Origin: Alphaproteobacteria bacterium | GTDB taxonomy: Bacteria; Pseudomonadota; Alphaproteobacteria; Thalassobaculales; Thalassobaculaceae | Assembly: GCA_024742605.1 (NCBI GenBank) | Contig: JANSYC010000036.1 | Location: 1 to 38,162 of the forward strand | DNA length: 38,162 nt | Reading direction: 5' to 3' | Shown: in pieces, positions 1 to 38,162 of the stretch | How the letters are laid out: each line of letters starts with the position of its first letter | Position numbering within the stretch: position 1 is the stretch's first letter | Notes under the pieces: model-generated | Databases searched by the model: none | What the model saw: the letters and a program-made list of their open reading frames with translations, nothing else | Told to the model about the DNA's origin: nothing | Program-made: the position numbers and the translations under genes

Positions 1-452
1 CGATCAAGAGCGTGAATGCGCTCAGCCATTACACCGACTGGACGATCGGGCACGTGCATTCGGGCGCCCTCGGATGGGTCGGGATGATTTCCTTTGGAGC
101 CATGTACTTCCTGGTGCCCAAGCTGTGGGGCCGTGCGCGGCTTTACTCGCTGCGGATGGTGAACTGGCACTTCTGGCTGGCGACCGTCGGAATCGCCATC
201 TACGCGGCTGTCATGTGGGTATCCGGCATCATGCAGGGCCTGATGTGGCGTGAATACGATGCCGAGGGTTTCCTGGTCTATTCGTTCGCCGAAACTGTGG
301 CCGCGATGCATCCGTTCTACGCGATGCGCACCGTAGGAGGCCTGCTCTATCTCGCGGGTGGTCTGGTGATGGTCTTCAACATCTGGATGACGATCCGTGG
401 TCACGAGAGGCAGGAACGGCCGCTCGACACGTTTGTCACGCAACCGGCCTGA
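1..452 (+). CDS. ccoN: cbb3-type cytochrome c oxidase subunit I, 3' part
   Basis: This is the C-terminal part of CcoN, the haem-copper catalytic subunit of the cbb3 oxidase, which reduces oxygen at low concentration and pumps protons in the inner membrane. The frame is open at the window edge from base 3, and 149 codons remain. The fragment starts just before HVHSGALGW. In the family the two histidines of HVH (bases 51-59) are axial ligands of high-spin haem b3 and low-spin haem b. At least two further hydrophobic helices follow, and the end of the protein is intact. A GAGGAGGG ribosome site sits directly after the stop and serves ccoO. The 5' part and the operon promoter lie outside the window, so an FNR/Anr site cannot be judged. 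Confidence 0.95.
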
Positions 453-465
453 GGAGGGCTGAGCC

Positions 466-1197
466 ATGTCATTTCTTGATCGGCACAGCCGGATCGAAAC
501 CAACGCGACCTTGCTCCTGGTTCTGTCGCTTGTGGTTGTCGCGATCGGCGGCATCGTCGAGATCGCCCCGCTGTTCTACCTGAAGAACACGATCGAGAAG
601 GTCGAGGGGATGCGTCCTTATTCGCCGCTCGAACTCAAGGGTCGGGAGATCTATCAGCGCGAAGGCTGCTATGTCTGCCACAGCCAGATGATCCGGCCCT
701 TCCGGGACGAGGTGGAGCGCTACGGCCACTACTCGTTGGCAGCGGAGAGCATGTACGACCATCCGTTTCAGTGGGGCTCCAAACGAACCGGCCCGGATCT
801 GGCCCGGATTGGTGACCGCTACTCGAACGACTGGCATGTCCAGCATCTGATCGAACCGCGCTCGATGGTTCCGGAATCGATCATGCCCAGCTACAGCTTT
901 CTCCTCGAGTCCAAGCTCGACACCGGATATCTGGAGCAGCATCTGCAGGCCAATCAGATGGTCGGCGTGCCCTACACAGAGGAGATGGTGGAGAGTGCCA
1001 CCGCCGATCTTCTGGCGCAGGCCGATCCCGAGGCCGATTGGGACGGGCTGCTTGCCCGCTACCCGAAGGCCAAAGTGGGCGATTTTGATGGCCAGCCGGA
1101 CCGTCTGACCGAGATGGACGCCCTGATCGCCTACCTGCAGATGCTCGGGACGCTGGTCGATTTCAGCGTCTACGAAGCCGACGCCAACTTCCGGTAA
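466..1197 (+). CDS. ccoO: cbb3-type cytochrome c oxidase subunit II (mono-haem)
   Basis: CcoO is the membrane-anchored mono-haem c subunit that passes electrons from CcoP to the CcoN active site. The 243-residue protein has one N-terminal membrane anchor (about residues 14-37) followed by a periplasmic cytochrome c domain. The haem site is CYVCH at residues 68-72, followed by QMIRPF and by a GPDLARIG segment typical of the family. A methionine in the SIMPSY region is the probable distal haem ligand. The ATG at 466 follows a strong GAGGAGGG site and lies 13 bases after the ccoN stop, so the genes are surely cotranscribed. The length is normal for the family and nothing is missing. Confidence 0.97.
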
Positions 1198-1207
1198 GGG
1201 GATTCCG

Positions 1208-1357
1208 ATGGATTACGACAGCCTGCGCCACGCCGCCGACAGTTGGGGGCTTCTCTACCTGTTTGGCATTTTCGTTTTGGCGGTCCTGATCGCCTTCCGA
1301 CCCGGCAGCCGGCGCAAAGCCGACGAAGCCGCGCGGATTCCGTTGAAGGAGGATTGA
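1208..1357 (+). CDS. ccoQ: cbb3-type oxidase small subunit CcoQ/FixQ
   Basis: A 49-residue protein in the exact place where ccoQ lies in ccoNOQP operons, 10 bases after ccoO and one base before ccoP. It starts MDYDSLRHAADSWGLLYLF, has a single membrane helix (about residues 13-30), and ends with a basic then acidic tail that finishes KED. CcoQ-family proteins are single-span subunits of about 50-70 residues that stabilise the oxidase, in particular CcoP binding. No catalytic or haem motif is expected and none is seen. It is short enough to be dropped by many gene callers. The call rests on size, topology and position rather than on a strong sequence motif. Confidence 0.9.
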   Translation: MDYDSLRHAADSWGLLYLFGIFVLAVLIAFRPGSRRKADEAARIPLKED

Positions 1358-1358
1358 G

Positions 1359-2231
1359 ATGGCGGAGAAAAAGGACATCGATCCCGTCAGCCAGGTGGAG
1401 ACCACCGGCCATGAATGGGACGGCATCAAGGAGCTTAACAATCCCTTGCCGAAATGGTGGCTCTACACTTTCTACGCCTGCATCGCCTTCGCAGCGGCCT
1501 ATTCCGTGTATTACCCGGCCATACCGCTGATCGAAGGGGCGACCACTGGTATTGGTGGATACTCGAGCCGGGCCGAGCTGCAGGCGGAACTCACCGAACT
1601 CAGCGCATCGCGCAGCGGGCTCGTCGAGAGAATCGCCTCTCTGGAGGTCTCCGAGATCCAGAAGGACGGCGAGCTGCGCCGGTTTGCGATTGCTGGGGGC
1701 GAGTCGGCCTTCAAGGTCTACTGTTCGCAATGCCACGGTTCCGGGGCGCAAGGGGCTCCTGGCTATCCGAACCTGAACGACGATGCCTGGATCTGGGGCG
1801 GGTCGACCGAACAGATCCGCGCGACCATCGCCCATGGGGTGCGCTACGAGGACGATCCGGACACACGGTGGTCTGAAATGCCGGCCTTCGGGCGGGACGG
1901 CCTGCTGAGCCGGGATCAGATCGTCGCGGTCACGCAATACGTCCTCAGCCTGTCGGACGGTGCGACCGACCCGACGGTGGTCGAGGACGGGGCCACAGTC
2001 TACGCCGAGAACTGCGCCGCCTGCCATGGCAACCGGGCTCTGGGCGATCGGCAGATCGGCGCGCCCAATCTGCGGGACGCGATCTGGCTTTACGGCGGCG
2101 GCGCGGACGATATCTACGCCCAGATCCAGCAGCCGAAGCACGGGGTGATGCCCGGGTGGCAGTCGCGTCTCGGAGATGTGACGGTCAAGCAGCTGACGCT
2201 TTACATTCACTCGCTCGGCGGAGGGGAGTAG
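1359..2231 (+). CDS. ccoP: cbb3-type cytochrome c oxidase subunit III (di-haem)
   Basis: CcoP is the di-haem c subunit that receives electrons from soluble or membrane-bound cytochrome c and hands them to CcoO. The 290-residue protein has a short cytosolic N-terminus with an HEWDGIKELNNPLPKWW segment typical of CcoP. One membrane anchor follows (about residues 32-50), then two periplasmic cytochrome c domains with haem sites CSQCH (122-126) and CAACH (219-223). Methionines in the WSEMPAFG and GVMPGW segments are the likely sixth ligands. The ATG at 1359 follows the ccoQ stop by one base, and AAGGAGGAT at the end of ccoQ supplies the ribosome site. The length and both haem motifs are normal. 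Confidence 0.97.
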   Translation: MAEKKDIDPVSQVETTGHEWDGIKELNNPLPKWWLYTFYACIAFAAAYSVYYPAIPLIEGATTGIGGYSSRAELQAELTELSASRSGLVERIASLEVSEIQKDGELRRFAIAGGESAFKVYCSQCHGSGAQGAPGYPNLNDDAWIWGGSTEQIRATIAHGVRYEDDPDTRWSEMPAFGRDGLLSRDQIVAVTQYVLSLSDGATDPTVVEDGATVYAENCAACHGNRALGDRQIGAPNLRDAIWLYGGGADDIYAQIQQPKHGVMPGWQSRLGDVTVKQLTLYIHSLGGGE

Positions 2232-2237
2232 TCCGTC

Positions 2238-3809
2238 ATGAGCCCATCGGACGCGGTGCGAGAGGGGAGCCCGGATCTGCCGGAGCAGTTGGATGTCGAG
2301 GCGATCAATCGCCGGGATCGGCAACAGCCGCTTTACGCATCGCGCAAGAAGATCCATCCGAAACGCGCGGAGGGAACCTTTCGCCGGCTCAAATGGCTGG
2401 TGATGGCGATCACCCTGGGGATCTACTATCTGACGCCGTGGATCCGATGGGACAGAGGCGAGTTCGCGCCCGACCAGGCGGTGCTGATCGACCTGTATAA
2501 CCGGCGGTTCTACTTCTTCTTCATCGAGATCTGGCCGCAGGAATTCTATTACGTGGCCGGGCTTCTGGTGATGGCGGCGGTGGGGCTGTTCCTCGTCACC
2601 TCGTCGGTCGGCCGCGCCTGGTGCGGCTATACCTGCCCGCAGACGGTCTGGGTCGATCTGTTCCTGGTGGTGGAACGGTTTGTCGAGGGCGATCGCAACC
2701 GGCGGATCAAGCTGGATGCCGAGCAGATGAGCGCCTCCAAGCTGGGCAAACGTTCGCTCAAGCATGGGATCTGGCTTCTGATCGCTCTGTCCACCGGCGG
2801 TGCCTGGATCTTCTATTTCGCCGATGCGCCCACGCTGATGCAGGACGTGGTGACCGGTCAGGCGCCAGGCATCGCCTATATGACGATTGGGGTTCTGACC
2901 CTGACCACCTACGTCTTCGGCGGTCTGATGCGGGAGCAGGTCTGCACCTATATGTGCCCTTGGCCACGGATCCAGGCGGCGATGCTTGACGAGCATTCGC
3001 TGACGGTGACCTACAATGCTTGGCGCGGAGAACCGCGCTCGCGTCACATCAAGAAGCTGACCCGAGAGGACGCACAGGCCGGCGATTGCATCGACTGCAA
3101 CGCCTGCGTCGCGGTCTGCCCGATGGGCATCGACATCCGCGACGGCCAGCAACTGGAATGCATCACCTGCGCGCTGTGCATTGATGCTTGCGATCAGGTG
3201 ATGACCAAGGTCGACCGGCCGCGCGGGCTGATCTCCTACACGACCCTCCAGGACTATGCCGAAAACATGGCGCTCGCCTCGCGATCGGACGGGGCGATCG
3301 ATCCGTCGAAGGTCCGGGAACCGGAGACGGCGCAGAAGGTCAGAAAGACCACGCTGCGGTCGATCCTGCGACCGCGCACCATGATCTACTTCGCGATCTG
3401 GGCGCTCATCGGCGTGCTGATGGCCGTCTCTGTGTCGACCCGTGGACGCTTGGAGCTGAACGTCCTGCACGAGCGCAACCCGCTCTATGTGACCCTTTCG
3501 GACGGGCGCGTGCGCAACGGCTACACCGTCAAGATCCTCAACATGATGCCGGAGCCGCGCCGGATCCGGTTGTCGATCGAGGGGCTGCCGGGCGGGGTGA
3601 TGACCCTGCCGTCAGCTAAGGATCTGCCGGCGACGGTCCTGACTTTCGACGTTGAGCCGGACCGGTTGTTTTCGCAATCTCTCTTCGTGGTCGCCCATCC
3701 CCGGGATCTGGACAGTGCCCAGACCGAATTCACCCTTACGATCCAGGACGCCAACGGCTCGGAGACCGACAGCTACGAGGCCAACTTCGAAAAAGGGGAC
3801 GAGAAATGA
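2238..3809 (+). CDS. ccoG: cbb3 oxidase accessory protein CcoG (FixG/RdxA-type ferredoxin)
   Basis: CcoG is a polytopic membrane iron-sulfur protein that in studied bacteria reduces Cu(II) to Cu(I) for oxidase copper-site assembly. This 523-residue copy has membrane segments near residues 51-69, 95-118 and 170-235. A CGYTC pair sits at 129-133. Two 4Fe-4S ferredoxin motifs follow, with cysteines 284, 287, 290, 294 and 308, 311, 314, 318. A late membrane helix (about 377-397) precedes a periplasmic Ig-like domain (FixG_C type). It begins 6 bases after ccoP and ends in a 4-base ATGA overlap with ccoH, so the assembly genes continue the oxidase operon. All cluster cysteines are present. Confidence 0.97.
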   Translation: MSPSDAVREGSPDLPEQLDVEAINRRDRQQPLYASRKKIHPKRAEGTFRRLKWLVMAITLGIYYLTPWIRWDRGEFAPDQAVLIDLYNRRFYFFFIEIWPQEFYYVAGLLVMAAVGLFLVTSSVGRAWCGYTCPQTVWVDLFLVVERFVEGDRNRRIKLDAEQMSASKLGKRSLKHGIWLLIALSTGGAWIFYFADAPTLMQDVVTGQAPGIAYMTIGVLTLTTYVFGGLMREQVCTYMCPWPRIQAAMLDEHSLTVTYNAWRGEPRSRHIKKLTREDAQAGDCIDCNACVAVCPMGIDIRDGQQLECITCALCIDACDQVMTKVDRPRGLISYTTLQDYAENMALASRSDGAIDPSKVREPETAQKVRKTTLRSILRPRTMIYFAIWALIGVLMAVSVSTRGRLELNVLHERNPLYVTLSDGRVRNGYTVKILNMMPEPRRIRLSIEGLPGGVMTLPSAKDLPATVLTFDVEPDRLFSQSLFVVAHPRDLDSAQTEFTLTIQDANGSETDSYEANFEKGDEK

Positions 3810-4303
3810 GTACCCAGTACGACCCCGACACCCGGCGGTTTACCGGTCGGCACATGCTTTTGATCATGGTTGCCTTTTTCGGTTTGATTTTGAGCGTGAA
3901 CGCGACCATGGCCTATTTCGCGATCGGGTCGTGGCCGGGTCTGGTGGTGCCGAACAGCTATATCGCCAGCCAGGGATTTAATGAAAAGCTCCGGGACGCC
4001 GCACGTCAGGCTGATCTGGGTTGGACCGGCGCGCTGACCTACCAGGAGGGTGCGGTTGTCTTCGATCTCCGCGATCACGACGGCGTCCCCGTCCGCATTT
4101 TGTCTGTCACCGCCAAATTTGGGCGCCCGTCGAGCGCCGTTCAGGATGTTCGGCTCGAACTGAATCCCGTCGCCCCCGGCGTGGCCCAACTGCGTCATGC
4201 GCTCGCGCCCGGCCAATGGTTCGCCGATATCGAGGTGCGGGCCGCCGACGGGAAGATCTGGCAGAAGCGTTGGCGCCTTCTGGTGCGGGCGGCCGGGTCA
4301 TGA
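3806..4303 (+). CDS. ccoH: cbb3 oxidase assembly protein CcoH/FixH
   Basis: A 165-residue FixH-family protein. A short cytosolic N-terminus containing RRFTGRHML, a signature-like stretch before the helix, is followed by a single membrane anchor (about residues 16-38) and a periplasmic beta-rich domain that ends KIWQKRWRLL. CcoH associates with the cbb3 complex and with the CcoI copper pump during maturation; its exact chemistry is not established. The gene overlaps ccoG by 4 bases (ATGA) and the ccoI start by 4 bases, so translation is probably coupled across all three. Nothing is unusual in length or composition. Confidence 0.93.
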   Translation: MSTQYDPDTRRFTGRHMLLIMVAFFGLILSVNATMAYFAIGSWPGLVVPNSYIASQGFNEKLRDAARQADLGWTGALTYQEGAVVFDLRDHDGVPVRILSVTAKFGRPSSAVQDVRLELNPVAPGVAQLRHALAPGQWFADIEVRAADGKIWQKRWRLLVRAAGS

Positions 4304-6576
4304 CCTGCTGCGCTGCCGGGTCCGGTCTCGACCATCCCGTGACGGCCGGAAGGCTGATGCGGGAGGAGTTCAAGGCGGCGGCCTATCGTGGGCCGGACGA
4401 CGGTCTGTGGTCGCGGCTCTCCGTGCCGGGCATCCATTGCGGCGGCTGCATCCAGGCGATTGAGCGCGCCCTCGGGCGGCTGGAGTCCGTTGCGGCTGTA
4501 CGGGTCAATCTGGCCCAACGTTCGGTCACGCTGCGCTGGGCGCAAGATCGGGTGGAACCGGAACCGGTTCTCGAGGAGCTGGCCCGGTTGGGCTTCACTG
4601 CTCGAATCGCCGATGGTGGAGATGCGGGGGCCGGCCGGGACCCGGTGCTGTTCCGCCTCCTGACCTCATTGGCGGTGGCCGGGTTCGCGGCCGCCAACAT
4701 CATGCTGCTGTCGGTGTCGATCTGGTCGGGCGCGGACGGAGCCACCCGCGACATGTTCCACTGGATCTCCGCCTTGATCGCGCTTCCTGCCATTGCCTAT
4801 GCGGGCCGTCCGTTCTTCGAGCCCGCCTGTGCCGCTCTCAGATCCGGGCACCTGAATATGGATGTGCCGATCTCGCTTGCGGTGATTCTGGCGGTAGGCA
4901 TGTCGGTATTCGAAACATGGAACGGCGGCGCGCATGCCTATTTCGACGCGGCGACCACTCTGGTGTTCTTCCTACTGATAGGCCGCACCCTGGACCATCT
5001 GATGCGAGCCCGGGCGCGGGGGGCGGTCGACGCACTGTCGCGGCTGGTGCCGCGCGGCGCCGCGCGGGTCGACAAGAGCGGCGAACGCACATGGATTGCT
5101 CTGTCCGATATCTTGCCCGGATCGCGCCTGGAGGTGCTGGCGGGCGAGCGGGTCCCGGTCGACGGCGTCGTCGTCGCTGGGGAGGGTGCCCTGGATCTGT
5201 CGATCGTCACCGGTGAAAGCCGCCCGGTCGCGGTTGCGCCGGGACTGTCCGTAACGGCGGGTGCCATGGTCACGGGCGCGCCGTTGCTGATGGAGGCGAC
5301 CAAGACAGCCGGGGACTCGTTCGTCGAGGAAATGCGCCGGATGCTGGAGGCGGCGGAGAACACGCGGCCCCGCCTGCGTCGCCTTGCGGATCGGGCGGCG
5401 TCTATCTACGCGCCGGTTGTTCACATCGCGGCCGCGGCGACATTTGCGGGATGGATGCTGGTCGGTGCCTCCGTGCATGATGCGCTGCTGATCGGGATCG
5501 CGGTTCTGATCATCACCTGCCCCTGCGCTTTGGGGCTCGCCGTGCCGATCGTCCAGGTGATCGCCGCCGGCCGCTTGTTCCGGAAAGGGGTGATGCTGCG
5601 GGATGGTGTCGCGCTGGAGGCCCTTGCGGGAATCGATCATGTGGTGTTCGACAAAACTGGTACGCTGACATCGTCGGAGTTGTCGGTGCATCGGATGGGG
5701 AGGGGGACCCGGGATCACCTGAACCTAGCTGCGGTGCTCGCCCGCTGCAGCAACCACCCGGTGGCCCGTGCCATCGCGCGCCTGAGCCCCGTGTCCCACA
5801 TCCGGTTTGATTCGATAATTGAGACTCCCGGTCAGGGAATCGAGGGGTCTCTGGATGGCAGCGTCTACCGTTTGGGTCGGCCGGAATGGGCGTTGGCCTC
5901 CGGGGATAGCACGCAATCGGGAACGGCTTTCACGCGGGACGGATGTCTGATTGAGGTGTTCGAGAGCGCGGGCGACATGCGGCAGGGCGCGCGGGAGGCG
6001 GTCACGGTTCTCAGGCGTGCCGGTATCGGGATATCGATCCTGTCCGGGGATCATGCGGACGCGGTCGGCGCACTCGCCGCCAATCTCGGTATCGACGAGT
6101 GGCGTGCGCGGCTGACACCGGCGGACAAGGTTGCCGTGGTCCGCGCCCTACAGGATCAAGGGCGAAGGGTGCTGGTGGTCGGGGACGGGATCAACGACGC
6201 CCCGGCCCTGGCGGCGGGCGACGTGTCCATGGCACCAGGCACGGCTGCGGATGTCAGCCGCAGTGCGGCCGGGCTGGTTTTTCTGGGTGAAAGCCTGGAG
6301 GCCCTGCCGGCGGCGGTGCGGATCGCAAAGCACGCGCGCGCCCTGATTTTCCAGAACTTCGGGCTGGCGGTGCTGTACAATCTGGTCGCTGTACCCTTGG
6401 CGGCGTTGGGCTTCGCAACTCCGCTGGTTGCCGCACTCGCCATGTCGGGCTCGTCAATTCTGGTGGTGGCCAATGCGCTGCGCCTTCATGGCCTTGATCG
6501 CAGTACGATGTCGCCGCAGGTTCAGCCGGTGCGCAGTCCGGCGCGGCCGGCACGTCAAACGGAGGCATTGGGATGA
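4300..6576 (+). CDS. ccoI: Cu+-exporting P1B-type ATPase CcoI/FixI for cbb3 assembly
   Basis: This is the copper-translocating P-type ATPase that supplies copper for the CcoN CuB site. The 758-residue protein carries an N-terminal heavy-metal domain with GIHCGGC (Cys47, Cys50) and several membrane helices. Other landmarks are the actuator loop TGES (304-307), the transmembrane metal site CPC (407-409), the phosphorylation loop DKTGT starting at Asp451, and the hinge GDGIND (628-633). All P1B landmarks are intact. The frame is open further upstream to 4021, but that part lies inside ccoH. The ATG at 4300 overlaps the ccoH stop (ATGA) and leaves a normal family N-terminus. The 3' end overlaps ccoS by 4 bases. 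Confidence 0.97.
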   Translation: MTCCAAGSGLDHPVTAGRLMREEFKAAAYRGPDDGLWSRLSVPGIHCGGCIQAIERALGRLESVAAVRVNLAQRSVTLRWAQDRVEPEPVLEELARLGFTARIADGGDAGAGRDPVLFRLLTSLAVAGFAAANIMLLSVSIWSGADGATRDMFHWISALIALPAIAYAGRPFFEPACAALRSGHLNMDVPISLAVILAVGMSVFETWNGGAHAYFDAATTLVFFLLIGRTLDHLMRARARGAVDALSRLVPRGAARVDKSGERTWIALSDILPGSRLEVLAGERVPVDGVVVAGEGALDLSIVTGESRPVAVAPGLSVTAGAMVTGAPLLMEATKTAGDSFVEEMRRMLEAAENTRPRLRRLADRAASIYAPVVHIAAAATFAGWMLVGASVHDALLIGIAVLIITCPCALGLAVPIVQVIAAGRLFRKGVMLRDGVALEALAGIDHVVFDKTGTLTSSELSVHRMGRGTRDHLNLAAVLARCSNHPVARAIARLSPVSHIRFDSIIETPGQGIEGSLDGSVYRLGRPEWALASGDSTQSGTAFTRDGCLIEVFESAGDMRQGAREAVTVLRRAGIGISILSGDHADAVGALAANLGIDEWRARLTPADKVAVVRALQDQGRRVLVVGDGINDAPALAAGDVSMAPGTAADVSRSAAGLVFLGESLEALPAAVRIAKHARALIFQNFGLAVLYNLVAVPLAALGFATPLVAALAMSGSSILVVANALRLHGLDRSTMSPQVQPVRSPARPARQTEALG

Positions 6577-6734
6577 CCGGACTCGCGATTCTGATCCCGG
6601 CCGCCCTGTTCCTCGGCGTTCTTGGCCTCGCGGCCTGCATCTGGTCCCTGCGGTCGGGCCAGTATGACGATCTGGAAGGGGCGGCGGTTCGCCTGCTTTC
6701 CGATCCGGACGAGGATGAGACCCCTCGCAACTAG
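6573..6734 (+). CDS. ccoS: cbb3-type oxidase assembly protein CcoS
   Basis: A 53-residue protein that begins inside the ccoI stop (ATGA at 6573-6576). It has one membrane helix (about residues 4-24) followed by SGQYDDLEGAAVRLL, the recognisable CcoS signature, and an acidic tail (DPDEDE). CcoS is needed for cofactor (haem b and CuB) insertion into CcoN in organisms where it has been tested. It closes the ccoGHIS assembly cluster. The short length makes it easy to miss in gene calling. The overlap, the size and the QYDDLE motif make the call firm. Confidence 0.93.
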   Translation: MTGLAILIPAALFLGVLGLAACIWSLRSGQYDDLEGAAVRLLSDPDEDETPRN

Positions 6735-6779
6735 CGCACGAGTGGGGTAAGCAGCAGGCTCATTCCTGGAGCTTGTCCA

Positions 6780-7724
6780 ATGGCCGATCCCTCGAAAGCA
6801 TCCATCCCGACGATCGGTTTCCCGGCGGATATCGCGAAGGGCATCGGCTTCCTTCTGATGGCGCATCTTGCCTTCACCGGAATGGATATCGGGATGAAGG
6901 CGCTGTCGCACGATCTGCCGGTGGTGCAGATCCTGTTCGTGTTCTTTCTCGGATTCTCGGTGATCGCGCTGTTTCGCGCCCACCGGGGGGGCGGTGTCGC
7001 CGCGGCGCTCAAGACCCGTCGGATGCCGCTGCATGTGCTGCGCGCGCTGCTCCTGCCGCTCAACATCGGATGTGTGGTCATCGCCCTGAGTCACCTTCCG
7101 ATGGCGGAGACGCAGGCCCTCGGCCTGACCTTTCCACTGATGGTGACGGCGTTGTCGGCGCCCCTGCTGGGCGAGCGGGTCGGTCCGGTTCGCTGGGCGG
7201 CGGTGGCGTTGGGATTTGCCGGCGCGTTGGTGATCGTCCGGCCGGGTTTCGCGGCCTTCGACCCTGCCGTTCTGATCATCCTACTGGGCGCGTCCAGTTT
7301 CGCGCTCTACCTGATCCTGACCCGCATGCTGAGCCGGACCGAGTCCTCCGAACGGCTGATGCTGTTCACCGGGCTGATCGGGTTGGCGGTGCTGGTCGTT
7401 CCGGCGCTGATGCTCTGGGAGATGCCGGATGCGCGCGGCTGGAGACTGCTGGCGCTGGTGGCCATCGGCGGCGTGGCCGGACACAGTCTGGTGATCCTGG
7501 CGCTCGGAACGGCGCCCGCCAGCGTCCTGCAGCCTTTCAACTTCGCCCAACTTCTTTGGGCCGCAATCGCGGGCTATCTGGTGTTCGATGATGTGCCCGA
7601 CCGGTTCACCCTGATAGGAGGAGCGGTCATCATCACATCGGGATTGATCGTCTGGTATCGGGAGCGCCGTAGTGCCCCCCTGCCGCCGCCCGCGCTGGCC
7701 GAGGCGGGGTCGGCAACTTCATGA
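6780..7724 (+). CDS. EamA/DMT-family transporter (first of a tandem pair)
   Basis: A 314-residue membrane protein with about ten hydrophobic helices in two repeated halves, the layout of the drug/metabolite transporter superfamily (EamA domains). The first half ends with GERVGPVRW and the second with VPDRFTLIGGAVI, both usual EamA-type positions. Such proteins usually export amino acids, nucleosides or other metabolites; the substrate here cannot be read from sequence. The ATG at 6780 follows a weak CTGGAG site. It lies 45 bases after ccoS, so it may or may not share that transcript. The stop overlaps the start of a clear paralogue. Confidence 0.88.
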   Translation: MADPSKASIPTIGFPADIAKGIGFLLMAHLAFTGMDIGMKALSHDLPVVQILFVFFLGFSVIALFRAHRGGGVAAALKTRRMPLHVLRALLLPLNIGCVVIALSHLPMAETQALGLTFPLMVTALSAPLLGERVGPVRWAAVALGFAGALVIVRPGFAAFDPAVLIILLGASSFALYLILTRMLSRTESSERLMLFTGLIGLAVLVVPALMLWEMPDARGWRLLALVAIGGVAGHSLVILALGTAPASVLQPFNFAQLLWAAIAGYLVFDDVPDRFTLIGGAVIITSGLIVWYRERRSAPLPPPALAEAGSATS

Positions 7725-8614
7725 CGGGCGCCCAACCGATTTCAATCGCGACCAAGGGCATCTTGCTCCTGGTGATTTCGAACCTGTGCCTTGCGGGCAT
7801 GGACGCGGTCTCCAAAACCCTGATCCAAAGCTACGACGTCACCCAGATCCTGTGGGTGCGGTACATGTTCTTTGCCGGGTTTACCGCTGCCCTGGCTTGG
7901 CGCAGCCGCCGCGGCAAAGGGGGGCTTCGGGCCGCGTTCAAGGCTAAGAGACCTTGGCTGAACATGTTTCGGGCCGCCCTTCTGGTGGTGGAGATCGGGC
8001 TGTTCGTGGTCGCCTTCGGACATATGAAACTGGTCGCTGTCCATGCGATCGCGGCGATCTGTCCTTTGATGATCACGGCCCTGTCCGCGCTGGTCCTGGG
8101 CGAGAAGGTCGGCCCGCGCCGTTGGGTGGCAGTAGCTGCCGGCTTTGTCGGGATGCTGCTGATCCTGCGGCCGGGCTTCGCGGTGTTCGACCCCTGGGCC
8201 CTGCTGCCATTGGCCGGGGCCGCCTTGTTCGCCGTCTACCAGATCCTGACGAAGATCCTGGGACGGGTCGAGCAGACCGATACCATCATGCTCTATACGG
8301 GTTGGGTGGGTTTGGTGCTGACCAGCTTTCTCGGCCCGGTTTACTGGGTTGATCCGGACCCGCTGGGCTGGGGGTTGTTGGTCCTGGCGGGGCTTATGGG
8401 GGTGTCGGCGCATCTTCTGCTGATCCAGGCGCTCGCGATCGCCGAGGCCAGCGTGTTGCAGCCGTTCAACTACTCGCTCCTGGTCTGGGCCTCTATGGTC
8501 GGTTTTCTGATCTTCGGGGAGTTGCCAGACCTCTGGACAGCGGCCGGCGCGGTGATCATCGTTGGCTCCGGCCTCTATGTGTGGTGGCGGGAGAGGGTGC
8601 GGGCCGCTTCTTGA
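7721..8614 (+). CDS. EamA/DMT-family transporter (second of a tandem pair)
   Basis: A 297-residue, ten-helix EamA-type transporter whose start overlaps the stop of the preceding gene by 4 bases (ATGA). The two proteins align along their whole length. Shared blocks include an L(A/S)GMD-like start of helix 1, PLM(V/I)TALSA, LGE(R/K)VGP.RW and LRPGFA.FDP. They therefore look like a tandem duplication that has diverged. Because translation is coupled, the pair could act together, perhaps as a hetero-oligomer, or handle related substrates; this is inference. The substrate is unknown. Confidence 0.88.
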   Translation: MTGAQPISIATKGILLLVISNLCLAGMDAVSKTLIQSYDVTQILWVRYMFFAGFTAALAWRSRRGKGGLRAAFKAKRPWLNMFRAALLVVEIGLFVVAFGHMKLVAVHAIAAICPLMITALSALVLGEKVGPRRWVAVAAGFVGMLLILRPGFAVFDPWALLPLAGAALFAVYQILTKILGRVEQTDTIMLYTGWVGLVLTSFLGPVYWVDPDPLGWGLLVLAGLMGVSAHLLLIQALAIAEASVLQPFNYSLLVWASMVGFLIFGELPDLWTAAGAVIIVGSGLYVWWRERVRAAS

Positions 8615-8709
8615 GATCGCCCTGCATGACCCATTGCCCCGACACCTCCGCTGCGCTTGAATGCGGCCAGATCGACTTCAAGAAAAACCAAGCCAATCGA
8701 GGAAATGTC

Positions 8710-9774
8710 ATGCGTAGCTATCAGCTCACCAAACCGGGTCAGCCGTTTGAGGCGGTGGACAAACCGACCCCGCAGCCGACCGGGACCCAGGTTCTGGTCA
8801 AGGTGACCCATGCCGGTGTCTGTCATTCCGACATCCATATCTCGGACGGATTCTTTGATCTGGGCGGCGGTAAGAAGCTGGACATCGTTGAGCGCGGTCA
8901 GAAGCTGCCGGTGACCCTGGGCCATGAAATCCTGGGAGAGGTTGTGGCCGCAGGGCCGGACGCCAAGGACGCTCCGATCGGCAAGACCATGCTGGTCCAT
9001 CCATGGCTTGGCTGTGGCGAGTGCTCGGCCTGTCTTGCGGAGCAGGAGAACCATTGCCCGACCATGCGCGCGCTCGGCGTCTATCAGGACGGCGGCTACT
9101 CGACCCATGTGATGGTCCGGCATCCGAAATATCTGGTCGATATCGGCGACGTCGATCCGGCAGTGGCGACTCCCTACGCGTGCTCCGGCGTTACGGTCTA
9201 TTCGGCCCTGAAGAAGGCACTGCCGATCCTGGACACCGAATGGCTGGCGATAATGGGGTGCGGCGGGCTGGGTCTGTCCGCTGTTGCGATCGCCAAGGCG
9301 ATAGGCGTGAAGAATGTGGTGGCGGTCGATATCGACGAGGCAAAGCTGACGGCGGCTAAGGAAATCGGTGCGGACGCGGTGTTCAATTCCAAGACCGACA
9401 ATGCGGTGGGCGAACTTCAGAAGATCGCCGGCGGCGAGCTGAAGGCGGTGCTGGACACGGTCGGCGGCGAGGCAACCTCGGGTCTCGGTATCGCGGCGGT
9501 CCGTAAGGGCGGGCGTTATGTGATCGTGGGTCTCTACGGTGGCGAGCTGACCCTGCCGCTTCCGACGATTCCGATGCGGGCGCTGTCGGTGATCGGCTCC
9601 TATGTCGGCTCTCTCGGCGACCTGAAGGAGCTGATGGCGCTGGTGCGGGATGGCAAGGTCAAGCCGATCCCGGTTGCCACCCGCGAGCTGGATCAGGCCT
9701 ACGACACCATCCAGGATCTGAAGAACGGCAAGATCGTCGGCCGCGTGGTCCTGACCAACGAGAGCGACGGCTAA
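8710..9774 (+). CDS. Zinc-dependent alcohol dehydrogenase (MDR family)
   Basis: A 354-residue medium-chain, NAD(P)-dependent zinc dehydrogenase. The GroES-like N-terminal domain carries the catalytic-zinc motif GVCHSDIH (Cys38, His39) and LGHEILG with the usual His-Glu pair. A structural-zinc lobe follows with Cys102, Cys105, Cys108 and Cys116. The Rossmann fold has GCGGLGLS, and an Asp at the end of the second strand (VVAVDID) favours NAD over NADP. The frame is open upstream to 8581, but the ATG at 8710 has a GAGGAA site five bases ahead and a standard family start. The substrate is not identifiable. It is separated from the EamA pair by 95 bases and probably has its own promoter. Confidence 0.92.
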   Translation: MRSYQLTKPGQPFEAVDKPTPQPTGTQVLVKVTHAGVCHSDIHISDGFFDLGGGKKLDIVERGQKLPVTLGHEILGEVVAAGPDAKDAPIGKTMLVHPWLGCGECSACLAEQENHCPTMRALGVYQDGGYSTHVMVRHPKYLVDIGDVDPAVATPYACSGVTVYSALKKALPILDTEWLAIMGCGGLGLSAVAIAKAIGVKNVVAVDIDEAKLTAAKEIGADAVFNSKTDNAVGELQKIAGGELKAVLDTVGGEATSGLGIAAVRKGGRYVIVGLYGGELTLPLPTIPMRALSVIGSYVGSLGDLKELMALVRDGKVKPIPVATRELDQAYDTIQDLKNGKIVGRVVLTNESDG

Positions 9775-9839
9775 GTCGTATAGCTCGCGGTCCGGCGTCT
9801 GGGTGAAGCCGGGCCGCCATGACGAAAGGTCTGCTGCGT

Positions 9840-10283
9840 ATGATCCGCAAGGCCATTACGTCCGATGCCGAACCTGTACGGGCTTGCGCTCGGCTGGCCT
9901 ACGGGAAGTACGTGTCTCGGATCGGCCGCGAACCGGCGCCTATGGTCGCGGATTTCGAGGCCCAGATCCGGCAAGGGCTGGTCTGTGTTTCCGAGGCGGA
10001 CGATGGCGTGTTGCAGGGCTTTGCGGTCTTCTACCCGCGAGAGAATCACCTCCATCTGGAAAACATCGCGGTCGCGCCCGAGCATCAGGGAAAGGGCATT
10101 GGAAAAGGCCTGATGGATGCCTGTGAAGGCGCCGCAAGGGATCTGGGCCTCGGCGCGGTGGAGCTCTACACCAATCTGAAAATGACCGAGAACCTTACGC
10201 TGTATCCGGCGCTGGGGTATGTGGAGATCGGTCGCCGCTCGGAGCACGGCTTCGATCGGGTGTTCTTTCGCAAGACCGTTTAA
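9840..10283 (+). CDS. GNAT-family N-acetyltransferase
   Basis: A 147-residue GCN5-related acetyltransferase. The acetyl-CoA pyrophosphate-binding motif A is clear in ENIAVAPEHQGKGIGKGLM, with the Q-x-x-G-x-G loop. It is followed by the TNLKMTEN / YPALGY segment (motif B), typical of small ribosomal-protein- or metabolite-acetylating members. The start is uncertain: the ATG at 9840 gives the usual short N-terminus (MIRKAITSDAE), while an in-frame ATG at 9819 would add seven residues with no ribosome site. The substrate is unknown. It is convergent with the membrane-protein gene downstream, with only six bases between stop codons. Confidence 0.88.
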   Translation: MIRKAITSDAEPVRACARLAYGKYVSRIGREPAPMVADFEAQIRQGLVCVSEADDGVLQGFAVFYPRENHLHLENIAVAPEHQGKGIGKGLMDACEGAARDLGLGAVELYTNLKMTENLTLYPALGYVEIGRRSEHGFDRVFFRKTV

Positions 10284-10289
10284 GGGCCC

Positions 10290-10847
10290 TCAGTCGTCCT
10301 CGATTTGCGTGTTCTCATGGAGCCGCGCCCCGGTGGCGGCCATGACTTCCCATGCTCGGCGACGGCGCAGATAGACCCGCTGCGCCACGGTCGCAGCCGG
10401 CATCACGGTGAACAGCGCCAACAGAAACGGCAAGGTCCAGGAGATCCAATCCTGATCTGCCATCGGGTTGTCATCGCTGAGGAAGGCAAGGCGGAAAATC
10501 ACCGACGCCGCGCCCGCGATAAGGCCCATGGCGGTCGGCGAGAAGGTTCGGTCAGCGTCCCGCCCGGCATTCAGCGCGAGCGCGATCGGCCCCCAGAACA
10601 GGACGATGAACAGGGCGGTCGCCTCGATATTGCGGATGTAGATCGTGGTGGTCAGGAAACCGGACGGCAGCCCGCCCAGTTGCGGCAGGTGGGCCACCAG
10701 CAGCAGGGCTGCGTAGCCCCCGGCGGCCGCCCAGAGGATTCCGCCCAGGGCGACCGCGATGAAATGTGCCAATCCCCAACGGTAATCCCCCAGGGAGATC
10801 CCGAAGACCAGTCGAAGCGCCCGCTCGCCCAGCGTCGGCGCGCGCAT
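10290..10847 (-). CDS. Four-helix membrane protein of unknown function
   Basis: A 185-residue protein that I do not recognise. It has four hydrophobic helices (approximately residues 25-50, 73-92, 107-124 and 138-160), short loops, and a basic then acidic C-terminal tail (YLRRRRAW to the final EDD). No metal, haem or nucleotide motif is visible. It is the third gene of the leftward operon behind the BisC-like molybdoenzyme and the SDR. It can start at ATG 10847, in a TGATG overlap with the SDR stop, or at GTG 10850. The tight coupling suggests a related job, for example a membrane partner or transporter for the enzymes, but the sequence does not show this. Confidence 0.75.
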   Translation of the reverse strand: MRAPTLGERALRLVFGISLGDYRWGLAHFIAVALGGILWAAAGGYAALLLVAHLPQLGGLPSGFLTTTIYIRNIEATALFIVLFWGPIALALNAGRDADRTFSPTAMGLIAGAASVIFRLAFLSDDNPMADQDWISWTLPFLLALFTVMPAATVAQRVYLRRRRAWEVMAATGARLHENTQIEDD

Positions 10848-11632
10848 CACAGGATGGCGGCGTCGGTGGCCCCGGCATAGGCTGTGTAGCCGCCGTCGAC
10901 CGGGAGGACCGTCCCCGTCACCATGCGGGCCAGAGGCGATGCCAGGAAGATCATCGCATTGGCGATCTCGACCGGCTGCAACAGGGCGCCCATCGGGGTC
11001 CGGCGGCGCAAGGCGTCCGGGTCGAGATTGCCCTCCTGGATCGACGGCTGGATGAACGGGGTGTCGACATAGCCCGGCGCGATCGCATTCACGCGAATGC
11101 CGTCCTGCGCCCAGTCGCAGGCCAGCGCCTTGGTCAGGCCGATCAAACCGTGCTTGGCGGCGGTATAGGCGTTCCGTCGGGGCAGGGCCCCAAAGCCGGC
11201 GATCGAGGAGATGTTGATGACCACCCCGTGGCCGTTCTTCATCATCTCCACGGCCGCCCGTTTCGCGATCTGGAAACTGCCGGTGACATGGATGTCGAGG
11301 AGCCGGGCGAAGTCCTTGCCGCTTTGCTCCACCGTTGGAACAAACTGATCCCGAATGCCGGCGCAGTTCACCGCCACGTCGAGGCGCCCGAAGGCTCCGA
11401 CAACCTCGGTCACCAGACGGTCGACCGCCGCCTCGTCGGCCACGTCGCAGCCGATTCCGATATGACCGGCTCCCAATTCAGCTGCCCGTTCCTTGGCGAA
11501 ATCCGAATTGAGATCGGCGATCGCGACCTTCGCGCCGCGTTCGGCGAAGGCCAGGGCACCGGCCCACCCGATTCCCGAGGCGCCCCCGGTGATCAGAACA
11601 ACCTGTCCCGTGAAGTCTGTATCCGAGGTCAT
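10847..11632 (-). CDS. Short-chain dehydrogenase/reductase (SDR), catalytically intact
   Basis: A 261-residue classical SDR. The cofactor motif TGGASGIG is at residues 15-22 and NCAG at 89-92. The catalytic residues Ser143, Tyr156 and Lys160 (in ISSIAG and YTAAK) are all present. The C-terminal GTVLPVDGG is the usual family end. An Asp (AIAD) at the end of the second strand suggests NAD(H). The substrate is unknown; FabG-like and sugar or hydroxyacid dehydrogenases share this architecture. Its start overlaps the stop of the molybdoenzyme by one base (TGATG), and its stop overlaps the next gene, so the three are a translationally coupled operon. Confidence 0.92.
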   Translation of the reverse strand: MTSDTDFTGQVVLITGGASGIGWAGALAFAERGAKVAIADLNSDFAKERAAELGAGHIGIGCDVADEAAVDRLVTEVVGAFGRLDVAVNCAGIRDQFVPTVEQSGKDFARLLDIHVTGSFQIAKRAAVEMMKNGHGVVINISSIAGFGALPRRNAYTAAKHGLIGLTKALACDWAQDGIRVNAIAPGYVDTPFIQPSIQEGNLDPDALRRRTPMGALLQPVEIANAMIFLASPLARMVTGTVLPVDGGYTAYAGATDAAIL

Positions 11633-13983
11633 CAGCGCACCGCCATCTTCGGAGGGTCGAACGCGGTCACGGCGGGCACCGTGCCCTCGACCTTCTCGAT
11701 CTCGACCAGAGTGGAATGGGCAGTCGGGCCCTGACCCAGGCGGGACGTGCCCCGGTCGCGGGTCAGAACGTTGGGATTGCCGTGCTTCTCGAGGCTGTTG
11801 GGACTGTTCGGATCTTCCGGATCGTACCAGGCGCCGGTCGAAAGCTGGGCCACGCCGGGCATCAGGGTGTCCATCACCTGGACGCCGGCGAGGCAGGCCC
11901 CCCGGTCGTTCCAGATCCGCACCACGTCGCCGGATTTGATCCCGCGCTTGGCGGCATCATCCGGATGCAGGGTAAGCGGCTCCCGATCCGCGACTTTCGA
12001 GCCGCGGGACACTCCGCCGGAATCCAACTGGCTGTGGAGCCGGGTGCGGGGCTGATTGGAGATCAGGTGCAGGGGGAACTGTTTCGCCCTGGGCGCGCCC
12101 AGCCACTCGTCCGGTTCCCGCCAGACCGCATGACCCGGACAATCATCATAGCCGAACCCGTCCACCGTCTCGGAGAAGATCTCGATCTTGCCGGACGGCG
12201 TGGACAGCGGGTTGGCCTTCGGGTCGGAGCGAAATGACTCCAGCAGGACCGTTGGCCGCTCCGGATCCGGCAGTGACCAGGTGCCCTGCTCCCAGAAGGT
12301 CTCGAAGTCCGGCAGCTCGAACCCGGCTTTTCCGGCCCGTTGCCGGGACTGGTCCCAGAGATGCCGGATCCAGTCCATTTCGTCCCGACCCTCGGTGTAG
12401 GCATCCTTGAAGCCGAGACGGTCCGCCAGCCCGGTGAAGATATCGTAGTCGGGGCGGCTGTCGCCCACCGGCTCGATCGCCTTCGGCATGGCGACGGTCA
12501 GCGGCTCCCAATGGGTGATGGCGATATCGTTCCGCTCGAGCGCCGTCGTGGACGGGAAGACGATGTCCGCATGGCGTGCCGTACCGGTCCAGAAGATCTC
12601 GTTCACCACTACGGTGTCCGGCTGCCGGAAAGCCTCGACCAGACGGTTGAGATCCTGGTGGTGGTGGAACGGATTTCCCCCAGCCCAATAGACCAGCTTG
12701 ATGTCGGGATAGGTGCGCGCCTCGCCGTTGAACTCGTAGAGACCGCCGGGCTGCAACAGCATGTCGGAGATGCGCGCGACGGGAATGAAGTCGGAGACCG
12801 GGTTGACGCCCTGGGGCACCGAGGGCCAGTGGAACATCCTGACCGGATTGCCGATCCCGTTTTCCGAGCTGTAGCCGAGGCCGAAACCGCCGCCGGGAAG
12901 TCCGATCTGCCCCAGCATGGCGGCCAGCGTGACAGCGGCCCAGATCGGCTGCTCTCCGAATTCGGCACGCTGCATCGACCAGGTCATGTTGATCATGGTG
13001 CGGGAGGAGGCCATCCGGCGGGCGAGGTCCGCGATGGTCTCCGCCTCCACTCCTGAAAGCGCTGCGGCCCAGTCCGGGGTCTTCGCGATCCCGTCGCTCT
13101 CTCCGGTCACATAGGCACGGAATCTGTCGTAGCCGACCGTGTGGCTGTCGAGAAAGTCGGTCGCGACCTTGCCTTCGTCGATCAGTACATAGGCCAGCGC
13201 CAGGATCAGGGCTACATCGCTGCCGGGGCGGGGGGCGATCCACTCGCCGCCCAAATCCGGCGGCAGATCGATCTTGATCGGCGACAGATAGACCATCTCG
13301 CAACCGTTGTCGGCACAGGCCTTAAGCCCGTGATAGCAGGTGTGCCGTCCGACCCCGCCCGAGGTGACCTGGGCGTTCTTGACCGGCATGCCGCCGAACA
13401 TCACCAACAGCTCGCAAGATTCGGCCAGGGCTGTCCAATCGGTGTGGTAGTCTAGGATCTCGGACTTGAAGCGACCCACCACGTGAGGCGCGATCGCCTC
13501 GGCCGCAGCGTAGGAATAGGTGCCTCGATGTGAGACATAGCCGCCGAACATATTGAAGAACCGGTGGATATGGGAATTCGCGTGATGGAAGCGCCCGGCG
13601 CTGGCCCAGCCGTAGGAGCCAGCGTACATCGCCCCGTTGCCGTGAGTGTCCTTGACCCGCGCCAACTCCTTGGACGCGATCTCCCAGGCTTCGTCCCAGG
13701 GCAGAGCGACAAAGGGCTCGCGCCCCCGGCCCTGCCGATGATCACCGGACAGATCCCCTTTTTCAAAGGCTTCAAGCCAGCCTTTGCGGACCATCGGGCG
13801 GCCCACACGGCTTTCGTGATCGATCGCTTCGACGATTCCGGGGCCGATGATGGCCGGCGCGGGATCCCCCTCGTAATCGTGGACCGCCAACAGCTTGCCG
13901 TCCTTCACCTCCGCGAAATAGGTGCCCCAATGGGTGGCGGTTGGGGTCAGACGGCTGCCGTCTGATTTACGTTGGATGGTCAT
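11632..13983 (-). CDS. Molybdopterin oxidoreductase of the DMSO reductase family, BisC-like
   Basis: A 783-residue bis-MGD molybdoenzyme of the DMSO/TMAO/biotin-sulfoxide reductase branch. The N-terminus THWGTYFAEV goes straight into the catalytic domain with no 4Fe-4S cysteines. Ser128 within SYGWASAG matches the molybdenum-ligating serine of this branch. The last 130 residues form the dinucleotide-binding domain, with HLISNQPRTRLHSQLD and RGTSRLGQGPTAHS. ATG 13983 follows CCGGAGAC. There is no Tat signal, even in the longer frame to 14106, so the enzyme is predicted to be cytoplasmic. That fits reduction of biotin or methionine sulfoxide, or another N- or S-oxide. The substrate is not proven. 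It leads the operon with the SDR and the four-helix protein and diverges from the ComD/ComE-like pair. Confidence 0.9.
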   Translation of the reverse strand: MTIQRKSDGSRLTPTATHWGTYFAEVKDGKLLAVHDYEGDPAPAIIGPGIVEAIDHESRVGRPMVRKGWLEAFEKGDLSGDHRQGRGREPFVALPWDEAWEIASKELARVKDTHGNGAMYAGSYGWASAGRFHHANSHIHRFFNMFGGYVSHRGTYSYAAAEAIAPHVVGRFKSEILDYHTDWTALAESCELLVMFGGMPVKNAQVTSGGVGRHTCYHGLKACADNGCEMVYLSPIKIDLPPDLGGEWIAPRPGSDVALILALAYVLIDEGKVATDFLDSHTVGYDRFRAYVTGESDGIAKTPDWAAALSGVEAETIADLARRMASSRTMINMTWSMQRAEFGEQPIWAAVTLAAMLGQIGLPGGGFGLGYSSENGIGNPVRMFHWPSVPQGVNPVSDFIPVARISDMLLQPGGLYEFNGEARTYPDIKLVYWAGGNPFHHHQDLNRLVEAFRQPDTVVVNEIFWTGTARHADIVFPSTTALERNDIAITHWEPLTVAMPKAIEPVGDSRPDYDIFTGLADRLGFKDAYTEGRDEMDWIRHLWDQSRQRAGKAGFELPDFETFWEQGTWSLPDPERPTVLLESFRSDPKANPLSTPSGKIEIFSETVDGFGYDDCPGHAVWREPDEWLGAPRAKQFPLHLISNQPRTRLHSQLDSGGVSRGSKVADREPLTLHPDDAAKRGIKSGDVVRIWNDRGACLAGVQVMDTLMPGVAQLSTGAWYDPEDPNSPNSLEKHGNPNVLTRDRGTSRLGQGPTAHSTLVEIEKVEGTVPAVTAFDPPKMAVR

Positions 13984-14094
13984 GGCGGTCTCCGGAAATC
14001 TGCCGAGCGCATAATCGGAATAGGTGGCACGCCTGAACGGCGCCCGCAAGATTCTTAACGATTTGAGGGACTCGCGGGACCCCATCCCGGTCTT

Positions 14095-14118
14095 GATTGT
14101 GTACAAAGGTACACAATC
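14095..14118. promoter_or_regulatory. Perfect 10-bp inverted repeat, candidate operator
   Basis: GATTGTGTAC, a four-base AAAG spacer, then GTACACAATC. The element sits in the 208-base divergent gap between the molybdoenzyme and ComD-like genes, about 75 bases before the ComD-like ribosome site. The core TTGTGTAC..GTACACAA resembles GntR-family operators. A TTTACA (14123-14128) just downstream could be a -35 hexamer for the rightward genes. No regulator gene is adjacent. The repeat is directly visible; its role as an operator is inferred. Confidence 0.6.
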
Positions 14119-14191
14119 GATCTTTACAAACCGGGCGGCAGACTTCTAGCCTCCGCACTCTTCTCGTTGTTTGAAAAAATCGGAGTTCGGA

Positions 14192-14728
14192 ATGGACGCT
14201 CATTGGAGCGAGGCCGCGCATCGCCACTTCAAGGATGCGGGGGTGGTTCAGGTCGGATACGTACCGGACGCGGGACTCTCGAAGCTGATCGATCGGTGCC
14301 GCGAGGATAACGAGATCGACACCGTGATGTGCGCGACCGAGGAGGAGTCGATCGGCCTTGCCGCCGGTGCGTGGCTTGGAGGCCAGAAGGCTGTCGTGCT
14401 GATGCAGTCAAGCGGGGTCGGCAATACGATCAACGCCATCGCGTCGCTGATCAGCTCCGCCAAGTTCCCGATGCTGGCGATCGTCACGATGCGCGGTGAA
14501 TGGGGCGAGGGTAATCCCTGGCAGGTTCCGATGGGCCAGGCGGTCGAACCCACGCTGAATGCGGTCGGCGTGAAGACCTACCGGGCCGAGACCGATGAGG
14601 ATGCCGATAAGATGATCGAAGCCGGATTGCGGATGGCCTATTCCAGCGATCAGCCGATCGCGGTGCTGATCGCGCAGCGGCTGATCGGCTCCAAGGTCTG
14701 GAAATCTGGCAAGGGAGACGGTGAATGA
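14192..14728 (+). CDS. ThDP-dependent decarboxylase alpha subunit, sulfopyruvate decarboxylase (ComD)-like
   Basis: A 178-residue protein equal to the pyrimidine (PYR) domain of a ThDP enzyme. It resembles ComD, the alpha subunit of sulfopyruvate decarboxylase. The block TEEESIGLAAGAWLGG contains the conserved glutamate that activates ThDP, and it is followed by VLMQSSGVGNTINAI and VPMGQ. Archaeal ComD and the N-terminal half of phosphonopyruvate decarboxylase share these features. The ATG at 14192 follows CGGAG by six bases; an upstream TTG at 14171 is less likely. It overlaps the beta-subunit gene by 4 bases. Sulfopyruvate to sulfoacetaldehyde, or phosphonopyruvate to phosphonoacetaldehyde, are the likely reactions; the substrate is not decided by sequence. 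Confidence 0.85.
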   Translation: MDAHWSEAAHRHFKDAGVVQVGYVPDAGLSKLIDRCREDNEIDTVMCATEEESIGLAAGAWLGGQKAVVLMQSSGVGNTINAIASLISSAKFPMLAIVTMRGEWGEGNPWQVPMGQAVEPTLNAVGVKTYRAETDEDADKMIEAGLRMAYSSDQPIAVLIAQRLIGSKVWKSGKGDGE

Positions 14729-15315
14729 GCGGCTTGCACCGGAGAGACGTTCTGAAAACCGCGTTCGCCGAGCGTGGCGATGCGCTGGCGATTTCGGGGC
14801 TCGGGTCCGCGACCTGGGACCTGGCGTCCCTCGGAGACCGGGATGACAACTTCTATCTCTGGGGGGCGATGGGCAACGCGGCGATGATCGGCCTCGGCCT
14901 CGCCCGCGCCCGGCCGGACAAACGGGTGGTGGTGGTCTCCGGCGACGGCGAGATCCTGATGGGCTTGACCGCCTTCACCACGATCGGCGCCAAGCGTCCT
15001 GAGAATCTCGCGATCTGTGTCCTCGACAACGAGCGCTACACCGAGACCGGCCGGCAGCCGACCGCCACCGGAATGGGTACCGATCTTGCCGGTGTTGCGG
15101 CGGCCTGTGGGTTTCCCGTGACCCGAACCCTGACGACGGAACAGGACGTGGCGGGCCTCGGCGCGCTGCTGTTCTCCCAGACGGGTCCGGTGATGGCGGT
15201 CGTGAAGGTGGTGGATGAGAGCTTGCCGATGGCGGTGCCTCCAAGAGACGGCGGCTATCTCAAGACCCGGTTCCGAAGCCACCTCTTGGGTGCCCAAGCG
15301 GCCACGATGCCCTAG
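14725..15315 (+). CDS. ThDP-dependent decarboxylase beta subunit, sulfopyruvate decarboxylase (ComE)-like
   Basis: A 196-residue protein equal to the PP domain of a ThDP enzyme. The ThDP/Mg2+ motif starts at GDGE and runs to the Asn in VLDNERYTETG. The preceding NFYLWGAMGNAAMIGLG block and the following GRQPTATGMGTD match the ComE type. With the preceding alpha-like subunit it makes a complete decarboxylase active site at the subunit interface. No sulfoacetaldehyde acetyltransferase (xsc), sulfolactate dehydrogenase or phosphonoacetaldehyde hydrolase gene is adjacent, so the product must be handled elsewhere. It is convergent with the PAS_5-like gene. Confidence 0.86.
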   Translation: MSGLHRRDVLKTAFAERGDALAISGLGSATWDLASLGDRDDNFYLWGAMGNAAMIGLGLARARPDKRVVVVSGDGEILMGLTAFTTIGAKRPENLAICVLDNERYTETGRQPTATGMGTDLAGVAAACGFPVTRTLTTEQDVAGLGALLFSQTGPVMAVVKVVDESLPMAVPPRDGGYLKTRFRSHLLGAQAATMP

Positions 15316-15332
15316 CGCTTCGGTCGGTCGTG

Positions 15333-15833
15333 TCAGGCGAAGGGCTGTCCGATGACCACGGTGTCCTGGGATTCGGGGGACACCCGATTGGTGAGCAGGG
15401 CCAACAGATGTGACGGCCCTTTGGATCCCGGAGAACCAAAGGGTACGACCACTCGAGAGAAGGTACGGTGTCCGCTTTCGCCGAAGTCTTCGCTCTCGCA
15501 GAGGAAGACGGGCTGGGCCTGCGCCGCAGCAAGGCCGTAGAGTTTGAAGCCCCGGCTTCGGAACGGCTCACGTGCTTCCGAGACTCGCTTCAGATGATAC
15601 CGTGTCGAGGTGAGTGCGCTCGCCTCCGTTCCGTGAACCCGGTAGAGAAAGTCCCCGCCGTCGTCGAGCACCTCCAGCAGGTGGAGCCAGCCCAACCATG
15701 GTCCCAAATTCTCGGGCAGGATCCGGCTGCGCTCGGGAACGTCATTGCCCGCGCGCAGGCTGTCCCAGTAGGCGAGGAAGTTCCGCTCTCTGTCGGTGAG
15801 CGGGAGATCCGCGGCGGATGCGATGTCCGTCAT
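15333..15833 (-). CDS. PAS_5-like domain protein
   Basis: A 166-residue protein resembling the single-domain PAS_5-type proteins common in Rhodospirillales. An N-terminal helix with LTDRERNFLAYWDSLRAG is followed by RSRILPENLGPWLGWLHLLEV and DFLYRVHGTEAS, and ends in a beta-rich region. Such proteins have no known enzymatic output; they may bind a small ligand or partner. It overlaps the stop of the DAO-type oxidoreductase by one base (TGATG), so it is translated behind it. That suggests a regulatory or sensory link to that enzyme's substrate, which is inference. An upstream extension of the frame to 15887 lies inside the oxidoreductase gene and was rejected. Confidence 0.75.
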   Translation of the reverse strand: MTDIASAADLPLTDRERNFLAYWDSLRAGNDVPERSRILPENLGPWLGWLHLLEVLDDGGDFLYRVHGTEASALTSTRYHLKRVSEAREPFRSRGFKLYGLAAAQAQPVFLCESEDFGESGHRTFSRVVVPFGSPGSKGPSHLLALLTNRVSPESQDTVVIGQPFA

Positions 15834-17215
15834 CAGCTTTTCAGCTTTATTCCGCGCGCCCGCGCGACGTCTCGCTTGTCCTTCCATCGGTTGAGGGGCA
15901 GCCAGACCGAGAAGGCAAGGGGCGCGAGACCGGGCAGGGCCACCGGATCCGGTTTGGTGATCGAGACCGGCAACTGCTCGTTGGAGCCGCCCGACAACCA
16001 GCGGGCCAGGGCTTTGCCCAACCCCGTCGTCATCGCCATGCCGCGACCGTTGCAGGCGATCGCGGACCAGGCACCGTCACCAATATCCATTAGCCGGGGC
16101 AAGAAATCTCGGGCGGCACCGAGCCGGCCCTGCCAGGCGTATTCCGCCTCCAGTTTCGGGAGCTGCGGCAGGATCTCATTCAGTCGCCTCAGATGGTGGG
16201 TGCGGGCGCGCTCGGCGGAACCGAAGGGGGACGCCAGCAATCCGCCGGTCACAATCCGGTTGTCGGGGGTCCAGCGGAAGGCGATCAGGTCCTTGCGCGT
16301 GTCGGCCGAGCAGCGATTGTTCGGCAGGACCGATTTGCGCAGCTCCGGATCGAGCGGCGGCGTCGCCACCTGGAACAGGGTGATCGGGAATTGGGTTCCC
16401 TCGGCCGGCTTCGAGAGGCCCTGACCCGATACATTGGTGGTTAACAGCACGCGGTCGGCCCGGACCGTACCGCCGCCCTCGATCCGCAACAGCCATTTCC
16501 CGCCGTCCCTGCTCATCTCAGTCGCCCGGGAGGAACTGAAGACTTTCGCGCCGTTTCGGATCGCGGCCGCTGTCAACCCGCGCACATAGGCAAGGGGGTT
16601 CAGATGGCCACCGGTCGGATCGAGGAACGCACCGTGGTAGCCGTCCGATCCGATCTCCGCCACGGCTTCGTCGCGGGATAGGGCCTTCACAGGTCGGCCT
16701 AAAGCCTGCCATTGGGCGACCCGGTCCTCAAGCCAAGCCCGTTTCTCGGGAGAATGCAGCGGCTGAATCCAGCCGGACTGGCTGGACCTACAGTCGATCC
16801 CGTGTTTTTCGATCAGATCGAACACCAGGTCGCCAGCTTCGCCCAACATAAGGCACAGACGGTCACCGGTATCTGGGCCCAGCGCATTCTTCATCACTCG
16901 CGGATCCAGCCCGGTCAAAAGGTTGGGCACAACGAAGCCGGTGTTGCGTCCCGATGCCCCGAAGCCAGCCTCATCAGCCTCGATCAGCGCCACGTCCACG
17001 CCCGACTCCGCCAGATGCAGAGCGGTGGAGGCCCCGAGGAAGCCGCCGCCCACCACAGCCACATCGACATCCATGTCCCCCACGATCGGCCCGGTCTCTG
17101 GGGCCGGGGGCGCCTCGGCATGCCAAAGGCTCGACCCGAAGGTCTCGGTCGAGGGCGGCGCCTTGGCCAGAGTCTCAAAAATATTGGCCGAATATCCGCG
17201 TTTGCGTGCAGACAT
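15833..17215 (-). CDS. FAD-dependent oxidoreductase, DAO family
   Basis: A 460-residue flavoprotein of the D-amino-acid oxidase/glycine oxidase fold family, in the branch that includes gamma-glutamylputrescine oxidase-like proteins. The dinucleotide-binding GGGFLG is at residues 56-61, after a 45-residue leader with no obvious signal peptide. GFGASGRNTGFV is a typical FAD-contact loop in this branch. The C-terminal CNGRGMAMTTGLGKALA is the second FAD-contact region. The ATG at 17215 has GGAGAGC just ahead; a TTG at 17227 is in frame but less likely. The probable reaction is oxidative deamination of an amine or amino acid; the substrate is unknown. It diverges from an MFS transporter, 122 bases apart, which may carry the substrate. 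Confidence 0.88.
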   Translation of the reverse strand: MSARKRGYSANIFETLAKAPPSTETFGSSLWHAEAPPAPETGPIVGDMDVDVAVVGGGFLGASTALHLAESGVDVALIEADEAGFGASGRNTGFVVPNLLTGLDPRVMKNALGPDTGDRLCLMLGEAGDLVFDLIEKHGIDCRSSQSGWIQPLHSPEKRAWLEDRVAQWQALGRPVKALSRDEAVAEIGSDGYHGAFLDPTGGHLNPLAYVRGLTAAAIRNGAKVFSSSRATEMSRDGGKWLLRIEGGGTVRADRVLLTTNVSGQGLSKPAEGTQFPITLFQVATPPLDPELRKSVLPNNRCSADTRKDLIAFRWTPDNRIVTGGLLASPFGSAERARTHHLRRLNEILPQLPKLEAEYAWQGRLGAARDFLPRLMDIGDGAWSAIACNGRGMAMTTGLGKALARWLSGGSNEQLPVSITKPDPVALPGLAPLAFSVWLPLNRWKDKRDVARARGIKLKS

Positions 17216-17337
17216 ATAGCTCTCCAAGCCGGTCGGTTGTGGGTCGGGTCCGAGTCCGAAGTCCCGTCTCTGGATCGTACGACACTCATGCCCCGCCGGT
17301 CAGGTGCAAAAGACTTCGGGCCGTGTAGGGTTGGGCC

Positions 17338-18579
17338 ATGGCAACCGAACCCAGCATCCCGTCAACGGACGAACTCCAACCACCGCAGCCCAGCCGGCTC
17401 GATCTCGCGGTCGTGCTGTTCTTCACGACCATGGTGATGACCTTGGCCGCGACCGCCATGCTTTGGATTCCAGCTATCGCTCCGGCGGTTGCCGATGAAA
17501 TGGGGATCTCCTCGTCGCTGGTCGGCTACCAGTTTACCATCGCGTATCTGGGCGGCATGGCCTCGAGTCTGTTCGCGGGTTCCCTGGTGCAGCGGCTGGG
17601 GGCATGGCGGACCAGCCAGATGAGCCTGGTCCTTCTGGCGACGGGCCATCTGATCATGATGTCCGGGGTGCCCGCGATCATGGTGGTCGGGTCGGTGGTG
17701 ACCGGGCTGGGATACGGCGCGATGAACCCGCCCGCGCTTGATCTTCTCAGCCGAGTTGCCTCACCCAGCAATCGTAATCTGGTGTTTTCGATCCGATTCA
17801 CCGGCGTGCCCTTGGGTGGCGTTCTGGCCAGTCTGATCGGCCCGCCCCTGGCGCTCGAATTCGGATGGCAGGCGACCATGCTGGTGGTGGGCTGTCTTGG
17901 TCTGACCCTGCTCCTGGCCATGCAGCCGTTCCGGGCCAAATGGGACGCCAACCGGGACCCGGCGGTGCGGGTGATCCGCGATCCTTTTGCCGGACTGCGC
18001 CTGGTGCTTTCGGACTTTCCGCTGCGATGTCTGGCCTTCACCGGGCTGTGTTTCGCGGCTATTCAATTGTCGCTGACCTCGTTCACGGTGACGGTGCTGG
18101 TGGAGGAGGCGGGGTGGACCCTGGTGACCGCAGGGGTCGCCCTGTCCTGCGTGCAGGTGGCCGGGGTAATCGGCCGCGTCGGCTGGGGGGTGGTCGCGGA
18201 CCGGTTTCGGGCTGGCACCGTCGTGCTGATCTTCATCGGGCTGACCAATACCGTAGGGTCGGTAATCGCCTCGCAGCTTTCAGACGACTGGCCGCATCTT
18301 GCGGTTCTGACGTTCTTCTTTCTATTTGGAATCGTGGCGGTTGGCTGGAACGGCGTGTTCGCCAGCGAGGCGGCTCGGATCAGCCCGCCGGGTCGGATCG
18401 GGCATGCGACCGGCGGGGTGCTGTTCGTTACCTTCGCCGGGGTCCTGGTCGGACCCGTGGTCTTCTCGACAGCGTTTGCGCTGACCGGCACCTATTCAAC
18501 CACCTTCGCCGCGACCGGCGTTCTCGGGCTGGTCGGGGCCGCGCTCGTCTGGTGGGCGGCCCGGGTCGCGGCACGCTGA
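17338..18579 (+). CDS. MFS transporter
   Basis: A 413-residue protein with 12 predicted membrane helices in two six-helix halves, the major facilitator fold. The N-terminal half has the usual SLVGYQFTIAYLGGM and GLGYGAMNPPALDLLSR segments, and the loop between helices 8 and 9 has a GWGVVADRFRAG-type motif. It resembles MFS carriers of organic acids and nitrate/nitrite-like anions, but the substrate cannot be assigned. ATG 17338 is preceded by GGGTTGGGCC, a weak site. The divergent position opposite the DAO-type oxidase suggests a joint regulon. An 8-bp palindrome (TCGTACGA, 17275-17282) lies between them and might be part of an operator. Confidence 0.88.
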   Translation: MATEPSIPSTDELQPPQPSRLDLAVVLFFTTMVMTLAATAMLWIPAIAPAVADEMGISSSLVGYQFTIAYLGGMASSLFAGSLVQRLGAWRTSQMSLVLLATGHLIMMSGVPAIMVVGSVVTGLGYGAMNPPALDLLSRVASPSNRNLVFSIRFTGVPLGGVLASLIGPPLALEFGWQATMLVVGCLGLTLLLAMQPFRAKWDANRDPAVRVIRDPFAGLRLVLSDFPLRCLAFTGLCFAAIQLSLTSFTVTVLVEEAGWTLVTAGVALSCVQVAGVIGRVGWGVVADRFRAGTVVLIFIGLTNTVGSVIASQLSDDWPHLAVLTFFFLFGIVAVGWNGVFASEAARISPPGRIGHATGGVLFVTFAGVLVGPVVFSTAFALTGTYSTTFAATGVLGLVGAALVWWAARVAAR

Positions 18580-18680
18580 GGCTGACCGGCGGGGTGCAAC
18601 ATCAAGGCGTTCTCGCTGCGGCGCTTCGCCGACGTCAAATCTTCCCGAGAATGCCATCGATCTGAAACCTCATCGTCACC

Positions 18681-18695
18681 GGACCGACTCGGTCC
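18681..18695. promoter_or_regulatory. 15-base palindrome upstream of the phnD-like gene
   Basis: GGACCGA, one base, then TCGGTCC: a perfect 7-bp inverted repeat located 82 bases before the PhnD-like start, in the 198-base gap behind the MFS gene. There is no T run after it, so it does not look like an intrinsic terminator of the MFS gene. An operator of the ABC transporter operon is the more natural reading, unproven. In such GC-rich DNA a chance origin cannot be excluded. Confidence 0.4.
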
Positions 18696-18777
18696 CCGTG
18701 ATACTCCGCTTCCGGAACGAGAAGCAGAGCGCCGGCCGATTTGAGCTGGCCTGCTCCCTTTTTGAGGAGAATATCCG

Positions 18778-19656
18778 ATGTTTCGCGCCCTCGCCGTGAC
18801 CCTAGGACTGGCCGTATCCCTGTCCCCCGCCGTCCTGCCTCAGCAGGTTTTCGCAGCCGAGGAGATCCGTTTCGCCGTGACCGACATCGAAGGTCTGGAA
18901 GCCCTGCAGCAGGAATTCGGCCCGTTCGAGGCGGCACTGGAGGCCGCCACCGGTCTTGATGTCCAGCTTTTCCCGGTCGGTAATCGGACCGCTGCGGTCG
19001 AGGCCCTGAAGGCCGATCAGGTCGATTTCGTGCTGACAGGCCCGGCCGAGTACGTGGTGATCAAGGAACTGACCGATGCCAGGATCGTGGTGGCTTGGCA
19101 GCGGCCGGATTATTTTGCGCAGGTCGTGACCCTGGCCGACGGGCCGATCCGCAGTGTTGCCGACTTGAAGGGCAATGCCGTGGCGTTCGGGTCGGTCGGC
19201 TCGACCTCCCAGCATCTCGGCCCGGCGCAGGCACTGACCGATATGGGGCTTAAGTACGGCACCGATTATGAGGCGAAGATCATCTCCCGAAACGTGGCGA
19301 TCGAGGCCCTGATCCGAGGCGATATCCAGGCGATTGGGATGAACTTCAGCCATCTGCAACGCGCCCGTGCGGCCTATCCGGATGTTGCTTTCACTGTGGT
19401 GGCACGCGGCCGCGATCTGCCGAACGATATTCTGGTGGTGCGCAGCGGGCTCGACCAATCGGTGGTCGACAAGGTCAAGACGGCGTTTGTCGAAGACGGG
19501 GCCGCACTGATGGCTGCCGTGCTCAAGGGCGAAGACAATCAGAAGTTCAAGGGCGGCTTCTTCCTGCCGAAGGTCGACGACGCCGACTACGACTACGTCC
19601 GGTCGATGTACAAGACCATTGGCGTGGACACCGTCACCGACTTCGTTGGCAATTGA
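18778..19656 (+). CDS. Phosphonate/phosphite-type ABC transporter substrate-binding protein (PhnD-like)
   Basis: A 292-residue periplasmic binding protein of the PhnD/PtxB/HtxB type. A signal peptide ends in VFA before AEE (predicted cleavage after residue 26). The mature part starts EEIRFAVTDIEGLEAL and has the family blocks LKADQVDFVLTGPAEYV, GNAVAFGSVGSTSQHLGP and DIQAIGMNFSHL. GSTS-type residues near position 140 contact the phospho-oxyanion in studied relatives. ATG 18778 follows a strong GAGGAG site. The stop overlaps the ATPase gene (TTGA). The ligand may be a phosphonate, phosphite, phosphate or another small oxyanion; the family label does not fix it. Confidence 0.9.
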   Translation: MFRALAVTLGLAVSLSPAVLPQQVFAAEEIRFAVTDIEGLEALQQEFGPFEAALEAATGLDVQLFPVGNRTAAVEALKADQVDFVLTGPAEYVVIKELTDARIVVAWQRPDYFAQVVTLADGPIRSVADLKGNAVAFGSVGSTSQHLGPAQALTDMGLKYGTDYEAKIISRNVAIEALIRGDIQAIGMNFSHLQRARAAYPDVAFTVVARGRDLPNDILVVRSGLDQSVVDKVKTAFVEDGAALMAAVLKGEDNQKFKGGFFLPKVDDADYDYVRSMYKTIGVDTVTDFVGN

Positions 19657-20465
19657 ACGAGCAAGGGCGGGTCGGTGCCCGACCCGGTGCTCCGGCCGCC
19701 TCGGACCAGGCCACGCATGCAAGCTGTCCACCGCTCGTGGTTGAGGCGTGCGGCCTGGGTAAGCGCTTCACCACTGGTCCACGGGTGCTGAACGCGATTG
19801 ATTTTTCGGCTCGGCGTGGTGAGCGGATCGCGCTTGTTGGCTCAAACGGCGCGGGGAAGTCGACCTTTCTCCGCTGTCTCGTTGGTCTCGTGCCGTTCGG
19901 CGACGGTACGGTCGAAGTTCTCGGTCAGCGGTTTTCGGAGCAACCCAACCGCCGGCAACGCGTCGCACTCCGACGTCGGCTTGGCTTCGTGTTTCAGTTC
20001 CACGGTTTGGTGGGCCGAACGAGCGCGCTTTCAAATGTTGTCAACGGCGCGCTGGGCCAGGGCAATGGGAATCATGCGCTTGCCCCGGAGCGCTTGCGCA
20101 CGGACGCCTTGGACGCGTTGGCGGCGGTCGGCCTGTCGGACCGCGCTCTCGATCGCACCGATACCTTGTCCGGTGGCCAGTCGCAGAGGGTCGCAATCGC
20201 CCGCGCACTGGTCCACCGCCCGGAGCTGGTGATAGCGGACGAACCCGCCGCCAGTCTCGACCCGGTCGCCGGAGCCGAGGTCATGAGCGTATTTCACGGA
20301 TTGGCGGAACAGCGCGGCGCGACCCTGATCTTCACCACCCATGACCTGCAGCATGCGCTCGACTATTCCGACCGGATTGTCGCTCTCGCGGCCGGTCACG
20401 TGGTTTTGGATTCCCCGACAGTGCATCTCAGGGTCTCGGACTTGGAGGCGATCTACCGTGACTGA
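19653..20465 (+). CDS. Phosphonate-type ABC transporter ATP-binding protein (PhnC-like)
   Basis: A 270-residue ABC ATPase. Walker A GSNGAGKST is at 63-71, LSGGQ at 172-176, and Walker B IADEP with Asp196 and Glu197; H-loop TTHD is further on. The Q-loop segment FVFQFHGLVGRTSALSNV is of the PhnC kind. The start is a TTG at 19653 that overlaps the PhnD-like stop by three bases. It adds about 28 residues before the ABC domain, more than usual for PhnC, so a later in-frame GTG near 19737 cannot be excluded. It overlaps the permease gene by eight bases. Confidence 0.9.
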   Translation: MNEQGRVGARPGAPAASDQATHASCPPLVVEACGLGKRFTTGPRVLNAIDFSARRGERIALVGSNGAGKSTFLRCLVGLVPFGDGTVEVLGQRFSEQPNRRQRVALRRRLGFVFQFHGLVGRTSALSNVVNGALGQGNGNHALAPERLRTDALDALAAVGLSDRALDRTDTLSGGQSQRVAIARALVHRPELVIADEPAASLDPVAGAEVMSVFHGLAEQRGATLIFTTHDLQHALDYSDRIVALAAGHVVLDSPTVHLRVSDLEAIYRD

Positions 20466-21279
20466 CCATTTGCGGATGCCGCGCCCTATATCCAGCCGGG
20501 ACATCGCACGTTGGCCCCGGCTGACGCCGCTGCGGTTCACGGTTCTCGTGGCCCTTGGTGCCGTTCTGATCGCCTCGATCGGCGAGGTGGCGCCTGGACC
20601 GGATCGATTGATCGGCGCACTTCCCCGGATGGCCAGTCTGCTGGACCGAATGGTCCCGCCCGAGACCGATCCCGCGTTTCTGGGACGCATGGGGCTGCGG
20701 CTTCTGGAGACGCTTCAGATCGCGCTGGTCGGAACCGTGTTCGGGGTCCTGGTGAGCTTCCCGTTGGCCTGGCTGGCCGCCAAGCATGTCAGTCCCTTGA
20801 ATGCGGGACGCTGGATCTCGCGCGGCGTCATCTCGCTGTTTCGGACGGTGCCGGATCTGGTCTGGGCGCTGTTCTTCGTCTCGGCCGTGGGCTTAGGGGC
20901 GATCGCCGGCACGCTCACCATCATCGTCGACACGGCAGGATTCTGCGGCCGGTTCTTCGCGGAGGCGATGGAGGAGTCCGATCCGAAGTCACGGGAGGCC
21001 TTGGAGGCGGTGGGGGCACGGCGGATCGACATCCTGTTTGCGTCTGTGGTGCCGGACTGCATGCCGTCCTTCATCAACACCAGCCTGTTCGCCCTGGAAC
21101 TCGCGGTGCGGTCCTCGGTGGTGCTCGGGATTGTGGGCGCCGGCGGCATCGGCCAGGAGCTCAAGTCGGCCTTTGAGCTGTTTCAGTATCCCAAGGCGGC
21201 GACGATTATTCTCGCGATCTTCGTGATCGTCCTGCTGATGGAGCGGTTGACCGACTGGCTGCGCCAAAAGATGGGCTAG
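20458..21279 (+). CDS. Phosphonate-type ABC transporter permease (PhnE-like)
   Basis: A 273-residue inner-membrane permease with about six helices. The cytoplasmic coupling loop EALEAVGARRIDILFASVVP is the EAA-type motif that contacts the ATPase. It is followed by SVVLGIVGAGGIGQEL, typical of PhnE. The chosen start is GTG 20458 with GGAGG nine bases before it, inside the end of the ATPase gene; an ATG at 20476 is an alternative. The frame is open back to 20341, but that part is within the ATPase gene. Together with the two preceding genes this makes a complete importer with one permease. Its TAG overlaps the stop of the convergent gene within CTAG. Confidence 0.9.
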   Translation: MTDHLRMPRPISSRDIARWPRLTPLRFTVLVALGAVLIASIGEVAPGPDRLIGALPRMASLLDRMVPPETDPAFLGRMGLRLLETLQIALVGTVFGVLVSFPLAWLAAKHVSPLNAGRWISRGVISLFRTVPDLVWALFFVSAVGLGAIAGTLTIIVDTAGFCGRFFAEAMEESDPKSREALEAVGARRIDILFASVVPDCMPSFINTSLFALELAVRSSVVLGIVGAGGIGQELKSAFELFQYPKAATIILAIFVIVLLMERLTDWLRQKMG

Positions 21280-22268
21280 CGCTTGGATCGGGTGTCAGAC
21301 CACTCCTGCCGCATCCATTCGACACAGGCGATGGCCTGCTCGAACAGGGAATAGCGGCAACCCTCGCCATAGTCCGTGTTCGGAATGAACTCGGTCGAGA
21401 TCTGGCCCAGCTTGGCGTTCGGGTCACGGGCATGGTGACGCATGAGAATCCGGATCCCCTCTTTCCAGGGCTCAAGTGCGGCTTCGTCCCAGTCGGCGTG
21501 ATACGCACCGGGCGCCGGGCGCTTAAACGGATACTGGATGCCGCGCCCGACGCTGCCGTCCGGGTGACGTGCTGGGGTGTTGCGCGGGTTGTTCGGGATC
21601 GCGGCACGGGCGTGGCAATGTTTGACCCACCCGGCCGAGACCCACTCGGCGATCACATTGCCATCCTGAAAGGGATCCAGGACCAGCTCGCCGGACGCGA
21701 TCTTCCTGTCGGTCTCGAAGATCTTCTGCTCCTCGGGATTGTCGATCTTGAAGATCACATGGCTGTGGTCGAGGGTGATGTTGAACTCCACCCCCCGTGC
21801 CTCGACCATCCTGCCGACCCGGGCGACACGTGGGAAATCCTCCGACCACATGTTCACATGCACCTCGAAGCATGGCGCGCAGCCGTATCTCTCGCCCAGT
21901 TCCGCCGCCCGCAGATAGGCGTCTGCCACTTCCTCATCCGTCACCACGTGACCGTCGGCGTGGCGCAGCTTGATCTGGGTGTTGTGGACGACCGAGCCGA
22001 GCCGCCTGGCGGTTGCCAGGTTGGTCTCCAACAGAGCTTCGTGCTCGCCGAGCGTGTAGAACCAGCCGCTGCCCCGGATCGGGAGTCCGTATTTGTCGCG
22101 GGCGGCCAGGAAATCGTCGATCTGATCCGGATCGGGAGTTTTGTCTACATAGTCGAATACCCCGGCCTCGCGGACCATGGCGAAGCGAGTGTCCACATCG
22201 GGCATCGGATCGGCATGGGTGTGCTTGATCCCGTTGGTCTGAATCCCGAACAGAAGATCATTGGCCAT
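21276..22268 (-). CDS. Sugar phosphate isomerase/epimerase-like TIM-barrel protein
   Basis: A 330-residue protein of the xylose-isomerase-like TIM-barrel (AP_endonuc_2) group. It starts MANDLLFGIQTNGIKHTHAD. Likely metal-binding positions are seen in CFEVHVNMW (Glu, His), NITLDHSHVIF (Asp, His) and WVKHCHARAA (His). The C-terminal STEFIPNTDYG supplies a further acidic residue. Relatives isomerise or epimerise sugars, hydroxypyruvate or similar hydroxy acids; I cannot name the reaction. It is the last gene of a leftward operon. ATG 22268 is preceded by GGGGAGG, and this ribosome site is buried in a strong predicted stem-loop. It is convergent with the PhnE-like gene, with overlapping stops. 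Confidence 0.82.
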   Translation of the reverse strand: MANDLLFGIQTNGIKHTHADPMPDVDTRFAMVREAGVFDYVDKTPDPDQIDDFLAARDKYGLPIRGSGWFYTLGEHEALLETNLATARRLGSVVHNTQIKLRHADGHVVTDEEVADAYLRAAELGERYGCAPCFEVHVNMWSEDFPRVARVGRMVEARGVEFNITLDHSHVIFKIDNPEEQKIFETDRKIASGELVLDPFQDGNVIAEWVSAGWVKHCHARAAIPNNPRNTPARHPDGSVGRGIQYPFKRPAPGAYHADWDEAALEPWKEGIRILMRHHARDPNAKLGQISTEFIPNTDYGEGCRYSLFEQAIACVEWMRQEWSDTRSKR

Positions 22269-22274
22269 TGTCGT

Positions 22275-22318
22275 CCTCCCCGTGCGTGCTTTTTCGAACG
22301 CTTGCACGGACGGGGAGG
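22275..22318 (-). promoter_or_regulatory. Stem-loop sequestering the Shine-Dalgarno of the TIM-barrel gene
   Basis: On the leftward transcript, CCTCCCCGTCCGTGC (22318-22304) pairs with GCACGCACGGGGAGG (22289-22275): 14 Watson-Crick pairs and one C-C mismatch, closing a 14-base loop. The 3' arm contains the GGGGAGG ribosome site, seven bases before the start at 22268. The structure therefore pairs the Shine-Dalgarno sequence completely with a CCTCCCC anti-site. It lies in the 73-base gap after the hydroxyacid dehydrogenase gene. It could lower translation of the last gene, respond to a ligand, temperature or protein, or protect the mRNA. The pairing is visible; the function is inferred. Confidence 0.7.
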
Positions 22319-22341
22319 GTTGGGAAGGTCGTGCCTTCAGG

Positions 22342-23286
22342 TCACTCGGTGTCCAGAATGGCTTTCAGGGTGGCGGGATCTTCGCGGATCTCCACCCCGG
22401 CCCGTTCCGCCTGGAGCTTCAGGAACACCCGGGAGTCGAGTGCGTCCCACCCTCGGTTGCGGGCTTCCGTCATCTCTTCCTGGACCAGATTGATCATCCG
22501 CATCGGCACGCCCACATCCCGGCCGAGCTGACAGGCGAGCGAGACGTCCTTGTGGGCAAGCCGCAGCTGGAACGACGGCGGATCGTAGCTGTCGATCAGG
22601 AACTGCTCGGCCAGGCCGTCAAAGGTGCGTTGCCGGCCGCGCGTTCCCTGTCGGATCGCCTGCCACAGGGCGGTCGGCGGAACGCCCGCCTTGACCCCGG
22701 CGGTGAAGGCTTCGGTCAGCGACATCTGAACCGCATACCCGACGCTGTTGTGCACCAGTTTGGCAACGGATCCGGCCCCGACCGGCCCGATATACCGCAC
22801 CTGATCGCCCAGCGCGTCCAGCACCGCGCGATGGGTGTCGAACGTGGCCTCATCGCCGCCGACCCAGATCGCCAGCTTGCCGGAGACGGCCCCCTTCGGC
22901 CCTCCGCTGACCGGGGCGTCCAGGAATTCAATCCCCGCCCCGGCCAAGGCGGCCTGGACCTTGCGCACGGAGACCGTGGAATTGGTCGACAGATCGAAGA
23001 CCACCGAGCCCGGCTTCAACCCGGCGATCAGACCGTTGGTGGGGTCCAAGGCGACGGACTCGACTTCCGGCGGTCCCGGCAGGGAGACCAGCACGACATC
23101 GGCCGCCTCGGCGACGGCTTTGGGGGTCTCCGCCCAGATCGCCCCCGCCGCCAGATGATCGGCTGCCGCGTCCTTGCGCAGATCGTTCACGACGAGAGCA
23201 TGCCCCACCTTCTGAAGATTTTTTGCGAAGCTGGATCCCATAAGGCCGAGCCCGATGAACCCGACCCGGCTCTTTGCTTCGGTCAT
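22342..23286 (-). CDS. NAD(P)-dependent beta-hydroxyacid dehydrogenase (HIBADH family)
   Basis: A 314-residue protein of the 3-hydroxyisobutyrate / tartronate-semialdehyde reductase family. The nucleotide-binding [16 protein letters not shown] is near the N-terminus. The substrate-binding [11 protein letters not shown] is at about 123-133, and the catalytic lysine is Lys176 in [12 protein letters not shown]. The ATG at 23286 is preceded by GGGGAGGACGAGGC and overlaps the stop of the CMD-family gene (ATGA). A longer frame to 23346 runs inside that gene and was rejected. It probably interconverts a 3-hydroxy acid and its semialdehyde, which would fit the isomerase-like gene behind it; the specific substrate is unknown. 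Confidence 0.9.
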
Positions 23287-23603
23287 GCCTCGTCCTCCCC
23301 GAACATTTCCATCGCTATCCGACCGGCGTTCACCGCCGTCGGCCATCCGGAATAGAATGCGATATGGGTGATCAGGCCGAACAGCTCCTGCTTGGTGACG
23401 CCGTTGTCGACCGCGCGTTTCATGTGACCGCGCAGCTCAGTCGTGCGGTAGAGGCCGGCCAGCAGGGCCACGGTGATCAGACTCCGGTCGCGCTTGTTGA
23501 GTTCCGGCTGCTCCCAGACATCGCCGAACAGAACCTCGTCCTTCAGCTTGCCGAATTGCGGAATCAGATCGTACACGGTCTCGGGTTTCTTCTTCTCAGT
23601 CAC
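23283..23603 (-). CDS. Carboxymuconolactone decarboxylase (CMD) family protein
   Basis: A 106-residue all-helical protein of the CMD/AhpD superfamily, gamma-carboxymuconolactone decarboxylase-like branch. Recognisable blocks are NKRDRSLITVALLAGL, ELRGHMKRAVDNGVTKQE and HIAFYSGWPTAVNA. The CxxC of AhpD peroxidase partners is absent, so thiol peroxidase chemistry is unlikely. Stand-alone members of this branch often sit in catabolic operons with unproven roles. The start is a GTG at 23603 with GGGAGG six bases ahead. It lies 24 bases after the SDR and overlaps the dehydrogenase gene by 4 bases. Confidence 0.88.
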   Translation of the reverse strand: MTEKKKPETVYDLIPQFGKLKDEVLFGDVWEQPELNKRDRSLITVALLAGLYRTTELRGHMKRAVDNGVTKQELFGLITHIAFYSGWPTAVNAGRIAMEMFGEDEA

Positions 23604-23627
23604 GGGATCCTCCCTAGGTGTCTGTTG

Positions 23628-24386
23628 TCATTGAATAAACCGATGCATTCCGCCGTCGACGGGAATAACGCAGCCGGTGATGTAGCGCGCACCCGGCGAG
23701 GCGAGGAAAGCGACCAACCGGCCGATATCCTCGGGTTCGCCGAAATATCCGGCCGGGATGTTCGCCTTGATGAAGCTCTCGCGGCTTTCTTCGGTCGGGT
23801 GCAGCCGCTCAAGGATCTGCTCGCTGTTGATCCGGCCGGGCGGGATGCAATTGATCGTGATCCCCTCGGGCGCAAGATCGCGAGACATCCCCTTGGCCCA
23901 GGCATGGGTGGCGGCACAACCGGCCAGGCCCGCATTTGTTGTGGTCGGCTCCAGGATGCCGGTGATGTGCAGGATCCGGCCCCAACCACCCGCACGCATC
24001 GTCGGGAGCAATACGGTGGTCAACCGGCGGCCCATTGTGAACTTCAACATCATCGCCTCGTCCCAGGCGCTGTCCGGTGCGTCGGGAGCGACCGAGCGGG
24101 AGGAGCCGGCGTTGTTCACGAGAACATCCAGCCGGCCGAACTGCTCTGTCATCGCATCGCGGATTGCGCTCGGCGCTTCGTCACTCGCCAGATCGGCCTG
24201 GATCACGTACGGAGCGGACCCGGTCGTGGCCTCCAGCTCTGCCGCCAGTGCGTCGAGCCGGTCACGGCGGCGCGCGGTGATTGCCAGCGTCGCCCCTTCT
24301 TGCGCCAGCACCTTGGCGACCCCGTCCCCGATCCCTGCGCTGGCCCCCGTGACCAGCGCAACCTTGCCTCTCAACCCCAGATCCAT
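23628..24386 (-). CDS. SDR-fold protein with altered catalytic residues
   Basis: A 252-residue protein of the SDR fold. The cofactor loop TGASAGIG (13-20) and NNAG (91-94) are intact, and the C-terminal GCVIPVDGG is typical. At the place of the catalytic Ser...Tyr-x-x-x-Lys, however, it reads ITG (141-143) and NAGLAGC (151-157). Anchoring on the conserved GITIN strand puts Gly153 where Tyr is expected and Cys157 where Lys is expected. The loop between is shorter by about three residues. A divergent SDR subgroup with PPGRI after the sixth strand is known to vary here. It may bind NAD(P)H but use other chemistry. It is first in the leftward operon; ATG 24386 has GAGGGGG ahead. Confidence 0.88.
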   Translation of the reverse strand: MDLGLRGKVALVTGASAGIGDGVAKVLAQEGATLAITARRRDRLDALAAELEATTGSAPYVIQADLASDEAPSAIRDAMTEQFGRLDVLVNNAGSSRSVAPDAPDSAWDEAMMLKFTMGRRLTTVLLPTMRAGGWGRILHITGILEPTTTNAGLAGCAATHAWAKGMSRDLAPEGITINCIPPGRINSEQILERLHPTEESRESFIKANIPAGYFGEPEDIGRLVAFLASPGARYITGCVIPVDGGMHRFIQ

Positions 24387-24507
24387 GGACGCCCCCTCGC
24401 ATGGCGCGGGCTTGGCAGGCCCGCCCTGTCACCCTACCTAGTCTTGTACGTTGAGACGACGCCGGCGGAACAGGCAAGCGCCGGCACGACACCATGCGGA
24501 GGATCTC

Positions 24508-25248
24508 ATGAACAAGCTAATCGCGGCGGCACTGGTCGCCCTTTTCCCGGCAACCGCTCTCGCGGGACAGGTCGTTGAATACGAGGTCGGCGGCGAGGCG
24601 TTCTCCGGCTACCGGGCTGAGGCTTCGGGTGAGTCGAAGGGGTTGGTGCTGGTGATCCACGACTGGGACGGCTTGACCGACTACGAGGTCAAACGCGCCG
24701 ATATGCTGGCGGAACTGGGCTATGACGCGTTCGCGGTCGATCTGTACGGCAAGGGCAACCGTCCGGAGGAAACCGGTGCGAAAAAAGCTGAAACCGGTAA
24801 GCTCTATAAAGATCGGGAACGGATGCGGTCGCTGATTCTGGGCGGCCTGGAAGAGGCACGGCGGACCAGCTCGGGTGAAATCGTGGTCATGGGCTATTGC
24901 TTTGGCGGCGCTGCGACCCTGGAACTCGCCCGATCGGGCCAGGCGGACGGCGTCACGGGCTACGCGACCTTTCATGGCGGGCTGTCGACCCCGCTGGGTC
25001 AAAGCTATCCGGCGTCGACTCCGCCCTTGCTGATCGCCCATGGTGGTGCGGACAGCTCGATCACCATGGACGACGTGGCGGCTCTCTCGAAAGAGTTGGA
25101 GGCGGCCGATGTGAGATATGAAATTCAGGTGTATTCCGGCGCGCCGCATGCCTTCACCGTATTCGGCTCCAGCCGGTATCAGGAGGTGGCGGACAGCCAG
25201 TCCTGGGCGGCGTTCACCGAGTTCCTGAACACCAACCTGTCCAAGTGA
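24508..25248 (+). CDS. Exported dienelactone hydrolase-like protein
   Basis: A 246-residue alpha/beta hydrolase of the dienelactone hydrolase family. It carries a signal peptide (MNKLIAAALVALFPATALA before GQ), so it is probably periplasmic; classical dienelactone hydrolases are cytosolic. The nucleophile is the Cys in GYCFGG, with Asp in AHGGADSS and His in SGAPHAF completing the Cys-Asp-His triad. ATG 24508 is preceded by GCGGAGGA. The preferred substrate is unknown; small esters or lactones are likely. The stop overlaps the PanE-like gene by 4 bases (GTGA), which ties the two together. Confidence 0.88.
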   Translation: MNKLIAAALVALFPATALAGQVVEYEVGGEAFSGYRAEASGESKGLVLVIHDWDGLTDYEVKRADMLAELGYDAFAVDLYGKGNRPEETGAKKAETGKLYKDRERMRSLILGGLEEARRTSSGEIVVMGYCFGGAATLELARSGQADGVTGYATFHGGLSTPLGQSYPASTPPLLIAHGGADSSITMDDVAALSKELEAADVRYEIQVYSGAPHAFTVFGSSRYQEVADSQSWAAFTEFLNTNLSK

Positions 25249-26147
25249 ACGACTATAAAGCGACCGTCGCGGTCATCGGTCTGGGCGGGATCGGCGGGGT
25301 GGCGGCCGCAAGTCTTTGCCACGGCGGCTGCCATGAGGTGGTCGCCTGCGGGCGACGCCCGCTGGACCGATTGAGGCTCGAACGGCCGGAGGGCGAGGTC
25401 GAGGTGCCGATCCGGACCCTGACCGATCCCCAGGACGCCTCGCCGGTGGACTGGGTTCTGCTGGTCACCAAGGCCCAGGACACGGCGTCGGCCGCGCCTT
25501 GGCTCGAGAGGCTCTGCGGGCCGGCGACACGGGTCGCGGTGATGCAGAACGGTATCGATCACGCGGCGCGGGTGAAGCCGTTCATCGGGGAAGCGATCGT
25601 CGTGCCGACCATCGTTTATTACAACGGCGAACGGATCGCGCCCGATCATGTGCGCATCCGGCATATCGGCGACAACGACATGCTGGCACCGGACACTGAG
25701 GACGGCAGAGCCTTTGCGGCCCTGTTCGAGAACGTGCCGATTTCGGTCGGCCTCAGCGCCGACTTCACGACGCTGGCGTGGCGCAAGCTGATGATCAATG
25801 TGGTGGTCAATCCGATCACCGCGCTCACACGACTCCGGCAGGGTGTGCTTCAACATACCGACATCCGCAATCTCACCAGACAGATCCTGGACGAGGCGGT
25901 GGCGGTTGCGCGGGCCGACGGTGCGGATCTCAAGGATGACGAGGCGGAGCGGATGGCGCAATTCATCGGCGGCTTTCCGGAGGATGCCGGCAGTTCGATG
26001 TATTTCGATACGCTCGCCGGCCGTCCGCTCGAAAGCCGCGCGCTGACCGGCGCCCTGGTCGAGATCGGCAGCCGCCACGGCATCCCGACACCGGTGAACA
26101 CGTCGCTTCTCGCCCTGACCAATGCGGTGAGCGACGCGAACGGGTGA
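25245..26147 (+). CDS. Ketopantoate reductase (PanE/ApbA)-family oxidoreductase
   Basis: A 300-residue NAD(P)-dependent 2-dehydropantoate 2-reductase-family protein. The N-terminal Rossmann motif is VIGLGGIGG. The central WRKLMINVVVNPITAL supplies the conserved lysine and asparagine. The C-terminal RHGIPTPVN is the family end. The substrate segment that in PanE usually reads like TEIDxLNG is here LESRALTG, so true ketopantoate reduction is less certain and another 2-oxo acid may be used. The GTG at 25245 overlaps the dienelactone hydrolase stop. The following 127-base gap contains AGGGGG (26155-26160) and CCCCCT (26179-26184), a weak inverted repeat. Confidence 0.85.
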   Translation: MNDYKATVAVIGLGGIGGVAAASLCHGGCHEVVACGRRPLDRLRLERPEGEVEVPIRTLTDPQDASPVDWVLLVTKAQDTASAAPWLERLCGPATRVAVMQNGIDHAARVKPFIGEAIVVPTIVYYNGERIAPDHVRIRHIGDNDMLAPDTEDGRAFAALFENVPISVGLSADFTTLAWRKLMINVVVNPITALTRLRQGVLQHTDIRNLTRQILDEAVAVARADGADLKDDEAERMAQFIGGFPEDAGSSMYFDTLAGRPLESRALTGALVEIGSRHGIPTPVNTSLLALTNAVSDANG

Positions 26148-26274
26148 TATGCGGAGGGGGTGGTCAAATTCGGTGCATCCCCCTTTGCCCCGAGGCCAAT
26201 TCGCATGCCAGTATACGCCCCTACCGAAGACCCCGCTTCCACATGCCAGAGCCAAACCCGCCGGGAGACTTGCC

Positions 26275-27735
26275 GTGAGTGATTTCGATGTGATCATCAA
26301 GGGGGGCGTGGTCGTGAATGCCTCCGATACCACCCGGGCCGATATTGGCATCAAGGACGGGCGCATCGTCGCCCTGGCCGAGGCCCTCTCGGGCTCCGCC
26401 ACCCGGACGATCGATGCGGCCGGGCGGATGGTAATGCCGGGCGGCGTCGACAGCCATTGCCACATTGCACAGCCGTCATCTGGGGGCGGTCAGAACGCCG
26501 AGAGCTGGGAGAGCGGGACCCGCTCGGCGGCCTGTGGCGGCACCACCACTGTGATTGCCTTCTCCAGCCAGGAGAAGGGTGAACGGATCAAGCCGATGGT
26601 CGACGCCTATCACGAGAAGGCCAAGCAGGCCTGCATCGACTACAGTTTCCACATTATCATCTCCGAGCCGTCCGACGCCGTCGTGACCGACGAGCTGCCG
26701 GGGCTGATCGAGAGCGGCCTGCGGTCCCTTAAGCTGTTCATGACCTATCCGAAGAACCGGGTGGACGACGGCGAGATCCTGCGGATCTTCGAGGTCGCCC
26801 GGCGCTATGGGGCCCTGGTCTGCGTGCATGCAGAGAACCACGACGCGATCATGTACATGACCGAGAAGCTGATCGGTGCCGGACTGGGGGCGACCAAGTA
26901 CCACGCCTGGTGCAAGCCGGCTCTGGTCGAGCGGGAAGCCTGTCAGCGGGTCATCATGCTGGCCGAGCTGATGGATCAGCCGATCCAGATCTTCCACGTC
27001 ACCTGCGAGGAGGCGGCCGAGGAGATCCGGCGCGCCCAGCATCGCGGAGTGAAAGTGTTCGCCGAGACCTGTCCGCAGTATTTCGTACTGACCGCCGACG
27101 ATCTGGAAGGCGACCAGCGTCAGGGCGCGCGGGTCCTGTGCTCGCCCGCGCCCCGCTCGGTGCCGGATCAGCAGGCCCTCTGGCGGCATATCAACAGCGG
27201 CACCATCGGCAACGTCACCTCCGATCACGCGCCCTATAATATCGACGCGGTCGACGGGAAGTTCTGGGCCGGCGACAACGCGCCGTTCAACCAGATCGCA
27301 AACGGGGTTCCTGGCCTCGAAACCCGGATGCCGATCGTGTTCTCCGAAGGCGTGGTGAAGGGCCGGATCGACCCGCAGCAGTTCGTGGCCCTGACCTCGA
27401 CCAATGCGGCCAAGCTGTTCGGGGTATATCCTCAGAAGGGCACGATCTCGATCGGGGCGGACGCGGATATCTGCATCTGGGACGCCGAGAAGAAGGTCAC
27501 GATCACCCAGGAGATGCTGCATCACGATACCGACTACACCCCGTATGAAGGCATGGACGTGACCGGCTGGCCGGCTGTTACTCTGACCCGCGGCAAGGTG
27601 GTGTGGGAAGAGGGCGTCGAGAGCTGCGAGGCCGGATGGGGCAACTTCCTTGCGCGCGAGCCTTACGACTACATCAAGCCGCGTGGGGTGTTCCCGACCC
27701 CGTTCAACCCGGTTTCGGGCGAGATCGAAGCGTAA
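26275..27735 (+). CDS. D-hydantoinase/dihydropyrimidinase-type amidohydrolase
   Basis: A 486-residue cyclic-amide hydrolase of the dihydropyrimidinase family. The binuclear metal site is complete: His61 and His63 (DSHCHI), Lys153 to be carboxylated (SLKLFMTYP), His185 (VHAEN), His241 (FHVTCEE) and Asp317 (TSDHAPYN). The GTG at 26275 is preceded by GGGAGA and gives the normal family N-terminus SDFDVIIKGGVVVN; the longer frame to 26149 has no such start signal. It opens 5-substituted hydantoins or dihydropyrimidines to N-carbamoyl acids. The D-carbamoylase gene 32 bases downstream suggests hydantoins as substrate. Confidence 0.92.
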   Translation: MSDFDVIIKGGVVVNASDTTRADIGIKDGRIVALAEALSGSATRTIDAAGRMVMPGGVDSHCHIAQPSSGGGQNAESWESGTRSAACGGTTTVIAFSSQEKGERIKPMVDAYHEKAKQACIDYSFHIIISEPSDAVVTDELPGLIESGLRSLKLFMTYPKNRVDDGEILRIFEVARRYGALVCVHAENHDAIMYMTEKLIGAGLGATKYHAWCKPALVEREACQRVIMLAELMDQPIQIFHVTCEEAAEEIRRAQHRGVKVFAETCPQYFVLTADDLEGDQRQGARVLCSPAPRSVPDQQALWRHINSGTIGNVTSDHAPYNIDAVDGKFWAGDNAPFNQIANGVPGLETRMPIVFSEGVVKGRIDPQQFVALTSTNAAKLFGVYPQKGTISIGADADICIWDAEKKVTITQEMLHHDTDYTPYEGMDVTGWPAVTLTRGKVVWEEGVESCEAGWGNFLAREPYDYIKPRGVFPTPFNPVSGEIEA

Positions 27736-27767
27736 ACAGAGTTCCCTCTCTATTCGGAGTATCGAAG

Positions 27768-28715
27768 ATGTCCCGTCTTATCACCGTCGCCGCCGCCCAG
27801 ATGGGTCCGATCGCCCCCGACGAAAGCCGCGTCAGCGCGGTCAACCGGATGATCGAGCTGTTGAAGCAAGCCAAGGAGCGCGGCGTGAAGCTGGTCGTGT
27901 TCCCGGAGCTGGCCCTGACCACGTTCTTCCCGCGCTATTACGAAGAAGACATCTCGAAAATGGATGGCCACTACGAGCGCGGCGAGATGCCGAGCGCGGA
28001 ATGCCGGCCGCTGTTCGAGAAGGCAAAGGAATTCGGCATCGGCTTCTATCTCGGATACGCCGAGCTGACCGAGGACGGCCACCGGTTCAACACCTCGATC
28101 CTGGTCGACGATACCGGCAAGATCGTCGGCAAGTACCGCAAGGTCCATCTGCCCGGCCATTCCGAATACGACGGCAAGCGGCCCTGGCAGCATCTGGAGA
28201 AGCGCTATTTCGAGCCGGGCGATCTGGGCTTCCCGGTCTGGCGTACCATGGGCGGTGTCATGGGCATGGCGATCTGCAACGATCGTCGCTGGCCCGAGAC
28301 CTATCGGGTGATGTCCCTCAAGGGCGCGGAGATCATCATGCTCGGCTACAACACGCCGGACGTGAACACCTCGGCGCCGGAGCCTAACCATCTGCGGATG
28401 TTCCACAACCATCTGGTCATGCAGTCCAGCGCCTATCAGAACTCTTGCTTCGTGATCGGCACGGCCAAGGCCGGCATCGAGGACGGCTGCATGCTGATCG
28501 GCGGCTCCTGCATCATCCAGCCCTCGGGCGAGATGATTGCGCTGGCTACCACGCTGGGCGACGAGCTGATCACCTCGACGATCGATCTGGATCTTGCCAA
28601 GATGGGAGCGGAGACCGTCTTCAACTACGCCAAGCACCGGCGGATCGAGCATTACGGCATCATCACCGAGCAGACCGGTGCCACCCCGCCGCCGCTGGAT
28701 GAGGCTGCCGAATAG
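27768..28715 (+). CDS. N-carbamoyl-D-amino acid hydrolase (D-carbamoylase), nitrilase superfamily
   Basis: A 315-residue carbon-nitrogen hydrolase. The catalytic triad is Glu47 (FPELALTTFFPR), Lys125 (KYRKVHLPGH) and Cys170 (ICNDRRWPE). The flanks, such as LEKRYFEPGDLGFPV, FNTSILVD and the GYNTP loop, closely match the characterised Agrobacterium D-carbamoylases, including the typical length near 304-315. It hydrolyses N-carbamoyl-D-amino acids to D-amino acids, CO2 and ammonia. The ATG at 27768 is chosen because it gives MSRLITVAAAQMGPI, aligned with known starts. The longer frame to 27603 lies in the hydantoinase gene. It ends the operon before a convergent lipoprotein gene. Confidence 0.93.
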   Translation: MSRLITVAAAQMGPIAPDESRVSAVNRMIELLKQAKERGVKLVVFPELALTTFFPRYYEEDISKMDGHYERGEMPSAECRPLFEKAKEFGIGFYLGYAELTEDGHRFNTSILVDDTGKIVGKYRKVHLPGHSEYDGKRPWQHLEKRYFEPGDLGFPVWRTMGGVMGMAICNDRRWPETYRVMSLKGAEIIMLGYNTPDVNTSAPEPNHLRMFHNHLVMQSSAYQNSCFVIGTAKAGIEDGCMLIGGSCIIQPSGEMIALATTLGDELITSTIDLDLAKMGAETVFNYAKHRRIEHYGIITEQTGATPPPLDEAAE

Positions 28716-28726
28716 GCCGAACGGCG

Positions 28727-28744
28727 GACCGGACGCTCCGGGTC
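28727..28744. terminator. GC-rich hairpin between convergent genes, possible bidirectional terminator
   Basis: GACCGGA, loop CGC, then TCCGGGTC: a 7-bp stem with one bulged G, within the 32-base gap between the D-carbamoylase stop and the extensin-like stop. No T run follows on either strand, so it would not be a canonical intrinsic terminator. Its position between two converging stops is the main reason to list it. Confidence 0.3.
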
Positions 28745-28747
28745 ATC

Positions 28748-29437
28748 CTACTGGCACGCCACCCACTCTCCCATGTCGAAATGGAAGTGGTTGGCGTGGG
28801 CGGCGTCTGCGTCGGGACCGAGCACCAGCCGGAACACCTGGCAGGCGCCCCGGTGCACCTCGCGCAGGAAGGCGCGCTCGTCCCGGCCGCCATTCCAGCC
28901 GTTGAGAACGGTGACGTTGCGATCGTCGGACAGTCTGAACCCGGCGATATCGATGGCGTTTGCGGTGGCGTGTTCGCTGGGCACCTTGCCCCGGCGGCTG
29001 TTGCGCATGCGGCAGGAATAGGTGCCGTAGTGATTGATCGCCACCACGTCCCGACCGAAATGGCGCCGGGCCGCCGGGATCACCACCTCGCGCTGCCAGA
29101 CATGCAGGGCGGCGGCGACCGGGCAGGTGACCTTGGCGTTGCGGGTGTAGGGGATCGGCGTTCCGGACACCTCGACCGCCTGGCTGAAGCCGCAATAGGG
29201 TCCGGCCCGTCTGTCCGGCACCTCGGAATACCGTTCCCGCACCTCCCAGAGCATCGCCCGACACAATCCGGGATCCCGGGACAGGGTGGCAAGCCTGACG
29301 CCGGTCGACCGGGTCAGCTGGTCCGACAAGCTGAACGGACCGGCGGGGGCAGCGGGCGGTTCCGGAGGGCGCGCGGCGCAGGCCGAGAGAAACATCAGAA
29401 GAGCCAGAGCCAAAACACCGCGCATCCCGTTCCCCAT
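28748..29437 (-). CDS. Extensin-like C-terminal domain lipoprotein, putative zinc peptidase
   Basis: A 229-residue protein with a lipoprotein signal (LALALLMFLSAC, lipobox LSAC) followed by a proline-rich linker and an extensin-like C-terminal domain. The domain has SEHATANAIDI, giving His-x6-Asp, and later HANHFHFD, giving His-x-His. This spacing is that of LAS-type zinc peptidases (VanY/MepA/D-Ala-D-Ala carboxypeptidases) that trim peptidoglycan. Several cysteines probably form disulfides in the periplasm. ATG 29437 is used; ATG 29425 is also possible and leaves the lipobox intact. It is convergent with the D-carbamoylase and divergent from tlyA. Confidence 0.85.
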   Translation of the reverse strand: MGNGMRGVLALALLMFLSACAARPPEPPAAPAGPFSLSDQLTRSTGVRLATLSRDPGLCRAMLWEVRERYSEVPDRRAGPYCGFSQAVEVSGTPIPYTRNAKVTCPVAAALHVWQREVVIPAARRHFGRDVVAINHYGTYSCRMRNSRRGKVPSEHATANAIDIAGFRLSDDRNVTVLNGWNGGRDERAFLREVHRGACQVFRLVLGPDADAAHANHFHFDMGEWVACQ

Positions 29438-29507
29438 TTGCCTGCATCACCAGCGCACACGCACTATCCTTCTACGTGATTCGCCACCTGAACGGGGACC
29501 CTTACCA

Positions 29508-30245
29508 ATGGCAAAGCGCCGACTGGACCAACTGCTGGTGGATCGCGGGCTTGTCGAGACCCGCTCCAAGGCCCAAGCGCTGGTGATGGCGGGCAAGGTG
29601 TTCTCCGGCGAGCGCAAGCTGGAGAAGCCGGGAACCCAACTTTCCGAGGACACCGAACTCGAGGTGCGCGGCCAGCCCCATCCTTGGGTCAGCCGGGGCG
29701 GATTGAAACTGGTGCATGCGCTGGAAGATTTCTCGATTGATCCCACCGGCTGGGTTGCGGTCGATGTGGGGGCCTCGACCGGCGGGTTCACCGATGTGCT
29801 GCTGACCCATGGGGCCGCGCGGGTCTATGCAGTGGATGTGGGGCATGGGCAGCTGGCCTGGAAACTGCGCACGGACGAGCGGGTGGTGGTGCTGGAGAAA
29901 ACCAACGCCCGGCATCTGACGGCGGAGCAGATCCCCGAGCCGGCCGATATCGTGGTCTGCGACGCGAGCTTCATCTCTCTGCGAACCGTGCTGCCGGCGG
30001 CGATGGCGCTGACGCGACCCGGCGCGCGGTTGGCCGCCCTGATCAAACCGCAGTTCGAGGCGGGGCGGGACCATGTGGGCAAGGGCGGCGTGGTCAGGGA
30101 TGCCGCCGTGCACGAGGCGGTCTGCTGCGACATCCGCGACTGGCTGGAAGGGCTGCCGGACTGGCGCGTCGACGGCATCACCACCTCGCCCATCACCGGA
30201 CCGGAGGGGAATGTCGAGTTCCTGATCGTTGGCACCCGGGTTTGA
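29508..30245 (+). CDS. tlyA: TlyA-family rRNA (cytidine-2'-O)-methyltransferase
   Basis: A 245-residue protein with an N-terminal S4 RNA-binding domain (KRRLDQLLVDRGLVETRSKA, residues 3-60) and a C-terminal FtsJ-like Rossmann methyltransferase domain. The S-adenosylmethionine loop is VDVGASTGGFTDVLL. KPQFEAGRD is the conserved catalytic-lysine segment, and a C-terminal GPEGNVEFL is typical. TlyA enzymes 2'-O-methylate cytidines in 16S and/or 23S rRNA. The shorter reading from ATG 29508 gives the normal start. The frame is open to 29286, but that part runs opposite the lipoprotein gene. Ten bases separate its stop from that of mutB. Confidence 0.93.
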   Translation: MAKRRLDQLLVDRGLVETRSKAQALVMAGKVFSGERKLEKPGTQLSEDTELEVRGQPHPWVSRGGLKLVHALEDFSIDPTGWVAVDVGASTGGFTDVLLTHGAARVYAVDVGHGQLAWKLRTDERVVVLEKTNARHLTAEQIPEPADIVVCDASFISLRTVLPAAMALTRPGARLAALIKPQFEAGRDHVGKGGVVRDAAVHEAVCCDIRDWLEGLPDWRVDGITTSPITGPEGNVEFLIVGTRV

Positions 30246-30255
30246 CGAATGGCTG

Positions 30256-32418
30256 TTACGCCGCCTCGACGTCGTGGCCGAGGGAATGGATCAGTTTCCG
30301 CAGCAACTCGGCTGCGGCCTCCGCAATCACAGTCCCCGGCGGGAAGATGGCCGATGCGCCTGCGCGTTTCAGCTCCTCATAATCCTGCGGTGGAATAACG
30401 CCGCCCGCCACGATCATTATGTCGTCGCGGCCGAGCTTGGCCAGTTCGTCGCGCAGGGCCGGGATCAGCGTCAGATGTCCGGCTGCCAGCGAGGACGCGC
30501 CGACAATGTGGACATCGTTCTCGACCGCCTGCTTGGCGGCTTCGTCCGGGGTCTGGAACAGCGGGCCGATATCCACGTCGAAGCCCAGATCTGCGAACGC
30601 GGTGGCGATCACCTTCTGGCCTCGGTCGTGGCCGTCCTGACCCATTTTTGCAATAAGGATCCGCGGGCGACGGCCCTCGAGTTCCTCGAACTCGCTGACC
30701 AGTTTCTGGGTGGCATCGACCATGTCGCTTTTCCCCACTTCGCTGGAGTAAATGCCGGACACCGTCTTGACCTCCGCCACATGACGGCCCCAGACCCGTT
30801 CCAGCGCCATCGAAATCTCCCCCACCGTGGCCTTAGCGCGGGCCGCGTCGATGGCGAGTTCCAGCAGATTGCCCTCACCGGTCTCGGCAGATTTGGTCAG
30901 CCGGTCCAGCATCCGCTCGATTTCGCGCGGGTCGCGCTCGGCCTTCAGTTCGGCGAGTTGGGCCAATTGACCCTTGCGGACGCGGGCATTGTCAATCTTC
31001 AGGATCTCGACATTGTCCGGATCGTCGACCCGGTACTTGTTCACGCCGACGATGGTCTGCCGCTTGCTGTCAATCCGCGCCTGGGTGCGGGCGGCTGCTT
31101 CCTCGATCCGCATCTTCGGAATGCCGGCTTCGATCGCCTTGGCCATGCCGCCATAGCTTTCAACTTCCTGGATATGCGCCCAGGCCCGGTCGGCCAGATC
31201 GCGGGTCAGTCGCTCCACATAGTAGGACCCGCCCCAGGGGTCGATCACCCGGCAGGTACCGGTTTCCTGCTGGATCAGCAGCTGCGTGTTGCGCGCGATC
31301 CGGGCCGAGAAATCGGTCGGCAGCGCCAGCGCCTCGTCCAGCGCGTTGGTGTGCAGGGACTGGGTATGCCCATGGGTCGCCGCCAGGGCTTCGATACAGG
31401 TGCGGGGCACGTTATTGAACACGTCCTGCGCCGCCAGCGACCAGCCGGAGGTCTGGCAATGGGTCCGCAGGCTGAGCGACTTGTCGGAGCTCGGCTCGAA
31501 CTGCTTGACCAGCTTGGCCCACAGCAGCCGGGCGGCCCGCATCTTCGCGACTTCCATGAAGAAGTTCATGCCGATCGCCCAGAAGAATGAGAGGCGCGGT
31601 GCGAACCGGTCGACGCCCATGCCCGCGTCCATCCCGGCGCGGATATACTGCACCCCGTCGGCCAGCGTGTAGGCCAGCTCCAGATCCGCTGTCGCCCCGG
31701 CTTCCTGCATGTGATAGCCGGAAATCGAGATCGAGTTGAATTTCGGCATCCGTTCGGAGCTGAAGGCGAAGATGTCGGAGATGATCCGCATCGACGGGAT
31801 CGGCGGGTAGATATAGGTGTTGCGGACCATGAACTCCTTCAGGATGTCGTTCTGGATGGTCCCGCTGAGCTGCTCCGGTGCGACCCCCTGTTCCTCCGCC
31901 GCCAGCACATACAGCGCCAGCACCGGCAGCACGGCACCGTTCATGGTCATCGACACGCTCATCTTATCCAGCGGGATGCCGTGGAACAGTTTGCGCATGT
32001 CGATGATGCTGTCGATCGCCACGCCGGCCATGCCGACATCGCCGGAGACCCGCGGATGGTCGCTGTCATAGCCACGGTGGGTGGCGAGATCGAACGCAAC
32101 CGAAAGCCCCTTCTGTCCGGCCGCCAGATTGCGCCGATAGAAGGCATTGGACTCCTCCGCCGTCGAGAACCCGGCATATTGCCGGATGGTCCACGGCTTC
32201 TGGACATACATGGTGGAATAGGGCCCCCGCAGATAGGGCGCGATACCCGGCCAGCCGCCCAGATGGTCGAGGCCTTCGGTATCCGCTCTGGTGTAGAGCG
32301 GCTTGACCTCGATCCTCTCCGGTGTGGACCAGATCAGGCCCTCGCCCTCGGGAGCGGTCGCCTCGGCACCGGCAGGGGCTGCGAAGTCGATCTCGGCGAA
32401 ATTCGGGATCCGGCTCAT
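30256..32418 (-). CDS. mutB: Methylmalonyl-CoA mutase large (catalytic) subunit
   Basis: A 720-residue adenosylcobalamin-dependent mutase that interconverts methylmalonyl-CoA and succinyl-CoA, the last step in propionate, valine and odd-chain fatty acid use. The N-terminal TIM barrel starts with [26 protein letters not shown] and [11 protein letters not shown] are in the substrate barrel. The C-terminal B12-binding domain has the lower-ligand motif Asp595-x-His597-x-x-Gly600 in QDGHDRG. The start overlaps the end of mutA by 4 bases (ATGA). The subunit is complete, and no MeaB-type chaperone is adjacent. Confidence 0.96.
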
Positions 32419-34424
32419 GACAGCACTCCCATCTCGGTCAGCATGCCGCGCAACGTGGCGAGCGTGTCGTCGCCCGCGAAGATAAACCCGTCCACCCCGG
32501 CGTCACGCAGCGCCTGTTCGCGCTCGCCCGGACGTCCGGCCAGCACCACCCTGGTGGCGCCGCCCGTTTTTAGGGCCCGGGCCACGGCTTCAGCTTGGTC
32601 GTCGTATAGATTATCACTGGAGCAGATCACCGCCAAACCGGTCACCGCGCCGAGATCGTCTGCAGCGCCGATTTCCAGATCCTCCACCCCGATCCCGCCG
32701 GCTCCCAGATAGTTCCGCGCGAAGGTGGCGCGTGCGGTGAAATCGGCCGGACGGCCGATCTCGATCAGGGTCGCGGTGGGACGGGTCGTGGCTGCGTCAC
32801 AGGCATCGCGAAGCGCTTCGAACGCCTCTCCGAGCCGATGTGCGGCAAGCGGCTGGATCGAGAACCCGGCCCCTTTCGGTGTCAGATCTGCGACCGAGGC
32901 GCCGTCGAACGCGGCGACCACGCGGGTTTGGAAATCTGCGTCTGGGAGGATGCTGACTCGGGCCCCAATCCCTGTGCGCGCCGTTTCGGCCAGTGCTGCC
33001 AGATCCGGCTGAACCACATCCGCCGGAACCTCATCGACTTTCGGAAACGTATTGATGCCGGTCAGCTCGATCCGCCGCTTGGCGATCTGACGTTCCTTCG
33101 TCGACCAGGCTGCTGCACAATCCTCGACGACCTTTCCGGATATCAGGGCCTGCGCCAAGCCGCCTGCATGCTCAATCTCCTGGAATTTCTCCCAGGCAAT
33201 CTGGGCCAGATCCTGGGTCAGCCTTTCGACATACCAGCTGCCGCCTGCCGGATCGATCACCCGGGCCAGGTGGCTCTCCTCCAGCAGCAGGAGCTGTGTG
33301 TTGCGGGCCGCCCGCCTGGCGAAGCCGTCCGGCAGTCCGAGGGCGTCGGTATAGGGCGGGACCGTGATGCTGTCGGCGCCGCCGGTGGCTGCAGCAAAGG
33401 TTGCCACTGTCACCCGCAACATGTTCACCCAGGCATCCCGTTGAGAGAGGTTCCGGGCGGCCGTGGTGGTGTGCAGGCGCATGCTGCGTGCCTCTTCGGC
33501 CACGCCGGAGGCCTCCAAGATCCGCGCCCACAGCATGCGGGCCGCCCGCAGTTTCGCGATGCCCAGGAACACGTCCACGCCGGTCGGCAGGGTGAACTGA
33601 ATCTGCCGCGCCGCGTCCGTCGGAGCGAGACCTTCCGTCTCCATCGCGCGCAGATAGGCGACACCGGTCGCCATCGCATAGGCCAGATCCATCGCCTCGT
33701 CGGCACCCGCGTCGTGATAGGGTGTGCTGTCCACCGAAAGGCTGGTCGCGTTCGGGTAGGTGGCGTGGGTGTGGGCGGCAAGCCGGGCGGCGCGCGCGAC
33801 CGCCGCGTCGACGGGTTCATGGAGTTTACCTTCGGCGGCCAGCGCGCCCAGCGGGTCTGCGCCGAAATGGCCGTGCGCGTCGGACTCTGAGATCCCGCGC
33901 CGGCGCCAGAGGGCCGCAAGCAAGGCGGAGGCCTGCTCGAACGCGGCACCGGGACGGAGGGTGACGACGGCGGCATCCAGGAACACGCCGTTCAACGCGG
34001 TGTCCAACTGGTCGACCGTGTGGGCGAGCACGCCGTCGGCATACTCGGCGCTCGGCATGTCGGCGAGGCGCACGCTGCGGTCCAGCGCCAGCTCGATCGA
34101 GGTCACGCCCCGCTCAAGGTCGGTCAGGATGGCGGTGTTGGTCGCTTCGGGGTCGGGATGACCGTGGCGCTGCCGGACATCCCAGCCGAACCGTACCCGG
34201 TCGGCGGCGTCGGCATGCCGGGTGATGGCATCGGTATCGAACGCGCCGTCGTCCGCACCGTAGATCGGCTGAATGCGCAGACCTTCGGCGAGCGGTGTGG
34301 TCAATGCCTTCTCGAAATCCGCACCTTTCAGGGCGCTTTCGACAAGGGCGCGCCAGGCCGCGCGGTCCGCCTCGGGAAAGTCCGCCCCGAGCGAGGGTGA
34401 ATCGGTCGTGTGGTCGACGGTCAT
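32415..34424 (-). CDS. mutA: Methylmalonyl-CoA mutase small subunit
   Basis: A 669-residue homologue of MutB that lacks the cobalamin ligand motif Asp-x-His-x-x-Gly, as expected for the non-catalytic MutA partner. The barrel half resembles MutB, with [32 protein letters not shown] and [18 protein letters not shown]. The degenerate C-terminal flavodoxin-like half keeps structure but no ligand histidine. ATG 34424 follows a GGGGATGAC site; the frame extends to 34646 but overlaps the divergent gene and was not used. Together with mutB it forms the alpha-beta enzyme, translated in a coupled fashion. Confidence 0.95.
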
Positions 34425-34621
34425 CGTGTCATCCCCGGTTTGTCGCTGCCCAATGAGATACGCGCTCGCGAAATTGCTGGCAACCGCGTCCGGCGTCCGG
34501 CGCCGGCGCGACGGGGGTCGGGGGCGAACGGTTGCGTCCTCGGACGGCTTGGCTATGGTGTCCGCCGAGCGGGGCTGGGAAGTTGATAGCTTGTCCGCAA
34601 CCACAATCGAGGAGGACGTCC

Positions 34622-35158
34622 ATGCGCAGGCTGGCGTTCGTCGCATTCATACTGGGAGCACTCATGAGCACCACCACCGGAGGGGCCGCCGCGGCGGACC
34701 CGGAAAACACCCTGTACCTGGAGCTTGAATCCGGACGCGTGGTGATCGAACTGCGGCCCGACTTGGCGCCGCAGCATGTCGCCCGCATCAAGGAGCTGTC
34801 CCGAGAAGGTTTCTATGACGGGGTTGTCTTCCACCGGGTGATCGAAGGCTTCATGGCGCAGACCGGCGATCCGACCGGCACTGGCCGGGGCGGCTCACAG
34901 AAGCCGGATCTGCCGGCCGAGTTCTCCGACGCCAACTACGGCCGGGGCACGCTTGGCATGGCGCGGTCGCAAAGCCCGAATTCCGCCAACAGCCAGTTCT
35001 TCATCTGCTTCAACGATTGCTCGTTCCTGAATGGTCAGTACACCGTCTTCGGAACCGTGACCGAGGGCATGGAGCTGGTCGACGGCATCAAGCGGGGCGA
35101 GCCGCCGCAGGATCCGGATCACATCGTCAAGATGCAGGTCGCGGCGGACGCCAAGTAA
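34622..35158 (+). CDS. Exported cyclophilin-type peptidyl-prolyl isomerase
   Basis: A 178-residue PpiA-like cyclophilin. A signal peptide (MRRLAFVAFILGALMSTTTG, cleaved near AAA-AD) puts it in the periplasm, where it would catalyse cis/trans isomerisation of proline bonds during folding. The catalytic core FHRVIEGFMAQTGDP, followed by LGMARSQSPNSANSQFFI, is complete. ATG 34622 is preceded by GAGGAGGAC. The frame is open to 34532, but the added residues have no signal. It diverges from mutA across 197 bases; I see no clear promoter in that gap beyond a GC-rich CCGGCGCCGG palindrome at 34497-34506. Confidence 0.93.
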   Translation: MRRLAFVAFILGALMSTTTGGAAAADPENTLYLELESGRVVIELRPDLAPQHVARIKELSREGFYDGVVFHRVIEGFMAQTGDPTGTGRGGSQKPDLPAEFSDANYGRGTLGMARSQSPNSANSQFFICFNDCSFLNGQYTVFGTVTEGMELVDGIKRGEPPQDPDHIVKMQVAADAK

Positions 35159-35195
35159 CGGCGTCTCCGATCACAAAAACGGAAAGGACGGCATC

Positions 35196-36206
35196 ATGAC
35201 ATCGCTCATCGCCGGAGGCTGCGGGTTTATCGGCTTGGCGACCGCCGAGCATCTTCTGGCCGCCGGTGAGGATGTCGTCCTTTTCGACCTGAACGAGTTG
35301 CATCCGGTCGCCAAGCGCCGCTTCGACGGGTTGCCGGGCGGCTACACCGTGATTCGCGGGGACATCAGGGAGGCCGGTCCGATCACCCAGGCGATCGGCG
35401 ATCACCAGATCAGGCACGTCTACTACGGGGCGGCCGTCACCTCGGGCGACGACCGGGAGCGGGAGTTCCCGGAGCTGACCATTCAGGTCAATCTGGTCGG
35501 CCTTGCCCATACCCTCAAAGCCGCGGCCAAGGCCGGGGTCGAGCGGTTGATCAACATCTCCTCCGGCGCCGCCTACGGGCACGGCGCCTTCGGGAAGACC
35601 GGCTGGAACGGCCCGCTGGACGAGTACGGCACCCGTGAGGAGCCGATCAAGATTTACGGCATGACCAAATGGGGCTCGGAGCGGCTGACCCGGCGCTATG
35701 CCGACCTCAGCGAGATGAGTGCTGTCTCGGTGCGGCTCTCCACCATATGGGGGCCGTGGGAGATCGACAGCGGGATGCGGGACACCCTGTCGGCGCCGAT
35801 GCAGACCGCGAAGCTGGCGCGCGCCGGAAAGGCTGCCATCCTGCCGCGCAAGGACCACCTGGACTGGACCTACTCGAGGCACGTCGCTGGTGCGCTTAAG
35901 GCGCTGATGACGGCACCGGCCGGGGACCTGAAGAGCGATCTTTTCAACATCACCTCCGCCAGGCAGATCGCCACCTTGGATCTCTGCCCCAAGCTGGCAG
36001 CGGCCTATCCGGAATTTTCATACAAACTGGCCGGTCTCGGGGACAGCCCGACGGTGAATCTCTGGGGCGATGCCGACCGATTTCCGATGAAACCGGATCG
36101 TTTGGCGGACGAGGCCGGACACCGTTTGCCGGATGACCTGGACGCCACCATGGATGATTTCGTCGGGTGGCTCTCGACCTATGGCGATTTCTGGGCGGAT
36201 ACCTGA
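35196..36206 (+). CDS. NAD-dependent epimerase/dehydratase family protein
   Basis: A 336-residue extended SDR. The cofactor motif GGCGFIG is at residues 7-13, an Asp follows at the end of the second strand (VVLFDLN), and the catalytic pair is Tyr and Lys in YGMTKWG, preceded by INISSGAAYG with the catalytic Ser. Relatives epimerise or dehydrate sugar nucleotides or oxidise hydroxyls; the substrate is unknown. ATG 35196 is preceded by GGAAAGGACGG. It lies 37 bases after the cyclophilin gene, so they may share a transcript, and its end abuts the EamA gene. Confidence 0.9.
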   Translation: MTSLIAGGCGFIGLATAEHLLAAGEDVVLFDLNELHPVAKRRFDGLPGGYTVIRGDIREAGPITQAIGDHQIRHVYYGAAVTSGDDREREFPELTIQVNLVGLAHTLKAAAKAGVERLINISSGAAYGHGAFGKTGWNGPLDEYGTREEPIKIYGMTKWGSERLTRRYADLSEMSAVSVRLSTIWGPWEIDSGMRDTLSAPMQTAKLARAGKAAILPRKDHLDWTYSRHVAGALKALMTAPAGDLKSDLFNITSARQIATLDLCPKLAAAYPEFSYKLAGLGDSPTVNLWGDADRFPMKPDRLADEAGHRLPDDLDATMDDFVGWLSTYGDFWADT

Positions 36207-36207
36207 T

Positions 36208-37092
36208 GTGGATCCAGAACAGGCGCGGCTCGGACGGCTGACCGGCTACGGATTGGCGCTGGCGGCCTCGCTCGGTCTCGGTCTGGCGGTGGCGGTCGCC
36301 CGGTTCGCGTTCGAGGGCGGTACCGACGGTCAGTCGGTCTCGATGGTCCGGGCCTGGTTCGTGGTCGCACTGGTGGGGGCCTGGTGTCTGGCAACCGGAC
36401 GGTCCCTGCGGGTGCCCGGCCGGGTCTGGTGGAACTGCGTCGGGCTCGGCGTGTTGCTGGCCTATATGTTCTTCGGAAATATCGGCGCGGTGCAGTTCAT
36501 CCCGGTGGGCGTGGCCGCACTCCTGTTCTTCGTCTACCCGCCGCTGGTCGCGGCGTTCACGGCGCTGCTGGATCGCCGGTTTCCCAGCCCGGTAAAGCTT
36601 CTCGCCTTTGCGATCGCCTTTGCCGGTCTGGCGGTCATGCTGGGGGTCGGAATCCAGGGCCTGAACCCGATCGGCGTGGCCATCGGCCTGGGCGCCGGCG
36701 TCGCCTGCGCGGTCAACGTCACCTGGAGCGGCCGGGTCATGGGTGGGACCGATTCCCTCGTGGTGATGTTTCACATGGCGCTGGTGGCCGCCGTCGTGCT
36801 CAGCGGGCTGGTGCTGGCGACCGGCGGGCTGACCGCACCGGTGACCTCTCTGGGGTGGATCGGGGCGGCGGGCGTGGTGATCCTGCAGGGCTGCTCGATC
36901 CCGCTGTATTTTGCCTCGATCCCGTTCATCGGGGTCGAGCGGAGCGCGCTGATCAACAACCTGCAGCCGGTCGCTTCGATCCTGTTCGCCTGGGCGGTCT
37001 TCGCCGAGGCGCTGACCCCTGCCCAGGGGATCGGCGGTGCCATGGTCCTTGGCGGCATCGTGATCCTGCAGGTGTTCGGCAAGCGCTCCTGA
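36208..37092 (+). CDS. EamA/DMT-family transporter
   Basis: A 294-residue, roughly ten-helix DMT transporter with two EamA halves; NNLQPVASILFAWAVFAEAL is the conserved second-half end. The start is read as GTG 36208, one base after the epimerase stop, because it is in frame and gives a short polar N-terminus before helix 1; the ATG at 36206 is in another frame. It is not especially close to the tandem EamA pair near the start of the window. The substrate is unknown. It converges with the DUF1491 gene with six bases between the stops. Confidence 0.86.
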   Translation: MDPEQARLGRLTGYGLALAASLGLGLAVAVARFAFEGGTDGQSVSMVRAWFVVALVGAWCLATGRSLRVPGRVWWNCVGLGVLLAYMFFGNIGAVQFIPVGVAALLFFVYPPLVAAFTALLDRRFPSPVKLLAFAIAFAGLAVMLGVGIQGLNPIGVAIGLGAGVACAVNVTWSGRVMGGTDSLVVMFHMALVAAVVLSGLVLATGGLTAPVTSLGWIGAAGVVILQGCSIPLYFASIPFIGVERSALINNLQPVASILFAWAVFAEALTPAQGIGGAMVLGGIVILQVFGKRS

Positions 37093-37098
37093 CCGTTC

Positions 37099-37437
37099 TC
37101 AGTCGTCCTCGGCCATCGGATTCCAGCCGTCGCGGTCCTCGATTTCTACCAGCCACAGATCCGGGTCGATCCGGCGCTCCCGCGCGATGTGCTCATCGGC
37201 GGCCATCTCGTCGATGACGCCATCCTTCAGCACCGAGGACCATACCACCTTGTCGTCCTCGGGCCGGCGCGACGGGGCCAGCAGGGTGCAGTCGTTCCGG
37301 CCGCGCACGATCTTGATGAAGATCGCACCCGCGTCGTCGTCGCCGCTGTGCATGACGGTCGCGAACACGCCGCGACTCGCAGCGCGTCGCACGATCGACT
37401 GCACGACGACCTTGGCTTTCAGCCTGGGTTCCGACAC
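37099..37437 (-). CDS. DUF1491 family protein
   Basis: A 112-residue protein matching the alphaproteobacterial DUF1491 family. The N-terminus EPRLKAKVVVQSIVRRAASRG and the central HSGDDDAGAIFIKIVRG are its typical blocks. It is small, soluble and acidic at the C-terminus, with no catalytic motif. The function is unknown. The start is taken as GTG 37437 with GGAGGAG six bases ahead, rather than the TTG at 37452. It diverges from the DUF2937 gene across 96 bases that contain a perfect inverted repeat. Confidence 0.82.
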   Translation of the reverse strand: MSEPRLKAKVVVQSIVRRAASRGVFATVMHSGDDDAGAIFIKIVRGRNDCTLLAPSRRPEDDKVVWSSVLKDGVIDEMAADEHIARERRIDPDLWLVEIEDRDGWNPMAEDD

Positions 37438-37484
37438 CTGGGACTCCTCCAAAGATCCGGACTATGACGCAGAGCCCGCCGAGA

Positions 37485-37504
37485 TACCAATTGTCCGATT
37501 GGTA
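37485..37504. promoter_or_regulatory. Perfect 7-bp inverted repeat between divergent genes, candidate operator
   Basis: TACCAAT, six bases, then ATTGGTA, forming a 20-base palindrome in the 96-base gap between the DUF1491 and DUF2937 genes. It ends 29 bases before the DUF2937 start. The spacing and symmetry suit a dimeric repressor of the TetR or GntR kind, but no regulator gene is adjacent. The symmetry is visible; its use is inferred. Confidence 0.5.
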
Positions 37505-37533
37505 ACCGCGGATGCCGGTGATAGCCTGCGGCA

Positions 37534-38046
37534 ATGTCAGTGATCCGTGATCTGGTTTTCCTGATTTTCGTCCTGGGGGGCGCCGTCTGCGGCAGCCAGG
37601 TGCCGGTGTTCGTCGATGCCTACGGGCAGCGTCTCGGCGGCGCGCTGGACGAACTGCGCGACGGGATCGCCGGGTTCGAGGATGCGGCCCGCAAGGCGAA
37701 CATCACGTTCGACGAGTACCGGGTCCGGTTGCGCGAGAACACCGACGAGGCGGTGCAGGGCACCGGCGCCGAGATCGACCGCCAGGTCGACCGCGCCGCA
37801 GCCTTGTCCGCCCAAAACCGCGCGCTGACCGAGGCGAGTGTCTGGACCCGGCCCTTCGTGGTGCTGACCGAGGGGGACAACCGGATCCTCTCGCGGACCT
37901 GGGAGAACTGGACTCCGACCCTGACCCTGGACCCGCGCTGGGGGCTGATCGGGCTGTTTCTGGCGTGGCTGATCCACGGCAGCATTTCCGCGCTGGTCGC
38001 GGGCCCGAAAGCGCCGCGGCGCCGCAAGGGCGGCCTGCAGACCTAG
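37534..38046 (+). CDS. DUF2937 family membrane protein
   Basis: A 170-residue protein resembling DUF2937. An N-terminal hydrophobic helix (about residues 4-20) is followed by QVPVFVDAYGQRLGGALDEL, a long amphipathic, probably coiled-coil region (residues 30-100) and a second hydrophobic helix (about 134-152), then a basic tail (PRRRKGG). It is probably an inner-membrane protein with the helical region on the periplasmic side, although topology is not certain. The function is unknown. ATG 37534 has only a weak ribosome site (TGCGGCA). It is the last gene in the window. Confidence 0.75.
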   Translation: MSVIRDLVFLIFVLGGAVCGSQVPVFVDAYGQRLGGALDELRDGIAGFEDAARKANITFDEYRVRLRENTDEAVQGTGAEIDRQVDRAAALSAQNRALTEASVWTRPFVVLTEGDNRILSRTWENWTPTLTLDPRWGLIGLFLAWLIHGSISALVAGPKAPRRRKGGLQT

Positions 38047-38060
38047 GTCCACAGATGCAA

Positions 38061-38133
38061 CGCCCTTCGACCGGCTCAGGGCGATAAATCTTTGGTTTTT
38101 TTGTGTTCCTCGTGGTTTGCCTGTCGAACCACA
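38061..38133. repeat. Dispersed intergenic repeat-like sequence with hairpin and T run
   Basis: CGCCCT, TCGACCGGCTC, then AGGGCG (38061-38083) is a perfect 6-bp stem. It is followed by ATAAATC and a seven-T run (38096-38102). The opposite strand reads CCTGAGCCGGTCGAAGG, which gives the peptide PEPVEG; sequences like this are a familiar dispersed repeat in many proteobacterial intergenic regions. The next part (TTCCTCGTGGTTTGCC) resembles another common companion segment. Besides being a repeat, the hairpin plus T run might terminate transcription behind the DUF2937 gene. Confidence 0.55.
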
Positions 38134-38136
38134 TGG

Positions 38137-38153
38137 CCCCCCCCCCCCCCCCC
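38137..38153. other. 17-base C homopolymer at the window end
   Basis: An uninterrupted run of 17 C residues nine bases before the end of the window. Such runs are rare in coding alphaproteobacterial DNA. It most likely marks a contig edge or sequencing artefact, possibly slipped; a real homopolymer tract of variable length is also possible. Confidence 0.8.
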
Positions 38154-38162
38154 GACGATGTC

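Follow-up and report, generated by a model that had tools for sequence, protein, structure and literature searches.

What does a strong RNA hairpin accomplish when it occupies the spacer between two genes of one operon and buries the ribosome site of the second? The question is raised by a 38,162-nt stretch of DNA, hereafter the window, which is contig JANSYC010000036.1 of assembly GCA_024742605.1, from an alphaproteobacterium of the family Thalassobaculaceae. Here a dehydrogenase gene is followed by a gene for a TIM-barrel protein, and the original prediction, made from the letters of the window, took the stem-loop between them to be either a translational switch or an mRNA-stability element.

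Organization of the operon

Both genes are read from the - strand. The upstream gene (DH; 22342-23286, stop codon 22344-22342) encodes a 3-hydroxyisobutyrate-type NAD-binding dehydrogenase with PF03446 and PF14833 matches above cut-off, and the downstream gene (TIM; 21276-22268) encodes a TIM-barrel product of xylose-isomerase-like fold, which matched PF01261 at E 5.6e-5, under the gathering score, and gave no match in an NCBIfam search. The TIM start was placed at the ATG 22268-22266, where close homologues have the same initial residues; a GTG at 22307 was rejected as the true start, being out of frame in G001, the sole other genome of this genus in the comparison (the window's own genome is designated G000). 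The spacer between DH and TIM (22269-22341, - strand) is 73 nt long, and we infer that the two genes are transcribed as one operon. Upstream of DH in this operon, on the same strand, lie a carboxymuconolactone-decarboxylase family gene (CMD, 23283-23603) and then a short-chain dehydrogenase gene (SDR, 23628-24386).

By eye, SDR and CMD are absent before DH in G001, a short remnant excepted, and comparison of the two sequences points to an apparent deletion in the operon. When L154:1-337 of G001 is set against 23283-24386 of the window, DH is found to be preceded by a 22-codon frame (269-337) that by eye resembles the start of CMD; this frame (L154:269-337) adjoins a gene in divergent orientation that resembles the dienelactone-hydrolase-like gene of the window. 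At the other end of the operon, a phosphonate-type ABC transporter (PhnD-, PhnC- and PhnE-like; 18778-21279, + strand) is convergent with TIM (21276-22268, - strand), the 3' ends overlapping by 4 nt, and PhnE and PhnC likewise lie downstream of TIM in G001.

Structure of the intercistronic hairpin

On the - strand, the hairpin is entered through a C-rich flank, CCTTCCCAAC (22319-22328), followed by the 5' arm CCTCCCCGTCCGTGC (22304-22318), which starts 23 nt past the DH stop, a 14-nt loop AAGCGTTCGAAAAA (22290-22303) and the 3' arm GCACGCACGGGGAGG (22275-22289), which holds the Shine-Dalgarno GGGGAGG (22281-22275). The two arms, CCTCCCCGTCCGTGC and GCACGCACGGGGAGG, pair at 14 of 15 positions with one C.C mismatch, and taken alone the 44-nt hairpin has a predicted energy of -25.8 kcal/mol at 37 C. 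Folding 111 nt around the spacer gave exactly the claimed stem (MFE -36.3, z -1.93, with 9 of 200 shuffles as good), and the hairpin is retained in the lowest-energy structure whether 111, 130 or 436 nt are folded. The original description of the pairing and its 14-base loop is therefore borne out by both sequence and folds, as is the placing of the whole Shine-Dalgarno in the 3' arm, where 22281-22275 are fully paired in the predicted fold; the gap to the ATG at 22268, given originally as seven bases, is 6 (22274-22269).

Within 21000-25500, just two inverted repeats have arms of at least 12 and no more than 60 apart, and the DH-TIM hairpin is one of them. Its core, CCTCCCCG-N10-40-CGGGGAGG, occurs at a single place in the 4.47-Mb genome, on which ground we rejected a REP or other repeated palindrome. 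Allowing up to 2 mismatches, the 3' arm has 14 matches in the genome, compared with 8 for a reversed control, and only the two arms themselves have fewer than 2 mismatches. Such a hairpin exceeds what chance would give, though by no astronomical margin when the genome has ~63% GC.

Predicted occlusion of the TIM ribosome site

To place the TIM start among others, a survey covered 1.77 Mb of the 4.47-Mb genome (~40%), with 1,611 genes called by a simple codon model, and the opening cost was computed for the 1,021 surveyed starts having a Shine-Dalgarno match (an earlier sample had n=562). The TIM Shine-Dalgarno, at 13.6 kcal/mol, ranked 1/1,021 (1/562 in the first sample) where the median was 3.1 kcal/mol; the runners-up stood at 12.6, 12.0 and 11.8, so that the tail is continuous. 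The DH site, GGGGAGGACGA, is near-identical to that of TIM and was said from the outset to lie open, and it does: its opening cost is 0.2 kcal/mol (rank 553/562). When the TIM site was held fixed and the preceding 47 nt were shuffled, a cost of at least 13.6 kcal/mol was reached in 9 of 2,000 cases. By these folding models the TIM ribosome site is strongly occluded, paired in a stable local stem in the manner of a Shine-Dalgarno-sequestering element, and the hairpin probably limits the output of the TIM gene.

Occlusion as a general trait of the TIM family was rejected, since the homologues are mostly unoccluded. Of 80 TIM-family loci examined, the N-terminus could be matched at 79, a start codon was present at 77 and a Shine-Dalgarno at 51; the median opening cost of these 51 is 3.6 kcal/mol. 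High costs were found at L002 (13.5) and at L079 (12.9; a SAR324 genome, of different sequence), and the next was 8.0.

Conservation within the genus

G001 shares both the DH-TIM order and the hairpin, at 93% identity for DH and 95% for TIM. Fourfold sites differ between the two genomes at 56/182 in DH and 44/150 in TIM (~30%). The TIM comparison (dN 0.031, dS 0.539) indicates that the gene is under purifying selection, from which it follows that TIM must be translated.

The 5' arm is identical in G001, and in both arms 14 positions are unchanged, the innermost pair being lost at the innermost G of the 3' arm. The loop carries an indel and substitutions, the hairpin span going from 44 to 43 nt, and the 33 nt that run from the C-rich flank into the middle of the loop (22328-22296) are unchanged. 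Since the arms show no variation, there is no covariation either. At the TIM locus alone the unchanged 5' arm (0/14 changes vs 9/45, p 0.07) is only suggestive. The original prediction had staked itself on the pairing being present in close relatives, and it is kept in G001, one close relative.

Beyond the genus, neither the gene order nor the DH-TIM hairpin was found in the more distant homologues compared. A DH gene next to TIM was sought at 80 TIM loci, 8 of which have less than 1 kb of upstream sequence, and was found only at L002. The core-arm pattern matched in 2 of 36 genomes, G000 and G001; a DNA search of the 36 gave matches in 7, five of these merely over the first TIM codons.

Hairpins after stop codons in this genome

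Strong hairpins are found in 43/240 convergent and 35/256 codirectional 3' regions, compared with 28/770 coding controls. They start at a median of 22-23 nt past the stop, and only 8 of 78 have at least 5 T in the next 8 bases; in a larger sample (84/583 regions), those starting at least 12 nt past the stop had quartiles of 21, 25 and 33 nt. From the scarcity of U-tracts it would seem that most 3' ends in this genome are shaped by Rho or by trimming. The DH-TIM hairpin starts 23 nt past the DH stop and has no T-run. It belongs to a set of 11 long hairpins from codirectional gaps, 10 of which start 8-54 nt past the stop, and it lies nearest to the next start, at 6 nt, the next closest being at 17 nt. 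Furthermore, two DH homologues not followed by a TIM gene (L118 in G034, L119 in G030) have a U-less hairpin after the DH stop.

A 3'-end barrier of the gal E-hairpin type calls for a stable hairpin shortly past a stop codon, with or without a U-tract, and the DH-TIM hairpin has that form and position. Because it stands in the usual place of the U-poor hairpins, it may also end or protect the DH mRNA, and the position fits the mRNA-stability element that had been offered as the alternative to a switch. An intrinsic (Rho-independent) terminator was rejected, as no U-rich tract is present and ACGACAATGG follows the stem; a terminator scan lists none at the hairpin, although the scan admits loops of 3-8 only and the loop here is 14 nt.

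The C-rich flank was considered as a general Rho-loading mark and rejected, mean C being 0.30 before 84 hairpins and 0.32 in hairpin-less regions. The flanks of the three leaders compared below have C contents of 0.40, 0.50 and 0.58, and only these are C-rich; a Rho-loading role for the flank is conjecture. In G030, the pattern CTCCCC..GGGGAG..ATG has 14 matches against 4 for the reversed control, and several of them are CTCCCCGG..CCGGGGAGT hairpins, nearly the same as one another and found in either direction, which may represent a family of terminators or repeated palindromes.

Tests for a switch or a named element

The hairpin does not behave as an RNA thermometer in prediction: the mean probability that GGAGG is unpaired is 0.010 at 37 C, 0.013 at 42 C and 0.031 at 60 C, with no melting of the stem up to 60 C. 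The best rival partner of the 5' arm lies in the DH 3' end and pairs at -21.4 kcal/mol in both genomes; as a switch this alternative pairing was rejected as unremarkable, being equalled or beaten by 200 of 1,500 random gene ends. The only mini-ORF starts in the spacer are a GTG at -27 (two codons, in both genomes) and the GTG in the 5' arm, which is in frame with TIM in G000 and not in G001, and no small ORF through the hairpin keeps its frame in G001 in the way that an mgtQ-type mini-ORF would. Rfam gave 0 matches at gathering score in the window, and all that a lax search returned was three miRNA models on the opposite strand, with E values of 2.3-3. The translational switch originally put forward thus finds no support in melting, special alternative pairing, a conserved mini-ORF or an Rfam match.

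Similar leaders at other genes

Occluded starts of the same layout were found in G000 at three unrelated genes: an enolase-superfamily gene (L261:16188-17384, - strand, gap 60) and a PRISE-type gene (L261:1659-2711, + strand, gap 73), both with the hairpin kept in G001, and also at a class II aldolase gene (L168:3532-4227, + strand, gap 75); an Hsp70-like gene (L196:14067-15344, + strand) likewise has an intercistronic hairpin over its Shine-Dalgarno. In G001 the enolase-type and PRISE-type leaders have unchanged arms and altered loops, the enolase-type span going from 33 nt in G000 to 36 nt. Pooled over three loci, the 5' arms show 0/32 changes compared with 34/145 elsewhere in the spacers (p 0.0005); the enolase-type locus had been noticed partly through a pattern match in G001, and p is 0.011 when it is left out.

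Perfect stems of at least 9 bp over the site occur at 3 of 318 starts with codirectional gaps of 40-130 nt, where shuffles gave 0.19 expected. Over all starts the figure is 3 of 1,530 against 0.72 expected, and at least 1 of 100 shuffles reached 4. A looser pattern gave 34 matches in G000 vs 12 for the reversed control, and 21 vs 6 in G001. A close homologue of the class II aldolase was sought without success in G001, which is 87% complete, and four related genomes carry the gene at 86-91% identity without this hairpin, by reading of folds; the PRISE-type gene occurs in five genomes outside the genus, by the same reading also without it. The occluding layout therefore recurs within the genus and is young.

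By eye, all the similar leaders have a C-rich stretch before or within the 5' arm, and the loops at the TIM and enolase-type genes are A-rich in both genomes. When aligned, the remaining leaders fall out of register with that of TIM. The genes upstream look unrelated, judging by eye from their N-termini (rhodanese-like, transporter-like and disulphide-reductase-like). It is a distinctly unlikely notion that these leaders form a genus-specific intercistronic RNA family, with a C-rich flank, a CTCCC-type 5' arm, an A-rich loop and a Shine-Dalgarno 3' arm, through which one common trans-acting opener would govern a post-transcriptional regulon of the TIM-barrel, enolase-superfamily, PRISE-type and perhaps class II aldolase genes. 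The existence of similar leaders elsewhere makes the regulon idea testable, and the interest of the hairpin would rise if the shared layout were to represent a regulon.

Interpretation

We favour, at a probability of about 0.5, a constitutive intercistronic RNA hairpin that restrains TIM initiation and also acts as a 3'-end barrier, giving polarity. The stem would hide the TIM Shine-Dalgarno so that few ribosomes initiate there, and TIM translation would be reduced; RNA 3' ends would arise in the TIM region, with its sparse translation, through termination by Rho or cleavage by endonucleases, and would be trimmed back to rest at the hairpin 23 nt past the DH stop. The outcome would be polarity, with more DH than TIM enzyme from one operon and no ligand needed. 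Since a ribosome at termination occupies about a dozen nt beyond the stop codon, a 5' arm 23 nt away should be out of its reach. Furthermore, termination-reinitiation was reported to be nearly abolished when the tested pairs of genes were spaced ~20 nt apart (PMC10666635). Given the footprint and this limit on reinitiation, one would not expect coupling to open the stem, and the output of DH and TIM should differ. A site inside the hairpin would join occlusion and the 3'-end role in one structure, and the two roles are not separable by sequence. Against this reading, the folding model predicts that a stem this stable would permit very little initiation unless opened, yet TIM must be translated.

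The main rival to the constitutive hairpin is a trans-acting opener of the stem. In such a regulated translational switch an sRNA, an RNA-binding protein or a ligand would open the hairpin when the TIM enzyme is needed, and the opener may be common to the similar leaders in the genus. Severe predicted occlusion of a gene that is nevertheless kept argues for it, as do the enolase-superfamily and PRISE-type layouts kept in G001, the class II aldolase layout in G000 and the enrichment of stems over the site in codirectional gaps of 40-130 nt; however, that enrichment dwindles over all starts, where at least one of 100 shuffles exceeded the observed count, the genes upstream of the similar leaders are unrelated, and the alternative fold was not beyond chance, with no conserved mini-ORF, melting up to 60 C or Rfam match at gathering score. 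Nothing found requires a regulated switch, and we regard it as doubtful. It is unlikely, too, that the structure is a 3'-end hairpin of the DH message only, overlapping the TIM site through gene proximity and having little cellular effect: its stop-anchored position and U-poor tail resemble those of other 3' hairpins here, and hairpins follow DH in L118 and L119, but the stem takes in the whole Shine-Dalgarno, gives the strongest occlusion of 1,021 starts and comes nearer to the next start than any other of the 11 long codirectional hairpins (6 nt vs 17 nt).

Chance, by which a GC-rich spacer happens to fold and the pairing is unselected, could account for the whole-region z of -1.93 with 9/200 shuffles equal, the continuous tail of opening costs and the 5'-arm p of 0.07. 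It is quite improbable in view of the occlusion being reached in just 9/2,000 shuffles, of arms that stay the same where ~30% of fourfold sites differ between the genomes, and of the pooled 5' arms without change. The conserved 33 nt, in running past the arms into the flank and half of the loop, might also suit an inverted repeat that acts as DNA and binds a transcription factor, such as the operator of an internal promoter. Dimer operators, however, rarely tolerate a changed arm-to-arm spacing, and here the span varies at both the TIM (44 to 43 nt) and the enolase-type locus (33 to 36 nt); arms that are the same around a loop altered in sequence and length speak for a stem in RNA rather than an operator in DNA. 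No further copy of the repeat occurs elsewhere in the genome, and a scan for sigma-70-like promoters found none on the - strand of 21200-24600. An operator seems very improbable indeed.

Comparison with known systems

Among the open-access matches listed, no literature was found on this operon or element. The style of control is a known one and its place, this operon, is new. Intercistronic stabilizing hairpins are familiar in the alphaproteobacteria from the Rhodobacter puf operon, where they give unequal gene output via mRNA stability; unlike the DH-TIM hairpin, they are not known to cover the ribosome site of the next gene. In E. coli, translation rates of genes in the same operon differ up to 100-fold, and start-region occlusion is described as an accepted cause of low translation, although ORF-wide structure was the better predictor (PMC5318159). 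The original remark that no named element with such a layout was known stands as far as Rfam goes, but layouts of this class are already known from Salmonella mgtC-mgtB and the E. coli galE/galT E-hairpin, and in putative mode of action these are the closest systems.

Like the E-hairpin, the DH-TIM hairpin stands at a cistron junction. In the gal operon, Rho terminates transcription when initiation at the next gene fails, and the RNA is then trimmed as far as the hairpin, which blocks 3'-5' degradation, so that a stable upstream mRNA remains and polarity results (PMC9239205, PMC11925234); the transcript steps proposed here would follow by analogy. The E-hairpin is described there as situated within galT, at least ~100 nt beyond the galE stop, and as free of the galT ribosome site, whereas the DH-TIM hairpin has the ribosome site of the next gene in the stem itself. 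In this respect it is like stem-loop 3:4 of mgtC-mgtB, which is also intercistronic and conceals the ribosome site of the gene that follows in the operon (PMC8092293). In the account given there, the Salmonella spacer has 219 nt, an 8-codon ORF, mgtQ, opens stem-loop 3:4, alternative stems exist and the energy is -12.26 kcal/mol; the DH-TIM spacer has 73 nt and a hairpin of -25.8 kcal/mol, with neither a useful conserved ORF nor a special alternative stem.
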